Shown here: one piece after another, positions 1-64,000 of the stretch
Layout of the letters: the number at the start of each line of letters is the position of its first letter
How positions within the stretch are numbered: the stretch's first letter is position 1
From: Prochlorococcus marinus str. MIT 9211
GTDB taxonomy: Bacteria > Cyanobacteriota > Cyanobacteriia > PCC-6307 > Cyanobiaceae
Direction: 5' to 3'
Assembly (NCBI RefSeq): GCF_000018585.1
Contig: NC_009976.1
Location: forward strand, 1,481,941-1,545,940
Length of the DNA: 64,000 nucleotides
Program-made: the position numbers and the translations under genes
The notes under the pieces: model-generated
What the model saw: the letters and a program-made list of their open reading frames with translations, nothing else
Database searches by the model: none
Told to the model about the DNA's origin: nothing

Positions 1-685
1 CAATTTGGTTTTCTGTATCTGCTTTTCTAGAGACAAGGTCTAAAGACCTCGATAAAAGGTCTCTGAGTTTTTTAGTTGCTTTAATTGATAGAAATGAACT
101 TGTCATTATTCCTTCCAAGACTTTTGCAACAGCTAAAGAGGTTAGTGCGTTTCTATTTTGGTTTTTATCCCCATAAAAATCTTTTTCTCTACCATAAGGA
201 CCATCATTCCAAGTTTTCTGAGAACAATTAATAAGGTCCAACTCTTGAAATTGAAAGCTTTTCAACCAATTATTTACTATATTTCTCTGCTGTTTCCAAC
301 ACTCCCAATTGAAGCCTTTAATAGAAGGGCCGCTAGTAGTGCCTGTAAGCATATCAACTATATAGCTAGTTGCATCATTACTAGAATGCTTGATCATGTC
401 TGATTGGGCTCGACGCAACTCAGAAGATTCAACAAGCAAGTCTTTATCGAGCCAATCTTCTACTGCACATGCATATATTAACTTGACTAAGCTGGCTGGA
501 TAAATTAGTTTTTTGGGCAGCCAACAAGCACCAAACCCACTGCTACTTGAAGGGTTTTGACCTTCATAACAAATCCAAATAATGGAAATGCTTTTTTGCA
601 GATTTGGTCTCCCGTCTTCTGCAAACTTTTGAAGTAACCTCCGAAGTAGAGAGGTCATATGGGCATTCGCTCTATATAACGCCAT
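1..685 (-). CDS. Class A beta-lactamase-family serine hydrolase, partial (C-terminus outside window)
   Basis: The minus strand is open from about 685 down to base 1 and translates to a protein with the two signature motifs of the penicillin-recognising serine hydrolases: PASLVK (SxxK nucleophile motif) and SSNDAT (SxN motif) about 40 residues later. The stretch between them and the following Trp/Gly/Tyr-rich segment fit the PF13354 class A fold. Two starts are possible: ATG at 685 (MALYRANAH...) or ATG at 658; I prefer 685 because the extra residues look protein-like. No signal peptide is obvious. It is transcribed away from the NlpC/P60 gene with almost no spacer, and both probably act on peptidoglycan. 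Members of this family in unicellular cyanobacteria are usually DD-peptidase-like housekeeping proteins, so true beta-lactamase activity should not be assumed. The KTG motif lies beyond the window. Confidence 0.75.
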   Translation of the reverse strand, partial: MALYRANAHMTSLLRRLLQKFAEDGRPNLQKSISIIWICYEGQNPSSSSGFGACWLPKKLIYPASLVKLIYACAVEDWLDKDLLVESSELRRAQSDMIKHSSNDATSYIVDMLTGTTSGPSIKGFNWECWKQQRNIVNNWLKSFQFQELDLINCSQKTWNDGPYGREKDFYGDKNQNRNALTSLAVAKVLEGIMTSSFLSIKATKKLRDLLSRSLDLVSRKADTENQI

Positions 686-690
686 ATCCC

Positions 691-1443
691 ATGGATGAAT
701 CAATGCTGTCCTTAGGAAAGCCTATTACAATCAATACAATGATTCCCAAGAGTTTCTGGGAATTAAAAGTTGACGTAAATGGTTACAAAACAAAAGAAGG
801 GAGTGAACTAGCAACTCAAGCAGTAAAAGGAAGGTCTTTTGAGTTATTAGAAATACCTGAAAAGCCTTCTTCATCAAGGATTAAAGTTCGATTATTAGAA
901 GATGGTTATATATGCTGGTTACAATTTAAAGACATTGAAAACCTTGCTTTTTCAATAGATTCTTGGGAAGCGTACTCCTTAAGTAAAACTGAAATTAACC
1001 GTAGATTACCCAAAGTATTGAATTGGGTAGAAAAAGCTTCGAGAAATACAAACCAATATTTATGGGGAGGTACAATAGGTCCAGATTTTGACTGCTCAGG
1101 ACTAATACAATCTGCTTTTGCATCCCAACAAATTTGGTTGCCACGAGATTCATACCAACAAGAAAATTTTTGTCGATCAATTACCTTCGAATTAAATTCT
1201 TTAGACAAAATTATTTGTGGTGATTTAATTTTCTTTGGTACTAAAACAAGGTGTACCCATGTTGGTATATATAAAGGCAAAGGACTTTATTGGCATAGTT
1301 CTGGACGTGTTAAAGGTAGAAATGGTATTGGAATAGATGAATTAAAACCTAATGGGAAAAACATTATTTCTGCTTATTATCTATCCAAACTACGTAGCAT
1401 AGGTAGAGTGGAATCTAGTTATGATGGCAGCATACAGCCATAA
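691..1443 (+). CDS. NlpC/P60 family peptidoglycan endopeptidase with N-terminal SH3b domain
   Basis: The N-terminal 90 residues look like a bacterial SH3 domain, followed by an NlpC/P60 cysteine peptidase domain. Visible catalytic residues, counted from the 691 start, are Cys135 in DFDCSGL, His190 in CTHVGIY and His202 in WHSSG. The arrangement and wording closely match the cyanobacterial gamma-D-glutamyl-diaminopimelate endopeptidases characterised structurally from Anabaena/Nostoc, which cut stem peptides during wall recycling. The frame is open from 604, but that start would overlap the divergent hydrolase gene. ATGs at 691, 703 or 739 are all possible; 691 is the longest that avoids overlap. 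No signal peptide is seen, so it may act on imported muropeptides in the cytoplasm. Confidence 0.88.
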   Translation: MDESMLSLGKPITINTMIPKSFWELKVDVNGYKTKEGSELATQAVKGRSFELLEIPEKPSSSRIKVRLLEDGYICWLQFKDIENLAFSIDSWEAYSLSKTEINRRLPKVLNWVEKASRNTNQYLWGGTIGPDFDCSGLIQSAFASQQIWLPRDSYQQENFCRSITFELNSLDKIICGDLIFFGTKTRCTHVGIYKGKGLYWHSSGRVKGRNGIGIDELKPNGKNIISAYYLSKLRSIGRVESSYDGSIQP

Positions 1444-1485
1444 TCAACTTTTCCTCTGTATTAATCCTTTTCCATAATTAACTAA

Positions 1486-2451
1486 ATGTCAAAAAATATA
1501 GACATTTCCATAGTAATCCCAATTTACAATGAGGAGGACAGTCTTCCTCAATTAGTGAATGAAATTCTAGACGCAATGCGTAATAGTTATGATAAGTTTG
1601 AAATAGTTTTGGTTAACGATGGCTCGACTGATAAAAGTGTTGATGTGCTATCCAAGCTAACACAAGAAATTCCCGAAGTATTAGGAGTTATACTTAGAAA
1701 AAACTATGGGCAAACTGCTGCCATGGCTGCAGGCTTTAATCTTTCTAGTGGCGATGTAATAGTCAGCTTGGACGGAGATTTGCAAAATGACCCTGCAGAT
1801 ATACCCAAGTTAGTAAATAAACTAGAGGAAGGTTATGACTTAGTTAGTGGTTGGCGTTATCAAAGAAAAGATGCTGAATTAAGACGTAAACTTCCTTCAA
1901 GAGTTGCCAATCGCCTAATTGGGAGAGTGACAGGGATTCGACTAAATGATTATGGTTGCTCTCTAAAAGCTTATAGGAGGGAAGTACTCTCAGATGTGAG
2001 ACTTTATGGCGAATTACATCGATTCTTACCAGTTTTAGCAAATATAGAAGGAGCAAGAATTACAGAGATAAAAGTTAATCATAGGGCCAGAAAATATGGG
2101 CAAAGTAAATATGGAATTGACCGCACTTTTCGAGTAATGATGGACTTACTTACAGTTTGGTTTATGAATCGATTCCTAACAAGGCCTATGTATGTTTTTG
2201 GCTTGGGAGGAATTATTGCCATATTAGGCAGCCTTATAGCAAGCACATATTTATTAATAATCAAGTTATTAGGTGAAGATATTGGAAGTAGGCCGCTTTT
2301 GACTTTTGCCTTAATTCTTGGGATTGCTGGCGTTCAACTTTTTTGCTTTGGATTATTAGGGGAATTATTAATTCGTACATATCACGAAAGCCAAGGCAGG
2401 CCTATTTATCGCATAAGAAAAACATTACGTGGTGGTCGAGATTTGATTTGA
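1486..2451 (+). CDS. Family 2 glycosyltransferase, membrane-anchored (DPM1/GtrB-like)
   Basis: A 321-residue protein with an N-terminal GT-A domain: IVIPIYNEE near residue 10, VLVNDGS at 41-47 and the metal-binding DGDLQNDP at about 96-103. The C-terminus has two hydrophobic membrane spans (about 230-255 and 268-295) and a basic tail. This is the layout of polyprenyl-phosphate glycosyltransferases such as GtrB or YkoT, which load a sugar from a nucleotide donor onto undecaprenyl phosphate on the cytoplasmic side of the membrane. The actual sugar cannot be told from sequence. It follows the NlpC/P60 gene by 42 bp and may share its transcript, suggesting an envelope role. Its last 46 bp overlap the convergent HEAT-repeat gene. 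Confidence 0.9.
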   Translation: MSKNIDISIVIPIYNEEDSLPQLVNEILDAMRNSYDKFEIVLVNDGSTDKSVDVLSKLTQEIPEVLGVILRKNYGQTAAMAAGFNLSSGDVIVSLDGDLQNDPADIPKLVNKLEEGYDLVSGWRYQRKDAELRRKLPSRVANRLIGRVTGIRLNDYGCSLKAYRREVLSDVRLYGELHRFLPVLANIEGARITEIKVNHRARKYGQSKYGIDRTFRVMMDLLTVWFMNRFLTRPMYVFGLGGIIAILGSLIASTYLLIIKLLGEDIGSRPLLTFALILGIAGVQLFCFGLLGELLIRTYHESQGRPIYRIRKTLRGGRDLI

Positions 2452-2876
2452 GGCTTAATTGGGTGCTTGGAGCATCGGAATTTGGCCATAGCTTTTGCAG
2501 CACAAATTACTATTTGACTATCAGAATCTCTTAAGCCTCGCTTAAGTATTGGTATTACCCTAGAATCCCCCCATTGGGATGCGATTTCTATAGCATTCAA
2601 TCTATACTCAGGACCCAATGAAATCCAGTGAAATAGCTGTTTCTTAAGGTTGGCACGCTCTCTATAGGTTTTGGGTGGAAGCCATTCATTAAATTCTGAT
2701 TTAGAGGCAAGATGTATCTCAAAATAGGGTTTTTTCTTAGTTTCTACTAATCCTTTTTGATCAATCCAAGTTTTTTCCTTAAATGTTTTCTGCATAAAGT
2801 TTTTAGGCTTTCTACCAAGGCCCCAAAGACTTAAAGCAAGTATTAATGCGGCTCCTGCAGTAAAGAACTGACTCAT
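2406..2876 (-). CDS. Small membrane-anchored HEAT-repeat-like protein, function unknown
   Basis: A 156-residue protein starting with one hydrophobic segment (residues about 3-20, probable membrane anchor or uncleaved signal), then a charged linker and a helical region of HEAT/PBS-lyase type (RLNAIEIASQWGD, VIPILKRGLRDSDSQIV, AAKAMAKF). HEAT repeats usually bind proteins; in cyanobacteria related repeats occur in bilin lyases, but this protein is too short and has no other lyase trait, so I do not assign that role. It converges on the glycosyltransferase gene with a 46-bp overlap at the 3' ends. It lies upstream of, and divergent from, psaI. I do not recognise a specific orthologue with a known function. 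Confidence 0.7.
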   Translation of the reverse strand: MSQFFTAGAALILALSLWGLGRKPKNFMQKTFKEKTWIDQKGLVETKKKPYFEIHLASKSEFNEWLPPKTYRERANLKKQLFHWISLGPEYRLNAIEIASQWGDSRVIPILKRGLRDSDSQIVICAAKAMAKFRCSKHPIKPQIKSRPPRNVFLMR

Positions 2877-2931
2877 GGAATTAAAAAGGGTTGAAAAAAG
2901 ACTCCAATTGGATTGAACTTTTATGTCACCA

Positions 2932-2976
2932 ATGGATCTATTAGATGTTCACTCTATACAGTATCTATGGATCTAT
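2932..2976 (+). repeat. Direct repeat in the psaI upstream region
   Basis: The 10-mer ATGGATCTAT occurs at 2932-2941 and again at 2967-2976, 35 bp apart, just upstream of the psaI start at 2988. It could be a paired binding site for a regulator of psaI-psaL, or chance in an AT-rich region. Confidence 0.4.
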
Positions 2977-2987
2977 AGGTATATCCA

Positions 2988-3104
2988 ATGTCTAGTGAGT
3001 TTGCTGCCACCTGGCTACCTGCAGTATTCGTGCCTCTTATTGGGCTAGTTACTCCTGCGGTATTTATCGTTCTAATTGGTCGCTACATAACAGCAGCCGA
3101 CTAA
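2988..3104 (+). CDS. psaI: Photosystem I reaction center subunit VIII (PsaI)
   Basis: A 38-residue protein with a short N-terminus (MSSEFAATWLPAVFVP), one hydrophobic span and the ending IGRYITAAD. Size, single membrane helix and the LPAVFVPL/GR pattern fit PsaI, which helps dock PsaL into the trimeric photosystem I complex in the thylakoid membrane. It is immediately followed by psaL on the same strand after 45 bp, the usual picocyanobacterial order, which strongly supports the call. The two genes almost certainly share a promoter upstream of psaI. Confidence 0.93.
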   Translation: MSSEFAATWLPAVFVPLIGLVTPAVFIVLIGRYITAAD

Positions 3105-3149
3105 ATTACATTGCTTTCCCTTTAAGTCAACCCAGTTCTTTCTTCGCCA

Positions 3150-3749
3150 ATGACTGAATTCCAAGACCCTTTCTTAAAGTCAGGTGAGCCTGTCAAGTTT
3201 GACAAGAAATATATTGACAGCACTATTCGACCTGGCGATATAGGTATAGCCGATCAATGGGCTGTAAAACCTGTTTCAGACCCGTTTGTAGGAAACTTAG
3301 AAACTCCTGTTAATTCAGGTTATTTCACTAAGGCTTTTATTAACAACCTTCCATTTTATAGGTCTGGAATTTCTCCTAATTTCCGTGGTCTTGAAGTGGG
3401 AGCAGCATTTGGATATCTACTCTATGGGCCATTTGCAATGACAGGTCCACTTAGGAACACTGATTTTGCTCTAACAGCTGGTTTGCTTAGCACTATTGGT
3501 GCTGTTCATATCCTCACAGCTCTTTTTGTGTTGTATACGGCCCCTGGAAAAGATCCAAATGTCCAGCCTTCAGATTGCACTGTAGAGAATCCTCCAACAG
3601 ATTTATTTACTAGAACAGGCTGGACAGATTTCACTAGTGGATTCTGGCTAGGAGGTTGTGGTGGAGCAGTATTTGCATGGCTGCTTTGTGGAACCCTTCA
3701 TTTAGATACGATTATGCCAATAGTTAAAGGCGTTTGGGCAGCTGGTTAA
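3150..3749 (+). CDS. psaL: Photosystem I reaction center subunit XI (PsaL)
   Basis: A 199-residue protein with the PsaL core: [23 protein letters not shown] near residue 50, then [16 protein letters not shown] and two further hydrophobic spans including [13 protein letters not shown] and the C-terminal [15 protein letters not shown]. PsaL sits at the centre of trimeric PSI, binds chlorophyll and carotene and holds the monomers together. The long soluble N-terminus (about 50 residues before the conserved block) is typical of marine Synechococcus/Prochlorococcus PsaL. It follows psaI and is closed by a strong terminator 27 bp after the stop, so the psaI-psaL transcript is a compact two-gene unit. 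Confidence 0.97.
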
Positions 3750-3775
3750 ATCAGTGAATATTTAAATTTTGTTTA

Positions 3776-3805
3776 CTGAGGATGTTTCTCATCCTCAGTT
3801 TTTTT
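3776..3805 (+). terminator. Rho-independent terminator after psaL
   Basis: A perfect 9-bp stem CTGAGGATG / CATCCTCAG (3776-3784 with 3790-3798), 5-nt loop, followed at once by seven T residues (3799-3805). This is a classic intrinsic terminator closing the psaI-psaL unit. Confidence 0.93.
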
Positions 3806-3980
3806 ATGTAATGATCAAAATCAAAAAATTGCTGAGAAACTTACTTAATAAGCGTCAAAAGAAGTTAGTCTTGATTTATAATTAATTAATTGATGAATGT
3901 AGTTAAATATAGGCCGGAAGCATCTAATACCAATCCTTTTATAGAGTAGATCTCTCAAGAACTACTAAAACTTCTTGAAA

Positions 3981-4069
3981 CGGAGAGGGAGGGATTCGAA
4001 CCCTCGACAGGAGTTGCCTCCTGTAACTCCTTAGCAGGGAGCCGCTTTCAACCACTCAGCCACCTCTCC
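3981..4069 (-). tRNA. trnS-GCU: tRNA-Ser (anticodon GCU)
   Basis: On the minus strand the acceptor stem GGAGAGG (from 4069) pairs with CCTCTCC near 3982-3988, with discriminator G at 3981. The D-arm GGCTGAGTGG, anticodon loop CTGCTAA (anticodon GCT), a long variable arm (CAGGAGGCAACTCCTG) and the T-loop GGTTCGAATCC are all visible. The long variable arm is diagnostic for serine tRNA. No CCA is encoded. Length is 89 nt. Confidence 0.97.
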
Positions 4070-4134
4070 AGGCGCTTCCATACCTTATCAAGAGAGCATT
4101 CATCTTAAAGAAACAATTATCCTTTTTTAGATTT

Positions 4135-5280
4135 TCAAACTATTACCCGAGGAAGACGATATTTAAAGCCACACAGAATTTCCCAAGGAATAGAGCCACT
4201 TATATCACTCCAATAATATGGACTAAGGCTTCTACCTTGATCAAACCCTAATAAAGTGACGACGTTCCCTACTGAGATATCCAAGTTGCCAGTTATATCT
4301 ATAACAAGTTGGTCCATAGTAATAGCTCCTACTTGTGGGAAAAGCTTTCCATTGATCAAAACAGAAATCTTGCCTGAGAGTGCCCTTCCCACTCCATCTG
4401 CATAGCCAATTCCAACTACAGCGAGTCGGCTTTGTTCTTTGGTTATAAACGTATGACCATAGCTAACTCCTGTTCCAGCTGGTACTTCTCTAATTAACGT
4501 TATTCTCGCCTTAACAGCTAATGCTGGTTCTAAAGAGAAGTCATTCTTCAAAGATTCAATTGGACTATATCCATACAATGCAATACCCACGCGGACCATA
4601 TCGTAATAAAGGCCACAATCTCTTAGAGTTCCTGCTGAATTAGCTAAGTGTCTAACTATAGATTTATTTTTTAAAGAAATACTCTTTAAAAGATTGTCAA
4701 ATTTTTGTTTTTGGTGAAAAGTTACCCTGCCCCCTTCGCCATCAAAGTCTCCATCTGCCAAAGCAAGATGGCTATAAACCCCTTCAAGATCAAGAAACCT
4801 CAGATCATCTATGAAATTAAGCAATGATGGTGCATCACTTAATTCACAACCTAACCTTGTCATCCCAGTATCAACCTTTACATGTACAGCAAAAGTCTGA
4901 ACGCGTTCTTCAGCAATTTTGTGGCAAATTACTGCCTCACGGTAATCACTGATAGTAGGCATTAAATTCCAAGAAAGACAAGCATCTAAATCTTCTTCAT
5001 TAGTTAAATTTCCAAGCAAAAGAATTGGAGATTTAATGCCTGCTTGCCTTAAATCAATCCCTTCCTGCAAAGTTGCAACTCCTAAACTTTGCGCACCTCC
5101 TTCCAAAGCAGACTTTGCTACTGTTTGTGCCCCATGTCCATATCCATCTGCCTTAACAACTGCCATTAGCATGCATTGTTTAGGTAATCTTTGTTTGATA
5201 TTGCGAGTATTTGCCTCAATTGCAGCAGGCTTCACTTCTACCCAAGCTCTCTGGCATGGATCTAACTTGTCCAATAACAT
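4135..5280 (-). CDS. alr: Alanine racemase
   Basis: A PLP-dependent fold III enzyme converting L-alanine to D-alanine for peptidoglycan stem peptides. The PLP-binding lysine lies in AVVKADGYGHG near residue 43, and the catalytic tyrosine of the partner subunit in GVSYGHTF near residue 270. The C-terminal beta domain (GYADGVGRALS, VGAITMDQLVIDIT) is complete, so length is normal for Alr. I prefer the ATG at 5280; the frame also has a GTG at 5295 that would add five residues. It stands alone between tRNA-Ser and the divergent HNH gene. Confidence 0.96.
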   Translation of the reverse strand: MLLDKLDPCQRAWVEVKPAAIEANTRNIKQRLPKQCMLMAVVKADGYGHGAQTVAKSALEGGAQSLGVATLQEGIDLRQAGIKSPILLLGNLTNEEDLDACLSWNLMPTISDYREAVICHKIAEERVQTFAVHVKVDTGMTRLGCELSDAPSLLNFIDDLRFLDLEGVYSHLALADGDFDGEGGRVTFHQKQKFDNLLKSISLKNKSIVRHLANSAGTLRDCGLYYDMVRVGIALYGYSPIESLKNDFSLEPALAVKARITLIREVPAGTGVSYGHTFITKEQSRLAVVGIGYADGVGRALSGKISVLINGKLFPQVGAITMDQLVIDITGNLDISVGNVVTLLGFDQGRSLSPYYWSDISGSIPWEILCGFKYRLPRVIV

Positions 5281-5351
5281 AGTCTTAGTAATCACGTGAA
5301 CAGCCGCTTCCGTTTCATGCCAATAGCATGCCGTTTAATTAGGGAGCTTGC

Positions 5352-5858
5352 ATGGGACAGGTTCTCGTTTTAAATGCGTCATACGAACCTTTAAATATCA
5401 CCACGTGGCGACGAGCGACGGTGCTGATGCTTAAAGGGAAAGCTGAGAGTCTGGAAGAAGATTCCAGTCGGCTTTTAAGGCCCGACACAAAACTGCCTAC
5501 TGTCATTAGGCTGAGATATTTCATAAAAGTTCCATATAAAGAATTAGCGCTTACAAGAAAAACTCTTCTCCAACGCGACAATAACTGCTGTCAATATTGT
5601 GGTTATAAAGGTGACAAACTCTCGATTGACCATGTAATTCCTCGCAGTCGAGGAGGGGCTGATATCTGGGAAAATGTAACTACTGCATGCTTGTCATGCA
5701 ACGTTATGAAAGGGAATCGCACCCCTCAAGAAGCAAATATGCCTTTAAAAACAAAGCCCTATAAACCTATAAGCACAATTAATTTTGAAACAACCAAGCT
5801 CATAAACTCTGGTCAGCATAAAGAATGGAAGAAATATGTTATTGGCTGGGTTAGGTGA
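5352..5858 (+). CDS. HNH endonuclease domain protein
   Basis: A 168-residue protein with a complete HNH module: CQYCG (Cys80, Cys83), IDHVIPRSRGG (Asp93-His94), WENVTTAC (Asn108) and CLSCN (Cys113, Cys116), forming a zinc-stabilised beta-beta-alpha-metal nuclease site. The N-terminal 70 residues (VLVLNASYEPLNIT, RRATVLMLKGKAE) are typical of a solitary HNH family found in nearly all cyanobacteria and many other bacteria, with no mobile-element partner. Its cellular role is not established. It is divergent from alr and convergent with prfA (8 bp between the ends). No sign of intron, restriction or toxin context. Confidence 0.92.
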   Translation: MGQVLVLNASYEPLNITTWRRATVLMLKGKAESLEEDSSRLLRPDTKLPTVIRLRYFIKVPYKELALTRKTLLQRDNNCCQYCGYKGDKLSIDHVIPRSRGGADIWENVTTACLSCNVMKGNRTPQEANMPLKTKPYKPISTINFETTKLINSGQHKEWKKYVIGWVR

Positions 5859-5865
5859 ATTCGAG

Positions 5866-6963
5866 TTAATTCTCGGACTGCTCGCCTAATTCTTCTATCA
5901 TCAATCTTTGTTCTTCAGCTATACAAGCTCCGATCAAATTATCTAATTCACCTTCAAGAACATTCTCTAATGGAAAATTAATGCCCAAGCGATGATCAGT
6001 AGTTCGATTGTCTTTATAGTTATAAGTTCTAATCTTTTCGCTACGATCTCCAGTTCCTACTTGAGCCAGTCTTGCTGACCTTTCTTTGGCATTTGCTTCA
6101 GCAATTTCCATTTCTAGTAATTTTGCTCGCAGAATCTCCATAGCTCGTTCTCTGTTCTGAAGCTGAGAGCGTTCTTGTGTGCAAAAAACTCTGATTCCAG
6201 TTGGTTTGTGGAGCAAATCCACAGCTGTTTCAACCTTATTAACATTTTGCCCTCCAGCTCCTCCAGAGCGAGCAGTACTAATTTCTAGATCTCCAGGGTC
6301 CAGCTGAACTTCAACCGGGTCTGCTTCTGGCATTACAGCAACTGTCGCTGTGGAAGTATGCACCCTGCCTTGCGATTCTGTGGCAGGAACCCTTTGAACC
6401 CTGTGTACCCCTGCTTCGAATTTGAGTTGACTAAACACTGAATCTCCTTTTACAGAAATAATTAATTCACGAAAGCCTCCTAAATCTGCATCTGTTGAGC
6501 TAATTGGTCTTACTGACCACCCAATCTTCTGACCATATCTTTCATACATTCTGGCCAAGTCACCAGCCCAAATACAAGCCTCATCTCCACCAGCCCCTGC
6601 TCTAATCTCAAGCATTACACTACGTTCATCCCTAGGATCTTTTGGCAAAAGGGCTAATGTCAACTGATTTATCAAATTTGTTTTAAAAAGTTCTAGCTTT
6701 CGCATCTCATCCTGAGCTAGCTCCTCTAAATCCTTATCTGATTTACTCTCTCGCAAGACATCTTTTACTTCTAACAATTCTTCTTCTATCTCAAGAAGCT
6801 TTTCATAATCCAAAACCAAAGGTTCTAAACGAGCTCTCTCACGAGCGATTGTCTCCAACCGTTTAGGGTCTGAAGCAACATCAGGGTCAGCCAATTGGAG
6901 TTCCAAGTTTTGGAAGCTTGACCTGGCTGTCTCTAACCTAATCTTGAGGGTTGAAGTGTCCAT
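5866..6963 (-). CDS. prfA: Peptide chain release factor 1
   Basis: RF1 recognises UAA and UAG in the ribosomal A site and triggers peptide release. Visible signatures are the peptidyl-hydrolase loop [17 protein letters not shown] near residue 235 and the codon-recognition PAT tripeptide in [14 protein letters not shown] near 190; PxT separates RF1 from RF2 (which has SPF). Length (365) is normal. The N-terminal coiled-coil-rich domain is present. It is the last gene of the minus-strand run that starts with the ribosomal cluster, 24 bp after rpmE, and is probably cotranscribed with it. Confidence 0.97.
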
Positions 6964-6987
6964 TCCACATCAACTTCCTATTAATAC

Positions 6988-7272
6988 TTAAGACTCTTTT
7001 GATGGAGAATCTGAAACTTTTTTTTCATTGGTTGTTTTTTTCTTATCAGTGGAATCATTCTCAGAATCAGCCATTCCATATTTGCGCATAAAACGATCTA
7101 CTCGGCCTTCTGTATCCAAAATCTTTTGTGTTCCAGTAAAAAATGGGTGATTCCCACTCCAAACATCAACATGGATTTCTGGTTGCGTGGAACCAGTTGT
7201 CATTACCACTTCTCCATTGCAAATAACTTTTGCATCTGGATACCAAGTGGGATGGATATCTTCTTTTGGCAT
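6988..7272 (-). CDS. rpmE: 50S ribosomal protein L31, zinc-free type
   Basis: Matches L31 through HPTWYPDAKVICNGEVV, SGNHPFFTG and GRVDRFMRKYG. Only one cysteine is present, so the zinc-binding CxxC pairs of the C+ form are missing; this is the C- form that does not hold zinc. After the conserved body there is a Lys/Ser/Asp-rich tail of about 25 residues (DSTDKKKTTNEKKVSDS), longer than in most L31 proteins. It lies between rpsI and prfA on the same strand. Confidence 0.95.
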   Translation of the reverse strand: MPKEDIHPTWYPDAKVICNGEVVMTTGSTQPEIHVDVWSGNHPFFTGTQKILDTEGRVDRFMRKYGMADSENDSTDKKKTTNEKKVSDSPSKES

Positions 7273-7316
7273 TGCTAAGTAAAGCGAGGAATAAAAAAAA
7301 TTGATTAAGGAGGACT

Positions 7317-7730
7317 CTAACGCTTAGAGAACTGAGGGGCTTTCCTAGCCTTTTTCAGTCCATATTTACGCCTTTCCTTAGCTCTAGGATCTCTACTCAA
7401 GTGACCCTCAATTTTAAGTGGTTTACGATTGTCAGCCGAAAGCTCGCATAAGGCTCTAGCAGCACCTTGTTTTATCGCATCTGCCTGTCCTGTCAGACCG
7501 CCTCCATATACGTTAACAAGAACATCATATGAATCGCTCAAGCCCAAAGTTTGCAAAGGGGCTTTAACTGCAGCTAAATAAGCAGGATTAAAATTCAAAT
7601 AATGATCACCGGGTCTTCCATTGATTGTAATTTTCCCAGTTCCTGGAATTAATCTCACACGAGCCACAGAAGTCTTCCTGCGGCCAGTGCCCCAATAAAC
7701 AACGGTATTTCTTTGAGAGCTGCTATTCAT
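7317..7730 (-). CDS. rpsI: 30S ribosomal protein S9
   Basis: Contains [16 protein letters not shown] at the start and the invariant C-terminal [12 protein letters not shown], whose last Arg reaches the P-site tRNA. Length 137. The ATG overlaps the rplM stop by one base (TAATG), showing translational coupling with L13, the usual pairing. Confidence 0.97.
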
Positions 7731-8179
7731 TAAATTAATCCGTTGGTATCAAGATTTAGAAGCTTAGGTTCTTGAGCAGCATGTGGATGATCAGCGCCCT
7801 TGTAAACCTTCAATTTTCTGAACAATTGTCTGCCTAAAGAATTGTGAGGGAGCATTCCTTTGACTGCTTTCTCAACAATTCTTTCAGGAATCCTTTCTTG
7901 TAAAGAGTTGAAGGTTTCCACTTTCATTCCGCCTGGCCGACCTGAATGACGACGATAAAGTTTTTGCTGGCTTTTTTTGCCACTAATTTGAATCTTCTCT
8001 GCATTAACAACAACAACAAAATCTCCTGTATCTAAATGAGGCGTGAAATTTGGCTTGTTTTTACCTCTAAGTACTGATGCAATTTTACTTGCAAGTCGAC
8101 CAAGAGTCTGATTCTCTGCATCAACCAAGTACCATTGGCGGTCGATTGCGTCGATCTTTGGGGTAATTGTCTTGTTCAT
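7730..8179 (-). CDS. rplM: 50S ribosomal protein L13
   Basis: Matches L13 by [34 protein letters not shown], the [10 protein letters not shown] segment and [13 protein letters not shown] start at the ATG at 8179 ([10 protein letters not shown]...). The frame is open up to 8242, but those 21 residues have no counterpart in the family. It follows truA by 194 bp, a spacer long enough for its own promoter, and is coupled to rpsI downstream. Confidence 0.96.
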
Positions 8180-8373
8180 CTCGCCGGCATACCGGATTGG
8201 CAAATACATCTGTTTTATAAAAAACAGAACTTTTTTGAACATTAGCCAATAGATATTAGCTTTAAATGCTCAAACTTTAATTTTACACTTCAAAGTACAT
8301 AGAAGGCGGGCTTACTAGCAAAATACTGACAATTTTTTTTTACTTAAAAGTTCTAAAAGGCTAGTCCACAAAT

Positions 8374-9243
8374 TTATTGAGGCGATGGAGGGGGATCTGA
8401 AGTAGATAAAGAAAAAAAAGGAAAGCTATCAAAGGCAATATTCTCTGGAAAAATCATTGTTTCATAACCCACTCTAATTAGTGATAATCCATTTGGAGGA
8501 GCAGCTTCTCTAACCTCTTCCCTTAATTTTAATTTCCAACGCCTTTCAAATTCTGCAACGCTAATTCTATGCTCTCCAACCGCAACGAGTTGCCCTACCA
8601 ATAGCCGAACCATTCCATATAAAAAACCCGTTGCTTGAATATCAATACTTACCAAATCTCCTTGTCTAAAAAGATGAACATCTTCCACTGTTGTTAATGC
8701 ATTTGGCCGGTTACTTCCTGCCCTTTGAAATGCTGTGAAATCGTGAAAACCCTTGATCCCTTGCAAAGCCAAATTCATTAGGTTTTCATCAAGACGAAAT
8801 TGATATCTATGCCAGCACCAAGGAGATAAAAATAAGTTCGGCTTACAGCCATTATAAATTGTGTATCTATATCTTCGATAGGTTGCTGAAAAGCAAGCAT
8901 GCCAAGTGATGGGGCGTAAAGCAGAGTAACGAACACGAATCGCTTTAGGCAATCTTCCATTTAAGGCTGCCGCCCATCTATTAGCAGGAATAAAGCCAGA
9001 ACAGTCAAAATGAGCTACCTGACCAGAAGCATGTACTCCAGAATCTGTTCTTCCAGCAGCAACAACTTTTATAGGTTGAAAAGGGTCTAGGGAAGATACT
9101 GCTTCTTCAAGAATTGATTGAACACTATTGCCTTCCTTTTGACGCTGCCAACCACAAAAACCACTTCCATTATATTGAATTAATAAAGCAATCCTTTTGG
9201 GAAGAGATTTTTCAATTGATTCATTTGATGCCTCAGTCTCCAT
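8374..9243 (-). CDS. truA: tRNA pseudouridine(38-40) synthase TruA
   Basis: Isomerises uridines 38-40 in the anticodon arm of tRNAs. The catalytic aspartate is Asp67 in [19 protein letters not shown]; other family blocks are [14 protein letters not shown] near residue 22, [15 protein letters not shown] and [18 protein letters not shown]. Length 289 is normal. It sits between rplQ and rplM, a common cyanobacterial position for truA. Confidence 0.96.
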
Positions 9244-9275
9244 TATCTGAAGCTTTTATTGATCAAGAATGGTTG

Positions 9276-9626
9276 TTATACAAGCTCAATGATAGCCATT
9301 TCGGCATTGTCTCCTCTTCGAGGAACAGTCCTAACTATTCTGGTATATCCTCCTTCTCTATCCCCATATCGATCTTGTGCCTTTTCAAAAAGTTGATGCA
9401 CTAATTTTTTGTCATATATATAACCAATTGCCCTTCTTCTTGCAGCAAGAGTTCCCTCTTTCGCCAAAGTAATCATTCTTTCAGCTTCATTCCTAAGTGC
9501 CTTTGCCTTTGCTTTAGTTGTTGTAACTCTTCCCTCGCGAATTAGTTGAGTAGTTAACCCTCTTAAAATGGCCTTCCTTTGGTCTGCTGGCCTACCAAGT
9601 TTGGGCACTCGTAATTGATGTCTCAT
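9276..9626 (-). CDS. rplQ: 50S ribosomal protein L17
   Basis: Recognised by [17 protein letters not shown], the Ala/Lys-rich [17 protein letters not shown] and the ending [12 protein letters not shown]. Length 116 is normal for a short bacterial L17. It follows rpoA by 30 bp, the usual order in the alpha operon. Confidence 0.97.
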
Positions 9627-9656
9627 TGTTATAAAGTTTCCTTGAATAAAAAAATT

Positions 9657-10595
9657 TTACGCTGAAGTCCGACTCTGTGGAATAGAAATTCCAATTCGTT
9701 CTAAAGCTTCAATAACTTCATCAGCAGACTTGGACCCGAAATTCTTAATTTCTAATAGATCCTCGTAGCTAAATCCCATCAAATCAGAAACTGAATTCAC
9801 TTGGGCTCTTTTCAAACAGTTATAGGCTCTAACAGATAGATTCAATTCTTCTAAAGGAATTTGAGCCTCAGCAGAAGGTTCTGGCTCTTGAGGTATTTCT
9901 TCAACCATAGTTACTGTTGCTAAAGGTTGAAATAGTTCTATTAATTGATTTGCCGCCTCTGCTAAAGCATCATCAGGAGACATGGATCCATCAGTTACTA
10001 TCTCCATTTTCAATCTTTCTCTAGTTGAACCACCTTCAGCAACAGCCGTTTCGTCAATATTGAAATTCACCTTCTTAATTGGCATAAAAACAGCATCAAT
10101 ATGAAGCAAATCAATTGAAGTTGTTTCTTCGTTATGACGATCAACTGGACGATAGCCAACTCCCCTTTCTACATGCAGCTCCAATTCAAGGCTATGTCCT
10201 GAATGCACAGTGGCTATTGGTCTATCTCCATCAACAACTTGTACCTGAGAAGAAAATTGCACATCACGGGCTTTAACTTCTGCAGGTCCATTAACCACTA
10301 AACGGCCTATTTCAAGTTCTGGACTTCTACTATTTACTGAAAGCTGCTTGCAATTTAGGAGAATATCTAAAACATCTTCTCTCACTCCAGGGATAGTTGC
10401 ATATTCATGATTTACGCCAGATATGCGAACTGCCGTAACAGCGCTTCCTTCAAGACCTCCCATAAGAACTCTTCGAAGAGAGTTACCTAACGTAGTTGCT
10501 TGACCTCTTTCAAGAGGTCCTATGAGGAATAAACCTGTTTGAGAGCGGTCATCGGAAATTTGATGGTCGATCCGATCAATCTGGTATTGCAACAC
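9657..10595 (-). CDS. rpoA: DNA-directed RNA polymerase subunit alpha
   Basis: The N-terminal dimerisation domain ([28 protein letters not shown] near residue 20) nucleates RNA polymerase assembly; the C-terminal domain ([32 protein letters not shown]) contacts promoter UP elements and activators. A proline/glutamate-rich linker separates them. The frame opens at a TTG at 10607, but family proteins begin MLQYQIDRI, which matches the GTG at 10595 followed by TTG CAA TAC, so I use the GTG start. Cotranscribed with rpsK and rpsM upstream. Confidence 0.96.
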
Positions 10596-10644
10596 GGGCT
10601 GAATCAAGAAAATAAGGGAAGGTTTTCACGTAAGTGAAGAAGGA

Positions 10645-11037
10645 TCAAACGCGTCTGCGTTTGGGTCTCCTGCAACCATTGTGAGGAAGAGGAGTAACAT
10701 CTCTGATCAAAGTAATCTCCAAGCCAGCAACTTGCAAAGCTCTTATGGCTGTTTCCCGGCCGGAACCTGGTCCTCTTACGAGAACCTCGATTTGTCTCAT
10801 ACCTTGTTCTAGAGCACGTCTTGCTGCTGCCTCAGCGGCAGTTTGAGCAGCGAATGGGGTACCTTTTCGGGCACCTTTAAATCCACTTGCCCCTGCAGAA
10901 GACCAAGAAACAACTTCACCATTAGTATCAGTGATTGAAACGATGGTGTTATTAAAAGTGCTTTGAATATGCACAACGCCGTTTGGGACGTTGCGCTTAG
11001 ACTTTTTAGAACCAGTTTTCTTTGCGGGTGTGGCCAT
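10645..11037 (-). CDS. rpsK: 30S ribosomal protein S11
   Basis: Contains [37 protein letters not shown] and the C-terminal [16 protein letters not shown]. Length 130. It forms the platform of the 30S subunit. Between rpsM and rpoA as in most bacteria. Confidence 0.98.
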
Positions 11038-11099
11038 TTGGCTGGGCCTTTTGAAATAATAAAGTGATGTAATAAGCCTCTAAAGGCAAGGGTTAAAGT

Positions 11100-11465
11100 T
11101 TATTTCTTTCTGCCTGCAACTGTTTTGCGAGAACCCCTTCTAGTACGAGCATTTGTCCTAGTACGTTGTCCTCTAACTGGGAGGCTCATTCTGTGACGAC
11201 GACCACGAAGACATCCAATATCTTGTAATCGCTTGAGGGCCATGCCCTCTTGTCTCCTCAAGTCACCCTCAAGGGTGAATGATTCAACAGCAGTCCTAAG
11301 CTTTTGTACATCTCCATCATCTAAATCCTTGACACGTATGTCAGGATTTACCCCAGCTTTGGCGAGGATGGATTTGGCTCTTGTGAGACCAACACCATAA
11401 ATGTATGTAAGAGCAACTTCAACCCGCTTTTCGCGAGGTATGTCGATGCCAGCGATTCTTGCCAC
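11100..11465 (-). CDS. rpsM: 30S ribosomal protein S13
   Basis: Starts [21 protein letters not shown] and ends with the basic [23 protein letters not shown] tail that contacts the 23S rRNA and tRNAs. Length 121. Located downstream of rpmJ after 94 bp that contain a small palindrome. Confidence 0.98.
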
Positions 11466-11507
11466 TTAAGTTTGAATCAAAAGGAACTTGAGATAGAACA
11501 AAGCTAG

Positions 11508-11524
11508 TTTTGGTTAAACCAAAA
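11508..11524 (-). other. Short palindrome in the rpmJ-rpsM spacer
   Basis: A perfect 7-bp inverted repeat TTTTGGT / ACCAAAA with a 3-nt loop lies in the 94-bp spacer between rpmJ and rpsM. It lacks a following T-run on the minus strand, so it is not a convincing terminator; it may be a weak attenuator or processing site. Confidence 0.35.
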
Positions 11525-11559
11525 AGCAAAGCCCTTTTTTGAGCAGTCCAAAGTAAAAA

Positions 11560-11676
11560 TTAACCTTGACGCTGCTTGTGCTTTTGGGTAGCAGTGCAAA
11601 TGACCATTACCCGACCATGGCGACGAATCACCCGGCATTTTTCACACATTTTTTTGACTGAGGCTCGCACCTTCAT
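11560..11676 (-). CDS. rpmJ: 50S ribosomal protein L36
   Basis: A 38-residue protein translating as [20 protein letters not shown] and continuing to KHKQRQG. It has the C-x2-C...C pattern expected for the zinc-binding form (CEKC, then one further Cys and a His near the end). Too short for standard length cut-offs but unmistakable, and located in its usual place between adk and rpsM. Confidence 0.97.
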
Positions 11677-11712
11677 ATGGGTGTGGCTCCAAGTTTGCAA
11701 ACATCAATTTTA

Positions 11713-12273
11713 CTACATTACTAAGCCTAAAGCTGATCTAATTGTTAGAGCAACATCTTTGACATCTCCTTCACCTTGAATTTTTACAAGAATGCCTAAG
11801 CTCTGATAGAAATCTACCAATGGAGCAGTTTTCTCTCTATAAACTTCCAAACGATGCCTTATTACTTCTTGAGTATCATCTGATCTGCCTCGAGACAAAA
11901 GTCGCTTAATTAAAGTTTCATCATCTAATTCTATTAACAAAACTGCTTGAATAGGTTGTGAAACATTTTCCAATAATTGTTGCAATGACTGAGCTTGTAT
12001 GAGGTTTCTTGGAAAGCCATCTAATAACCACCCTGATTTAGCATCTGCACTCAGTCTCTTCTGAACAATAGATAAAACAATCTCATCACTTACTAATTCT
12101 CCTTTATTCATAATAAGAGCAGCTTCTTTCCCTAAGGGACTTTGAGCATTGACTTCAGCTCGCAACAAGTCTCCAGTAGACAAATGAATAAGACCTTGAT
12201 TCTCACACAAAAGCTTTGCCTGTGTACCCTTCCCCGCTCCAGGGGGTCCTAAAAACAACAATCTGCTTTTCAT
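11713..12273 (-). CDS. adk: Adenylate kinase
   Basis: Interconverts AMP, ADP and ATP. Walker A is GPPGAGKGTQAK at residues 8-19; HLSTGDLLRAEV binds AMP; GWLLDGFPRN is the core hinge. At 186 residues it is the short-lid form: the zinc-finger lid of long adenylate kinases is replaced by a short segment around RLLSRGRSDDTQEVIRHR. It sits between secY and rpmJ and is probably cotranscribed with secY (18 bp apart). Confidence 0.97.
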   Translation of the reverse strand: MKSRLLFLGPPGAGKGTQAKLLCENQGLIHLSTGDLLRAEVNAQSPLGKEAALIMNKGELVSDEIVLSIVQKRLSADAKSGWLLDGFPRNLIQAQSLQQLLENVSQPIQAVLLIELDDETLIKRLLSRGRSDDTQEVIRHRLEVYREKTAPLVDFYQSLGILVKIQGEGDVKDVALTIRSALGLVM

Positions 12274-12291
12274 ATAATTAAAATAAAATAT

Positions 12292-13611
12292 TTATTGTCG
12301 GACAAGACCTTCATATCGCTGAGAAATCACATAAGTCTGCACTTGCTTTGCAGTATCTATTGCAACTCCAACAAGTATCAATAAAGATGTGGCTCCTAGC
12401 CCCTGGAAAGTTTGTACATTCGTAGCTCTTTCTACAGCAGCAGGAACAATTGCTACGGATCCTAAAAACAATCCGCCCAATAAAGTCAATCGATTCTGAA
12501 CAGATGAGAGATACTTTGAAGTTGCACTTCCAGGCCTAACTCCAGGGATAGCTACACCACCTCGCTTTAAATTGGCTGCTATGTCAATTGGGTTAATAGT
12601 TAATGATGCGTAAAAGTAAGCAAATCCTAGGATCAAGGCAAAGAAAGTCAGAGCATATGGCCAAGGGTTAGAAGCAGATGGGTTCAAGGCGCCTGCAGCT
12701 CTAATTAAAAAAGGATTTTTGGTGAAATTTGCAATCGTAATAGGTAAAAAAATCAATGCAGACGCAAAAATAATGGGCATCACACCACCTGCATTTAGCT
12801 TTAAAGGCAAATAGCTTTGTCGATTAGGCAACAATGCAGTTCCTCCTATCTGCCTTTTTGCGCTGACAATTGGCAAGCGTCTTGCACCCTCCTGAACAAA
12901 AATAATCCCAACGATTGTTATGAGAAAAACAACTAAAAGAACAATTATCCCAACAACATCATTTCTATCTCCAGTTTGTGCTTTCTCTATAGTTGAACTC
13001 AGTGCCTTTGGAAGAGTGGCAACAATATTTAAAAAGATTACCAGCGAAGCACCTTGACCTATCCCACGCTCTGTAATGATCTCGCTAAGCCACATAACAA
13101 TCATTGATCCTGTGACTAAAGCTATGGCAGTTTGAAAAACAAATGAAACTTCACTTAAGCTTTCAATAGAATATTGCCTGAGAATTAGAGCAAAGACTAA
13201 ACTCTGCATTAAACCCCATCCAAGGGCTAAATAACGTGTGATTTGCGCAATCTTCCTTCTCCCAGCTTCACCTTCATTCTTTTGCAGATCTTCCAACTGA
13301 GGCAATGCAGCTGTTAATAGTTGAATGATGATTGATGCATTAATAAATGGAAGTATGCCAAGTGCAAAAATTCCTAGTGTTGAAATTCCTCCACCAGTAA
13401 AAATATCTAAAAACCCAATTAATTGCCCCCCTTGCTGGATAAATTCTTTAAAAGCTTCCCTATCTATCCCTGGGACAGGGATATAAATGCCTAGTCGAAC
13501 TAAAAGCAACATCCCTAAGGTAATTAAAACCCTTCCTCTTAGTTCTTTGTTAAGTACAAGCTGAGAAACTACTTCAGATGCACTTGGATTACGACCTCTA
13601 CTAACAAGCAT
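12292..13611 (-). CDS. secY: Protein translocase subunit SecY
   Basis: The channel subunit of the SecYEG translocon, used for both plasma and thylakoid membrane proteins in cyanobacteria. 439 residues with about ten membrane spans; the cytoplasmic loop motif QEGARRLPI, the plug-region start VPGIDREAF and GIFALGILPFINASIIIQLL are characteristic. Located after rplO within the ribosomal cluster as usual. Confidence 0.98.
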   Translation of the reverse strand: MLVSRGRNPSASEVVSQLVLNKELRGRVLITLGMLLLVRLGIYIPVPGIDREAFKEFIQQGGQLIGFLDIFTGGGISTLGIFALGILPFINASIIIQLLTAALPQLEDLQKNEGEAGRRKIAQITRYLALGWGLMQSLVFALILRQYSIESLSEVSFVFQTAIALVTGSMIVMWLSEIITERGIGQGASLVIFLNIVATLPKALSSTIEKAQTGDRNDVVGIIVLLVVFLITIVGIIFVQEGARRLPIVSAKRQIGGTALLPNRQSYLPLKLNAGGVMPIIFASALIFLPITIANFTKNPFLIRAAGALNPSASNPWPYALTFFALILGFAYFYASLTINPIDIAANLKRGGVAIPGVRPGSATSKYLSSVQNRLTLLGGLFLGSVAIVPAAVERATNVQTFQGLGATSLLILVGVAIDTAKQVQTYVISQRYEGLVRQ

Positions 13612-13647
13612 TGAAATGATTAATTATTGAAAACTAAGAAAGTCAAT

Positions 13648-14115
13648 CTAATCAAACTTCTTGTAATCAAAGGTTTCACAGGTGCCCCCTGCCCCTTCTA
13701 TTTTACTTTTCGCAGACATAGTGAATGCGGCAGCTTGAACGTTAAGCTTTACTTTGAGATTTCCATTGCCTAAAACCTTCAAAGGATATTTTGGGCTAGT
13801 TAGAATGCCTTCTTTTACTAGAACATCCAAATTCACTTTGCTCCCATCCTTTAATTGATTTAAGGATGCAACATTAACGATGCTATAGCTCTTTGGATTA
13901 ACTAAAGGGAAATGCTTTAATTTTGGTACTCGTCTATATAAAGGCATCTGTCCACCTTCAAATCCAGGGCGAGTTGGTCTCCCTGAGCGGGACTTCTGCC
14001 CTCGCATACCAAAGCCACAGCTTGCACCCTGTCCAGCAGCAATCCCACGACCTTTACGTAATTTTCTACGCCTGGAACCTTTATTTGGTTTTAGAGAGTC
14101 AAGTTTAATAGTCAT
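13648..14115 (-). CDS. rplO: 50S ribosomal protein L15
   Basis: Begins [18 protein letters not shown], followed by the Gly/Arg-rich [23 protein letters not shown] and [16 protein letters not shown]. Length 155. It follows rpsE directly; rpmD (L30), which separates these two in many other bacteria, is absent. Confidence 0.97.
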
Positions 14116-14121
14116 TAGAAA

Positions 14122-14751
14122 TTAAGAATAAATTTGCTCAAGAGAAATGCCTCTCTCTTTGGCTGTGCCTTTATGAGTCCTAAGTTCTGCCAAAGCAACC
14201 ATTGCTGCCCTTGCATTATTTAATGGTGTTTTACTACCCAATCTTTTAGCAAGAACATTTTTAATACCAGCCAACTCTAAAACAGTACGAATAGAGCCTC
14301 CAGCAATTACACCAGTACCAGGGGCAGCAGGACGAATTAAAACACTAGCTGCACCATCTCTTCCATTAGAAAGAGTCGGAATAGAACTATTTCTTGTCAA
14401 AGGAACCTTGACGAGATTTTTTTTACCATCAGCCACTCCTTTCCTTACAGCGCCTATCACATCTCCTGCTTTACCTACACCCACACCTACTTGACCTTTC
14501 TCATTACCAACAACAACAATCGCTCTAAAACTCATTTTCTTACCTCCTTTCACTGTTTTAGAGACCCTGCGAATCTGGACTACTCTCTCTTGCCATTCTG
14601 AGTCTCGTTCTTGATTTCTTCCTGAGCGTCTATTTCTTTTTTCGCCGCGATTACCGCCACCTTTTCGCTGTTGCTGTTGCTGTCCTTCAGCGGCCGCAGG
14701 TACTGCCGAAGAGGTTTCTTTAGTTTGGTTTTTGTTTGGAGTGTCGGACAT
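14122..14751 (-). CDS. rpsE: 30S ribosomal protein S5
   Basis: The conserved part contains [35 protein letters not shown] and AGSI-type loop [16 protein letters not shown]. Upstream is a low-complexity N-terminal extension of about 50 residues rich in Gln, Arg and Gly ([17 protein letters not shown]). I use the ATG at 14751; the frame also has a TTG at 14769 that overlaps the rplR stop, giving 215 instead of 209 residues. Confidence 0.96.
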
Positions 14752-14765
14752 GGTTTTATCAGAAG

Positions 14766-15134
14766 TCAAAATTTAAGGCCAGCTTCACGAGCAGATTTAG
14801 CTAGAGCCTTAACCCTACCGTGATAGAGATTACCTCCACGATCAAAAACAACTTGCTCTATACCTTTAGCTAGAGCCCGTTGAGCAAGCAAAGCACCTAC
14901 AGCCATTGAAGCATCACAACTGCCTCCTGAAGCCTTAAGTTTCTCTCTAAGGTCTTTATCCAAAGTCGAGGCAGAGCAAATAGTACTTTGGGCCTCATCA
15001 TCAATAACTTGAGCATATATATGGTTATTGGAACGGAATACAGCCAGTCTAGGGCGATGATTGGTTCCATTTAAATGACGCCGCAATCGCTTATGCCGTT
15101 TTTGAGTTTGCTGTTTTTTAGAAAGAGTTGCCAT
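14766..15134 (-). CDS. rplR: 50S ribosomal protein L18
   Basis: Binds 5S rRNA with L5. Signatures: [30 protein letters not shown] is broken here into [20 protein letters not shown], and the ending [21 protein letters not shown] is also typical. Length 122. Between rplF and rpsE as expected. Confidence 0.97.
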
Positions 15135-15176
15135 TGTTAAATCGAGATCATTGATAAAAAAGAGAAAAAAGAATTG

Positions 15177-15716
15177 CTATTTCTTACCTGACTTACCAGC
15201 CTTTCTAATTATTCGCTCACCAGCATACTTAATACCTTTACCTTTATAAGGTTCAGGTGGACGAATTGCTCGTATTTTTGCAGCTTCATTACCAACAAGT
15301 TCCTTGTCGATGCCTGATACTGTCACATTTGTATTATTTTCAACCACAAAAGTAATTCCATCTGGAGGAATAACTTCTACCGGGTGACTGTATCCAGCAC
15401 TTACGATTAGATTCTTACCTTTAACCTGAGCTCGAGATCCAACACCTACGATTTCTAATTTTTTTGAATAACCTTTACTAACTCCTTCCACCATATTGGC
15501 TACTAAAGAACGAGACAAGCCATGACGTTCTCGCGACTTTCTTTTTGAATTGATTGCCGAAACAACAATAGAATTATCAACCTGACTAATGCTGACTCCT
15601 TCTGGAAGAGTTCTACTAAGCTCTCCCTTAGGTCCTTTAACTGTTAAAGAAAGTCCATCTAGTTCGACAGCAACTTTCTCAGGGACTGGGATGGGTTGTT
15701 TACCAATTCTAGACAT
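15177..15716 (-). CDS. rplF: 50S ribosomal protein L6
   Basis: Starts [15 protein letters not shown]; two related L6 domains follow, the second ending with [18 protein letters not shown] and RKAGKSGKK. Length 179. It is 11 bp downstream of rpsH. Confidence 0.98.
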
Positions 15717-15727
15717 AATAAAATCTC

Positions 15728-16129
15728 CTAATAGACGTAACAGAGAACTTCACCGCCGACACCTTGTTTCCGAGCGTCACGGTCACTCATTACTCCTTTA
15801 GAAGTAGAAATAATGGCTACTCCAAGACCACCTAAAATTTTGGGCAACCCTCGAGTATTTTTATAAATTCTTAGTCCAGGCTTACTAACCCTCTGCATTG
15901 AACGAATTGTTGGATGGCGGTGCTTACCGCTGTATTTCAATTCAAGAACAAGTTGGGTTTTAAATCCCTCTCCTTCCTCACTAATTTGGGCTATAAAACC
16001 CTCCTTTTGAAGAACTTTTGCAATGCTTCTAGACATACGAGAAGCAGGGATTCGAGTAGTTTCATGACGTTTTTCACTGGCATTTCGAATGCGAGTGAGC
16101 ATGTCAGAGATAGGATCGTGGTTAGCCAT
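15728..16129 (-). CDS. rpsH: 30S ribosomal protein S8
   Basis: Contains [19 protein letters not shown] at the start and [27 protein letters not shown] at the end (quoted in part: [19 protein letters not shown]). Length 133. S8 binds helix 21 of 16S rRNA and in other bacteria represses its own operon. It follows rplE directly; rpsN (S14), often found here, is missing. Confidence 0.97.
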
Positions 16130-16144
16130 ATGTGTCTAAAAAGC

Positions 16145-16684
16145 TCAGGTACTACGGAAAGGAAATCCCAACGCTTTTAAGAGAGCCCTGCCCTCCTCGT
16201 CGGATCTAGCACTAGTAACTATGGTGATATCCATACCTCTAATAGTGTCAATTTTGTCAAAAGAGATTTCAGGAAAAATAAGTTGCTCTTTGACTCCAAG
16301 AGTGTAGTTTCCGCGACCATCAAAACTCTTTGGACTGACTCCTCTAAAATCTCGAATTCTTGGCAAAGCAAGATTAATTAAACGTTCTAAAAATGCATAC
16401 ATTCTTTCTCCACGAAGCGTGACAGTACAACCTATTGGCATGCCCTCACGAATTTTAAAGCCTGCAATAGCTTTTTTTGCCCTAGTGACAAGGGCTTTTT
16501 GCCCAGTAATAGTTGCCATCTCAGAAAGAGAAGCTTCCAAAGTCTTAGAATTTTGGGCAGCTTCTCCTAACCCCCTATTAACGTTGACTTTCACAACCTT
16601 AGGTACTTGATGAATATTGGAGAGGCCCAAGTCTTTAAGCAATTTGGGGCGAATTGTCTCTCGATAGCGATGTTTGAGTGACAT
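16145..16684 (-). CDS. rplE: 50S ribosomal protein L5
   Basis: Binds 5S rRNA in the central protuberance. Signatures: [39 protein letters not shown] and [17 protein letters not shown]. Length 179. A 68-bp spacer separates it from rplX, longer than most gaps in the cluster. Confidence 0.98.
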
Positions 16685-16752
16685 GGTTGATGGTGAAATT
16701 AATTCTGGTCTTTGTCAGAATTTAAAAAGAGCAACGAAATGAAACTGGTGAA

Positions 16753-17115
16753 TTAATCAATTAATTCACCAGTTTTCTTCAATCGTCGTTTCTTAGAACC
16801 ATCTTTTTCTATAAAAATTTCCACCTTGCTAGCAACTTTTTTTTCTGTGGAATAGATCATCACATTAGAAGCATGAACCGAAGCTTCTTCGGTAACGATT
16901 CGTCCAGTCTCACCTTCTTGAGTTGGTTTTACATGTCGCGTTCGAAGATTAATCCCTTGAACAACTACTCGATTCTCAAACGGTAAAGTCTTTAAAACCT
17001 CTCCTGTTTTCCCTTTCTCTTTCCCATTAATCACTTGTACGGTGTCACCTTTACGAATACGCATCTTGATCCTTGAAGAAACGAGATTCTTATTTTTTTG
17101 ATTGAGGTTCATCAT
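16753..17115 (-). CDS. rplX: 50S ribosomal protein L24
   Basis: The KOW motif is seen in [19 protein letters not shown] and [13 protein letters not shown]. The ATG at 17115 follows the rplN stop directly and has a strong Shine-Dalgarno sequence (GGAGGTGA, overlapping the end of rplN) at good spacing, so I keep the 18-residue extension before MRIRKGD. Length 120. Confidence 0.96.
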
Positions 17116-17481
17116 TTAAATCACCTCCGGAGCTAGAGAAACAATTTTAGTGAAGTTGCGTTCACGCAATTCCCTCGCAACAGGACCAAAAACCCTAGTC
17201 CCTCTAGGGTTTTTGTCTTCATTAATAAGTACTGCAGCATTATCATCAAATCGAATTGAATTTCCTGTTTCTCGGCGGAGTGTTGCCTTAGTACGAACCA
17301 CTACTGCTTTAACTACATCTGACTTCTTAACACCCATATTTGGTAAAGCATCCTTTACCGCGGCGACAATTACATCTCCAACATGGGCATACCTTCTATT
17401 AGAGCCGAGTACTCGAATACATTGCAGCTTCTTTGCGCCACTATTATCTGCAACAGTAAGGAATGTCTCTTGCTGAATCAT
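17116..17481 (-). CDS. rplN: 50S ribosomal protein L14
   Basis: Starts [19 protein letters not shown] and contains [14 protein letters not shown] and the [15 protein letters not shown] motif. Length 121. Its ATG overlaps the rpsQ stop by four bases (ATGA), indicating coupled translation. Confidence 0.98.
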
Positions 17482-17744
17482 TTTGATACCTCCTTAATCT
17501 CGTGAGTTGAACGAAGAACCTCAGCAACAGTCCATCGCTTACTAGCGCTTAAAGGACGCGTCTCCGTAATGCGGACCTTGTCCCCAACTTTGCAAGTATT
17601 CTCGGCATCATGAACTTTGTACCGAGCAGTTCTACTAACAATCTTCTGATAAATGGGGTGGGGAAAACGATTCTCAACCGCAACCACCACGGTTTTGTCC
17701 ATCTTGTCACTAACGACTGTGCCTAGTCTTTCTTTAAGTGCCAT
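17478..17744 (-). CDS. rpsQ: 30S ribosomal protein S17
   Basis: OB-fold protein with [40 protein letters not shown] and [13 protein letters not shown]. Length 88. Between rpmC and rplN, overlapping the latter by 4 bp. Confidence 0.98.
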
Positions 17745-17757
17745 AGTTTCTAAATAT

Positions 17758-17970
17758 TTAGGAGGAAGTTTTGGAGCGATTACGATCGCCCTGAACCGTT
17801 AAAAGCTGAGCCAACTGAATGCGGGCCTCCTTAAAACGATGGGTTTCTGAAAGCTGCCTAGTGGCCCGCTTAAAACGAAGATCAAATAGCTCCTTACGGA
17901 TTTCATCAATCTTGTTTTTAAGGTCATCATCAGTGAGCTTGGTCACCTCTGATATCTCTGGTCTGGCCAT
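17758..17970 (-). CDS. rpmC: 50S ribosomal protein L29
   Basis: A 70-residue helical hairpin protein: [21 protein letters not shown] is reported in part as [13 protein letters not shown], followed by [14 protein letters not shown]. It sits near the peptide exit tunnel and contacts trigger factor and SRP. Two bases separate it from rplP. Confidence 0.96.
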
Positions 17971-17972
17971 AA

Positions 17973-18512
17973 TTAAGACTCCACGGTAGCGACTGATCCA
18001 CTAGAAGATGTCTCATCATCAGTCTGAGAGTTAGCATCTTCGTCTAAGTTGGCAAGTGACGCCGATGATGCCTTCCCAACTTGAGTAGGGGTTTCACCTT
18101 CCGCCAACGCTATAAACTTTGTTTTTATAGGAAGCTTGTACTGAGCCAAACGCATTGCTTCCCTTGCAATTGATTCAGTAATTTCTTCACCTCCCATTTC
18201 AAAGAGTATGCGGCCTGGCTTAATCACAGCCACCCAGAATTCAGGGTTTCCTTTACCAGATCCCATACGAGTTTCAGCAGGCCTCATAGTTACTGGTTTA
18301 TCTGGAAAAATACGAATCCAAATCTGGCCTCCGCGTTTGACATAGCGGGTCATAGCCCTTCTACTTGCTTCAATCTGTCTGGATGTAATCCAGCCACATT
18401 CTTGAGCTTGCAAAGCAAATTGGCCGAATGCAATTTTATTGCCTCTTGTGGCAACTCCTCTCATTCGACCACGTTGTTGCTTGCGAAATTTTGTTCGTTT
18501 AGGACTGAGCAT
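17973..18512 (-). CDS. rplP: 50S ribosomal protein L16 with C-terminal extension
   Basis: The first 138 residues are a normal L16 ([74 protein letters not shown]). About 40 further residues follow, rich in Ser, Asp, Glu and Thr ([20 protein letters not shown]). This acidic tail is not part of the ordinary L16 fold and is probably disordered. Confidence 0.97.
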
Positions 18513-18525
18513 GGTTTATACCTCC

Positions 18526-19257
18526 TTATTTACCATCATTGGATCTGTCCTCAAACTGCTGAGGTCTTCTACTACCTTTTCTTCTCGGACTTGCACCAAC
18601 TGGCAAAGGTTGATCTTCTTTAGAAAGAACCTCTCCTTTAAACACCCAAACTTTTATGCCCAATACACCATAAGTTGTATTAGCAGTCTTATTTGCATAA
18701 TCAATCTCAGCACGAAGAGTATGCAAAGGGACACGTCCTTCTCTAGTCCATTCAGATCGGGCAATTTCTGCTCCATTTAACCTCCCCCCTACCTGAATCT
18801 TCAGCCCAAGCACTCCTGCCCTTTGAGCACGTTGCACAGCCATACGAATTGTTCTTCGAAAAGCAACACGTTTCTCAAGTTGTTGAGCTATATATTCCGC
18901 TAAAAGGTGTGCATCAGCATCCACTCGCTCAATCTCAACAACATTAATTCGAACTTGTCGACTTCTATCACCAATAGTCTTTTGAATACCAGATCTTAAT
19001 TCTTCAATGCCACTACCCTGTCTCCCAACAATGACTCCAGGCCTAGCTGTTTTCAATTCAACTTCTAACTGATCTGCTTTACGAGCTATCAATACATCAC
19101 TAATCCCTGCAGATGCATATTTCTTTTGAATAAATCCTCTAATACGATCATCTTCTTGAAGAAGGGTTGGATATGTCTTACTGGAGGCATACCAACGAGA
19201 ACGATGCTCTTGGGTAATTCCAAGCCTCAAGCCATTTGGGTGAATTTTATGTCCCAT
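18526..19257 (-). CDS. rpsC: 30S ribosomal protein S3
   Basis: KH domain motif [18 protein letters not shown], start [18 protein letters not shown] and the C-terminal domain [15 protein letters not shown]. Length 243; the tail after residue 215 is basic ([17 protein letters not shown]). The ATG shares one base with the rplV stop. Confidence 0.98.
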
Positions 19258-19646
19258 CAGTCAGAAGCCTCAGAGTTAGTTGATTCAGAAGACGGAGCCA
19301 CAGAAATACTAATGTGGCAAGTCTGTTTTTTAATTGCAAAAGCCCGTCCTTGAGCTCTTGGACGATATCTTTTCATGGAAGGAGCCATATCAGCTGTTGC
19401 ACGAGTGATAACCAAAGAAGCAGGATCTAAACCCATATTATTCTCGGCATTAGCAACAGCTGAACGCAAAACCTTTGTAATTGGTCCAGTCGATCGATAG
19501 GGCATGAACTCAAGCATAATTAGGGCATCTCGATAAGTTCGACCACGAATCTGATCAAGGACTCGGCGAACCTTTGAAGCAGACCCTCTGATATAACGAC
19601 CATGGGCCTGAGCAAATTTGGTTTTGGAAGATGATGATTCAACCAT
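19257..19646 (-). CDS. rplV: 50S ribosomal protein L22
   Basis: Contains [36 protein letters not shown] and the tunnel-lining hairpin [20 protein letters not shown] (in part). Length 129, with a short Ser-rich C-terminal tail. Overlaps the rpsC start by one base. Confidence 0.98.
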
Positions 19647-19648
19647 TT

Positions 19649-19924
19649 CTAACGAGCTCCTTTTTTATCTTTAATGTGACCTTTGTAAGTACGAGTTGGA
19701 GCAAACTCCCCTAATTTGTGGCCAACCATCTGCTCAGTAATAAAAACTGGTATATGACTTTTGCCGTTATGCACAGCAATTGTATGTCCAATCATTACTG
19801 GAAGGATGGTGGAGGCTCTTGACCAGGTCTTGATAACTGACCTGTCATCATTAGAGTTCTGTTTTTCAACCTTTTTAAGAAGGCTATCGGCGATAAAAGG
19901 GCCTTTTTTAAGTGAACGTCCCAT
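19649..19924 (-). CDS. rpsS: 30S ribosomal protein S19
   Basis: Starts [19 protein letters not shown] and contains [19 protein letters not shown] and [14 protein letters not shown]. Length 91. S19 forms part of the 30S head near the tRNA. Two bases before rplV. Confidence 0.98.
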
Positions 19925-19959
19925 AGCGGATTAAGAGAAATAAATGAAGATAAAAAGCA

Positions 19960-20823
19960 TCAAGAATCTCGTCCCCCCCGACTCCGCTTGGAGACTCGGC
20001 GACGTTTTCTCAGAACAAACCTGTTACTAGGCTTGTTTCTCTTTCGAGTTTTCAAACCAAGAGCTGGCTTACCCCAAGGAGTTACAGGACCAGCACGACC
20101 AACTGGTGCTCGCCCTTCACCACCACCATGAGGGTGGTCACAAGGGTTCATTACACTTCCTCTAACTTGTGGCCTACGTCCTAGCCATCTGCGACGTCCA
20201 GCCTTACCCAAACTTGTATTTCTAATTTCTGAATTCCCTACTTCCCCAAGAGTTGCATAGCACTCACGTCTTATTAACCGTACCTCTGTTGAAGGGAGTC
20301 TTAATGCGACATAATCTCCTTCTTTCGCCATAACTTGAGCACTAGCACCAGCACTTCGAACCATTTGCCCCCCTCGTCCGGCATATAACTCAACACAATG
20401 AACACTCGATCCCAAAGGGATAGCTGAAAGTGGCATCGCATTGCCCGTTTCAATCGGAACCTTTGGTCCAGATATCACTTCTTGACCAATAGCAATGCCT
20501 GCAGGAGCAAGGATATAACGCTTTTCCCCATCAGAGTAAAAAAGCAATGCAAGTCTTGCATTCCTATGAGGGTCATAGTGTATTGCCGCTACTTTTGCTG
20601 GAACGTCATGTTTATTACGACGAAAGTCAACGATTCTATAAAGACGCTTATGTCCTCCCCCTCGATGTCGGCAAGTAATTACACCTCTATTATTCCTTCC
20701 TTTAAGCCGATGTTTAGAAACGACCAAGGATCGTTCTGGTTTCCGACCTGTTAACTCATTGAAGTCAGTTACAACTCTAGTTCGAGTGCCAGGTGTGTAA
20801 GGACGAAATGTACGAATAGCCAT
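19960..20823 (-). CDS. rplB: 50S ribosomal protein L2
   Basis: A core peptidyl-transferase-centre protein. The invariant block [19 protein letters not shown] near residue 225 and the N-terminal [17 protein letters not shown] are present; the end is highly basic. Length 287, with a C-terminal tail slightly longer than in E. coli L2. Confidence 0.98.
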
Positions 20824-20834
20824 TGTTTAAAACC

Positions 20835-21137
20835 TCATGCCTCTGGGAATAATTGAATTGTGTTCCCCTCAGCCAACCTCACAATTGCCTTCTTGACTTG
20901 GGATCGTTTCCCAGCGAACCGGCCCACTCTTCGAGTTCTTCTTGGTGGATTCATAGTACTAATACCAATGACCTTGACATCAAACATCTTTTCAATGGCA
21001 GCTTTTATGTCTGGTTTAGCAGCCCTAGGGTCTACTTCAAAAGTGTACTGATTTAAATCCAATCCACGAGTAGCCTTCTCTGTAATCAAAGGACGACGAA
21101 TTACGTCAGCCAAACGTTCCTTAAACATCTTAGTCAT
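20835..21137 (-). CDS. rplW: 50S ribosomal protein L23
   Basis: Recognised by [37 protein letters not shown] and [18 protein letters not shown] start at the ATG at 21137 (MTKMFKERL, 100 residues); it has a GGAGG about 10 bases upstream and overlaps the rplD end by 8 bp. The frame is open to 21197, but that part lies inside rplD. L23 is the docking site for SRP and trigger factor. Confidence 0.96.
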
Positions 21138-21765
21138 CTCCATATACCTCCTTAATGGTGGACAAAGCCTTTTCGCCAATGACCAATGAATTTGCATTCA
21201 GCAAGTCAAAAACATTTAATTGATCAGCACCTATGACTTTGACTCTTTCGATGTTGCGAACTGAGCGAATAATAATCTCAGATGGTTGAGCAAGAATAAT
21301 TAATACTTTGGCATCATCAGCTATCCCAAAACGAGATAGGGCTTCAACGATTTCACGAGTTTTAGGAACTTTAAGGGCAGTGCCAAAATCCTGAACAATC
21401 ATCAAATCATTAATTCTTGCCATCAGAGCAGTTCGCAAAGCTAGACGCCTCTCTTTTCGATTCATACCTAGGCTAAAACTACGTGGCTTTGGACCAAAAA
21501 TGATGCCTCCTCCTGGACGCAGAGGAGTTCTAATTGATCCTTGCCTAGCTCGACCAGTCCCCTTTTGCTTATAAGGTTTACGTCCACCACCTCTAACCTC
21601 TGATCTGGTAAGAGTACTTGCAGTACCCTGCCTTGAATGAGCTTGTTGGCGCACAACCGCTCTATGGATTAAATCAACCGCAGTAGTTTCTTTTGCCACT
21701 TTTAAATCAAGAGTGGCTTTGCCTGCCTCCTGACCTTGCCAATCAAGCACAACACAATTAGCCAT
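21130..21765 (-). CDS. rplD: 50S ribosomal protein L4
   Basis: Contains [31 protein letters not shown] (in part: [20 protein letters not shown]) and the tunnel loop [20 protein letters not shown]. Length 211. Its ATG overlaps the rplC stop by one base. In enterobacteria L4 represses the S10 operon; whether it does here is unknown. Confidence 0.98.
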
Positions 21766-22424
21766 TATTTCTTACCTCCAGTGAGATTCTGAGAACCAAC
21801 ACGTTGAGCAGGTCGAATATTCAGGAGTGATCCTGGTTTGCCAGGTACCGATCCTTTCACAACAAGAAGATTTCGATCACTATCTATCTTCATAATTGTC
21901 AGGCCTCTAGTTGTAATTTTCTTACCTCCATATCTACCGGCCATTCTCTTGCCAGGATAAATACGTCCTGGTGTCGTACCAGCTCCAGTTGATCCAGGTT
22001 GACGGTGATTTTTTGAACCATGACTCATTGGTCCGCGGCTAAAACTATGTCTTTTCTGATAACCAGCAAATCCTCGCCCCATTGAATTACCGCTAACATC
22101 TACCTTCTGACCAGCCTCGAAATTACCCACTGTGATTTTGGCTCCTAACTCATAAACACCCAAATCATCTACTCGATACTCATGCAAGTGTCGAAGAAAA
22201 CCTTCCCCAGACTTTGATAAATGACCCTTAAAAGGTTTATTTACCAGCTTCTCCCGAGTAAAGCCATAGCCAATCTGTACAGCGGAATAACCATCCGTAG
22301 CTAAGCTCTTTAATTGAGTAATACGACAAGGCCCGGCCTCAATCAACGTGACTGGAACCGACCTACCCTTGTCATCAAAAAACTGGGACATTCCCAATTT
22401 CTTACCTAGGATGCCAATAGACAT
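21765..22424 (-). CDS. rplC: 50S ribosomal protein L3, first gene of the cluster
   Basis: Starts [20 protein letters not shown] at 22424 and contains the conserved [20 protein letters not shown] and GMAGRYGG-like [14 protein letters not shown]. Length 219. The frame is open to 22553, but the extra 43 residues are untypical. This is the promoter-proximal gene: rpsJ (S10), which leads the cluster in many bacteria, is not upstream; in cyanobacteria it is usually found with tuf elsewhere. A hairpin lies 29 bp before the start. Confidence 0.97.
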
Positions 22425-22804
22425 AATGAAGCAATAACGCCAGCTGGATAAATACTCAAGCCCCAAAAAAAGGCACTTTGAGTAATTGGCTGATTTGAAT
22501 GACTCGTTTAAAACCGAAAACAAACTAACTGTTAGTTCGGCTGTAACTAGCAAAAATCAGCTGGCTGAGACTTGGTCGAAATTTAGTTCGATCAGTTTCT
22601 CGACAGAGTTGGATTACAAAAACCCTAATCTGTCCAAGCCAATTGATCCGATGCAATCATCGAATCTGCTGGTTTTCCTGGAGGCCCGGCTAGCGTACGG
22701 GCACAGAAAATCACAGCAATTTTATAGAATACACCACAATGGGTTCTAGAAATCCACCAATTTCTCTGTCCAACTCTCTTTAGACTGAATTTACTTCAAA
22801 AGAA
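22425..22804. other. Divergent intergenic region between rplC and ndhN
   Basis: About 380 bp with no convincing gene. It must hold the promoter of the ribosomal cluster (minus) and that of ndhN (plus). The rplC side has a leader hairpin at 22454-22483. The middle contains several AGTTCG-type words (around 22533, 22585), possibly regulator sites, but I cannot define a consensus. Confidence 0.6.
22454..22483 (-). promoter_or_regulatory. Hairpin in the rplC leader
   Basis: On the minus strand ACTCAA (22483-22478) pairs with TTGAGT (22459-22454), and inner GCC/GGC-type pairs extend it around a loop of seven T residues. It lies 29 bases upstream of the rplC start. Position suggests translational or transcriptional feedback on the ribosomal cluster, but no known leader class was recognised. 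Confidence 0.45.
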
Positions 22805-23266
22805 ATGCCTCTATTGCTATCTGGGAAGGAATTTCGTGATGATCTTGAATCTGCTTGCTGTCTTGCCATTCAGACCCCACTAGAAGGTGGAGCAGAAACA
22901 AGATTGCTACGACGCTTAAAAGCTGCTGGATATAGGACACAAATCACCTCCGTAAGAGGTTTTGGCGACCCAGAGGTTTTTCTACTAAAGCTTCATGGCA
23001 TTAGGCCTCCTCATTTAGGCCATCAAAATATTGGTCGCAATGGAGCACTGGGTGAAGTCCAAGAAGTAATTCCTCAACTTCATGAATTACTCTCCGAGGA
23101 ACAACCCTTGGCACTATGGTTACTAGAAGGTCAAGTGCTATCGCGTTCAGAATTACTTGCCTTATGCGATCTATCCGAGAAAGACCCCCAATTAAAAATA
23201 GTTGTAGAAATGGGAGGGGAAAGGAAACTGAAATGGCAATCAATGCGCAAATTTTTAGAGCAATAA
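22805..23266 (+). CDS. ndhN: NAD(P)H-quinone oxidoreductase subunit N
   Basis: A 153-residue soluble subunit of the cyanobacterial NDH-1 complex (respiration and cyclic electron flow in the thylakoid). Recognisable blocks are [54 protein letters not shown] (in part) and [14 protein letters not shown]. NdhN occurs only in oxygenic phototrophs, where it belongs to the peripheral arm with NdhM and NdhO. It is monocistronic here, followed by a large palindrome and tRNA-Gln. Confidence 0.95.
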
Positions 23267-23348
23267 GCAATCAATCCTCCAATAAAAAAGCTGGTCCTAA
23301 TGAAATGAACTATCTGAATCCAAAATGTGCAATTATTTTGTATAAGTT

Positions 23349-23378
23349 GGGAAGAGCTTTTTAAAAAGCTCATTTCCC
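23349..23378 (+). terminator. Large palindrome between ndhN and tRNA-Gln, probable terminator or processing hairpin
   Basis: The core GAGCTTTTTAAAAAGCTC (23354-23371) is a perfect 18-bp palindrome, and outer GGGAA (23349-23353) pairs with TTCCC (23374-23378). It begins 83 bp after ndhN and ends four bases before the tRNA. No T-run follows, so it is either a bidirectional terminator of unusual type or a processing site for the tRNA 5' end. Confidence 0.5.
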
Positions 23379-23382
23379 TCAA

Positions 23383-23454
23383 TGGGGCGTCGCCAAGTGG
23401 TAAGGCAGCGGGTTTTGGTCTCGCCATTCCTAGGTTCGAATCCTAGCGCCCCAG
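23383..23454 (+). tRNA. trnQ-UUG: tRNA-Gln (anticodon UUG)
   Basis: Acceptor stem TGGGGCG pairs with CGCCCCA, discriminator G at 23454. D-arm GCCAAGTGGTAAGGC, anticodon loop TTTTGGT (anticodon TTG) and T-loop GGTTCGAATCC are all present. The T-A first pair of the acceptor stem is typical of glutamine tRNA. 72 nt, CCA not encoded. Confidence 0.97.
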
Positions 23455-23470
23455 TTCCAAGAAAGGTTTA

Positions 23471-24247
23471 GTGACAAGCCAGCACATTTTAATTTTTGAC
23501 TTTGATGGTGTCATTATCGACGGCATTTGGGAATATTGGATTAGCTCTACAAAAGCCTATTGGAAAATTATTGGTAAAGAAAATCATTTAGATCCATTTA
23601 ATAGCAATATACCTAAGGATTTCCGGATACTTCGACCTTGGGTCAAAAGTGGTTGGGAGATGGTACTTCTCACAGCAGAGCTTCTCCAAGCAGATAGTTT
23701 TTTGAAAGCTTCAGGTGCATCAATATTCTCCAAGCATTATGAACGCAATTGCCTTGAAGCACTAAATAAATGGGGTTGGAGCCCAGAACAATTACAAGCA
23801 GCACTCGACGATGTTCGACGAGAAGCTATAAGAAAAGATCGCAAAAGGTGGTTAACAAGTCATCAAGCATTCCCATTAGTAGCTGAACGTATTAAACAAT
23901 TCAAAAATGAATCAATTGAATTTGGTGTTTTAACAACCAAAAGTGCCGAATTCACTCTAGAACTTCTAGATCATCTAAATCTTCATCCCAAACTTCTCTA
24001 TGGCCATGAAGCAGGGGACAAGGCAAGTATGCTGCTGAAAATCTCCAAGGAAACTCCTATTGCAGGATTTATCGAGGATCGTCGAAAAACCCTTGAAACC
24101 GTTCTAAATACTCCTGGTCTTAAATCAATTCCATGTTATTTAGCAAATTGGGGGTATCTCAAACCTTTAGACAACAAGAATCTTCCTTCAGGAATTCAGC
24201 TATTGGAAAAAAGAAAATTTTTATCCCCCTTGGCGAACTGGTCTTAA
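23471..24247 (+). CDS. HAD-superfamily hydrolase
   Basis: A 258-residue protein with the HAD nucleophile motif IFDFDGVIIDG (Asp10, Asp12), a Thr-containing motif II (VLTTKSAEF near 157), and motif IV with acidic residues GFIEDRRKTLE near 199. Motif III Lys is plausible in HEAGDKASML. A helical cap domain of about 120 residues lies between motifs I and II, giving a class I phosphatase with unknown substrate. The start is GTG at 23471, 16 bp after tRNA-Gln, so it may be read from the tRNA promoter. It precedes recA, but I see no functional link. Confidence 0.85.
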   Translation: MTSQHILIFDFDGVIIDGIWEYWISSTKAYWKIIGKENHLDPFNSNIPKDFRILRPWVKSGWEMVLLTAELLQADSFLKASGASIFSKHYERNCLEALNKWGWSPEQLQAALDDVRREAIRKDRKRWLTSHQAFPLVAERIKQFKNESIEFGVLTTKSAEFTLELLDHLNLHPKLLYGHEAGDKASMLLKISKETPIAGFIEDRRKTLETVLNTPGLKSIPCYLANWGYLKPLDNKNLPSGIQLLEKRKFLSPLANWS

Positions 24248-24255
24248 CTCGTTAG

Positions 24256-24269
24256 GGTACGTCTGTACT
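24256..24269 (+). promoter_or_regulatory. LexA-type SOS box upstream of recA
   Basis: GGTACGTCTGTACT matches the cyanobacterial LexA consensus RGTACNNNDGTWCB at every defined position. It lies 83 bp before the recA ATG, where an operator for SOS control is expected. Confidence 0.8.
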
Positions 24270-24352
24270 AATAAGGCAAATAAAAAAATGTGGCACGGGT
24301 TTTTTAAAAATCCAAGCTTACAAACTGTCTTCTCTGTCCTCAAGCAATCACA

Positions 24353-25456
24353 ATGTCAACTGAAGTTAATGCAAATCAATCCCCAAATGCAGAATCTCGG
24401 CAAGAGGCTGCACGATCGGGAGAAAGAGACAAAGCTCTCAATCTTGTACTAGGGCAAATAGAGCGAAACTTTGGGAAAGGCTCAATCATGAGACTGGGCG
24501 ATGCCTCGAGAATGCGTGTAGAGACAATTTCTACTGGCGCACTTACCCTTGATCTAGCGCTTGGTGGTGGCTATCCCAAAGGAAGAGTAGTCGAAGTATA
24601 TGGGCCTGAAAGTTCAGGAAAAACAACTCTGACATTGCACGCCATAGCAGAAGTCCAAAGGCGTGGTGGAGTAGCGGCATTTGTCGATGCCGAGCATGCG
24701 TTAGACCCTGTTTACGCAGCTTCTTTAGGAGTTGACGTGGAGAATCTCCTAGTGTCTCAACCTGACACTGGCGAAATGGCACTAGAAATTGTTGATCAAT
24801 TAATCAGATCCGCAGCTGTTGAGCTTGTTGTTGTCGACTCTGTAGCAGCACTGACTCCTAGAGCCGAAATTGAAGGTGAAATGGGAGACCATGTAATAGG
24901 AAGTCAAGCCAGGTTAATGAGTCAAGCAATGCGAAAAATTACTGGAAATATTGGCAAGTCTGGCTGTACAGTTATTTTTCTAAATCAGTTGCGTCTCAAA
25001 ATAGGAGTTACCTACGGGAACCCTGAGACCACTACTGGAGGCAATGCGCTGAAATTCTATGCCTCCGTTAGACTCGATATCCGTCGAATTCAAACTCTAA
25101 AGCGAGGAACAGATGAGTATGGCATACGAGCCAAAGTCAAAGTAGCAAAAAATAAAGTTGCTCCTCCTTTTCGTATCGCGGAATTTGATATCTTATTTGG
25201 CAAAGGCATCAGTACCATAGGATGTCTACTAGATTTAGCCGAAGAAACAAATATCGTCGCACGAAAAGGCGCTTGGTATAGTTATGAGGGTGACAATATA
25301 GGACAAGGACGGGATAACACTATTACCTGGCTTGAACAAAACACGGAAGCTAAAGAGAAAATTGAGAAACTAGTTAGGCAAAAGCTTACCGAAGGGTCCG
25401 AAGTAAGTTCTAATTCAATGCGTCCTCTTACAACAGCCAATCGCAAAGCAGCTTAA
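24353..25456 (+). CDS. recA: Recombinase RecA
   Basis: Strand-exchange ATPase and co-protease for LexA. Walker A is GPESSGKTT at residues 84-92; Walker B is [12 protein letters not shown] near 160; loop L2 follows [22 protein letters not shown] (in part). Note [11 protein letters not shown] where most RecA have FINQIRMKIGV, a conservative change. The first 25 residues are extra and polar compared with E. coli RecA. A perfect LexA box precedes the gene, so it is probably SOS-inducible. Length 367. Confidence 0.98.
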
Positions 25457-25508
25457 AGGTCACAAACAAATCACCTTATGCTGACTACAAGAAAGTGATG
25501 TCGCATCA

Positions 25509-25754
25509 TTATGAGCGCAAGTCAGCAGGGACCCACCACCCAGCCGCAGGACCAACAATACGCACAATTAACCATATGAATATCAAAGCGCCGATACCAA
25601 TCCAACCTCCACGAATTGTTAGGTTGATAAATTGATTTCTTTGCTGATCAGTAACAGGCAGCCACTTCAAAATCCTCTGAGATTCGTTTTTGTTTTGACC
25701 TCCTTTATTTCGGGGTGGTAAACCCTGCGAAGTTCTACGACGTGCTTCTCCCAT
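25509..25754 (-). CDS. DUF2839-type small membrane protein
   Basis: 81 residues: a basic N-terminus (MGEARRRTSQGLPPRNKG) and one hydrophobic span near the C-terminus (GWIGIGALIFIWLIVRIVG) with WW after it. The MGEARRR-K-LPPR start and single C-terminal span fit the cyanobacterial DUF2839 family, whose function is unknown. It lies 52 bp beyond recA in the opposite direction and 35 bp downstream of the DinG-like gene. Confidence 0.85.
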   Translation of the reverse strand: MGEARRRTSQGLPPRNKGGQNKNESQRILKWLPVTDQQRNQFINLTIRGGWIGIGALIFIWLIVRIVGPAAGWWVPADLRS

Positions 25755-25789
25755 AAATCCTCTTTACTTTCATTAAGGATGATATGACA

Positions 25790-27241
25790 CTAGTCAGGCA
25801 ATAGACGTTCTAGCGGGGTCCATGGCTCAAGAGATTGAAGTACTCTTTCACCCCAGCTTCTTGAGCGAAGTCGACCATCCAGAATTGCTATACGACCATG
25901 ATGCTTTCTAACTGGCCAAATCAAGCGTGGGAGCAAATTGAGCAACTCAGGTAACAACAAGTCTCTAAACCAATCCTGGCCTTGACGCTTGTATGCATCA
26001 ACTCTTGCAGCTGTCAATGGAAGTTCCAAACTTGGAAATGGCAAGATGCCCAAAATTAACTGCTCAGGTATGGGAAGTTGGTCTTGAAAATTCATCCACC
26101 AAAAAGACTGGCAACAAATGACTCCATTGGTCTCTGGTGAAGTTGATTCCAAAATAACTCGCTTGCCAAATTCTGCTGCAAGCTCACTAGTTAATTGCCT
26201 TAACAACTGATAATCATCCAGTAAAATAATCGTTATTCCCTTACGTCCAAGAATTAAACGACGACATTGATCAAGCAAGTGTTCAGCGAAATATTCTGTA
26301 TTAGGTAATGGTTGTCTACGAGGCGCAAACAACTGAATTGGCTCTTGATGCTGACAAAATTCGTCACCTAGTTTCACCTTGACATCAAATGAACCCACAA
26401 ATGGTTCAAGTTGCTTTAAGAAGAAATCATTCTGCTTAGTGAGACTAAGCAGAACCAGAGAATTTCTCTCAAAAACAATATGCAAATCTTTCAAAGGCTC
26501 TAGTGGTTTTAAATTCCAACACCAATCAAGCAATTTATGGTCCAGTTCTGCCCAGCTTGCCCAACCATGCCTAATAGCTGCTACCACTTCTGGCCATGGA
26601 GACGGAGCATGACCAAGTACAGCCACAAGATCCATTAAAACAACAGTCTCACTAAAATCCATCCGCACAGTTCCATCAACACAAGTAGCGTGAGCAAAGA
26701 GCTTTCTAGTTAAACGTTCATGCAATTTAATTAGTGCAGAGGCTGCAGAAGGATGGGCTCTCCTTAGAGAATCCCAATGATTTGCACATACTTTGATAGA
26801 CATACAATCTCTTAAACGACTACTGAGTAGCTCTGCTTCTGGAATAATGAGTTGTTTTGAGTGTAGGTGACCTTCACAAAATGCCTTGAAGAATTCCAGA
26901 TGATCTAATAGCCAGAGTTGATTCCCAGTTGGGGGCATCGGGCCTTCCCATGATGACAAATGTAAACCTTCTAACTTCAATCGAGGAAGCTCAAAGCTTA
27001 AAAGTCGTTGACGTTGACTAGTGGTTAGCACTAAAACCACTTCACTACTGTGCAAGCACAGAGGCACTAAAACCCCTGGCCAAGACTGTTTCATATCACT
27101 AGTTTCCAATTGAATAAAAGATCTATCCTTTCTCCTTAAACTTCTACTAATAAGTCTACTTAGCGTTAAATTATGTGGCCAAGCAAACGAGTTCTTCTTC
27201 AGCAGATTTTTTAAATAATTGTGGGCATAAGCTTCCAACAT
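25790..27241 (-). CDS. DinG/Rad3-like helicase homologue with degenerate ATPase motifs
   Basis: 483 residues. The C-terminal half resembles the helicase C2 domain of DinG/XPD proteins: TIILLDDYQLLRQLTSEL, the conserved block LPFPSLELPLTAARVDAYKRQGQDWFRD (in part) and RIAILDGRLRSRSWGERVLQSL. In the N-terminal half the expected Walker A GTGKT is absent (the position reads VLVPLCLHSSEVVLVLT), the DEAH box is replaced by IPEAE, and the motif VI QGxGRxIR reads LLPRLIWP. Iron-sulfur cysteines are also not recognisable. It therefore looks like a pseudo-helicase keeping the fold and DNA-binding surfaces but not ATP hydrolysis. The frame is intact, so it is under selection as a protein. Confidence 0.75.
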   Translation of the reverse strand: MLEAYAHNYLKNLLKKNSFAWPHNLTLSRLISRSLRRKDRSFIQLETSDMKQSWPGVLVPLCLHSSEVVLVLTTSQRQRLLSFELPRLKLEGLHLSSWEGPMPPTGNQLWLLDHLEFFKAFCEGHLHSKQLIIPEAELLSSRLRDCMSIKVCANHWDSLRRAHPSAASALIKLHERLTRKLFAHATCVDGTVRMDFSETVVLMDLVAVLGHAPSPWPEVVAAIRHGWASWAELDHKLLDWCWNLKPLEPLKDLHIVFERNSLVLLSLTKQNDFFLKQLEPFVGSFDVKVKLGDEFCQHQEPIQLFAPRRQPLPNTEYFAEHLLDQCRRLILGRKGITIILLDDYQLLRQLTSELAAEFGKRVILESTSPETNGVICCQSFWWMNFQDQLPIPEQLILGILPFPSLELPLTAARVDAYKRQGQDWFRDLLLPELLNLLPRLIWPVRKHHGRIAILDGRLRSRSWGERVLQSLEPWTPLERLLPD

Positions 27242-27324
27242 ATCAAAAGCCTACTCATCAAAAACTTTTACGTATATATTGATCAAAGGATCAATATGTA
27301 GAGAAACAACTCTTACCAAAGTTA

Positions 27325-28191
27325 ATGGAGTCAGAATCTGCAAGATTAAATCAAATAGGCATAGTTGGACTTGGCCTAATTGGTGGCTCGCTAGGCTTAG
27401 ATTTGCAAAGTCTTGGATACAAAGTTTGTGGTCTTGTAAATCGACATGAAACATTAGAAAGAGCAAAAGAACGAGGTCTGGCTCAATTAATTGATACAGA
27501 CCCCGAAATACTTTCCAATTGCTCAATGGTGATATTAGCTTTGCCATTATCTCAGATAATTACACCGTCCCAAGCATTAATTAGTTGTTTAAATCCTAAT
27601 AGCGTAGTCACTGATGTTGGGTCAGTCAAAACACCTGTTCTCAACTCATGGGAAAAACTTCATCCCAGATTTGTTGCAAGTCATCCTATGGCAGGCACTA
27701 GTGAAGCTGGCGTTGAAGCAGGTCAAAAAGGATTATTCAAGGATCGGCCTTGGATAGCTACTCCTACAGAAAAGACTGATCTAGAGGCTCTAGAGGAAGT
27801 ACGTAAAGTAGCAGTCTCCCTTGGTAGTAAATGGATTACAGCAGATGCAAATCGGCATGATCAGGCCGTTGCTCTGATTTCTCATTTACCATTATTAATA
27901 AGCGCTACCCTACTAACAACTGCTGGCGAGGGGAAAAAGGACAAGTCGGATATAGAGCTTGCAAAATTGCTCTCATCTAGCGGTTTTACGGATACAACAA
28001 GAGTTGGTGGAGGAAACCCTAAATTAGGGGTAGATATAACGTCTCATAACAGTCGGCAAATCTTAGATGTTCTAAATTCTTACCAATCATCCCTAAAGAA
28101 GCTAGAAGGAATTATTCGACTAGAGCAATGGGAAAAGCTACAAGAGAAACTAGAGAATGCGAAAGCTATTAGACGTGATTTCTTGGACTAA
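27325..28191 (+). CDS. tyrA: Prephenate/arogenate dehydrogenase
   Basis: Makes tyrosine by oxidative decarboxylation of arogenate (the usual cyanobacterial route) or prephenate. Rossmann motif GLGLIGGSLGLDL near residue 16, then VVTDVGSVKTPVL and SHPMAGTSEAGVEAG, and the C-terminal helical domain with SSSGFTDTTRVGGGNP. Length 288. No fused chorismate mutase or ACT domain. The enzyme is NADP-dependent in studied cyanobacteria. Convergent with the CrtD-like gene, 8 bp between stops. Confidence 0.93.
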   Translation: MESESARLNQIGIVGLGLIGGSLGLDLQSLGYKVCGLVNRHETLERAKERGLAQLIDTDPEILSNCSMVILALPLSQIITPSQALISCLNPNSVVTDVGSVKTPVLNSWEKLHPRFVASHPMAGTSEAGVEAGQKGLFKDRPWIATPTEKTDLEALEEVRKVAVSLGSKWITADANRHDQAVALISHLPLLISATLLTTAGEGKKDKSDIELAKLLSSSGFTDTTRVGGGNPKLGVDITSHNSRQILDVLNSYQSSLKKLEGIIRLEQWEKLQEKLENAKAIRRDFLD

Positions 28192-28199
28192 ACTTAATG

Positions 28200-29711
28200 C
28201 TATTTGGGTAATCTGAAAGGGTGCCCCTTGGTAGCCATTAGCTGTCGGCAGGCCATTAATGCAGATTGCGAAACTCCAGCAGTGCCTTCCCCCGGATAAA
28301 TTGAATCTCCACAGAGCCATAAACCCTTCACAGGAGATCTACTAGATAATCCAAACGGGCCAAAAGTAGTTGGCCTCTGTCCCAATCCACCTACAATTCC
28401 TTGTGGCCGGCCTGTCCATTTTGCAAAACTTCTTGGAGTTGCCAATTCTTTATGTAACCAATCATCAGGATGAATATTAAAAACTGATTTGATGGCTTTT
28501 AAAATTTTCTGCAAAAACACTTGTTTTTCTTTTCGGTAAATCTGATCATCCAAAGATGCCCAGAAATCTACAGAAGTAAAAGCACTTGCAATGATAGTTG
28601 CCTCACCTAGAGGTGCACGACCATCTCCTTCACAACTAATCGAAAGGAATAATGAGCCAAGATCTTCTACAAAGAATTGATAATGGTTTGAATGAATTTC
28701 TTGAAGGTACTGACGCGAAATCGCTCCATAAAAAACTATCGCGCCATTAGGTTGAGGTAATTTAGCTATGCGGTCCCGATAGTTAGTAGGTAAAGATGAA
28801 TTGCCTGATGTTAACCCCAAAAGACATTGAGGAGGAAGAGTGAATACTAAGTCAGAAGCAACCAGTTGGGATGTAGAACCATTACCATCGACAACATCTA
28901 CAATCCAAGAATCTGTCGTACTAATTGTCTCTATCGCAGTAACTTTATGCCTCAGAAGTAATTTACCTCCATCACGAAGCAAGCAAGATTCCAATGCATC
29001 ACTCAAACTCTTCATAGAACCCTGCAAATGCCATAAGCCACGTGGTGCCTGTGCCATCTGAAGCACAGTGGCGCCATAAAGTGCAGCTGTTTGATCTGCT
29101 TTTTCTTGAGAATAAAGTTGAAGTTGTAAATCAAGAAATTTCTGGAGCCGTTGATCTTGAGGGCAAGAACAGAGCCAAAGAAGATCAGAAACTGATGACC
29201 TACTTAATAAGCCAAACAAAAAGGTTAAAGGCTCAACTGAACTGATGAACTGCTTAAAATCCCAAAAGTCTGAAACTGGTAATACTGTGTCTTTTTCTGC
29301 AAAAGACCAATTGCTTTGGTGAATCAAACTGCAAAGAGACCAAAAACGCTTACTACCTGGAAATTGTTGATTTCGTTCTATCTCCCATCGCACAGGATCA
29401 TGCCAGATTTTTATTGGCCGAGAGCCGTCTCTAAGGTCTACTTCACAACCTGGATCGAGAATTGACCCCAAAGGTTGAGGCCAATCAAGATATCTAAATA
29501 GCCGTTCATGAATACCTCCTTTCTCTAATCCTGCAATTTGAGTTGCACCTACATCAAAAACGTAATTTCCTCTTTTAAACGTCCCTGCACACCCTCCTGT
29601 CTGATAATGGGATTCTAAAAGAATTACATTAAATCCTTCATGAGCCAATAAAGCAGATGCAGTTAACCCTGCGATTCCGCCTCCAACAACAATTACTTGC
29701 TCATTAGTCAT
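28200..29711 (-). CDS. crtD: CrtD-like FAD-dependent carotenoid oxidoreductase
   Basis: A phytoene-desaturase-superfamily flavoprotein: FAD-binding VIVVGGGIAGLTASALL at the N-terminus, GGCAGTFKRGNYVFDVGATQIAGLE, and C-terminal GLWLCGDSIYPGEGTAGVSQSALMA (in part). The wording FDVGATQ.AGLE..GIH resembles the cyanobacterial C-3',4' desaturase CrtD (myxoxanthophyll pathway) more than carotene isomerase CrtH. Prochlorococcus is not known to make myxoxanthophyll, so the true substrate is open; a CRTISO-like role is the alternative. I start at ATG 29711; a TTG at 29732 would add seven residues. Confidence 0.8.
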   Translation of the reverse strand: MTNEQVIVVGGGIAGLTASALLAHEGFNVILLESHYQTGGCAGTFKRGNYVFDVGATQIAGLEKGGIHERLFRYLDWPQPLGSILDPGCEVDLRDGSRPIKIWHDPVRWEIERNQQFPGSKRFWSLCSLIHQSNWSFAEKDTVLPVSDFWDFKQFISSVEPLTFLFGLLSRSSVSDLLWLCSCPQDQRLQKFLDLQLQLYSQEKADQTAALYGATVLQMAQAPRGLWHLQGSMKSLSDALESCLLRDGGKLLLRHKVTAIETISTTDSWIVDVVDGNGSTSQLVASDLVFTLPPQCLLGLTSGNSSLPTNYRDRIAKLPQPNGAIVFYGAISRQYLQEIHSNHYQFFVEDLGSLFLSISCEGDGRAPLGEATIIASAFTSVDFWASLDDQIYRKEKQVFLQKILKAIKSVFNIHPDDWLHKELATPRSFAKWTGRPQGIVGGLGQRPTTFGPFGLSSRSPVKGLWLCGDSIYPGEGTAGVSQSALMACRQLMATKGHPFRLPK

Positions 29712-29745
29712 AGCCTGATATTTACATCCCAAATCATCAAACTAC

Positions 29746-30639
29746 ATGGAAAGCTATCTTCTAGAACAAATTATTGGGTCAAAAGGTCCATTAGCAGGAG
29801 CAAAAATAAAAAGTATCACTGCTGTCAATGGAGGCTCTATTCATAATGCTTGGAGGCTCAATTTAAATGATAACGAAAAGATTTTTGCCAAAACAACTTC
29901 TATAGAGAATTTTGAGATGCTCCAATTTGAGGAAATAGGTCTGAATACTCTAAGTAAATATGCAGACAAATCCTTAATTTCACTCCCAGTTCCAATATGT
30001 CTTCAAAAACTCGAGACTCATTCAATCTTAATAATGCCTTGGGTAAACTTTTCAAATGGAAATAAAGTCAATCTAGGCAAAGGGTTGGCTTTAGTTCATA
30101 AAACAACATCAGAAAGTTCCGTTGGTACCTTTGGCTGGGAAACCAATGGTTTTATTGGCTTAGGTCCGCAAACTGGAGGATGGGAGACAAACTGGGGGGA
30201 ATGTTTTACTAGTTTGCGTCTAATTCCTCAAATAAAAATTGCTGAAAAATGGGGTTTAAAGCTTATTGAACTTACAAAACTGCTAACAAAGATAAAGTCA
30301 TTCCTGAATCGCCACAACCCATCTCCATCACTAGTCCATGGTGATTTATGGCAAGGGAATGCTGGGATCGACGAGTCGGGTCTAGGAGTTATTTTTGACC
30401 CTGCGATATGGTGGGCTGATAGAGAAGTTGATATTGCAATGACAAAGATGTTTGGTGGATTTTCAAAAGAGTTCTATCTAGGCTATGAAGAAGTATGGCC
30501 CCTACCTAAATTATGGATGCAAAGAGTAGATATTTATAATCTTTACCATCTACTTAATCATGCAAATATCTTCGGAGGTATATATCCAAATCAGTGTATT
30601 GAAAGTATTAAGAAATTAAATTTAGTTTTAAAAGATTAA
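29746..30639 (+). CDS. Fructosamine-3-kinase family protein
   Basis: A protein-kinase-like fold enzyme of 297 residues. Catalytic loop LVHGDLWQGNAG (Asp as base), followed by FDPAIWWADREVDIAMTKMFGGF, where the second Asp binds metal; this DPA...DREVD wording is specific to the fructosamine kinase family. Such kinases phosphorylate ketosamine or ribulosamine adducts on proteins and so help remove glycation damage; the exact substrate in cyanobacteria is not known. It is divergent from the CrtD-like gene with only 34 bp between starts. Confidence 0.9.
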   Translation: MESYLLEQIIGSKGPLAGAKIKSITAVNGGSIHNAWRLNLNDNEKIFAKTTSIENFEMLQFEEIGLNTLSKYADKSLISLPVPICLQKLETHSILIMPWVNFSNGNKVNLGKGLALVHKTTSESSVGTFGWETNGFIGLGPQTGGWETNWGECFTSLRLIPQIKIAEKWGLKLIELTKLLTKIKSFLNRHNPSPSLVHGDLWQGNAGIDESGLGVIFDPAIWWADREVDIAMTKMFGGFSKEFYLGYEEVWPLPKLWMQRVDIYNLYHLLNHANIFGGIYPNQCIESIKKLNLVLKD

Positions 30640-30665
30640 TCAATTAACTTTGGAAAGTAAATTGA

Positions 30666-31052
30666 CTACCCTAAATATTCCTTCCGAAGGTCTTGCACCT
30701 TATCTACCACTGCGGTACGTTTTTCACTTGTAGTTAGGTTTTGCCAACCCCATTGACCAACCACCACAACCCCCAAAAGCTCTAGTAAGCCTGGCAAAAT
30801 TGGGAAGAAGTTAATTGTGTCAATTACTACTTTAATAATGATCTGAGCGACTATAACTACAGCGATAATCCCTGCAGCTTTGCCGTACTTACCCATTTGT
30901 GACCAATCAACTTTTCCAAGAATTTCATTGGCCTTACCCATAGCATCACTAGCTCGTTCAGAGATACTCGGACCTGGAGGTGATGTGTCAGGAGAGGTGG
31001 TGGTTGATGTTGATGTTGAGTCTTGATTGGACTCCGGAGTGAAATCACTCAT
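30666..31052 (-). CDS. CURT1/CAAD-domain thylakoid membrane protein
   Basis: 128 residues: an acidic Ser/Thr/Pro-rich N-terminus (about 1-35), an amphipathic helix, two closely spaced membrane spans (about 60-80 and 82-102) and a final helix (VVDKVQDLRKEYLG). This layout and the LELLGVVVVGQWGWQNL block match the CAAD domain, named from cyanobacterial aminoacyl-tRNA synthetases and homologous to CURT1, which bends thylakoid membranes. It probably shapes thylakoid edges. It ends 26 bp beyond the convergent fructosamine kinase gene. Confidence 0.88.
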   Translation of the reverse strand: MSDFTPESNQDSTSTSTTTSPDTSPPGPSISERASDAMGKANEILGKVDWSQMGKYGKAAGIIAVVIVAQIIIKVVIDTINFFPILPGLLELLGVVVVGQWGWQNLTTSEKRTAVVDKVQDLRKEYLG

Positions 31053-31177
31053 TTAGACAAGCCTTCATTGAAAGCAATTTGAGCAAACTTTAACTAAAGA
31101 ATCTTTTTATTGCCAACATCAAAATAGAGATAATTCCGAACCCTGATAGAGAAAACTCCGAACAACCCAAAAATCAG

Positions 31178-31672
31178 ATGAATTTGCCAACTGTTATTAA
31201 ATTCCATGGCCATTCCAAAGAAGTTCTTATTAAGAGCTTGCTTATTAAATTTCCACAGGAAGGGTGTGCTTTATTGCTAGGCAAGAAAAAAAAAGAAACC
31301 AATCTTTCAAAGAATTTTTTTTACGAAATTTCCTTAATTTGGCCGTGCTGCAATATTTGGGAACCTGAGATGAAAAGCTTTTCAGAAGAATGTCTTAAAG
31401 AAGATTTGACTCAAAAGCCCCCTTCCAAAACGAACCGTTTTGCGATTGACCCAAAAGAGCAAATTTCAGCTCAGAAATGGGCTAGAAAAAAAAACCTGTC
31501 TCTATTAGGTTCTGCTCATTCACATAGTTATTCATGTGCAAATCCTTCAAGACTTGATCTTTCTTGGAATTTTTCTCCAGGTTTAATGATTATTGTTGAT
31601 GGATCGGGTGTCATTCGTGCATGGTGGATCGGGGCCTCTAAAACAATAGAACCAACCGAAATCCCGATTTAA
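31178..31672 (+). CDS. JAMM/MPN metalloprotease
   Basis: 164 residues with an intact JAMM motif: upstream Glu28 in QEGCALLLG, then His114-x-His116 (GSAHSHS), Ser124 and Asp127, i.e. HxH-x7-S-x2-D binding zinc. Prokaryotic proteins of this kind cut the C-terminal peptide from ubiquitin-like sulfur carriers (Mec+ acting on CysO is the known case) or from isopeptide adducts. It is followed after 43 bp, same strand, by MoeB-rhodanese, the E1-like enzyme that would activate the same carrier. The neighbour is the main support for this role; the partner carrier is not in the window. Confidence 0.88.
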   Translation: MNLPTVIKFHGHSKEVLIKSLLIKFPQEGCALLLGKKKKETNLSKNFFYEISLIWPCCNIWEPEMKSFSEECLKEDLTQKPPSKTNRFAIDPKEQISAQKWARKKNLSLLGSAHSHSYSCANPSRLDLSWNFSPGLMIIVDGSGVIRAWWIGASKTIEPTEIPI

Positions 31673-31715
31673 TGGCGTAAACCTTAAATCAAATCTTCAT
31701 TACCCTTTTACTTCA

Positions 31716-32855
31716 ATGAAGTCTATAAAAGCCAATAATATGCAGCTGAGCCCTGAAGAATTTGCTCGGTACTCTCGACATTTATCATTACCAGAAATTG
31801 GAATTAAGGGTCAAAAGAAACTAAAAGGCAGTTCTGTACTTTGCATTGGCTGTGGAGGGCTTGGTTCTCCAGTACTGATATATCTTGCTGCGGCTGGCAT
31901 AGGTAATCTTGGGATTGTAGATAATGATTTGGTAGAAGAGTCAAACTTACAAAGACAAATCATTCACACTCACAAGTCAATTGGTAAGTCAAAAATAGAA
32001 TCAGCACGATCTCGAATAATTGATATTAATCCTTATTGTAAAGTAACCATTTTTAGTGAATTACTAAATAATGAAAATGCCCTAGAAATTATTAAACCAT
32101 ATGATCTAGTATGTGACTGCACAGATAACTTTGAAAGCAGATATTTAATAAATGATGCCTGTGTTTTGCTTGGAAAGCCATATATATATGGAGCAATTTC
32201 AAAGTTCGAAGGTCAAGCCTCTGTTTTTAATCTAGATAAAGATAGTCCAAATTTTAGAGATTTAATCCCTCAACCTCCCTCAATGGATTTACTACCTTCA
32301 TGTAGTGAGTCTGGTGTTATAGGGGTTCTTCCAGGTATTATTGGATTAATACAGGCTACAGAAATAATTAAGATTATAGCTGGGATAGGTACCACTTTAA
32401 GTGGAAGGATATTGATATTTAATGCGCTAGAAATGAAGTTTAAAGAGCTAAAGTTAAAGAAGGATTATGCTGCAAAGCCAATTACAGAATTGATTGATTA
32501 TAAGGATTTTTGTGGTTCTTCTGGTGTAACAAAAGTCGAAGACAGTATTAAAAGTATTTCGGCTAAAAAGCTTAGAGTTTTACTTGAAGATAATCCCAAC
32601 AAAAATATCTTATTAGATGTTCGTACTGAGGAAGAGTTTAAATTAAATGCAATCAAAGGATCAATATTAGTGCCACTCAAAAATATTCAAAATGGGCAAG
32701 AGATAGATAAAATTCGAAAACTAGCTAGCAATAAAAATATATTTGTTCATTGTAAGACTGGTAAAAGGTCGAGGAAAGCAATACTGAGTTTACGATCAAA
32801 TGGAATTGATGCTGTCAATCTGGAAGGTGGGATAAATTCTTGGAATGAAAGCTAA
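31716..32855 (+). CDS. moeB: MoeB/ThiF-type adenylyltransferase with C-terminal rhodanese domain
   Basis: The N-terminal 240 residues form an E1-like domain: nucleotide loop GCGGLGSPVLIYLAAAGIG, the adenylation Arg region ESNLQRQIIH, VCDCTDNFESRYLIND and SCSESGVIGVLPGIIG. A linker leads to a rhodanese domain (from about 285) with the active-site loop CKTGKRSRK. Such proteins adenylate the C-terminus of MoaD/ThiS-like carriers and pass sulfur from the rhodanese cysteine. The start may be 31716 or the ATG at 31740 (MQLSPEEF). Beside molybdopterin it could serve thiamine or tRNA thiolation. Pairing with the JAMM gene suggests one processing module. Confidence 0.93.
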   Translation: MKSIKANNMQLSPEEFARYSRHLSLPEIGIKGQKKLKGSSVLCIGCGGLGSPVLIYLAAAGIGNLGIVDNDLVEESNLQRQIIHTHKSIGKSKIESARSRIIDINPYCKVTIFSELLNNENALEIIKPYDLVCDCTDNFESRYLINDACVLLGKPYIYGAISKFEGQASVFNLDKDSPNFRDLIPQPPSMDLLPSCSESGVIGVLPGIIGLIQATEIIKIIAGIGTTLSGRILIFNALEMKFKELKLKKDYAAKPITELIDYKDFCGSSGVTKVEDSIKSISAKKLRVLLEDNPNKNILLDVRTEEEFKLNAIKGSILVPLKNIQNGQEIDKIRKLASNKNIFVHCKTGKRSRKAILSLRSNGIDAVNLEGGINSWNES

Positions 32856-32875
32856 GCTTCTTTTTGATACAGGGA

Positions 32876-34087
32876 TTAATAATCAACCCCTTTTTTTAGA
32901 TTAATTCCCTTTTCCGCATAGTGCTTATGGCAAACCATCTCTGAATGAACACTAGCAAGATCAAAATAAGGTGGATAATTCTTGCATCGACCAGTGATGA
33001 TCACTTCAGTTTCCGCAGGTTTTCTAAGCAAAGTTTCAACAATCGGTTCTACTGGAAGAAGCTCTAAGTCAACAGTTGGATTCAGTTCATCAAGAATAAC
33101 AGTCTTATAAAGGCCACTTGCGATTGCTGCTCTAGCAATTTCCCATGCACGCTCTGCTTCAACATAATCAATTGGTTGTTGTTGACCTCGCCAAACAATC
33201 GCATCCCGACCCGATCTCAGATGATCAACTAAATGAGGATAACTCTCCCTAAGAGCCGCAATTGCAGCATCTTCTGTATAACCACTACCTCCTTTAAGCC
33301 ATTGCAAAATCAAAACACGATGACTTTTATCTTGACTAATACCACGACCAATTGCCTGTAGAGCCTTGCCAAGAGCACTGGTAGATTTACCTTTACCCTC
33401 TCCTGTATATATCTCAATACCGCCTGAAGAAGTGTGTGACGCCAATTCATTTTTGGCCAAGTCAGAACGGCGATGAGCACGCATTTCTGAATGTAATTCT
33501 GCTATTTCTATAAGGTCAAAAGGAGCTGCACGCCCTGTGACAATAATTTCCATTCCATCTGGCCTAGAAGCAAGTGTGTCCACTACATCATCTAAAGGAA
33601 GCAAACCAAGGTCTAAAACAGGATTCAATTCATCTAAAACAACTACAGAATAGAGGGCGCTTGCAATGGCCCCTTTAGCAATATCCCATCCTCTTTGTGC
33701 TTCACTAGCATCAAATTTCGTAGCCTCTCCAGCAGTAAAAAAATCAGCCCTTCCGGTACGGACTTGATCAATTAAATGAGGAAAACCCTGCTGCAATGCT
33801 TCTATTGCTGAATCTTCATCGTATTCTCTCCCTGGCCCTTTTAAAAAACGAAGAAGAAGTACTCTTGTACGACGTTTCTCGCAAATTCCAAGGCCAATAG
33901 TTCTTAGTACAACTCCCAAGGCAGCCTGACTTTTCCCCTTGCCTTCTCCGTCATAAATATGTAATTGCCCATTACTGCGTTCTTTGCTATCAGTTGCAGT
34001 AACAATGCCAATACGATTTTTTCTTCCAGATGCTTGTGCCTGTATTTTGTTTTTGGAAGTCTTAACTTCTTCTGGTTGTGGCTTCAT
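32876..34087 (-). CDS. cobO: Tandem-duplicated corrinoid adenosyltransferase (CobO/BtuR type)
   Basis: 403 residues made of two CobO/BtuR domains in a row. Each has its own P-loop (GEGKGKSQAALG near 50; GEGKGKSTSALG near 230), the Asp-rich ELNPVLDLGLLP / ELNPTVDLELLP segment and a TGR motif near the end of the domain. The family transfers adenosyl from ATP to the cobalt of reduced corrinoids in making adenosylcobalamin. The duplicated form is what I recall from cyanobacteria; whether both halves are active is unknown. The N-terminal 30 residues are polar and basic. Convergent with moeB (20 bp). Confidence 0.88.
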   Translation of the reverse strand: MKPQPEEVKTSKNKIQAQASGRKNRIGIVTATDSKERSNGQLHIYDGEGKGKSQAALGVVLRTIGLGICEKRRTRVLLLRFLKGPGREYDEDSAIEALQQGFPHLIDQVRTGRADFFTAGEATKFDASEAQRGWDIAKGAIASALYSVVVLDELNPVLDLGLLPLDDVVDTLASRPDGMEIIVTGRAAPFDLIEIAELHSEMRAHRRSDLAKNELASHTSSGGIEIYTGEGKGKSTSALGKALQAIGRGISQDKSHRVLILQWLKGGSGYTEDAAIAALRESYPHLVDHLRSGRDAIVWRGQQQPIDYVEAERAWEIARAAIASGLYKTVILDELNPTVDLELLPVEPIVETLLRKPAETEVIITGRCKNYPPYFDLASVHSEMVCHKHYAEKGINLKKGVDY

Positions 34088-34160
34088 AAAAGAATCTCAC
34101 ATCACTTAGAGCTTAACCAGATCCACCAATGAAGATAGTCTCTAAGCACATGAAAAAAAA

Positions 34161-35027
34161 ATGATTCTAAAACTCCAAGAGGATCTGAATGCACCACAAT
34201 TGCAACAACTAGAGCTTTTAAGAGATGCAATTAAACAAATCGGAAAAGTTTGTATTGCTTATTCCGGAGGAGTTGATAGTTCACTTATTGCTGCAATTGC
34301 TAAAGAACAATTGGGAACAAATGCCCTTGCAGTAACAGGGGTTTCAGATTCGCTAGCTCCTCATCTTCGTAAAGAAGCCCAGCAGCAAGCAGCTTGGATT
34401 GGTATTAAGCATACAGAATGCATAACCAACGAATTAGAAAGTCCTGATTACAATCAAAATCCTGTAGACAGATGTTTTGCATGCAAACAAGAGTTACATA
34501 CTCACCTTGCAAACATTGCAAGCAATTTCAAAGAATCTCAAGTAATCGATGGAGTAAATTTTGATGATCTTGGGGACCATAGACCGGGCATTCAAGCTGC
34601 CAGACTCGCAGGAGTTAGGTCTCCACTAGCAGAGCTTAAAATTAGAAAATCAACCATTCGAGATATTTCAAAGGCCCTAGGCTTCCCTTGGTGGGACAAA
34701 CCATCACAACCTTGCCTAGCCTCTAGATTCCCTTACGGTGAGTCAATATCCTCTTTACGCCTAGCACAAGTAGCAAAAGGAGAGCAATGGCTAATTGATC
34801 ATGGTTTTAGTGAAGTCAGGGTGCGTATTCAAGGCCTAGGAGCGAGAATTGAATTGCCTGTTGATCGTATCAATGATTTGTTGATAAAGTTAAGAAGAGA
34901 AGAACTCATAACTTATTTTCTATCAATTGGATTCACTTCTATCAGTGTCGATCTAGAAGGTCTAATTAGTGGAAAACTCAACCGAGAACTTAGCCATAAA
35001 CAAACCAGTTATAAAGATGAAGCCTAG
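34161..35027 (+). CDS. larE: LarE-like ATP-dependent sulfur transferase (PP-loop family)
   Basis: 288 residues. PP-loop AYSGGVDSSL (from residue 33) for ATP, DGVNFDDLGDHRPG and SPLAELKIRKSTIRDISK, and cysteines Cys105/Cys108 (DRCFACK) and Cys175 (QPCLASR). LarE AMPylates the pyridinium dicarboxylate precursor of the nickel-pincer cofactor of lactate racemase, then donates sulfur from the cysteine in the CLASR segment. No larA, larB or larC is nearby, so in this organism it may thiolate another cofactor. Divergent from the corrinoid adenosyltransferase gene (73 bp between starts). Confidence 0.88.
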   Translation: MILKLQEDLNAPQLQQLELLRDAIKQIGKVCIAYSGGVDSSLIAAIAKEQLGTNALAVTGVSDSLAPHLRKEAQQQAAWIGIKHTECITNELESPDYNQNPVDRCFACKQELHTHLANIASNFKESQVIDGVNFDDLGDHRPGIQAARLAGVRSPLAELKIRKSTIRDISKALGFPWWDKPSQPCLASRFPYGESISSLRLAQVAKGEQWLIDHGFSEVRVRIQGLGARIELPVDRINDLLIKLRREELITYFLSIGFTSISVDLEGLISGKLNRELSHKQTSYKDEA

Positions 35028-35083
35028 TTAAAACGCAAATCAAGGAAACGAGCCTTATAGGTCAGCAGGTCATTGTTTGATTT

Positions 35084-35548
35084 TTAATTGATCAATGCGT
35101 TTGAAATCATTACTGGGGTATCTCTTCGCAATGTTTTTAAGGAGTGTCTTTTAGATTGCAGTTCTTCAACAAGTAGCTGACAAGCTTTATCTGGCATAGT
35201 CTGATCCCCACAAGTGAATACATCTACAGCTGCATAACCACTTTCAGGCCAGGTATGAATTGAAATGTGAGATTCAGCTAAAAGTGCCAAACCTGTAACA
35301 CCTTGGGGGACAAATTTATGAGTGATGAGATTAAGTAATTGAGCTCCAGCAACTTTTGATGCCATTTGAATAGTGGTACGTATAAAAGCCTCATCATCTA
35401 GCTTGACTGAATTGCATTCACAAAGTTCAAGAATGCAATGCTTACCAATCATTCTTTGCTTACTCCTAGAGTCAAGCTGAGAGTACTTTCTAGTCTCTTC
35501 ATCTGGCCATCCAGGATTGGGATATAAATGTGTAATCATTGATTCCAT
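35084..35548 (-). CDS. speD: S-adenosylmethionine decarboxylase proenzyme
   Basis: A 154-residue SpeD/SpeH-type proenzyme for spermidine synthesis. The self-cleavage site is in [13 protein letters not shown]: cleavage between Glu and Ser yields a pyruvoyl group from Ser. The downstream [10 protein letters not shown] block is also conserved, with the Cys acting as proton donor. The first 30 residues ([19 protein letters not shown]) precede the conserved [12 protein letters not shown]. The start is 35548, or 35539 for the second Met. It lies 29 bp upstream of recF on the same strand. Confidence 0.95.
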
Positions 35549-35577
35549 TGAATCATCTTAAAAAATAGTTGATTACA

Positions 35578-36696
35578 TTAACCCAACTCTAGAGATCCAT
35601 CTTGATTTCCTAATTGAAGAAGTTGAGACTCACCTCTCCAATCTCCTTCAAAAGCATCCAAATGCGTGGCACTTATTAAACACTGATGCTTATGACCAAC
35701 TGCCTCAAGAAGTAATAACTGTCGCATGGGATCAAGCTCTGCCAACACGTCATCTAAAATTAATATCGGAGCTTCTCCATAGATTTCTCCAATAAGTTCC
35801 AATTCAGCTAATTTCAAGGACAAGACAATCGTTCTTTGCTGTCCTGCTGACCCGAATCTTCTTGCGGAAGCTCCATTGAGTAAAAATTCAATCTCATCGC
35901 GATGAGGACCAACCCTACAATGACCTAACTTCTGTTCAACAGCTCTTTGTTCTAAAAGCTGCTTCTCTATAGATAATCTACATTCGAGTTCTTCGTCTTG
36001 TTTCTCGAGAAAACTCCCTGGCAAATAATGAAGCTCTAATGCTTCATTTCCTTTACTCAATCTTTCTTGCCACAATATCGCAAGGGGTTTCAACCTGTTG
36101 AGAGCTCTTTGTCGACGTCTATGTATCCTCGTGCTGACTAATGCTAGCTGAACATCAAAAGCATCTAAAAGAGTTCCATAATCTTTACTTGAAGTATGTT
36201 TCCAATTGCGCCACAGTTGATTTCGCTGGCGTAATAATCTGATAAGTCGACTCATTAAGTCTGAATATACTGGTTCTAATTGAAGAACGACTCTGTCTAA
36301 CCAATGCCTACGAAGTGAAGGTTCCCCTCTAACTAGATGAAGATCAAGTGCACTAAATCCCACACATCTCAGTGGTCCTATCAAGTCGATCTGTCGAGAC
36401 AAACATTTGTCATTTCGATATGCCTTGCGTCCACCTTTTTTTCTTAACTCTAATTCAATTTTATCTTCATCTTCAGTAATCGCTCGCAATAGAGCACTTT
36501 TTTCCTCCCAATGAATCAGATCTTGGTCACTACTTGCACGATGAGAACGAAGACTTCCAAGCAACTCAACAGCCTCTAGCAGGTTTGATTTGCCAATACC
36601 ATTAGGACCAATAACCAGAAGACGTTTTTCAGTCAATTCCAGTTGAATCCGCCTGTAATTACGGAAACAATTCAGTTCGAGATGATGAAGGCTGAT
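35578..36696 (-). CDS. recF: DNA replication and repair protein RecF, start codon apparently ATC
   Basis: An SMC-like ATPase loading RecA at gaps. Walker A is GPNGIGKSN, signature near [20 protein letters not shown], Walker [13 protein letters not shown]. From a TTG at 36636 the protein would lack the conserved first strand. The frame continues upstream with [20 protein letters not shown], which aligns with RecF N-termini (E. coli begins MSLTRLLIRDFRN). In this extension no ATG, GTG or TTG exists before a stop at 36739-36741; an ATC at 36694-36696 stands where the initiator Met belongs. I therefore take 36696 as the likely start. Alternatives are truncation from the TTG, a sequence error, or recent loss of function. 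Confidence 0.88.
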
Positions 36697-36778
36697 CTTC
36701 CTTTGGCAACCTTTAGCTAAGGTAGCTGCATTGAGGCTTTAAAACATAGTCTCAAATACACGGCATAATGCCGGTCTT

Positions 36779-36852
36779 GGGCATGTAGCTCAGCTGGATA
36801 GAGCATCAGATTCCGGTTCTGAGGGTCGGGGGTTCGAGTCCCTCCATGCTCG
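36779..36852 (+). tRNA. trnR-CCG: tRNA-Arg (anticodon CCG)
   Basis: Acceptor GGGCATG pairs with CATGCTC (one G-T wobble), discriminator G at 36852. D-arm AGCTCAGCTGGATAGAGC, anticodon loop TTCCGGT (anticodon CCG), T-arm GGGGGTTCGAGTCCCTC. 74 nt with no encoded CCA. Confidence 0.97.
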
Positions 36853-36867
36853 TAGCTTGCAAGAAAG

Positions 36868-37320
36868 CTAACGAAATTGATACGTCATGGCGCGAATACC
36901 ATTCGGGTCTAATAAAAACCCCTGTGATTGCAAAGCCTCGAATGCAATCGCAGGAGCTGCCAAAGAAACACTGCATCCCGGCAATTCCTTTCTAATAATT
37001 CCAAGTGATTTATTGACTAATACTGCTATCAATTGTTTTTGATAGTTTCCAGGCTCAACAGCAAGATCCCACAAATTTGCATTCAAGCCTTTGTCACTAG
37101 TTATTCGCACGAATCCAACTAATCTTCCTGTCTTTTCATCTTTGATACTGGCATTGCAATAACTTTGTTTTAAAGCTAAAGCTAATCTTCTGGGGGGATG
37201 AGTCTCTCCAAAACATCTTGCTAAAAGCCTGTTAAGTGCCTCAGGGGAAGGTGACTCTTTCAAATCTAGAAGAAAGCCTGAAGGTAGTTTAGGTAGTTTT
37301 GAGTTTTGAAAAGAAAGCAA
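36868..37320 (-). CDS. GNAT-family N-acetyltransferase
   Basis: 150 residues with GNAT features: RLVGFVRITSDKGLNANLWDLAVEPGNYQKQLI covers strands beta 2-4 and the start of the acetyl-CoA loop (in part: LVGFVRITSD, WDLAVEPGNYQK). The usual Q/R-x-x-G-x-G/A pyrophosphate loop is degraded to GNYQKQLIAVL, so cofactor binding may be altered. The substrate is unknown. The only start in reach is a TTG at 37320, one codon after the in-frame ppc stop, so translation is probably coupled to ppc. Confidence 0.78.
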   Translation of the reverse strand: MLSFQNSKLPKLPSGFLLDLKESPSPEALNRLLARCFGETHPPRRLALALKQSYCNASIKDEKTGRLVGFVRITSDKGLNANLWDLAVEPGNYQKQLIAVLVNKSLGIIRKELPGCSVSLAAPAIAFEALQSQGFLLDPNGIRAMTYQFR

Positions 37321-37323
37321 GTT

Positions 37324-40300
37324 TCAACCTGTATTTCGCATTCCCGCAGCAATGCCATTAATAGTCAACAAAGCTCCTCTCAATAATTCACTGCGACTAT
37401 AAGTACGAGCAAGATCTCGTTCATTAAAAAGCTCCTCGCTCACAGGTGGTTGACGCTTTTGATCACGTAATCGACGTAATAGTGCCACTTGAAGAAACCC
37501 TAAAGGTACAATCGTACGGTTTCTAAGCTCTACAGACGCTTGCAATGCAGGATCAGCGCTAAGAAGTTTTGATTTTCCAGTTATTCTTAAAACCAACCTC
37601 TTAGTGAGATGGTATTCATCAGAAATCACCTCAAAAATTTTATTAAAAGCTTCTTTATTCTGCCTACTACCAAGACTAGTGACATAGTGATTAGCCACCT
37701 CTAGATCTACTTTCGAAAGAGTCATCTCTACCTTAGAAATCAACATTCGAAAGAAAGGCCAACGCTGATGAAGCATTTTCAAAAGCTCAATTTGTGCAGG
37801 ATCTTCTTCAAGTTCTATAAACAAAGCATGCCCGACTCCAAACCAACTGGGCAAAAGAAACCTACTCTGAGTCCAACCAAAGACCCAAGGTATGGCCCTA
37901 AGACTAGATAAATCCTTACTGCCTGATTTTCTACGAGTAGGTCGACTAGAAATTTGCAATTTACTGATTTCTTCAATTGGCGTCACTTCTTGAAAAAATG
38001 GCACCAAGTCAGGGTTGTCATGTACAAGCGACCTGTAATGCCGCCTAGAACGCGCTGCCAATCGAGTCATCAGCTCATTCCAACTAGGGGTTGCATCTAA
38101 CTGATTAGTAACCAAACTATTTTGCAGCACAGCTGTCGTAACAGTTTCGAGGTTATACATTGCTAGTTCAGGTAGGCTATATTTTGAAGCAAGAACTTCC
38201 CCTTGCTCAGTAATCTTAATTCGTCCTTTTAAAGTGCCACTAGGTTGAGCCAAGATTGCCTGATAAGCAGGGCCACCACCTCGCCCAACAGAACCTCCAC
38301 GACCGTGAAATAAACGTAAAGCTACACCATGACTACTTGCAAGGTTCTGAAGTGCAATTTGTGCCTGATGAATTTCCCAATTACTTGATAAAAAACCAGA
38401 ATCTTTATTGCTATCTGAATAACCAAGCATTAGTTCTTGTAAAGGCTGAAGTTTCTCTCCAACACGAGGTAATAAGTTGAGATAAAAACTAGAGCTAAAG
38501 AGTTCCTCCATCACTGAGGGAGCTCGCTGCAGATCCTCAACAGTTTCAAATAAAGGCACCACTAGTAAATCAGCTGAACCAGACGAAATATCTACTAGTC
38601 CAGCTTCTTTTGCGAGAAGAAGTACTTCTAAAAGATCAGAAACTGAATGACTCATTGAAATTACATAAGATCTGCAAATCCGACTACCAAACTCTTCCTG
38701 TAAACGGTGGAGCATCTGAAAAACAGATATTGTTTCCTGAGTAGAAGGTGACCAATCAACTGAAGAAGGAATTAATGGCCTACGAGTTTCTAATTCTTGC
38801 ATTAACCATTGAACTTTTTCTTTCTCATCCATTTCTGAGTAGATGACAGGGAGGTCTATAAATCTTGTAACCTCGTCTATAGCATCACTATGTCGGTTAC
38901 TCTCTTGTCGAATATCCAGACTAGCAAGAGAAAAGCCAAAAATATGTACCTGAGTCAATAGCGTATCTAACGACTCACAACTAAGATCTGTTGCCACCAG
39001 GCTATTGCGAATTAACTCTAGATCACTACGAAACTCGGCTATAGAGCAGTAATACAAATCCTCAAATGGCTTACCAGAAGTAATCAAGGAGTTCATAGCT
39101 TCAGGAACTATCTTCCATCCTGCAGCTGCTAATTCTTGATTACGTTGATGAGTTAGCTTAAGTCGTTGCAAAATATAGCTAATCTTTAGTCGATATGGCT
39201 CTAGCCTGTATCTCGCTGCTCTTTCCTCGTAAACCTCTGGAAACTGAACTCTATCCATTTCTAAAGACTCTAACAATTGTGAGCCAACCTGACTCCATTG
39301 CATAGAAATACTCAATTGATCCCTAAGGTCTTGAACAGAGTTGATATACCGCTCAAGCATTAATTGACGTTGATAACATGCTGCTCTCCAAGTTATTTCC
39401 GGAGTAACTGATGGGTTGCCATCACGATCTGACCCCACCCAAGAACCAAATGTGCAAAAAGATTCTCTAGGCACCTCAACATCAGGATAACTTTTAACTA
39501 ATGCTGCATTAATCCGACGACGCAATTGGGGCATCGCGTCAAATAGAACTTGTTGGAAATAATGCAGTGCATAATCTACCTCGTCTAAAACAGTTGGTTT
39601 AAATTGATGTAGCTCATCTGTACGCCACCAAAGACGTATTTCTTCTTCTAACTGTTGTCGCAAGCTTTCTTTCTGAGAGAAAGAAATTGCTGCTTCAGAG
39701 TGAAATTGCTGTAACAAATTGGCTACCCTGCGTTGCTTATGCCTAACGGTATGTCGGACTATTTCTGTAGGATGGGCGGTAAAGACAAGACGTATATCTA
39801 TTTCTTGCATTAATGCCTCTAGCTGCCCAGGAGGGACATTAAGACGTTTTAAACGTTCAAATAATTGACTGAAAGTTGCTGGTGCAGTCTGACTCGCAAG
39901 AGGAGGGGCAAATGGATCAAATTGATTAGACGCATCTTCTTCGATCCTGCCAATAGTTTCTAGATATGTGTCTTCCTCAATTCTCTGCTCCAAAATATTG
40001 ACAAGTTGAAAGTATAAAGAGAACGCACGCGCGGCTGCAATTGACTCAGCCAAGTCCATCTCTTCAATTAACAAAACAATTTCATTAAATGGGTTTTTTT
40101 GCTCTTCTTCTCCTGCAAAATTATTCGGGTTACTCAATTTCTTTAAACGAAGAACCCGATTAATTTGATCTGATGGGCATTCACTGCATAAAACTGTCTC
40201 CCACAGATCTTCAACAAGTGCCAATCTCTGTTGCAACAAGCTTCCAGAGTTTTTCGTAGTACTTGCTTGGTTATTGCGGAAAGATGAATGCAAATCTGAA

Positions 40301-40347
40301 GATTGCTCTAAGGGTGTATTGCCTAATTCTGATTTTGACATGATCAT
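37324..40347 (-). CDS. ppc: Phosphoenolpyruvate carboxylase
   Basis: Fixes bicarbonate onto PEP to give oxaloacetate, feeding the incomplete TCA cycle and amino acid synthesis. 1007 residues. Catalytic motifs: [18 protein letters not shown] (His) near 190, [12 protein letters not shown] near 310, [19 protein letters not shown] (Lys) near 645 and [15 protein letters not shown] near 690; the C-terminal [15 protein letters not shown] and final [10 protein letters not shown] are intact. The N-terminal 50 residues are polar and variable; there is no plant-type phosphorylation serine context. Starts at 40347 (or ATG 40341), one base after gshA. Confidence 0.98.
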
Positions 40348-40348
40348 C

Positions 40349-41485
40349 TCAAACCCGCCGATGCATCATTGGTGAAAGCTTTTCCTCATTCTCCATCTCA
40401 TGAATAGTTTCTTTTAGTAAATCAGGCAGATCTATTCCATTGGAATGCGCCCTAATCCATTGCATGGATTGATTACCATCCTCCAAGACAGAGTTAATAG
40501 GAGAAAGCTGATGAAAAAGTCCCATATCTTTTGCCAATGGTGTTACATCACTAATTAGCTGAGCGATCCACTCTCGACAAAGTATTTCTTTGCCATCAAC
40601 CCAGTCTCGTAAAGTTGCGTCCAAGCTTGTAGTGGCGGATGCTTTCTCATTCATATCAATTAGTTTAGATAACTCTTGAGGACTTAAAAGACTTCCTTCC
40701 AGTGGATCTAGTTTTTTAGGATTATTGCAAAGACAAAGAACTCGCAATTCTAGAAGAGTTGTAACTGCCAGCAACAAATCACAATTAGTAATGAGATCAC
40801 AAATTCGCAATTCCAACCTATTCAACTTATATGGCCTCTCAGGACCATTTGCTCTTACCGAAATCCACAAATGTCTTTCATTATGCATACCTCCTTCCCT
40901 CAGTTGCTCCTCTATCCAAGTTACATAATGACCATGATTCAAGAATAACGGGACATCTTTTGGTGTTACTGGGAATTGAATCCATCTCTGAGAATGCACT
41001 CCTGTAAGTTTTCCGTCTAAGAATGGAGAGCTAGCACTCAGAGCCAGAAACAATGCTGCTTCGCAACGTACTAAACGAAGTGCAGCAAAAAGAAGGGATA
41101 AATCCTCAAGGCCTAAATTAATGTGGACACTTGCTGTAACAACTTTCGTCCCATAATTGGATTCTATGAAGTCGTGATAGGGATTTGAAAGATCAGATCT
41201 TTCAAATTTTCTACTATCCCCTAGGCTCAGGGTACTTCCTGGCAAAATTGTTAATTCTTGAAGGGCTAGCCAATTTCGAAGTTTTCTTCTAGGAGCTAAA
41301 AGAGATTCGTTCAAATGTTTGTATTCTCTATCGGGAATCGTGATGTATTCAAGGTTACGTTTATCCGGTTCTATAACAAACTCAGGAAATTCTTTAGAGA
41401 CAGCATCTGAAACACCAACATTCTCTCCTGAAAGGCGTCCAGTAAATAATTCAACCTCAAAACCCTTGAGCAAAGAATTATTCAT
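40349..41485 (-). CDS. gshA: Glutamate-cysteine ligase, cyanobacterial type
   Basis: First step of glutathione synthesis. 378 residues beginning [20 protein letters not shown], with [24 protein letters not shown] (in part), [12 protein letters not shown] and [10 protein letters not shown]. This matches the distinct cyanobacterial GshA group, a GCS2-like ATP-grasp-related ligase rather than the E. coli form. It overlaps the trpE stop by four bases (ATGA) and is followed by ppc after one base, so trpE-gshA-ppc form a tight operon, though their pathways are unrelated except for glutamate and PEP/chorismate supply. Confidence 0.94.
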
Positions 41486-43002
41486 GAATCAGACCGCTCA
41501 AGACATCCTAGTGCAGTGAGCAAGCCTTTAGCTTTATTCATAGTTTCTTGGAATTCATTTGCAGGGATTGAGTCAGCAACTACACCTGCACCTGCTTGAA
41601 CTTGCACATTTGAAATATTGTTTGAATGAGAGGATACAACCATAGTTCTAATGGTAATTGCTGTATTTAATGCTCCATTTAAATCCATTGATCCATATAC
41701 CCCTGAATATGGTCCTCGAGGCTGAGTTTCTAATTCATTGATTAACTGCATTGCTCTTATCTTAGGTGCTCCAGAAACCGTGCCAGCAGGGAAAGCTGCC
41801 ATTAGTAGATCCCATACATCCTTATCTTCTCTAAGCATTCCTTCTACTTCACTAACAATATGCATCACATGAGAATACTTTTCAATCACCATCAACTCTT
41901 TAACTTCAACAGTCCCAGATCGACAAACCCTGCCCAAATCATTACGTCCTAAATCCACTAGCATTACATGCTCTGCTATTTCTTTTGGATCAGATAATAA
42001 TTCGCGTTCTAATGTTTTATCTTCCATTTCATTGATACCTCTAGGTCTTGTACCTGCAATAGGTCTCAAGCTTGCATAGATACCTTTTTCACTGGGCTTT
42101 GCTTGAACCATCACTTCAGGACTAGATCCAATAAGTTGCCAATCACCAAAATCAAAAAAAGCCATAAACGGCGAAGGATTCACCATGCGCAAACTTCGAT
42201 AAATCTCAAAAGGTTTATTAGGAACCTGAGTTCTTAATTTCTGACTAAGGACAATTTGAAAAATATCTCCTTTTTTTATGTATTCCTTAGCTGATTTAAC
42301 TGCATTCTTAAATTTGACTTGAGTGGTATTACTCTTTACTGAGTTTGGAGTCTCAGTTGTTGATTGCCATTGAAGAGGTTTCAGCGAAGGAAGTGGGGAT
42401 TGCAAAAGAACTTGCAAATCTTTGCTTCTTTGTGCAGCCTTTTCATATGCCTGAAGTGGTTGATCATTGCATGTCAAATCTCCATACGAGACTGCATTAA
42501 TCACTCTTTTAACCTGATCAAAAATTAAAACTCTATCCATAAACATCCACACTCCATCAGGAGGATCACTTTTAGTCCTTGCAAACACTGAAACTTTTGG
42601 CTCTACCCATTGAATCAATTCATAACCCCATATTCCATACAATTGACCTATGCAAGGTAAGCCGTCAATAGGCTCAGTACGATATGGAAGAAGCCATTCC
42701 CTAATAACTTCAAAAGGATTGCCTTGTATTTCGTCGCATTGTCCGTCACGCCACTCCCTTTTGAGACTATTCCCTCTAGCAGTTGCTATCCAAAGAGGAT
42801 CGGTAGCAACTACACTCCATCTCCCAAGAGTTTCGCCTCCCTCTACAGATTCAAGAAGAACCCCTGGAGGATGGCCTTCACCAACCTTCAACCATGTTGA
42901 TAATGGTGTCTCAAGGTCTGCAGGCCAACTGTGAACCAGTGGAATAAAAGTTAATCCTCTAGAAGCTGCTTCTAAAAATGAATCCTGATCTGATATATGC
43001 AT
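41482..43002 (-). CDS. trpE: Anthranilate synthase component I
   Basis: Converts chorismate to anthranilate with the TrpG glutaminase. 506 residues. The N-terminal LLESVEGGE segment holds the LLES motif used for tryptophan feedback binding, which favours TrpE over PabB. Catalytic block: IFQIVLSQKLRT, SPSPFMAF-type NPSPFMAFFDF, RPIAGTRPRG, MLVDLGRNDLGRV and FPAGTVSGAPKIRAM. TrpG is not nearby. Downstream coupling to gshA by overlap; upstream gene is psaD (63 bp). Confidence 0.94.
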   Translation of the reverse strand: MHISDQDSFLEAASRGLTFIPLVHSWPADLETPLSTWLKVGEGHPPGVLLESVEGGETLGRWSVVATDPLWIATARGNSLKREWRDGQCDEIQGNPFEVIREWLLPYRTEPIDGLPCIGQLYGIWGYELIQWVEPKVSVFARTKSDPPDGVWMFMDRVLIFDQVKRVINAVSYGDLTCNDQPLQAYEKAAQRSKDLQVLLQSPLPSLKPLQWQSTTETPNSVKSNTTQVKFKNAVKSAKEYIKKGDIFQIVLSQKLRTQVPNKPFEIYRSLRMVNPSPFMAFFDFGDWQLIGSSPEVMVQAKPSEKGIYASLRPIAGTRPRGINEMEDKTLERELLSDPKEIAEHVMLVDLGRNDLGRVCRSGTVEVKELMVIEKYSHVMHIVSEVEGMLREDKDVWDLLMAAFPAGTVSGAPKIRAMQLINELETQPRGPYSGVYGSMDLNGALNTAITIRTMVVSSHSNNISNVQVQAGAGVVADSIPANEFQETMNKAKGLLTALGCLERSDS

Positions 43003-43065
43003 GTAGGCATCATTGCAGCCTATAGGTCTGCGAAAGAAATTTGAAGAAAATTTTCGCCTAAAAGC

Positions 43066-43491
43066 TTAAGAGTCGAAAGTGTTTTTATCAGTAAATTTAA
43101 TACTTGCTGGGTTGGGATTTTGACCAATCCTGCGAGGATTATGATTAATGATGCTGCGGCCTTCATTAACCTTCTCAGGGAATACACCATCCTTAGGATG
43201 CAAAAACTCTGTATCCCCTCCTGGGAAGATCCTATAAATCTTATAATCTTCAATTCTTGGCTTGAAAGATCTTAATTGGGTGCCTAAAGCTAAGCATTGT
43301 TCTTTTCGAGCAAAATACATAAGATTCTCCCCTTCATTCATAACTGCAGCACCACCAGTAGGGAGTTCAAAAGCCTGAGACTTTTTACTGCTCCAGGTTA
43401 TTGCATACTTTTCTTCAGTTTCAGCAGAATTGAGTAATCCACCGGTACTTCCAATGCTTTGAGGAAGACTGCCTTTTAAAACTTCTGTCAT
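43066..43491 (-). CDS. psaD: Photosystem I reaction center subunit II (PsaD)
   Basis: The stromal-side PSI subunit that docks ferredoxin with PsaC and PsaE. 141 residues: [50 protein letters not shown] (in part), [31 protein letters not shown] (in part) and the end [13 protein letters not shown] are highly conserved. No membrane span. It precedes trpE on the same strand and has a 105-bp upstream spacer for its own promoter. Confidence 0.98.
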
Positions 43492-43596
43492 TGCTGTTCT
43501 TGCAATTAGGCATTCAATAACAAGTCGAAAGTAGCACTAACCTTTGTACCTTTTGCTACTTGTAAAGAAGAACCTTCACACGACTCAACATTAAGT

Positions 43597-44964
43597 TTAT
43601 TTAATTCCTGCAATCGGGAAAAAAATTGTGAGCCCACTATCTCTCCTTCTAGTCAATCGCCCGCCAAGACTGGCCAATAATCTCTGAGTTGCAGCTTGTG
43701 TTAATTGCAAGCTCCCTGTACTTGGGTTCCAACTAAGAACTGTTCCAAGGTCAGAGTTCTCCTCATTGGCAATATTCCTTTTCTCTTTTAAATGAAAGGG
43801 TTTACCCATTATTTGAAGCTTTAAACGTTGGCCTGCAGGACGAAGTGCTAATACAAGCATCCCTCCAGGTTCCAACCCCCTAGTATTTCTATCTATAAGG
43901 CCTCCTAACATCAACTCCAATCGTTGGGGATCACTAAGCACGTGAGGTAAATCAGGTATTAAATCTAAGTGAAGCTTTATACCTCGTCGATCCAATTGTT
44001 TACTCCATGCTGGATAAAGCATCTGAAGCATTTCTCCAAGATCAGTGCTTGCAAGGCTGGATTGCTTGGTTTCATTTCTTTCTAGCTCTACTGCATTGAA
44101 AATCAAACCAAACCTATCTATCTGTTCTGTGCATTCAGTATCTATTTGTTTGAGCCTAGAGAGAACAACATTAGAAAGATCTTTTCTTCGCAAAAGTGAC
44201 CTAATTAGAGTTCTTATAGTTGCAAGTGGGGTTCTTACTTCATGGGTTAGGGCTTCTAAAAGCAAAATTTCTCCACTAGTTTGATTGTCAAGTTCATCAA
44301 CATTCTCTTTATCTGGCAATGTCTGAATATTTAGGCTAGGAGCAATCCTTGCCATTTTTGAAGCTAGTAGTGGCCAAAAAATACCTGAAAGATCTTCATT
44401 GCTTCTTAATTGCCCTAAACCAGCCAATGCTTCTCGAACATGATTTGCTTGCTTAGAGTTTTCATTATTTAACCTCAAGTCCAACATTTTCAACAAATCT
44501 TTCAAAGTTTCTGGATCACTGCGCATCAACAAATTTCTTTCCCCAGGCTTGCCTTGTAGAGCAATTGCGACTTGAACTTCTGGTGTAATTATCATCAATA
44601 AAGGATCATGTCCATCTTCTTCTCTCAATGGAAATCTATTAAAGCTTGCTGTCGAATCATGATGAATTGATCTTGTCCTAGAAGGTGGCAAAAGAGCCGC
44701 ATTTGGATAATGCAAACTTGATAATTCATCCGGAGCCCAAACCCAACCATCTAATCGCTCCAATAATTTAGGTTCATACAATGCAGGCAAAGGTGCAGCA
44801 AGCCATAATCCCTTACTTAAATTCATTGGCAATAGAATTTCGTCTTGCAAAGTATCTAATGCTGCCCACCACAATCTTCTAACAATTTGTTCATCAACTC
44901 TTCCAGAAGGAACACCTTCTGCCATGCGCTGCTGAATAGAACTAATTGTGATTTGATTAGTCAC
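43597..44964 (-). CDS. Sensor histidine kinase, soluble, with degenerate ATP-binding domain
   Basis: About 455 residues without a membrane span. The H-box is LLEALTHEVRTPLATIRTL near residue 245, a normal HisKA phospho-acceptor. The N-terminal 230 residues are an unassigned sensor region, perhaps GAF-like. In the C-terminal domain the N-box position reads MLGGLIDRNTRGLEPGG, lacking the usual NxxxN/K pattern, and no DxGxG G1-box is found; it ends LASLGGRLTRRRDSGLTIFFPI. ATP binding may therefore be weak or lost. Hik2/CSK-type redox kinases are soluble and have similar size, but I cannot confirm orthology. Start is GTG 44964, overlapping the rodA stop by four bases. Confidence 0.82.
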   Translation of the reverse strand: MTNQITISSIQQRMAEGVPSGRVDEQIVRRLWWAALDTLQDEILLPMNLSKGLWLAAPLPALYEPKLLERLDGWVWAPDELSSLHYPNAALLPPSRTRSIHHDSTASFNRFPLREEDGHDPLLMIITPEVQVAIALQGKPGERNLLMRSDPETLKDLLKMLDLRLNNENSKQANHVREALAGLGQLRSNEDLSGIFWPLLASKMARIAPSLNIQTLPDKENVDELDNQTSGEILLLEALTHEVRTPLATIRTLIRSLLRRKDLSNVVLSRLKQIDTECTEQIDRFGLIFNAVELERNETKQSSLASTDLGEMLQMLYPAWSKQLDRRGIKLHLDLIPDLPHVLSDPQRLELMLGGLIDRNTRGLEPGGMLVLALRPAGQRLKLQIMGKPFHLKEKRNIANEENSDLGTVLSWNPSTGSLQLTQAATQRLLASLGGRLTRRRDSGLTIFFPIAGIK

Positions 44965-46241
44965 CAATTTTTATTAAATGATCTTCCTCTACGTGCAACA
45001 GATAAACAAAAACCTAATGAAGTAAAGTTAACTAATAAGGCTGTTCGTCCATAACTCATAAATGGCAGAGGAATTCCAGTTATTGGACCAAGTCCAATAG
45101 TCATAAAAATATTAACAATAACTTGGAACATAAACATTGATCCAATGCCTATTACAACTAAAGATTCAAAATCTGTATGAGCATCTCGAGCAATATTTAA
45201 TATCCTTAGAATCAAAGTTAAAAAAGCTATAACGACCAAGATTGTCCCTAAAAAACCTGTTTCTTCTCCTAATGCACTGAAAATAAAATCAGTGTGTTGT
45301 TCTGGAATAAATCTTAATTTTGTCAATTGACCTTGGAACAAACCTGTGCCAAAGAAACCTCCGGAACCAATGCCAATATTACTTTGAATTAAATGATAAC
45401 CGCCACCTAGAGGGTCCTTTCCTGGGTCTAAAAATAAAATCAATCTATCTCTTTGATAATCTTTGAGGCCATTCATCCAAAGCCAAGGAGTTACAGCTGC
45501 AATTAGGGATTGCATACCCATAGTCAAAATTGCTACAAGCTTTTTATTAGGCAAAGAGCGATAGGCCATAAAACCAACAAAAGGAATCCAAACGAATAGA
45601 AACCAAGGCAATACTCCAGAGAAAATTGAAGTAACTAATCCAGATAAAACTATTAAGCCCCATTCAAAAGGCATGCCTGACCAATAAAGCATGATCAGTA
45701 ATACTGCTCCAAAAACAAGCGAAGTCCCTAAATCTGGTTGTATAAAAACTAAAAGCCAAGGTATGAGAATAACCAATAATGGCCGCCATAGTTGTATTGG
45801 ATTATTAAACTTTTGGCGCTCAAGTAATGCCGCCAAGATAAGTATCAAAGTTATCTTGGCAATTTCAGATGGTTGAAGATTTATTCCACCAATGCTTAAC
45901 CACCGTTGAGCACCTAAAGCTGATGTTCCTATAAACCTTACTGCTAAAAGGGAAGAGATTGTGATGATGTATAAAGGCAGCAAGAGAGAACGAAGTCTTT
46001 CCAGAGGAACTTGAGCTAAGAGGAGAGTTAAAACTAAACCAAAACCAGCAGTAATCCAATGTTGATACCAACTAGCATAATCAACTTGCCTCTGCGTACT
46101 AGCGATTAATAACCCTGATATAAAAACTAAAGTGGAAGGAATAAGCCAAATTATAAATTCAAACTCTTTAAATTTTCCAGAAAAAGGAATAAACCTTCGA
46201 TACAGTTTTTTACTTCTCATAACAGAGAATGATGCCAGCAT
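44961..46241 (-). CDS. rodA: Rod shape-determining protein RodA (SEDS family)
   Basis: A peptidoglycan glycosyltransferase for cell elongation, with about ten membrane spans. SEDS signatures are GAQRWLSIGGINLQPSEIAKI near 115, LVFIQPDLGTSLVFG near 170, and the C-terminal GIGSGGFFGTGLFQGQLTKL, IPEQHTDFIFSALGEETGF (Asp required for polymerisation) and PFMSYGRTALL. RodA rather than FtsW is indicated by the QRQVDYASWYQHW start and the HTDFIFS wording. 426 residues. It is 3 bp downstream of mrp and coupled to the histidine kinase. Confidence 0.94.
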   Translation of the reverse strand: MLASFSVMRSKKLYRRFIPFSGKFKEFEFIIWLIPSTLVFISGLLIASTQRQVDYASWYQHWITAGFGLVLTLLLAQVPLERLRSLLLPLYIITISSLLAVRFIGTSALGAQRWLSIGGINLQPSEIAKITLILILAALLERQKFNNPIQLWRPLLVILIPWLLVFIQPDLGTSLVFGAVLLIMLYWSGMPFEWGLIVLSGLVTSIFSGVLPWFLFVWIPFVGFMAYRSLPNKKLVAILTMGMQSLIAAVTPWLWMNGLKDYQRDRLILFLDPGKDPLGGGYHLIQSNIGIGSGGFFGTGLFQGQLTKLRFIPEQHTDFIFSALGEETGFLGTILVVIAFLTLILRILNIARDAHTDFESLVVIGIGSMFMFQVIVNIFMTIGLGPITGIPLPFMSYGRTALLVNFTSLGFCLSVARRGRSFNKNW

Positions 46242-46244
46242 CTT

Positions 46245-47318
46245 TTAATTAATTTTGATAGTTTTTACAATAGAAATAGCAAGCTCTTTAAAAGCTTTTG
46301 CACTAAGAGAGTCAGGATATCTCTTGACTATTGGCCATCCTTCATTACCACCTTCCAAAACTGGCATCTCCATAGGGATCTGAGCTAAAAGAGGAACACT
46401 ATTTTCTTTAGCAAGCTGTTCACCTCCACCGGAGCCAAACAATGAGTATTTTCTTTCCGGTGGATCAGGTGTCACGAAAAAAGTCATATTTTCTATTACG
46501 CCCAAGATTGGTATATCCATTTGCTTAAACATCGCCAAACCTCTTCTGGCATCTTGAAGTGAAACTTTCTGTGGAGTAGTGACAACCAACACGCCAGTTA
46601 TGGGAACTGCCTGAGCAAGGGAAAGTTGAGCATCGCCAGTACCTGGAGGCATATCAACAACTAAAACATCTCTCTCACCCCAGGAAGTTTGATAAAGAAA
46701 TTGCCTAATAATTCCATTCAGCATTGGACCTCGCCAAATCACTGGTTGATCTTCATCAATTAAAAATCCCATTGAAACCATGGCTATTCCAGCGCTTTCG
46801 ATTGGAATAATCTTTTGTTCCGCTCCTTGCCCAAATACTTCAGGGGTCTTTTGAGCCACACCTAGCATTGTGGGTGTATTAGGACCATAAATATCTGCAT
46901 CCAACAAACCAACTTTTAATCCTTTCTGAGCTAGTGCGCATGCAAGATTTACAGCCACAGTGCTTTTCCCAACACCTCCTTTCCCACTAGTAACTGCAAC
47001 AATATTTTTCACGCCATTAATGGCTTGAACCGGCTGCATCTCCCCATGCCCTGCTTTACCAATCTCTCCTTGCTGAGGTGAATTGGCTAATTCAATTTGA
47101 ACGGCATCAATATCATCAAACTTCTCTAAATAAGTCCTAATTTCTTGAGCTATGCCCTGCCTTTGGCTATTGGCGAAATTAGGAAGATTAAGGCGCACAC
47201 TGGCTCGTGGGGGATTAATTCTAATTTGATCTAGCCAGCCGAGTTCTAATAATGATTTTCCAGTTCCAGAATCTTTGATTGAAGAAAGAGCTTTAATAGC
47301 TTCTTCGGCAGTGGTCAT
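46245..47318 (-). CDS. mrp: Mrp/ApbC-type iron-sulfur cluster carrier ATPase without CxxC
   Basis: N-terminal MIP18-like (DUF59) domain (residues 1-85, with [13 protein letters not shown]), then a ParA/MinD-type ATPase with deviant Walker [18 protein letters not shown] near 110, [14 protein letters not shown] and [17 protein letters not shown]. The C-terminal ENMTFF segment, where many Mrp proteins have a cluster-binding CxxC, reads [11 protein letters not shown], so no CxxC is present. HCF101-like proteins of phototrophs bind clusters differently. I start at ATG 47318; the frame opens 9 bp upstream. Divergent from hemF. Confidence 0.93.
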
Positions 47319-47397
47319 AATTTGCAATCTGAATTCAATAATCCTAAATGGGTATTCTGATGTCCTAGCCTCAACTAGAAAATACAGATATAGCCCA

Positions 47398-48438
47398 GTG
47401 TCATTGGAACACCTTTCTCAGCCTCCTGCAAATTCGAGACAGAGGGCCAAAGAACTTGTACTTTCGCTACAAGATCAAATATGTAATGGCCTTGAAGCAG
47501 TAGATGGTGAAGGAACTTTCAAGGAAGAGACATGGGAAAGACCTGAAGGAGGCGGGGGCAGGTCAAGAGTAATGAGTGAAGGAAGAGTTCTTGAACAAGG
47601 AGGGGTCAACTTCTCTGAAGTACAAGGACAGGAACTCCCCCCATCAATAATTAATCAACGACCTGAAGCCAAAGGGCATCCCTGGTTTGCAACTGGGACT
47701 TCTATGGTCCTTCATCCAAAAAATCCCTATATTCCAACTGTTCATCTCAATTACCGTTATTTCGAAGCTGGTCCAGTTTGGTGGTTTGGCGGTGGTGCAG
47801 ATCTAACACCTTACTATCCATACTTAAGCGATACCAAGCATTTCCACAAAACTCTCCAGCAAGCTTGTGATTCCATAAATCCCTTACTGCATAAGGTTTT
47901 CAAGCCATGGTGTGATGAATATTTCTTTCTAAAGCACAGGAATGAAACAAGAGGCGTAGGTGGTATTTTCTTTGACTACCAAGATGGATCAGGAAATTTA
48001 TATAAGGGTCAAGACCCTAAAGGGCCCGCTGCAAAAATTGCAAATGAACTAGGCAAGCATCCTATGAATTGGGAGGAACTCTTTGCATTGGCAAAAGCAT
48101 GCGGGAATGCTTTTCTACCTTCTTATATCCCAATCATCGAAAAGCGACAGAATCAATCATTTACGGAGCGAGAAAGACAATTTCAGCTGTATAGACGAGG
48201 AAGATATGTTGAATTTAATTTGGTATGGGATAGAGGAACAATTTTCGGTCTTCAGACAAACGGTAGAACGGAGTCAATACTAATGTCTCTCCCTCCTTTA
48301 GCAAGATGGGAATATGGCTACAAGGCAGAGAAGGGATCAAGAGAAGAACTACTCACTAATGTGTTTACTAAGCCTCAAGAATGGTTTAACGATAAGACTT
48401 TGGAAGAAAAATGTCATCCGTTAGAAGCTGTGGATTAA
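47398..48438 (+). CDS. hemF: Oxygen-dependent coproporphyrinogen III oxidase
   Basis: Oxidative decarboxylation of coproporphyrinogen III on the way to heme and chlorophyll. 346 residues with [25 protein letters not shown] (in part), [20 protein letters not shown] (in part), [15 protein letters not shown] and [10 protein letters not shown]. The family begins near SLEHLSQPP, preceded by a GTG at 47398, which I take as the start; an open frame to 47275 would overlap the mrp gene. The last 53 bp overlap the convergent amidase gene. Confidence 0.96.
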
Positions 48439-49195
48439 AAGAGTCTTTCTGATTAATCCCGACGATAAGTGCGTTCACAATTCGAATAGCAATTGCTCGA
48501 ATGGTTTTTTCTCTTGTATCTATATTTCTAAGGCTATTTTCCAAGCCACCTTCTAACTTACCTATCTCAAGGAGCCGTATTTGCCTTCTTGGCCCTCCAA
48601 GACCTCCTCTAAAAAACAAAGGATAGCGACCAAAAGTTCTTGCGAGAGATTCATCAATATTATTGATGTTTGTCGTAAGCGGTGGAATTAATCCTGAACC
48701 AAATCCATACTCACCATAAGAATCAAAATGAATTTCAAGTGAATATCCTCCGTTTTGAGCATGCCTAGCTCCTACCGACCAATTAGTAGTGGCATTATTC
48801 CCATCAAGAATGGTTCTTCTTTTTGGTTGATAAAAGCTAATATTTAATCCTTTCTTTTTACCGATTTTGACAATCGCATGAGATAACTTTAAATTCCAAA
48901 AAAGCTCATCACTAATACCTACCTCCATAGGTGAAAAGCCTTTTAAAGCTACTGCTTCACCAGCAGTGCCTGAACCATCAATACCCTGAGAATCAGCATG
49001 ACCAGCCAATATCAGAATTGGGACAGATGAAGGTACAACTTGATTGCCAAACCAGCGACTCTTTTTAGGAAACTTCTGACCAAGATTTAGATTACTCGTC
49101 TGAGAAGCTAAAAAAGTCGAAACTCCACCAAATCTAGGCCCTGTTAATAGCAAAACGGCAAAAAATACTAACCAAAATGAATTCTTCAGGTTCAT
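48386..49195 (-). CDS. N-acetylmuramoyl-L-alanine amidase-like protein, secreted
   Basis: 269 residues with an N-terminal hydrophobic signal/anchor ([14 protein letters not shown]). The amidase_3 zinc ligands are traceable: His in [12 protein letters not shown], Glu in [11 protein letters not shown], His in [11 protein letters not shown], and the catalytic Glu in [14 protein letters not shown]. Spacing and wording are divergent from AmiC, so the assignment is by motif order. It would cleave the amide between MurNAc and the stem peptide in the periplasm, for daughter-cell separation or turnover. Overlaps the hemF 3' end by 53 bp; 8 bp downstream of the next gene. Confidence 0.75.
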
Positions 49196-49203
49196 TTACA
49201 AAA

Positions 49204-49758
49204 TCAAATTGGAGATGAAACTAAAGAACCATCACTTTCCAAGGCAAGATTCTTGCCAAGTTCTGACTCCATCGCTATCAACTCATCTCTATGGGCTCTT
49301 AAACGCAAAACACTACTTGAATCTTCTGTAGAGCTAATCAACTGCAGCTCAACAGACTCTATTCTAAAAGCACGTTGACGATAAAATAAACCGGCAAGAG
49401 GTCCTAAACCAACAAGGACCAATGGCCACCAGGCAATCACTGGGAAGAGTTGACAAATCACTAAGCCCAAACAGCCTCCTCCTAAAGCACACAAAATCGA
49501 TAAAAACACAGCTAATAAAGGGCTAAATAACACATTCCCCTGAAAACGAAGAACTTTTCTTTCAATATCTCCTCCTTCTCGTTTCCACCCCCTTGATTCC
49601 AACCAATTACTAATTCCACTAAGCACTTCCAGAGGAGGCAATTTAGAGGAAACATCTACAACAGTTGTTCTATCTTTACTGGCAGCTCGAAGGAAAAAAG
49701 CCAATCCAATTGCTAGTAAAAGAGTTAGCACAAAAGTTGAGATGTACGAAGCTGACAT
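49204..49758 (-). CDS. Cofactor assembly of complex C subunit B (CCB2/CCB4 family)
   Basis: 184 residues: an N-terminal membrane span (TFVLTLLLAIGLAFFLRAASKDRT), a short soluble region (WLESRGWKREGGDIERKVLRFQGNV, in part), then two further spans (LLAVFLSILCALGGGCLGLVIC and WWPLVLVGLGPLAGLFY, in part) and a polar tail. This fits DUF2930, the CCB2/CCB4 family needed to attach heme c(i) covalently to cytochrome b6. It is upstream of the wall amidase gene by 8 bp; no functional link is obvious. Confidence 0.8.
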   Translation of the reverse strand: MSASYISTFVLTLLLAIGLAFFLRAASKDRTTVVDVSSKLPPLEVLSGISNWLESRGWKREGGDIERKVLRFQGNVLFSPLLAVFLSILCALGGGCLGLVICQLFPVIAWWPLVLVGLGPLAGLFYRQRAFRIESVELQLISSTEDSSSVLRLRAHRDELIAMESELGKNLALESDGSLVSSPI

Positions 49759-49981
49759 TTAAATTAGATTAAAAGGCAAAATGAATTTGAAAAGACTTAC
49801 GATTCAAAAAGCAATCTGTCTAATACATAGAATGATTTTGGAATCTATTGTTCATACAGATAGTGCTTACAGTAAAAATCAAAAGGAAGCATGTATATAA
49901 TTTAATTGTAAATTTGATTTATGGAGTATTTATTAGGAAGAATTTTTCTTACATCTAATCTCAAGACTTTTAATCATTCTT

Positions 49982-50626
49982 ATGCCTCTACCACCTAGTT
50001 CACCCAAAACTTTTCATATTCTTGATAGAGATCTTGATGAAAAAAGCTTCAAAGAATTCAGCACTAAGGCTTCTTTAGCTATAGACACTGAAGCAATGGG
50101 ATTGATGCATGGTCGAGACCGGTTATGCCTTGTCCAAATTTGTGATGAATCTGACAACGTTATATGCATAAGAATTGAACGCAATCAAAAATCAGCACCT
50201 CTTTTAAAAAACCTTTTAGAGAACCCGTCAATTCAAAAGATTTTTCATTTTGCTCGCTTTGATGTTGCCGCCCTTGAAGTGAATCTTGATATTAAAGTTA
50301 CTCCTATTTTTTGTACAAAAGTTGCTAGCAAAATTGGTCGGACATATAGTCCTCGCCATGGACTCAAGGAAGTAGTGATGGAGCTAGTAAATGTAGAACT
50401 AGACAAACAAGCTCAAAGTAGTGATTGGGGAGCAGTTGAAGATCTTAGTGCCAAGCAACTAGCCTATGCTGCAAATGATGTGAGATACCTAATCAAAGCC
50501 AAAGAGAAGTTGGAGCATATGCTGAAGAGAGAAGGGCGATGGGAATTAACTACAAAATGCTTCCAATGCATCCCTGTAATGTCGGAACTAGATATTTACC
50601 GTTTTGGGAATATCTTTGAACATTAG
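49982..50626 (+). CDS. RNase D-like 3'-5' exonuclease (DEDDy)
   Basis: 214 residues holding only the exonuclease domain: AIDTEAMGL (Asp and Glu), FHFARFDVAAL (Asp) and YAANDVRYL (Tyr and Asp), the complete DEDDy set. The HRDC domains of full RNase D are missing, which is usual in cyanobacteria. It probably trims RNA 3' ends, for example tRNA precursors that lack encoded CCA. A 223-bp spacer precedes it with no other gene. Convergent with the small gene at 50631 (4 bp). Confidence 0.9.
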   Translation: MPLPPSSPKTFHILDRDLDEKSFKEFSTKASLAIDTEAMGLMHGRDRLCLVQICDESDNVICIRIERNQKSAPLLKNLLENPSIQKIFHFARFDVAALEVNLDIKVTPIFCTKVASKIGRTYSPRHGLKEVVMELVNVELDKQAQSSDWGAVEDLSAKQLAYAANDVRYLIKAKEKLEHMLKREGRWELTTKCFQCIPVMSELDIYRFGNIFEH

Positions 50627-50630
50627 ACAA

Positions 50631-50900
50631 TTAATCTTCTACTAAGAAATTTTCTTCTTCGGCAAGCGCTTCCAACAAATTATCAAGTTGAGAAACTATA
50701 GAAGATTCTTCATTGTCAGATAAATCTTTTGCTTCTTTAAGCATTTCCTCTGCCACCTGTTTCATAGAATCCGAGTCTTTAGCACCTTTGCGAGCAGCAA
50801 CTATCTCAATTTTTTTACTGGCTGCAGCAATACTGATGCTCATACAAGAAGCAAGTTCAGCACAGAGTTTAAGATAATCGTGTCCCTTGATACCTGGCAT
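50631..50900 (-). CDS. Small conserved helical protein, unknown function
   Basis: 89 residues, predicted helical with an Ala/Ser/Lys-rich middle (SISIAAASKKIEIVAARKG) and a very acidic C-terminus (ALAEEENFLVED). No cysteine-metal or enzyme motif. It lies between the RNase D-like gene and the LpxB-like gene, 17 bp downstream of the latter on the same strand, so probably cotranscribed. I do not recognise the family. Confidence 0.7.
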   Translation of the reverse strand: MPGIKGHDYLKLCAELASCMSISIAAASKKIEIVAARKGAKDSDSMKQVAEEMLKEAKDLSDNEESSIVSQLDNLLEALAEEENFLVED

Positions 50901-50917
50901 ATAGTTTGAATGAATTG

Positions 50918-52159
50918 TTAACTCCTTACTAATAATTCTAAAGCAAATTGTGCTAAAGCTGCACTTCCACCATGCGCGCCCATTCTCTTTACTCCTTGCA
51001 AAGATAACTGTTCGCGAAATGAGTCATTGCGAAGCAGCACCTCAACTGATTCGGCTAAATGTTTGGAATTTCTACAAGGAAAGACAGCTCCACCTAGCAG
51101 GCGAGCCTGACGCATTGCAAATGATTTTTTAAATTGTGGACCTTTACCTGGCAATGAAACACAAGGAGTACCAAGTCCTACTAATTGCTCAGTAGCAGTG
51201 CCTGCATTTGCAAGGCCAATCTCAGCATAAGTGGCCCACTCATGAAATTTTCCAATACCAATAAAAACCCTAAATCGATCCTTCTGCCAAAAGGTATCTA
51301 CACCTAATGAATTGTTTTGCAAACAAAATTTCGAAAAGCCTAATTTCTCTAAACATAGCTCAAGCTCATGTAGAGATGGGTCTGCCCCAGTAGTAACCAA
51401 AATTGCTAATGGTGTTGGACTTTTAATTTGCAAAGCTGCAGATATTAATCTTCGAAAATTCATCAATGCCTCTGGCATTCTACTTCCACAAAGCAATAAC
51501 AATCTTCTAAACATTAATAAGTCTTGTGGACATTCAGCTTTATGAAAACCATCCATCATTGGATTGCCTGGAGCAAAAGCCCTAATTGACTTCCGCTGTA
51601 AACCTCTAGCAGTCAACTTATCTCTAACTCCTACAAATTTACATCTTAAAGATCTCATCAAAACCCATTCCCAAGGGTCCCATTCTGAGCCTTTGCAGCG
51701 ATGATAATAATCACTCAACAAAGCCCCTGAAGATGATGTCCATGTGTAATCGCTTTTGGGAGTCCCAATAAACCCATACATACCGCCACCACTCCAGGCA
51801 AAAAACAAAGGCAACAAATCCCCAACTGCAAGAATCACTTTCCCATGTAATGCAGATCGTCTGACATACCGCCAATGCTTATAAGCAAAACAAAAGACAC
51901 CTGCAGAAATATCTCGAATCAATCCTGAAAAGCTTTGATTACTAAATCCTCCACTAGGCAAGCGAAAAGAAGGTCCTATTTTGATTAACCACTTTTCATA
52001 AACTGCCTTTTCAAAAGCCTTACCTTCTCCAACCAAAGGGAGTACCTCAAAGGTTAAGCTTGGTTCCAAGAGATGTAGAGCCTCTAAAATCCTAAGGGCT
52101 ATAAGATCTTCACCGTGTCCATTAGAAAGAACTAAAAGATCTTTGGTCGTCTGACTGAT
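50918..52159 (-). CDS. Lipid-A-disaccharide-synthase-like glycosyltransferase (LpxB-related), start uncertain
   Basis: A GT-B-fold protein of the cyanobacterial group annotated as lipid-A-disaccharide synthase-related. Core: LLVLSNGHGEDLIALRILEAL at the N-terminus, GDLLPLFFAWSGGGMYGFIGT in the middle, and donor-side AEIGLANAGTATEQLVGLGTPCVSLPGKGP (in part) near the C-terminus. The frame is open to an ATG at 52333, but codons 22-47 of that version are the antisense of a tRNA-Cys gene, so it is unlikely. Between the tRNA and the conserved core there is no ATG, GTG or TTG; an ATC at 52157-52159 stands seven codons before LLVLSN and is my tentative start. Confidence 0.82.
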   Translation of the reverse strand: MSQTTKDLLVLSNGHGEDLIALRILEALHLLEPSLTFEVLPLVGEGKAFEKAVYEKWLIKIGPSFRLPSGGFSNQSFSGLIRDISAGVFCFAYKHWRYVRRSALHGKVILAVGDLLPLFFAWSGGGMYGFIGTPKSDYTWTSSSGALLSDYYHRCKGSEWDPWEWVLMRSLRCKFVGVRDKLTARGLQRKSIRAFAPGNPMMDGFHKAECPQDLLMFRRLLLLCGSRMPEALMNFRRLISAALQIKSPTPLAILVTTGADPSLHELELCLEKLGFSKFCLQNNSLGVDTFWQKDRFRVFIGIGKFHEWATYAEIGLANAGTATEQLVGLGTPCVSLPGKGPQFKKSFAMRQARLLGGAVFPCRNSKHLAESVEVLLRNDSFREQLSLQGVKRMGAHGGSAALAQFALELLVRS

Positions 52160-52192
52160 ACGATCCCCAGAGGTAAAATCTTTATTTCCTTC

Positions 52193-52263
52193 GGCGGCAT
52201 GGCCAAGTGGTAAGGCAGAGGATTGCAAATCCTTTATCCCCAGTTCGAATCTGGGTGCCGCCT
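52193..52263 (+). tRNA. trnC-GCA: tRNA-Cys (anticodon GCA)
   Basis: Acceptor GGCGGCA pairs with TGCCGCC, discriminator T at 52263 (U73 is the cysteine identity base). D-arm GCCAAGTGGTAAGGC, anticodon loop with TTGCAAA (anticodon GCA), T-arm CCAGTTCGAATCTGG. 71 nt. It is antisense to the open frame extending upstream of the LpxB-like gene. Confidence 0.97.
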
Positions 52264-52378
52264 TCTTACCTTTCTTGAGACCGATTCCTGTAATCAGTTG
52301 CAAGAACTCAATTATTAGATCTCTTTTTCTCATAAAACGGATCTTTTCAGCCCTAAGAACTGGTCGGTAAGTACCTTG

Positions 52379-52567
52379 CTATCGACCATCAGCAGACTTA
52401 CCTTCCTTTAGTGTGCCATTTACAAAACAACTAGCCACCTGAAGAGAATTACCTCGGTAATTATCTGCACTCTGGCTTGTTTCGATATTGCATTTGGTCT
52501 CGTTCTTCTCTGACCAGTCAGTACTCGGAGGATGTCGTAGGGGTTGTTGCCCATTAATTTTGTACAA
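52379..52567 (-). CDS. Doubtful small ORF, 62 residues
   Basis: Reads from a TTG at 52567 and is polar throughout, with two Cys (NETKCNIE, VASCFVNG) and no membrane span. No ribosome-binding site or known family is apparent. It may be chance in a non-coding region; comparison with other strains would decide. Confidence 0.25.
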   Translation of the reverse strand: MYKINGQQPLRHPPSTDWSEKNETKCNIETSQSADNYRGNSLQVASCFVNGTLKEGKSADGR

Positions 52568-52799
52568 GTCTTTATTCCTTCTAAAATAATGGAATATGCT
52601 TTAAATGGTTTTCATTATCCAAAGTCAATCTATAGCAAATAAACTGACTGTGTAGATGTTCTTAGCCTAGTAAAACTAGTAACTTGAATACTTATAAATT
52701 AGCCAATCTTAAAAATTTGAATAAGTAATCATCTACGAAAATATCCCGATCAAAAGTATTCAGTCTTATCCTTACAGGATTATGTTTAACGAGTTTTTA

Positions 52800-52864
52800 A
52801 AGGGCATCTCAATTTCTAGCAGATGCCCTTGAGTCAGGGTAATTGTTGGGGTGCATCCTGACTC
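52800..52864. ncRNA. Tandem perfect hairpins, candidate structured RNA
   Basis: AAGGGCATCT (52800-52809) pairs perfectly with AGATGCCCTT (52821-52830) around an 11-nt loop, and directly after it GAGTCAGG (52831-52838) pairs perfectly with CCTGACTC (52857-52864) around an 18-nt loop. Both orientations are possible; neither is followed by a strong T-run (ATACTTCTTTTCT on plus, TAAAAAC on minus). No known RNA family recognised. Confidence 0.5.
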
Positions 52865-53065
52865 ATACTTCTTTTCTAGGAACAATAGAAATGATCGTCA
52901 GTGAGTAAAAACTCCTGATTTTCAAGTGAATAATCCTGCTATTTTCTGAAAAATCTACATGTAAAGGATTTAATGAGTTTAAATTGCCTATTTCATAAGC
53001 CATTTGCGAAAAATTGTTCCTAATATTTTTCTTGCAGTTGAAATAGCTTTTAAAAAATTGCCAAT

Positions 53066-53123
53066 AAAAAATGGGCGCCCTCAACGAGCAGCGCCCTTAT
53101 GGACAATTGTGTGAGGAGTGTCC
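53066..53123 (-). ncRNA. yfr1-like: Yfr1-like small regulatory RNA
   Basis: Minus strand, starting at 53123: GGACA (53123-53119) pairs with TGTCC (53105-53101), and the loop holds ACTCCTCACAC (53119-53109), the 11-nt ultraconserved core of cyanobacterial Yfr1. Four bases later GGGCGC (53096-53091) pairs with GCGCCC (53078-53073), followed by A and six T (53071-53066), an intrinsic terminator. Predicted length, about 58 nt, is in the Yfr1 range (54-69 nt). Unlike canonical Yfr1, where the core is unpaired between two hairpins, here the core is in the loop of the first. Yfr1 controls porin mRNAs through the CUCC stretch in studied strains. Confidence 0.72.
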
Positions 53124-53129
53124 TTTATC

Positions 53130-53135
53130 ACTATA
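53130..53135 (-). promoter_or_regulatory. -10 box of the Yfr1-like RNA
   Basis: TATAGT on the minus strand; its last base at 53130 is exactly -7 relative to a start at 53123 (GGACAC). A weak -35 candidate TTGGGA lies 19 bases upstream. The fit of box and predicted first stem base supports a real transcription unit. Confidence 0.6.
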
Positions 53136-53197
53136 CCAATCACAAAGAGATTTCTCCCAATTTTTTCTTTTTTGACAAAAAATCATCTGTTTTTTAG

Positions 53198-53216
53198 GAA
53201 TTCAGTATACGAATTC
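53198..53216. repeat. Short dyad of two GAATTC sites around GTATAC
   Basis: GAATTC (53198-53203) and GAATTC (53211-53216) flank AGTATAC, giving a nearly symmetric 19-bp element 75-93 bp upstream of the Yfr1-like start. It may be a protein-binding site or coincidence. Confidence 0.3.
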
Positions 53217-53486
53217 AATAGCCGAAATTAGTTGAAAAATAGGAAAATCCTAGATCAATCTCCCCCAATAAAGCAAGAAGAGATCTCCACTGAGTTGAAT
53301 TCTTATGCTTAGCCTGTCTACATAACGAAAGAAAAATTTCCCTATTGGGTGGCATTCTTAGAAATCATTTTCATAGATCATTGGTCTAGCTAAGATGGAC
53401 TGTCAAAACTAGATAGCTTGAAAATTATTAAGAAGTCTGCGCCTGCATGAAATCATCTTATACAGTTAGGCACCTCCTTATAAATT

Positions 53487-53618
53487 ATGTCGAAAATTAA
53501 ATTTCAGCCTCAAGACAATCTCTATGGTCTTTTTGCTGTAGTTGTTATCTCTGCTTGCATCATTGCTTCACTAGGCGCTCTGCTCGGATATGAGAAAGTA
53601 TTCTTTCCATTTAGCTGA
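53487..53618 (+). CDS. Small single-span membrane protein, 43 residues
   Basis: Translates as MSKIKFQPQDNLYGLFAVVV and continues with a hydrophobic span ISACIIASLGALLG, ending YEKVFFPFS. The polar N-terminus, single helix and aromatic end resemble small photosystem or NDH-1 subunits, but it matches none that I know (not PsbX, PsbY, PsaM, PetN or an Hli protein). It stands alone, with 300 bp upstream for a promoter. The coding look (codon use, clean membrane topology) argues for a real gene. Confidence 0.65.
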   Translation: MSKIKFQPQDNLYGLFAVVVISACIIASLGALLGYEKVFFPFS

Positions 53619-53775
53619 ATTATCATGGCTCAACTTTGATTGAAGAAATCTCTACTAATAAGCAAGGTACTTGAATGCAATACATAAATTGCTGAATAAT
53701 TTTTAAGAGATTGTAAGTCTTCCTATCTATTTAGAATACTGATTGATTGGTTCATTTTTCAATTAGAAAGTAGAA

Positions 53776-53958
53776 CTAGTAATCGTTATCTGCAACACAA
53801 ATTCCTAGACAGCGAATACTGTTAGAGCTAGTTCTCTTGCAATGCTTACAAAGTATTTTTTGATCATCAGAATGTACGCGAAAGTTGGAAGGGGATATCA
53901 CCTCTGAGGAATCTGAACTATGCAAATGATTGGTCAATTCCTCTCTTGTATATCTCAT
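53776..53958 (-). CDS. Small cysteine-rich protein, possible zinc-binding
   Basis: 60 residues. The C-terminal half has ILCKHCKRTSSNSIRCLGIC, a CxxC followed by a CxxxC, which could hold a metal ion. The N-terminal half is polar (REELTNHLHSSDSSE). It lies 17 bp downstream of the hypothetical gene at 53976 in the same direction, so probably shares its transcript. Family not recognised. Confidence 0.5.
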   Translation of the reverse strand: MRYTREELTNHLHSSDSSEVISPSNFRVHSDDQKILCKHCKRTSSNSIRCLGICVADNDY

Positions 53959-53975
53959 TAGAAAACTAAATAAGT

Positions 53976-54602
53976 TTATCTATCATCCGAATTACTCACT
54001 ATTGGAACAACACTTTGGGAGGGCAAGTCAACTATCTGGACATGTGTTGAATCCTTTTCCGATCTTTTTGGAGATTCTTGTTCTTCATTAACCAATGCAT
54101 CTTCTTTTGAGCAAGCTTCCAAAGCCTCCCGAAGCAGGGAATCAAAAGTTGCACCAGGCAATCTATGACGAGCAATCTCTAAAAATGTTCTGGGTAAAGA
54201 TTCGGTTGCAGCATCTTTAAGCGCAGGGTTATTACTCCGATGATCCTGCTCATCTTCAATAGCTCGAAGAAATCTCAGTGTTACTTCATGTTTGGTAGAC
54301 GCCTTGATCAAAGTGTCATTATCTTTAGATTGATTATCAGGGTCAGCTTCTAAATCATTAATTCGTCTTTCAAGGCTCGAAAGGACCTCCTCAGCCTCCT
54401 TAGATATATGAGCTAACTGACCATCAGACAAATTAGGCAAGTCAGCCACATAAACCTTGCCGTGATCTCTTAATGTTAAAAAAGTTGGTCGGGGGCCTTG
54501 CCGATTATCAATATTGGCAAAATTTGCCAATGGACGCCTTGGAGGAACAGGTCCAGCTGAACTACGTCTACGGGTTAACCTCTGCTGATTTTCAAAAGGC
54601 AT
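53976..54602 (-). CDS. Conserved hypothetical protein, acidic, 208 residues
   Basis: The start is basic and proline-rich (RLTRRRSSAGPVPPRRPLANF), then comes FLTLRDHGKVYVADLPNLSDGQLAHI and a helical, coiled-coil-prone region (SKEAEEVLSSLERRINDLEAD), followed by FLEIARHRLPGATFDSLLREALE (in part) and an acidic Ser/Glu tail. No enzymatic motif. The layout suggests a scaffold or interaction protein peculiar to marine picocyanobacteria; this is inference. It lies downstream of purM by 151 bp on the same strand. Confidence 0.7.
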   Translation of the reverse strand: MPFENQQRLTRRRSSAGPVPPRRPLANFANIDNRQGPRPTFLTLRDHGKVYVADLPNLSDGQLAHISKEAEEVLSSLERRINDLEADPDNQSKDNDTLIKASTKHEVTLRFLRAIEDEQDHRSNNPALKDAATESLPRTFLEIARHRLPGATFDSLLREALEACSKEDALVNEEQESPKRSEKDSTHVQIVDLPSQSVVPIVSNSDDR

Positions 54603-54753
54603 TGAGCTAATTCAAGATCTAACTACGCAGCTTCCGAAAAGAATATTCGGTTTGCATTAGCCAAATACTAGTATCCAAACAACAAGTTTGAGGCAAAAGT
54701 TATTGTCTTTTCACTCCGATGCAATATTAATCAAAAGGATTGGACCTGTATCA

Positions 54754-55791
54754 CTACTCAGGAAGACCTATCAATCGTTGCTGCCCTGGAACAGTGGGTT
54801 CTTGAACTCGACCAATGGTCCATGCATCCCAGCCAATTTCTGTGCATATTTCCAATGCTGCTTCAACTTGATCAGTTGAAACCACTAAACAAAAACCAAT
54901 ACCTAAGTTAAAAGTATTCCACCAATCATCTTCTGGAATATGTCCTGCTTTTTTTAACCAGAAGAAAATTTCTGGAATATCCCAACTACCAGGTTCAATA
55001 AAAGCATTTAACCCATTAGGTAAGCACCTAGGCAAATTTTCTGGCAAACCACCTCCTGTAATATGGGCCATTCCCTTAATAGGAATAGTGTGTTTAAGAA
55101 GGCTCTGAACTAATTCAACATATAAAGCGGTCGGCTGTAATAAGGAGTCAATTAAAGGGGTTTTCTTTGTGTCAACCAAAATTGACTTATTTGCACCAGA
55201 CATTCCAAGAACTTTTCGTACAAGGCTGAATCCATTGCTATGTAGTCCATTGCTTTGAACACCAATAATCTGATCACCAGCTTTAATTGTGCTCCCATCA
55301 ATAATCTTTTTTTCTTCCACCACAGCCAAACAGAAGCCAGCCAAGTCATAACGACCTTTTGAATAAAACCCAGGCATCTCTGCGGTTTCTCCACCTAAGA
55401 GAACACAGTTAGACTTTTTACAGCCTTCTGCAATACCTTTTACAACTTCAGACAAGTCTTTTGGGGCAAGCTTTCCAGTAGCTATATAGTCAAGAAAAAG
55501 TAATGGTTCAGCACCACTAGTAATCACATCATTTACACACATAGCAACTAAGTCGATACCCACTCCAAAATGAGCGTGATAATCCTGTGCTAACTCGAGT
55601 TTGGTACCAACACCATCTGTTCCAGCAACCAAGACAGGATTCTCCAAACCATGCGGTAAACGCATAAAGCCACCAAATCCTCCGATTCCACCAATCACTT
55701 CTGGGCGAGAGGTTTCATTGACACTTGTTTTAATCAAATCAACAAAGGCTCTACCCGCTTTCACATCAACTCCAGCTGTCTTGTAATCCAT
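54754..55791 (-). CDS. purM: Phosphoribosylformylglycinamidine cyclo-ligase
   Basis: Fifth step of purine synthesis: ATP-driven ring closure of FGAM to AIR. 345 residues with [20 protein letters not shown] at the start, [39 protein letters not shown] (in part), [13 protein letters not shown] and [13 protein letters not shown]. Complete at both ends (N-terminal DYKTAGVD and C-terminal IGRVQEP). Divergent from panC-cmk, 135 bp between starts. Confidence 0.97.
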
Positions 55792-55926
55792 AATTTCCTT
55801 AAATCACTCTTTAGTCATCTCCTGGTATTCCTTAAAAGATGCTTTTTAAGCCAGTATGTAATAAATACTATTTAGCATTTAAAACAAAGATTCTTTCGGG
55901 AAATCCCAAATGATTGGTATTCACCC

Positions 55927-57480
55927 ATGGTAAACATCCCCATCCTTAAAACAACAAAAGAACTTGAGCTTTGGCATCAGGAACAAAAAGCAGAAATTTA
56001 TTTTGTTCCAACAATGGGAGCCCTGCATGAAGGTCATAGCAAACTCATCCAGTCTGCAAATGCCATCAAAAAAGATAGGCCTGGCGTGATTCTGGTCAGC
56101 ATTTTTATCAATCCCCTACAATTTGGACTAAATGAAGATTTTGAAAAATATCCACGTGCATTAGATCAAGATGCCAGCCTGGCTTATGCAGCTGGTGCCA
56201 ATGCTATCTGGGCACCTGATTATGAAGACGTGTTCCCTGGAGGTGCTAAGTCACACTTCCAAATAAAGGTCCCTGAAACACTTCAATCTCAGTTATGTGG
56301 AGCATCCAGAAAAGGCCATTTTGATGGTGTAGCCACTGTAATAATAAGACTTTTACAATTTACAAGGCCTAAAATTATTTTTCTTGGTGAAAAAGATTGG
56401 CAGCAATTAGTCATTATTCGTCAACTAATCAATGATCTCGGGATCACAACCAAAGTTCAAGGGGTGCCTACTGCCAGGGATCAGAATGGACTTGCGTTCA
56501 GTTCAAGGAATAGTTACTTAAAGCAAAATGATGTTTGCAAAGCTATTAGCTTGCCCAAGACCCTGATGCAGGCAGCAAAAGACTTTAAAAGGCAAAAATC
56601 TATTAATGTAAGAAATATAGAATCTTCTTTAGAAAAAAATGGTTTAGAAGTTGAATATGTAGAAACTGTCGACCCAAAGTTCCTAACTTCTATTAATCAT
56701 GCTAAAAATTTATCCTTACTTGCTGCAGCCGTCCGTTGTGGAGAGACACGTTTAATAGATCACGTTTTTTTAATGTCACGCAATCCAATTGTTGCCATAG
56801 ATGGACCTGCAGGGGCTGGCAAAAGCACAGTTACTCGAGCATTTGCAAAGAAGCTTGGCCTTCTTTATTTAGACACAGGTGCAATGTATAGAGCTGTTAC
56901 CTGGCTGATCATCAAAAAAGGAATAGATCTTAAAGATGATGAAGGCCTCTCACAATCATTAAAAGAATTAAACCTAGAATTCAAGGTCTCTCAATTAGAA
57001 GAGCAAAATGTTTTTCTTAATGGAAAAAATATCACTAAAGAAATTCGTTCCCCAGAGATTACAGAAAAAGTGCCTTTAGTTGCATCTAAAAGTATTGTAA
57101 GGAAAATACTAACAATCCAACAAAAGGCATTAGGTAAAGACGGAGGACTTGTTGCCGAAGGGAGAGACATTGGTACTACTGTTTTCCCTGATGCTGAGTT
57201 AAAAGTTTTTCTTACAGCAAGTCCAAAAGAAAGAGCAAAAAGGCGATCAATAGACCTTAAGAATAAAGGATTTACTGTCCCTAATTTATTAGACTTAGAG
57301 AAGCAAATTAAAGAGCGTGATCAAATAGATAGTAGTAGAAAAATTGCACCTCTTTTAAAATCAGAAGAAGCGATAGAGTTGGTTACTGATGGAATGAGTA
57401 TAGAAGAAGTAATTGATTCTTTAGTAAAGATGTTTCGTTTGGAAATTCCTGAAGAGGTGTGGCCTACCCCTATTCTCTAA
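55927..57480 (+). CDS. panC/cmk: Bifunctional pantoate-beta-alanine ligase / cytidylate kinase
   Basis: 517 residues in two enzymes. PanC (about 1-280): FVPTMGALHEGHSKLI (HIGH-like), FINPLQFGLNEDFEKYPR, FLGEKDWQQLVIIRQL and SSRNSYL, making pantothenate for CoA. Cmk (about 283-510): VAIDGPAGAGKSTVTRAFAKKLG, YLDTGAMYRAVTW, EGRDIGTTVFPDAELKVFLTA, and KERDQIDSSRKIAPL, phosphorylating CMP/dCMP. The fusion is characteristic of cyanobacteria and both active sites appear intact. The 3' end overlaps the convergent phosphatase gene by 11 bp. Confidence 0.97.
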   Translation: MVNIPILKTTKELELWHQEQKAEIYFVPTMGALHEGHSKLIQSANAIKKDRPGVILVSIFINPLQFGLNEDFEKYPRALDQDASLAYAAGANAIWAPDYEDVFPGGAKSHFQIKVPETLQSQLCGASRKGHFDGVATVIIRLLQFTRPKIIFLGEKDWQQLVIIRQLINDLGITTKVQGVPTARDQNGLAFSSRNSYLKQNDVCKAISLPKTLMQAAKDFKRQKSINVRNIESSLEKNGLEVEYVETVDPKFLTSINHAKNLSLLAAAVRCGETRLIDHVFLMSRNPIVAIDGPAGAGKSTVTRAFAKKLGLLYLDTGAMYRAVTWLIIKKGIDLKDDEGLSQSLKELNLEFKVSQLEEQNVFLNGKNITKEIRSPEITEKVPLVASKSIVRKILTIQQKALGKDGGLVAEGRDIGTTVFPDAELKVFLTASPKERAKRRSIDLKNKGFTVPNLLDLEKQIKERDQIDSSRKIAPLLKSEEAIELVTDGMSIEEVIDSLVKMFRLEIPEEVWPTPIL

Positions 57481-57937
57481 GTTCATATAATAGACCACTT
57501 ATAGCATCCTCTAAAAGATCTAATACTTCTTCAAAACCTTTTTCTCCTCCATAATAAGGATCTGGAACTTCAATTAGTTCGGTATTTTTTGCATAACTAA
57601 GTAAAGGAATTATTTTTGCTTTATCTGGACAATTAATTTCTTTCGCCAAAGACTTAACATCGGCTAGATTTGCATTATCCATTGTGAGAATTAAATCAAA
57701 TTCTTCAAAATCTTTCAATGATATTTGCCTCGCCCTGCTGTTTATAGTGATTCCTCTTCGTAAAGCTGCATCCCTCATTCTTGCGTCTGCTAAGCGTCCA
57801 ACATGCCATCCACCAGTCCCTGCTGAGTCAACCAGATAGTGTTCCGAAGTATCCTTTGTTTGATACAAAAAAACAGCTTCTGCTGCTGGGGAACGACATA
57901 TATTACCAAGACACACAAATAACAGTTTTTTAGCCAT
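57470..57937 (-). CDS. Low-molecular-weight protein-tyrosine phosphatase
   Basis: 155 residues. P-loop VCLGNICRSP at residues 8-17 gives the CX5R signature (Cys9, Arg15); the general acid Asp is in VPDPYYGGEKGFEEVLDLLEDA (in part: DPYYGG). It dephosphorylates tyrosine or arginine-type phosphoproteins; in bacteria it often acts on exopolysaccharide kinases (Wzb) or in stress responses, but the partner here is unknown. Complete fold, normal length. Confidence 0.95.
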   Translation of the reverse strand: MAKKLLFVCLGNICRSPAAEAVFLYQTKDTSEHYLVDSAGTGGWHVGRLADARMRDAALRRGITINSRARQISLKDFEEFDLILTMDNANLADVKSLAKEINCPDKAKIIPLLSYAKNTELIEVPDPYYGGEKGFEEVLDLLEDAISGLLYELRE

Positions 57938-58051
57938 AGCAAAATTAATCGTTCTAAGCCAAGTATTTATAATGAACTAATTTACTATTAAATAGAGTTG
58001 AGTGATAAAGAAAGATAAAAAATGCATACTTGGGAAGAACAGAGAGTATTG

Positions 58052-58825
58052 CTATAAATCAAAAAGAACCTTATGTATGTATTGTTCTGTCCAATCTTTG
58101 CCAAAAAAACGAGCGAGCATTCCTCTAGCAGGATCTTTTTCCGCTCTGTAATTAATATAAGCTTTTTGACCAGAAAGAATTTCTAATGATCTTTCCTTAG
58201 AAACTTCTTGAGCATCTGAAATTAAATCAATATAAAGAGTAAGATACTCCTGAAATGCTGGCCTAATTACTTTAGAAATCAATTTAGAGCCTTGATCATC
58301 TAAAGGCAGGCGAGTCCATAAAAAACCTGGAGAAAAAAAAGTTTCTGCTTCTTGAGGTATTGGACCACCAGAAGGTAATAGAGATTGCCAATGATCATGA
58401 ATTGGAATCAACTTAGACCAAACTTTCTGATTATGAATCTCATCTTTCTTTAATACAGGCTGCAAATCTAATGCCAAAAGATGTCCTGAAGGGAGTGTGA
58501 CAAAGTCTGCTCCAAAAAAGGGAAGTTCAAAATTATGAAATGGATTAATAACTAAGTTTAATACAGATGCAGCTGGACCAGCTTCTATACACGCAGCACG
58601 AGCTTGCCTAATTTTTGTAGTTCTGCAAGCCCAAGTAAGGGCTTTAACTTTAATTTGATTATTCTTAAATTTAATCGTTTCCTCTTTAGTAAGGAATTCT
58701 TCAGGAATAGGGTATGGCTCAATATCAAATAACTCCAAAGCCTTGATGGCATCATCTAGAAATTCAGACCATCTCCATTCAGAAATTTCTAAAGGATCCA
58801 GACTGTTATTTCTCTCTCTTTTCAT
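58052..58825 (-). CDS. pebB: Phycoerythrobilin:ferredoxin oxidoreductase
   Basis: The second bilin reductase: reduces 15,16-dihydrobiliverdin to phycoerythrobilin with ferredoxin. 257 residues of the FDBR family. [21 protein letters not shown]-type block ([15 protein letters not shown]), [36 protein letters not shown] and the final [22 protein letters not shown] (in part) agree closely with PebB. The third gene of ho1-pebA-pebB, 15 bp after pebA. In Prochlorococcus the product goes to the vestigial phycoerythrin III. Confidence 0.96.
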
Positions 58826-58840
58826 AAATGGTTTTTGATA

Positions 58841-59557
58841 TCAAGTTTTGTCCTTAGCAATACTATGAGGAAACAGGAATTCTTTTAGAAATCGTTCTGA
58901 CCATTGTTTACCAAAATAACTCTTAAACAATCCATGAGCTGGATCATGTGCTGAACTATATATATCATAGGAAATTTGCAATTCTTTTACTCTATTAGGT
59001 TCAATTCTTGAATTATATTTTTTAAAATTATTAGAAATATCAAAATAAGCATTAAGGAATTCTGAGAATACAAATGGCAAAGAAGAACTAGCTTGAAAAA
59101 GATCTCCCTTACATAATAAAACCCATGGTGAAAAGTAATTAGACAAATCATATGCACGAACATTATCTTTGCTATTAAAATCTGAGTAACGGGCTTTTAG
59201 AGATTTTAGTCCTTGGTAATATCTATCAAAATACGACTTCTCTTGTACCAAAGGTTGAAAGTCCAATACTGCTACTAATTTATTTTTAATGCCAAACCAC
59301 AAAAGATCTATACCCATTATTGGTTGTTCGTTCAAATAATCGGGATAAGCGACTGAATTAAAAACCTGAAGTTTATCTCCTACATCCATTCTTGTTACTC
59401 GCCATCGCCTAAAACCTGGTACACTCCATAGCCAACTTCTAATCACTGCATCTTGCTTCTTTGAATAACATTCTTGCAAGCCATCTGGGACTAATAAAAT
59501 CTCACCATGATTAACTATAAGGAGTTTATTTAATTCATCAAGGTAAGGATCAAACAT
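58841..59557 (-). CDS. pebA: 15,16-dihydrobiliverdin:ferredoxin oxidoreductase
   Basis: Reduces biliverdin IX-alpha to 15,16-dihydrobiliverdin. 238 residues starting MFDPYLDELNKLL, with SWLWSVPGFRRWRVTRMD, DKLQVFNSVAYPDYLNEQPIMGIDLLWFG (in part), AVLDFQPLVQEKSYFDRY, and the end HDPAHGLFKSYFGKQWSERFL. Distinguished from PebB by the VPGFRRWRVTR and MGIDLLWFG wording. It passes its product directly to PebB, matching the adjacent gene order. Upstream gene is ho1, 68 bp away. Confidence 0.96.
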   Translation of the reverse strand: MFDPYLDELNKLLIVNHGEILLVPDGLQECYSKKQDAVIRSWLWSVPGFRRWRVTRMDVGDKLQVFNSVAYPDYLNEQPIMGIDLLWFGIKNKLVAVLDFQPLVQEKSYFDRYYQGLKSLKARYSDFNSKDNVRAYDLSNYFSPWVLLCKGDLFQASSSLPFVFSEFLNAYFDISNNFKKYNSRIEPNRVKELQISYDIYSSAHDPAHGLFKSYFGKQWSERFLKEFLFPHSIAKDKT

Positions 59558-59625
59558 TAATAGTTTCTTATCTAATCTATAGATGAAAGGAGTTTCATTT
59601 GATTCATTTGATAAAAAACTAATGC

Positions 59626-60333
59626 TTACTCTGTACTACCTGGACGATTCTTCCTGGTTAGGAATCCAAAGAGAACTTTACCAATTGATGCTATAAGGTT
59701 ACCTTCAAGTTCCTGAAACATATCCATATTACATTTAAAAGCAAAATTAGCTTCATCGACAATTGAGTCTGCCATTTTTTGGGTAATTGGTAGAGAATTA
59801 AGGGTTTGACTATATTTTTTCTTAAAAGTCATTTCATTCTCAATATCATCGAAATTATAAAAGTTCAAACCATTATTATCACTAAGATTCATTGCCTTCT
59901 GAGCAATTTTTTTTAAAATTTGTCCTCCCGAAAGATCTCCTATATATCTTGTATAATGATGTCCAATTAATAGCTCAGGGGATTCTCGAGCAATATTCTG
60001 AATTCGGTCCGCATAAGCATTAGCTGAGGGTGTGGCTTTAATAACATCTAACCAATTATTTCCGCAATAAAATTTCAAATCTTTTTCGAGTGATTCTCTC
60101 CGATTAAGTTCATTAAATCCAATAGGAGCTATTACAGGGTGACCTTCTTTACATAGTCGTCCAACTTCATCCTCCATTACTGAATAAACAAGATATAAAT
60201 CTGCCAGCAAATTTTTATAAGTTGATTTATCTACAACGCCTTTTAAGAAGCAAGTGACAAAGCCAGTATTTTCAGCCATTGTGTGAGACTTTTTCGTTCC
60301 TTCTCTAAGTTGTGTAGCTAGAGCTATGGACAT
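59626..60333 (-). CDS. ho1: Heme oxygenase
   Basis: Opens heme to biliverdin IX-alpha, CO and iron using ferredoxin. 235 residues: ATQLREGTKKSHTMAENTGFV includes the proximal heme-ligand His (SHTMAEN), followed by FLKGVVDKSTYKNLLADLYLVYSVMEDE (in part), and the distal-helix GDLSGGQILKKIAQ. The C-terminus has a basic tail (FLTRKNRPGSTE). It starts the ho1-pebA-pebB group, providing the substrate of PebA. Confidence 0.96.
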   Translation of the reverse strand: MSIALATQLREGTKKSHTMAENTGFVTCFLKGVVDKSTYKNLLADLYLVYSVMEDEVGRLCKEGHPVIAPIGFNELNRRESLEKDLKFYCGNNWLDVIKATPSANAYADRIQNIARESPELLIGHHYTRYIGDLSGGQILKKIAQKAMNLSDNNGLNFYNFDDIENEMTFKKKYSQTLNSLPITQKMADSIVDEANFAFKCNMDMFQELEGNLIASIGKVLFGFLTRKNRPGSTE

Positions 60334-60420
60334 GTGAAAGATTGCAAGAAGAGGAAAGAGACCTCAATATAATATTTACACTCTAATAACCCTTGGGCTA
60401 AAAATGCCAGGACAAAAGAA

Positions 60421-60849
60421 CTAAAAAGAGTTGGAAGGAAACAAATCAAACAAATCTCTGCAAATTGCCTGTAATTGATTCATTTGGTCAGGGTGTGGCA
60501 AATGTGAACCTGTAGGCTGCCAATCCCCTGCTGTTACAAGACGCCATCTTTCACCATCAAAAGTCATTCCTCTTATAAGGATCCCAAGAAGTTTCGGTAA
60601 TGCACCATTCTCTTCGTTAGAAATACTTAACTGAATTAACAGACTTCTACATTGGAGTTTTGGACTCCAACCAGGGAAATGCACTGCTAAGTCAAGACTA
60701 TCCTCTTCAAACCATTCTCTGGTTTCAGGATCATCTCTCCAAGGGCTTAAGTTTAATGATGCAGATGGGAAGTAATTCCTTACAAGGGTTCCTATAGAAG
60801 CAAGAGCCTGCGCAAAGGCAACTGTTTTTCCTTGTTCGACAGCATTCAC
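60421..60849 (-). CDS. Conserved hypothetical protein, 142 residues
   Basis: A soluble protein with several conserved-looking blocks: FAQALASIGTLVRNYFPSASLNLSPWRDDPETREWFEEDS (in part), LAVHFPGWSPKLQCRSLLIQ, GILIRGMTFDGERWRLVTAGDWQPTG (in part) and DLFDLFPSNSF at the end. No catalytic motif recognised. It lies 87 bp upstream of ho1 in the same direction, but there is no clear reason to link it to bilin synthesis. I recall similar proteins only in marine Synechococcus/Prochlorococcus; this is not verified. Confidence 0.75.
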   Translation of the reverse strand: MNAVEQGKTVAFAQALASIGTLVRNYFPSASLNLSPWRDDPETREWFEEDSLDLAVHFPGWSPKLQCRSLLIQLSISNEENGALPKLLGILIRGMTFDGERWRLVTAGDWQPTGSHLPHPDQMNQLQAICRDLFDLFPSNSF

Positions 60850-61018
60850 TTAGATCAACCTCTAGGGTTAAAGCTGCAGATGCCATGCAACTAACCTACA
60901 GGCACATTTATAACTCACCTTTAAAGCGAAGGATCAGTTTTGAAATGCCAATTTATAAAAACTTTGACCAAAAAGACATAACCTCAAGCAATACGTTGCT
61001 GTAGGTAAATTAATCTTT

Positions 61019-62443
61019 ATGGCTGAATTTGAAAAGATCGAAGCACCAACGAAAGGGTCAAAAATCAATTTCGCAAATGGGTCCCCGCAAGTGCCTGACA
61101 ACCCTATTATTCCCTTTATTCGAGGAGATGGGACAGGGATTGATATATGGCCAGCGACTCAGAAAGTAATAGATAGAGCAATATTGAAAGCATATGGAGA
61201 TGATCGTCATATTGAGTGGTTCAAAATTTATGCAGGTGATGAAGCATGTGATCTATATGGCACCTATCAATATCTACCAAATGACACAATCGAGGCAATA
61301 CGCCAATATGGAGTCGCAATAAAAGGACCTCTAACAACTCCAGTGGGAGGAGGAATTAGATCATTAAATGTTGCTCTTAGACAAATCTTTGATCTTTACA
61401 GTTGTGTAAGACCGTGTCGTTACTACCCTGGCACACCTAGTCCTCATAAAAACCCTGAGAATTTAGATGTAATTGTATATAGAGAGAATACAGAAGATAT
61501 ATATGTAGGCATTGAATGGGAAGCTTCAGACCCTCTTTGTAAAAACCTTATTACATATTTAAACGATGAAATTATTCCCTCTAGTAAAACAATAAAAAAT
61601 AGAAAAATACCTGTTAATGCGGGAATAGGAATTAAGCCTGTTAGCAAACATGGTAGTCAAAGGCATATTCGAAAAGCAATACAACATGCACTTAAACTAA
61701 ATGGTAATAAGAGGCACGTGACTTTAGTTCATAAAGGAAATATCATGAAATTTACAGAAGGATCTTTTCGTGACTGGGGTTATGAATTAGCAACTAGCGA
61801 GTTTAGGAATGATTGCATTACAGAAAGAGAGAGTTGGATTCTTGATAATATTAAAAAAAGTCCCAAAATAAGTATTGAAGAGAATGCCAGGAAGATTGAG
61901 CCTGGATTTGAATCACTTACTGCAGAGAAAAAAGAGCTAATCTGCCAAGAAGTTAAAGAAGTGATTCAATCAATTGAAGGTAGCCATGGAAACGATAAAT
62001 GGCGTAAATTGGTGATGGTGGATGACAGAATTGCAGATAGTATTTTTCAACAAATACAAACTCGTCCCGAGGAATATTCAATACTCGCAACCCTTAATCT
62101 AAATGGCGATTATATATCTGATGCTGCTGCTGCGATTGTGGGAGGTCTTGGGATGGCACCTGGAGCAAATATTGGAGATAAAGCTGCCATCTTCGAAGCG
62201 ACTCATGGTACGGCACCTAAACATGCAGGGTTAGATCGTATTAATCCAGGCTCAGTAATCCTTAGTGGGGTCATGATGTTGGAATTCTTAGGCTGGCAAG
62301 AAGCTGGAGATCTAATTACTAACGGATTAAGTCAAGCTATTTCCGATAAGAAAGTGACATACGATCTTGCACGCCTGATGCAACCATCAATAGATCCTTT
62401 AAGCTGTAGCGGATTCGCTAATGCTGTAATTGAAAGATTTTAA
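61019..62443 (+). CDS. icd: NADP-dependent isocitrate dehydrogenase
   Basis: Produces 2-oxoglutarate, the carbon skeleton for ammonium assimilation and the nitrogen-status signal of cyanobacteria. 474 residues: IPFIRGDGTGIDIWPATQ, KGPLTTPVGGGIRSLNVALRQ (in part), VYRENTEDIYVGIEW, LVHKGNIMKFTEGSFRDW, and ATHGTAPKHAGLDRINPGS. An insertion of roughly 50 residues (about 285-335: KISIEENARKIEPGF, ELICQEVKEVIQSIEG) is typical of cyanobacterial Icd. A 169-bp upstream spacer probably carries an NtcA-controlled promoter, but I did not find a perfect GTAN8TAC. Confidence 0.97.
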   Translation: MAEFEKIEAPTKGSKINFANGSPQVPDNPIIPFIRGDGTGIDIWPATQKVIDRAILKAYGDDRHIEWFKIYAGDEACDLYGTYQYLPNDTIEAIRQYGVAIKGPLTTPVGGGIRSLNVALRQIFDLYSCVRPCRYYPGTPSPHKNPENLDVIVYRENTEDIYVGIEWEASDPLCKNLITYLNDEIIPSSKTIKNRKIPVNAGIGIKPVSKHGSQRHIRKAIQHALKLNGNKRHVTLVHKGNIMKFTEGSFRDWGYELATSEFRNDCITERESWILDNIKKSPKISIEENARKIEPGFESLTAEKKELICQEVKEVIQSIEGSHGNDKWRKLVMVDDRIADSIFQQIQTRPEEYSILATLNLNGDYISDAAAAIVGGLGMAPGANIGDKAAIFEATHGTAPKHAGLDRINPGSVILSGVMMLEFLGWQEAGDLITNGLSQAISDKKVTYDLARLMQPSIDPLSCSGFANAVIERF

Positions 62444-62459
62444 ACTTTGATGATTATAG

Positions 62460-63833
62460 TTAATTTTTAGACTCCATTATTTTCCATGAATCTAAAAGTG
62501 TATTTTGATTTCCTAAATTTCCTGGAAATGTAATAATTGGTAGATTTAATTGATTCTTATTATAAGAAGATACAACTGATATTCCAGGAATTATCTGACC
62601 TTTTAGATGAACTAAATCTAACTTTAAACCTTCAGAAAGTAATATATGAGTAGTAATACCACCTTTACTAATAATATAACCTATATCATCAATTACTTCA
62701 GATGATAAAGCTGCCATCACTTGGGCTATGACTAACCCAAAAGTTAATCTTTTAGCACTAGAGTCAAACTTCAACTCTCTCCTAGTTGTATATAGAACCG
62801 GTGTCTTCCCTTGATATAAAATATCCTTGATTTTTATCGCATAGGATTTCTTCAATTCTGATATTAAAGTTTCAGAGCATTCTTCTTCTAAGATTCTCCT
62901 AATCTTATCTAAGGGTAATTCAACTCCAATGCATGCATTTTCTGTAAGTAGTCGTTCTAGCTGATCATCTGCAAGTTGAACATGTGAACCTACTAAAACT
63001 AGTCCAGGTCTAGGCTTATTAAACCTATTTTTGACTCTTAGATCTGAAAAATTCTTAATCGAATTAGAGCTGGAATCAATCTTTGATATCGCATTTAGTA
63101 AACTTGCAGCAGATCGAAAAAGGAACCTCTTTTTACCCTTTAAAGTTTTGATTGCAAAAGCAAATACATCAAGATGCTTAGGCAAGTTAGCATTAACAAC
63201 AACCATTTCATTACAAGATAATTTACTTAAAAAAGTAAGAAGATTTTTCATCCCACTTTCGGAGCTTATTGCTTGTTCAAGATCTGAAATTGAAATAGAA
63301 GATACATTATTTTGAACAATGCTTCCTTTGCTTTTCTCCTGAAGCCATTTAGGCAAATAACTTGTTGAGTATCCAAAGACCTTATCCCTGGCAAAAATAC
63401 TTTTATGTACAGGAATACCATCTAAAAGATGTACATCATCAACAGTAGTTCTACCTCCTTCAAAAAAAGCAGGTACATGAAAAGTTGCATCGAAAGGTCC
63501 TAATTCTTCGTTTAAAATATACGGTTCTAATATGCCATGACCTCTAAGGGTTGAATCACCACGACTAATAAATAAAACATCTTCAGTCTTAATAGATGTC
63601 TTTTTTAACGCGCGTAAAAGTGATTGGCAAATTTCTTTAGTGCGTGCTTCTACAATATAGGGAGATAGTGAACGTGTATTGGCTAATAAAAAAAGTAATG
63701 GTGAGGATAGTTTCAGTGATCTAAGAATTGTTTCTTCATCTAAAGTTAAAAGTAAAGGGCAATCAAATACAGTTTGTGATCCAGTTGGATCATCATCAAA
63801 TACAATGATTTTTTTAAAGTTATTGTTAATCAA
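62460..63833 (-). CDS. Four-carbon acid sugar kinase family protein (DUF1537)
   Basis: 457 residues. The N-terminal domain starts IIVFDDDPTGSQTVFDCPLLLTL (in part: FDDDPTGSQT, substrate site), with FISRGDSTLRGHGILEPY and FHVPAFFEGGRTTVDDVHLL. The C-terminal nucleotide-binding domain has DIGYIISKGGITTHILLSEGL and the final GIS-VVS-Y and ITFPGNLGNQNTL segments. Characterised members phosphorylate threonate, erythronate or 2-oxo-tetronate. It follows the FMN-dependent hydroxy-acid dehydrogenase gene by 31 bp, same strand, suggesting one pathway that oxidises and phosphorylates a sugar acid. Substrate unknown. Confidence 0.92.
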   Translation of the reverse strand: MINNNFKKIIVFDDDPTGSQTVFDCPLLLTLDEETILRSLKLSSPLLFLLANTRSLSPYIVEARTKEICQSLLRALKKTSIKTEDVLFISRGDSTLRGHGILEPYILNEELGPFDATFHVPAFFEGGRTTVDDVHLLDGIPVHKSIFARDKVFGYSTSYLPKWLQEKSKGSIVQNNVSSISISDLEQAISSESGMKNLLTFLSKLSCNEMVVVNANLPKHLDVFAFAIKTLKGKKRFLFRSAASLLNAISKIDSSSNSIKNFSDLRVKNRFNKPRPGLVLVGSHVQLADDQLERLLTENACIGVELPLDKIRRILEEECSETLISELKKSYAIKIKDILYQGKTPVLYTTRRELKFDSSAKRLTFGLVIAQVMAALSSEVIDDIGYIISKGGITTHILLSEGLKLDLVHLKGQIIPGISVVSSYNKNQLNLPIITFPGNLGNQNTLLDSWKIMESKN

Positions 63834-63864
63834 TCCTTTTAAAACTCACCTGAAAAGTATATGC

Positions 63865-64000
63865 CTAAGCCCAGCTTGGTGGAATAGTTACAAACGACCT
63901 ATCTAGCTTTTTAACAGAATCACATCCTAATAATTTCATTGTACGCAAAATATCAGTTTTAATAATCTCTATTGCCTTAGCCACACCAGGGCCACCACCA
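63865..64000 (-). CDS. FMN-dependent alpha-hydroxy-acid dehydrogenase, C-terminal fragment
   Basis: The minus strand at the window end encodes the last 44 residues of a protein: GGGPGVAKAIEIIKTDILRT, LLGCDSVKKLDRSFVTIPP and WA before the stop. The GxGPGVxxAIEIIxxDIxxxMxLxGC pattern is the final helix region of the FMN-dependent lactate/glycolate oxidase family (LldD, GlcO). The rest, including the active-site His and FMN motifs, is outside. Which hydroxy acid it uses cannot be told. It is probably cotranscribed with the sugar-acid kinase downstream. Confidence 0.85.
   Translation of the reverse strand, partial: GGGPGVAKAIEIIKTDILRTMKLLGCDSVKKLDRSFVTIPPSWA

Follow-up and report, generated by a model that had tools for sequence, protein, structure and literature searches.

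The genomes of Prochlorococcus and its relatives are small and encode few regulatory proteins, and RNA regulators therefore matter in these organisms (PMC2518516). The Yfr2–Yfr5 RNAs are multi-copy small RNAs (sRNAs) of marine cyanobacteria that end in a 3′ terminator and, in high-light strains, lie beside RNAs carrying the Yfr1 motif (PMC2518516). Yfr1 itself is encoded near guaB/trxA, has its motif between two stem–loops and is described as missing from MIT9211 and SS120 (PMC2190773), whereas Yfr10, detected in SS120, presents the motif in a loop atop a stem (PMC6778093). Yfr103 is a multi-copy non-coding RNA found in marine Synechococcus and in low-light Prochlorococcus strains, among them SS120, NATL1A/2A and MIT9313 (PMC5069720). 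Low-light Prochlorococcus (NATL2A) also has the sRNAs Yfr106, Yfr107 and Yfr108, for which consensus structures exist (PMC7368042).

Here we analysed two tandem hairpins in the window, by which we mean the whole 64,000-nucleotide (nt) stretch of DNA under study (C1:1481941–1545940 of a single-contig genome of 1,688,963 bp). Both hairpins are part of a predicted structured RNA element of ~130 nt (125–135) on the minus strand. We consider it likely that this element is a small RNA, a divergent copy in a multi-copy RNA family of marine picocyanobacteria, whose transcription, termination and pairing with targets in trans we infer from sequence comparison. The features of the locus are as follows.

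52791–52921, minus strand: the whole predicted RNA element, window copy (own1), delimited by a covariance-model match and by a block kept in two genomes of the same genus.
52898–52918, minus strand: hairpin A, the predicted 5′ hairpin, TCAGGAGT-TTTT-ACTC-a-CTGA, with 8 predicted pairs.
52866–52897, minus strand: linker with CTAGAAA, a motif conserved in most family members.
52830–52865, minus strand: hairpin B, the second hairpin of the first-pass annotation, with GATGCACCCCAAC in its loop on the putatively transcribed strand (stem scan and pair changes).
52800–52830, minus strand: hairpin C, the first hairpin of that annotation, a terminator-like stem whose U tract is lost in the window copy (stem scan and paralogue tails).
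53066–53125, minus strand: Yfr10-like RNA, with ACTCCTCACAC (53109–53119) in the loop of a GGACA/TGTCC stem, after which come a G+C-rich hairpin and T6 (motif scan).

The first-pass annotation had described two perfect hairpins lying back to back, and the coordinates and the stem and loop sizes hold: positions 52800–52809 pair with 52821–52830 (10 bp, 11-nt loop), and 52831–52838 with 52857–52864 (8 bp, 18-nt loop). A further pair, T52830–A52865, lengthens the second hairpin to 9 bp, and the maximal stems overlap by one base. With a tandem defined as a stem of at least 10 bp beside one of at least 8 bp, loops of at most 18 nt and an offset of at most 2, the window contains one, and none of 150 dinucleotide-preserving shuffles of the window contains any. 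For the segment 52800–52864, folding gives z = −4.5 (plus strand) and z = −5.65 (minus strand), a stability equalled by none of 200 shuffles on either strand. Chance pairing, already judged unlikely by the annotation, is thereby ruled out. The annotation was also right about the distance to the neighbouring RNA (~200 bp, with the 3′ end of that RNA near 53066) and, for the window copy, about the absence of a strong T-run beside the stems.

When 60 genomes, the window's own among them, were searched with 52780–52885, strong matches were found in only two others (G001 and G002; E = 7.8e-24 and 3.6e-23), both of the same genus; the next-best match (E = 0.005) came from a genome that had 34 short matches. 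A block from ~52796 to 52920 is shared by the window, G001 and G002 at ~86% identity, so that conservation extends beyond the annotated hairpins and reaches ~52921. On the minus strand, the predicted order runs from hairpin A (52918–52898) through the linker and hairpin B (52865–52830) to hairpin C (52830–52800). All 8 pairs of hairpin A are intact in the window and G001 and one is broken in G002; this hairpin is weakly kept among paralogues. Extra pairing is predicted within the linker, with weak support and several pairs broken. The loop of hairpin B reads GATGCACCCCAAC in the window, G001 and G002 and differs in other family members.

Compensatory change in homologues, the annotation's own criterion for a functional RNA, is present: a two-sided change in G002 (G–C to A–U) preserves the pairing of helix B on the minus strand, and G001 has a G–U pair in the same helix. 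Three changes across the three genomes affect one side only, with helices A, B and C having one apiece; each gives G–U on the minus strand and A–C on the plus strand. In the window copy, one pair of helix B near the loop shows the opposite, A–C on the minus strand and G–U on the plus strand. The annotation had proposed the loop TTGGGGTGCA as a target-pairing site; in an RNA from the minus strand this loop would read TGCACCCCAA. By eye, the CCAAC of the window loop and the GUUGG of three paralogue loops could form a kissing interaction of only 5 bp.

The 3′ side of the element bears on the claim that simple terminators do not explain the hairpins. In paralogues, hairpin C continues into CCCCCTTTTTT or CCCCCTTCTTCAT, and most have CTTCTTNAT or T6, that is, a U-rich, terminator-like tail, directly after the stem. 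In the window copy the tail is TTTAAAAAC, without a U tract, and in G001 and G002 a T6 lies a few bases past the stem. Because of the U-rich tails of the paralogues and the T6 near the stem in both orthologues, we read hairpin C as a probable terminator whose tail has decayed, and the missing U tract suggests that the window copy may itself be decaying. The claim thus stands for the window copy, where an intrinsic terminator alone was rejected as an explanation for want of a direct U tract, and gives way for the paralogues, in which hairpin C looks like a terminator. The annotation's alternative of an sRNA or the end of one is likewise borne out in part: the two hairpins are best read as a small RNA, or as its 3′ part, within an element of ~130 nt that has a third predicted hairpin upstream.

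We built two covariance models. Model R1, from three sequences (127 positions), matched 74 of 400 genomes of the window's taxonomic family at E ≤ 1; the matches include three further copies in the window's genome and, elsewhere, full-length ones near 30–42 bits. Model R2 was built on a MAFFT alignment of 16 copies from which the window and both orthologues were left out, as were MIT9313-type copies, long-loop copies and one doubtful locus (L208). R2 recovers the window copy with 52.9 bits (E = 1.2e-7 in 229 kb), among 65 sources, and scores the window clade at ~50 bits, far below the training set (~80–160). In the 16-copy alignment, 97.8% of 320 cells are paired and 8 of the 20 pairs have changed on both sides. 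None of 500 shuffles, which leave relatedness in place, reached as high on any of five measures, and sliding the partners by 1–3 columns lowers pairing to 32–51%, a control flattered by the one-row source of the structure. The non-Watson–Crick cells on the modelled strand comprise 7 G–U, 0 A–C and 7 others, and the excess of G–U over A–C therefore supports that strand.

With R2 at E ≤ 0.1, the family was found in 108 of the 400 genomes of the taxonomic family (41 of the 251 good ones) and in 38 of 59 genera. The window's genome has 4 copies, all on the minus strand (C1:1330882, 1351826, 1378929 and 1534731), and the highest count per genome, 8, occurs in a genome of 2,410,873 bp (G095) that we take to be MIT9313. 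In an order-level draw, 19 of 101 genomes matched at E ≤ 0.01; in a class-level draw, 8 of 291 matched, every one within the window's taxonomic family. Among 34 genomes of a Synechococcus-like genus, 14 have a blastn match to one divergent copy or to its flank. MIT9312 and MIT9301 gave weak R2 matches (35.8 and 35.5 bits), and MED4 and MIT9515 none better than E = 0.8; we assume that these genomes are the high-light strains of those names. The multi-genome scans ran with stricter filters, and absences are therefore not firm.

Several loci have features of their own. Five weakly matching loci of high-light type (L251, L252, L254, L255 and L260) share an upstream stretch, TATT(A/T)(T/C)TACCCGAGTA, that resembles a promoter with a start site and that low-light copies do not resemble. 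Within 5.4 kb of one genome (L277, G080:C1:1376000–1381400) lie four element copies and three Yfr1-motif RNAs, two of them near-identical, and one such RNA ends ~15 nt before an element copy. In a genome of 2,510,659 bp (G238), presumably CC9605, two loci (L319 and L320) lie in an RNA-rich intergenic stretch, L320 beside a tRNA-like sequence, where a highly conserved module of 60 nt, comprising a hairpin and a T-run, comes first, then the element and then several further G+C hairpins, each with a T-run; across genomes, 0 to ~600 nt separate the 60-nt module from the element. A phage origin was rejected: blastn searches of 50,697 phage records with two copies found nothing apart from 15 chance-like 29-base matches to Gordonia phages. 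Three scans of viral contigs with exact patterns, a narrow test, gave 0 matches.

An Rfam scan, which the annotation had suggested as a check, returned only 4 tRNAs from the whole window at gathering thresholds. A permissive scan of 52300–53500 gave five matches, all far under their gathering scores; the two orthologue loci gave 3 weak matches, 12 paralogue loci gave 0 at gathering, and one paralogue at E ≤ 10 gave 16 weak matches, none above its own gathering score. Membership in RF01701 (Cyano-1), which we take to be the Yfr2–Yfr5 family, was rejected, with no match in the window at gathering or in 52300–53500 at E ≤ 5; the RF01701 member of this genome is a different sequence elsewhere (C1:1238813–1238880, 52.3 bits). 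The element nevertheless resembles Yfr2–Yfr5 in its multiple copies in marine cyanobacteria, its 3′ terminator-like hairpin and its position beside a Yfr1-motif RNA. Membership among the Yfr1-motif RNAs (Yfr1, Yfr10, Yfr12 and Yfr18) was rejected as well: the element lacks ACUCCUCACAC, although an RNA of that kind directly adjoins it, and the sole exact copy of the motif in the window (53109–53119) lies outside the element. Against the MED4 RNAs Yfr8–Yfr21 listed in Table 1 of PMC2518516, the sole R2 match in the MED4-sized genome (573116–573190, 19.5 bits, E = 2.86) coincides with no listed place. Yfr103 resembles the family in copy number and host range, but by its published description it measures 290–328 nt and has seven paralogues in CC9605 (PMC5069720), as against a ~130-nt core and two loci in the presumed CC9605 genome here, and we lean against identity. 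Yfr106–Yfr108 resemble the element, again by description, as structured sRNAs of low-light Prochlorococcus (PMC7368042). In the open-access papers surveyed, no family of such length and structure is described; the element family may be identical with the published Yfr106–Yfr108 or Yfr103.

As a small RNA, the element would be transcribed from the minus strand, with transcription ending at or just past hairpin C, and would give rise to a stable non-coding RNA, whether transcribed by itself or cut from the 3′ end of a longer transcript. The family probably acts in trans, with the linker and the hairpin B loop as the segments that would pair with target RNAs. With the stems kept across copies and the hairpin B loop varying by clade, the copies could address different targets. 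No clear promoter shared upstream of the element copies was found, and a promoter scan near the window element was uninformative (2 sigma-70-like sites against 3.8 expected).

The main rival holds that the element is a 3′-end module, the structured 3′ untranslated region and terminator common to many genomic-island transcription units, which would end and protect mRNAs without being an independent regulator. The nearest upstream open reading frame (ORF) is codirectional with the element in 34 of 44 loci, and many copies could therefore be mRNA 3′ ends rather than independent genes. Several such ORFs, for example those for 93–123-residue proteins at L222, L226, L192 and L246, end 21–28 nt before the element, and the terminator-like hairpin with its U-rich tail in paralogues fits the same role. 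Yet the upstream ORF is opposed in 10 of the 44 loci, as called by a naive ORF caller; the upstream neighbour of the window copy is not a gene but an RNA with its own terminator-like end; and a terminator needs less than a conserved 5′ hairpin, linker and hairpin B. We regard this explanation as possible, though on the unlikely side.

Returning to the small-RNA reading, the surroundings of its copies are as follows. In the window, a tRNA-Cys (anticodon GCA) lies to the left of the element at 52193–52263 on the plus strand. The longest ORF call there, 50918–52333 on the minus strand, begins upstream of the sequence antisense to this tRNA and then crosses it, and its true start is therefore probably further in. 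When 51 loci selected from those fetched were grouped by blastn of their flanks, the 9 loci of one upstream type had downstream flanks of four types. One downstream type, seen at 12 loci, was combined with three upstream types and four unique upstream flanks, and another, seen at 11 loci, with two upstream types and a single unique flank. The element thus sits at junctions of exchanged neighbourhoods. Homologous recombination between copies is the simplest cause of this exchange; insertion of cassettes beside the element would fit too. An ORF of 60–74 residues (MSLRHPLFHRT... or MFLLHPLFHRT...) begins ~5 nt past the element in 6 of the 44 loci (L222, L234, L235, L240, L242 and L245), and apparent decayed remnants of it follow other copies, including some in the window's genome. 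We raise, only tentatively and as an unlikely reading, that the family is a dispersed set of RNA genes whose copies double as joints for swapping the gene neighbourhoods of islands.

A further rival explanation would make the element a DNA recombination or attachment site that joins island gene cassettes, any transcription being incidental. Both the many-to-many pairing of flanks and the clustering of copies, four within 5 kb in G080, are in keeping with such a site, but the stem changes include G–U and no A–C, which suggests selection on RNA, and the exchange of flanks needs no more than ordinary homologous recombination between repeated RNA genes. By eye, the ends of the element are non-complementary, unlike those of integron attC sites, which have complementary ends with R′/R″ boxes. 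We consider a DNA site improbable.

The neighbouring RNA (53066–53125), which the first-pass annotation had called Yfr1-like, carries the only exact copy of its motif in this genome and is conserved at both orthologous loci. It fits Yfr10 better than Yfr1, because the motif lies in the loop of a predicted stem, as described for the former and not for the latter (PMC6778093, PMC2190773). The strain of the window, MIT9211, is reported to lack Yfr1 (PMC2190773). An ORF for a hydrophobic 43-residue peptide (MSKIKFQPQDNLYGLFAVVV...; 53487–53618, plus strand) lies near this RNA and is conserved at the corresponding position in both same-genus genomes. The element might be a partner or sponge of its neighbour, its AGGAGU pairing with the ACUCCU of the Yfr1-motif RNA much as Yfr2 lies beside Yfr10, whose adjacency and pairing have been published for high-light strains (PMC2518516; PMC6778093). 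The two form a same-strand tandem in the window, G001 and G002; L182 and one copy of L277 are arranged comparably, and both the window copy and its three paralogues contain AGGAGU. However, the predicted duplex with the loop of the neighbour (−8.2 kcal/mol) is equalled by 39% of 300 shuffles, whereas the genome's own Yfr2 scores −16.3 (shuffles 1.3%), and AGGAG is buried in hairpin A, with an unpaired probability of 0.0. An accessible 5′ motif of the Yfr2 type was rejected on these grounds. The exact Yfr1 motif was found in 19 of 338 fetched loci, several of these being one place. Such a partnership thus appears very doubtful.

A short protein-coding gene (37 codons, 52772–52885, minus strand, TTG start), despite a similar 35-codon ORF in G002, is almost certainly not the explanation: a TAA interrupts the 37-residue ORF in G001, loop lengths in the family differ by non-multiples of three, substitutions follow the pairing, and comparison of the window, G001 and G002 revealed no conserved reading frame over the element.

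The preferred reading, a small RNA, would place in these organisms a family with up to 8 copies per genome, present in 108 of 400 genomes, yet without an Rfam match for the copies tested. Should it turn out to be a Yfr RNA already published, its structure, copy number and distribution would be the gain. The covariance model and the list of loci can be used to mine existing RNA-seq data, and the reshuffled flanks allow the influence of repeats on genomic islands to be tested in a concrete case. If the copies do act as joints, RNA regulation would be coupled to genome plasticity, and each exchange would set new genes beside an RNA copy, possibly in one transcript.

Follow-up and report, generated by a model that had tools for sequence, protein, structure and literature searches.

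Introduction

The 11-nt core ACUCCUCACAC is common to two small RNAs of cyanobacteria, Yfr1 and Yfr10. In Yfr1, which is nearly universal in cyanobacteria, the core lies in an unpaired stretch of 16 to 20 nt between two stem-loops, and in picocyanobacteria the gene is located between guaB and trxA. Yfr1 acts on two porin mRNAs in MED4 (PMC6974561). Its absence from strains SS120 and MIT9211 has already been reported and has been a standing puzzle since 2007. In the Yfr10 family, the Yfr1 motif is held instead in a closed hairpin loop, which is the published hallmark of the family (PMC6778093, PMC2518516); the family is otherwise poorly conserved, and its synteny is stated not to be kept across the members. 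The arrangement in which Yfr10 lies upstream of Yfr2 is published for high-light strains and hence does not define the family (PMC6778093). Members of the Yfr2 family were pulled down with Yfr10, which has targets in common with Yfr1; in MED4, the pairing of Yfr10 with Yfr2 and with the shared target ppa, whose binding is lost in UCCU mutants, has been published (PMC6778093). The Yfr10 family was detected by Northern blot in SS120 (PMC6778093), and a 2019 paper proposed Yfr10 as a stand-in for Yfr1 in that strain.

The window analyzed in this study is a stretch of 64,000 nt from the genome of Prochlorococcus marinus MIT9211. Its minus strand carries, at 53066 to 53123, what is very probably a real gene, one of this known kind and in its usual position.

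Elements and fold of the RNA gene

The predicted RNA is 58 nt long, and the minus strand at 53066 to 53135 is composed of TATAGT-GATAAA-GGACACUCCUCACACAAUUGUCC-AUAA-GGGCGCUGCUCGUUGAGGGCGCCC-A-UUUUUU. The -10 box TATAGT (53130 to 53135) takes positions -12 to -7 if position +1 is 53123, and GGTATAG of this box is kept in eight of nine aligned genomes; a simple sigma-70 scan did not report the box and gave no -35 match at the RNA gene. Hairpin 1 (53101 to 53123) has a 5-bp stem, GGACA/UGUCC, with arms at 53123-53119 and 53105-53101, and a 13-nt loop, CUCCUCACACAAU. The core, at 53119-53109 on the minus strand, reads ACTCCTCACAC and is exact. Its first A forms the last pair of stem 1, so that 10 of the 11 core bases are within the loop. 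Hairpin 2 (53073 to 53096) is an intrinsic terminator with the stem GGGCGCU.CUC/GAGGGCGCCC, followed by a U6 tail (six T; 53066 to 53071). The minimum free energy fold consists of exactly these two hairpins and has an energy of -21.1 kcal/mol; relative to dinucleotide shuffles, z is -3.46. The box, the GGACA/TGTCC hairpin, and the terminator with six T are thus all present as described in the first-pass annotation, which had also placed the full core in the loop; the core is exact and loop-held, except for the paired first A.

Genomic neighborhood

The RNA gene is flanked by two conserved open reading frames (ORFs), both of which lie outside the RNA: a 43-aa ORF on the plus strand (53487 to 53618), for which no Pfam match was found, and, on the other side, a 471-aa ORF on the minus strand (50918 to 52333), whose start region is overlapped by a tRNA-Cys gene. 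In genera g1, g17, and g11, the RNA is found in the same neighborhood, beside the 471-aa and 43-aa ORFs and with purM further on, and therefore it has not been relocated within the clade. The hairpins and core are kept at this locus in nine genomes, where the RNA is present besides MIT9211 in G001, AG-402-G22, SS120 (G012), G066, G093, G067, G018, and G094. The SS120 RNA differs by only a few bases, and the window RNA is probably its ortholog. The place, which had been called unexpected, is accordingly the usual one in these genera, SS120 included, and the alignment of other low-light strains that had been suggested as a check bears out the conservation of the locus. The term "purM-downstream" used for it is loose; the end of purM is about 1.6 kb from the RNA, and two ORFs (53976-54602 and 53487-53618) intervene.

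Spread and covariation of the core-in-loop RNA

When the retrieved sites are compared, the core is seen to occur in two distinct types of RNA. The first is Yfr1, with a stem-loop, the core in a linker, and a GCCCGA..UCGGGC terminator; the second has the core in the loop and the terminator GGGCGCUnCUCGnUGAGGGCGCC. A covariance model of the second type, R1, was built from 13 sequences and scores the window RNA at 87 bits, a value that is not independent because the window sequence is itself among the 13; in 344 kb of this genome, the next match is no better than E 0.3. Within the family, R1 has matches in 120 of the 400 genomes, spread over 32 of the 59 genera, and many of these matches, e.g., those in genera g18 and g56, are weak, near E 0.005. 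The RNA is multicopy in several single-cell Prochlorococcus genomes (L071, L086, and L067; G022 and G079), with up to seven R1 matches in G022. Two pattern matches in viral contigs raised a phage origin, which was rejected since neither is backed by R1, and pattern matches in haloarchaea, actinobacteria, and other noncyanobacteria are about as numerous as chance predicts.

Both helices covary. Among 67 distinct sequences, compensatory changes are found in 8 of the 15 pairs and in 67 cells, with 98.2% of cells paired; the shuffles gave 10 cells changed on both sides, none of 500 shuffles was as good, and slid partners fail, although the alignment was fitted to R1, which favors a positive outcome. 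In hairpin 1, four of the five pairs are changed on both sides across these sequences, and 98.8% of the cells are paired.

Comparison with Yfr10

The window RNA shares with Yfr10 (RF02362) the exact core in the single-stranded loop of a 5' hairpin, here atop a covarying stem, and the terminator that comes next. The closed loop, which had been taken as a structural departure, is thus the hallmark of the family. Complementarity to the 5' motif of Yfr2 is also present, as a 9-nt perfect complement in MIT9211 Yfr2. On the other hand, the stem is 5 bp rather than the 8 bp of the Rfam consensus, the terminator is a different one, the length is about 58 nt against 78 nt, and RF02362 scores the window RNA at 17.8 bits, under the gathering cutoff of 43; a scan of the window with Rfam at gathering level returned tRNAs only. 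The MIT9211 gene is not beside Yfr2, which is near 1.239 Mb, the RNA being at 1.535 Mb. One low-light-type copy, in G066, does lie about 90 nt directly upstream of a Yfr2 gene, as in high-light strains (L177:3963-4026 and 3807-3872). Because the published structural description applies and the present Rfam model does not, we name the RNA Yfr10-like, a low-light subfamily. The low-light type is not covered by the Rfam model and might be entered in Rfam as a family of its own.

Although R1 is made of low-light sequences, its best match in each of three high-light-type genomes examined is exactly the Rfam-Yfr10 site, at weak scores of about 27 to 30 bits; given the weakness of these matches, a shared ancestry of the low-light and high-light types is no more than likely. 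MIT9313 (G072) has strong R1 matches, and Yfr104 of this strain is published as a carrier of the Yfr1 motif besides Yfr1 (PMC6778093); the link of any one match to Yfr104 is putative. SS120 has two core-bearing loci, and the counterpart of the window locus (L178:4002-4065) may be the one behind the Northern signal published for that strain.

Absence of Yfr1 from the clade

The window RNA has in common with Yfr1 (RF01116) the 11-nt core and complementarity to a word of the same type in porin leaders. It is different in that the core is in a closed loop and not, according to the fold, in a single-stranded stretch separating two stem-loops, and in that the gene is not between guaB and trxA. These two genes are at 1.035 Mb in MIT9211, with an empty spacer. 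A search with the Rfam Yfr1 model, which the first-pass annotation had put forward as a check, gives 13 bits for the window RNA, under the cutoff of 38.

The Rfam model matches 337 of 400 family genomes, and the match in MIT9313 falls exactly on the published coordinates. It gives no match in any of the 19 g1, g11, and g17 genomes that carry the Yfr10-like RNA, and no match passing E 0.01 in the genus of MIT9211. In the six Yfr1-less genomes whose guaB-trxA spacer was read, neither the core nor the Yfr1 terminator is present in it. In a GuaB tree, the seven Yfr1-less rows form one group (support, 99/94) next to the sister genus g4, in which both RNAs are present. A single clade, comprising MIT9211, SS120, and relatives, lacks Yfr1 and keeps the Yfr10-like RNA, and the simplest reading is that Yfr1 was lost once. 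The first-pass annotation is thereby upheld in that a low-light strain lacking Yfr1 has a small RNA gene bearing the Yfr1 core. The single-clade absence and the porin leader sites described below are both beyond what we found published.

Complementarity to porin leaders and Yfr2

A word complementary to the loop, GTGAGGA (GUGAGGA in RNA), is located 5 to 8 nt before the start codon in eight of nine OprB-type porin genes from four genomes of the clade, MIT9211, G001, SS120, and G066. This is a count of sites rather than of independent events, as the two porins of MIT9211 are nearly identical copies and the nine genes are all related. Five of the eight leaders carry the longer 9-mer GTGTGAGGA, and the ninth porin has TGTGTGAG. 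Among 332 control genes drawn from 344 kb of the MIT9211 genome, GTGAGGA is found at the same place in none and GAGGA in 26. Other pairing sites were sought in the window, where sequences complementary to the core are no commoner than chance predicts. At about 1.131-1.134 Mb of MIT9211 (L193 and L194), two OprB-type porin genes lie in tandem, and their nearly identical leaders contain GTGTGAGGA.

Yfr2 was located with RF01701 (Cyano-1), whose matches coincide with published Yfr2 genes; the SS120 match overlaps the published yfr2 gene of that strain. The 5' start of MIT9211 Yfr2 is GUGAGGAGU, the exact complement of the loop sequence ACUCCUCAC. Cofolding of the window RNA with Yfr2 yields a gain of -8.7 kcal/mol, against -1.7 kcal/mol in shuffles, of which 1 in 200 was as good.

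Alternative interpretations

The first-pass annotation had proposed a relocated or convergent Yfr1-type RNA acting as the functional equivalent of the missing one; the role of stand-in is plausible, and with the core in the loop being a Yfr10 trait, neither relocation nor convergence finds support. A true Yfr1 that moved here and now has its core enclosed by a hairpin would account for the identical core in a genome lacking a normal Yfr1. This is very improbable, however, since the two RNAs coexist as separate genes in genomes outside the clade (e.g., G005, G033, G053, and G072), the sister genus g4 included, and the window RNA has neither a 5' stem-loop ahead of the core nor a Yfr1 terminator, in addition to its score of 13 bits. 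Chance gain of the core by an unrelated terminator-ended RNA is scarcely credible either. The exact 11-mer occurs once in the 1.69-Mb genome (1,688,963 bases), where about 0.5 occurrences are expected, and the word read backwards likewise gives one match; the 11-mer by itself is not above chance and proves nothing, and members of Yfr10 are described as loosely conserved. What places the RNA above chance is its conservation at the same locus, the R1 score, and covariation unequaled in any shuffle, and what is kept in many genera with compensatory changes is the whole 65-nt model, beyond the core alone.

The strong terminator, with purM and a 208-aa ORF upstream on the same strand, could also be taken as simply the end of a minus-strand transcript, without a separate small RNA. 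We consider this highly unlikely, given that the -10 box is conserved, the first hairpin covaries, a plus-strand ORF intervenes, and Yfr10 is seen on Northern blots of SS120 (PMC6778093). The alternative that deserves more attention is that the RNA is a Yfr10-like small RNA that pairs mainly with Yfr2 and with mRNAs of metabolism, such as ppa, atpA, and csoS in MED4. The targets of MED4 Yfr10 are mostly metabolic (PMC6778093), and complementarity to Yfr2 is strong; the porin leader sites could then be relics from before the loss of Yfr1, or they could be kept only as Shine-Dalgarno sites for ribosome binding. GTGAGGA is nevertheless kept across diverged genera and absent before the 332 other starts, which argues against a mere Shine-Dalgarno preference, and we regard this alternative as unlikely.

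Proposed function

The interpretation that we consider probable is that the locus encodes a Yfr10-like small RNA that acts in trans. This RNA, the ortholog of that in SS120, would repress porins through its loop, have its availability set by Yfr2, and probably replace the lost Yfr1. If transcribed in MIT9211 as predicted, the RNA would present CUCCUCACAC in a loop closed by a short stem, with the intrinsic terminator after it. The loop would pair with the Shine-Dalgarno region of porin mRNAs, GUGUGAGGA, and pairing at this position would most likely block their translation. Yfr2, with its perfectly complementary 5' end, may titrate or buffer the RNA and so set its availability. With Yfr1 lost in the clade, the Yfr10-like RNA would probably keep Yfr1-type control of porins alive.

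A further step, that after a single loss of Yfr1 in one low-light clade the Yfr10-type RNA was left as the only one with the core and assumed control of the porin regulon, with target sites kept under selection, is offered tentatively, as a possibility to which we would give slightly less than even weight. If true, it would represent a natural replacement of one small RNA by another through a shared seed. We extend the stand-in proposal made for SS120 to the clade and add a defined target site. The proposal becomes testable through the locus, its conservation where Yfr1 is lacking, and the porin sites that have been kept.

Neighboring elements

Downstream of the RNA, at a distance of about 200 nt, a second conserved structured element (z = -5.3) is located at 52801-52865 of the minus strand. 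It comprises a hairpin, GAGTCAGG..CCTGACTC, with the conserved loop GCACCCCAAC, and then a hairpin, AAGGGCATCT..AGATGCCCTT, and one stem shows a compensatory change among three sequences. The exact pattern is found in 3 of 201 genomes, all three of this genus. The T-run is poor in MIT9211 and the strand is uncertain; the element is possibly a new small RNA. In the same window, the 517-aa ORF at 55927-57480 appears by eye to be a pantoate ligase fused to a cytidylate kinase.
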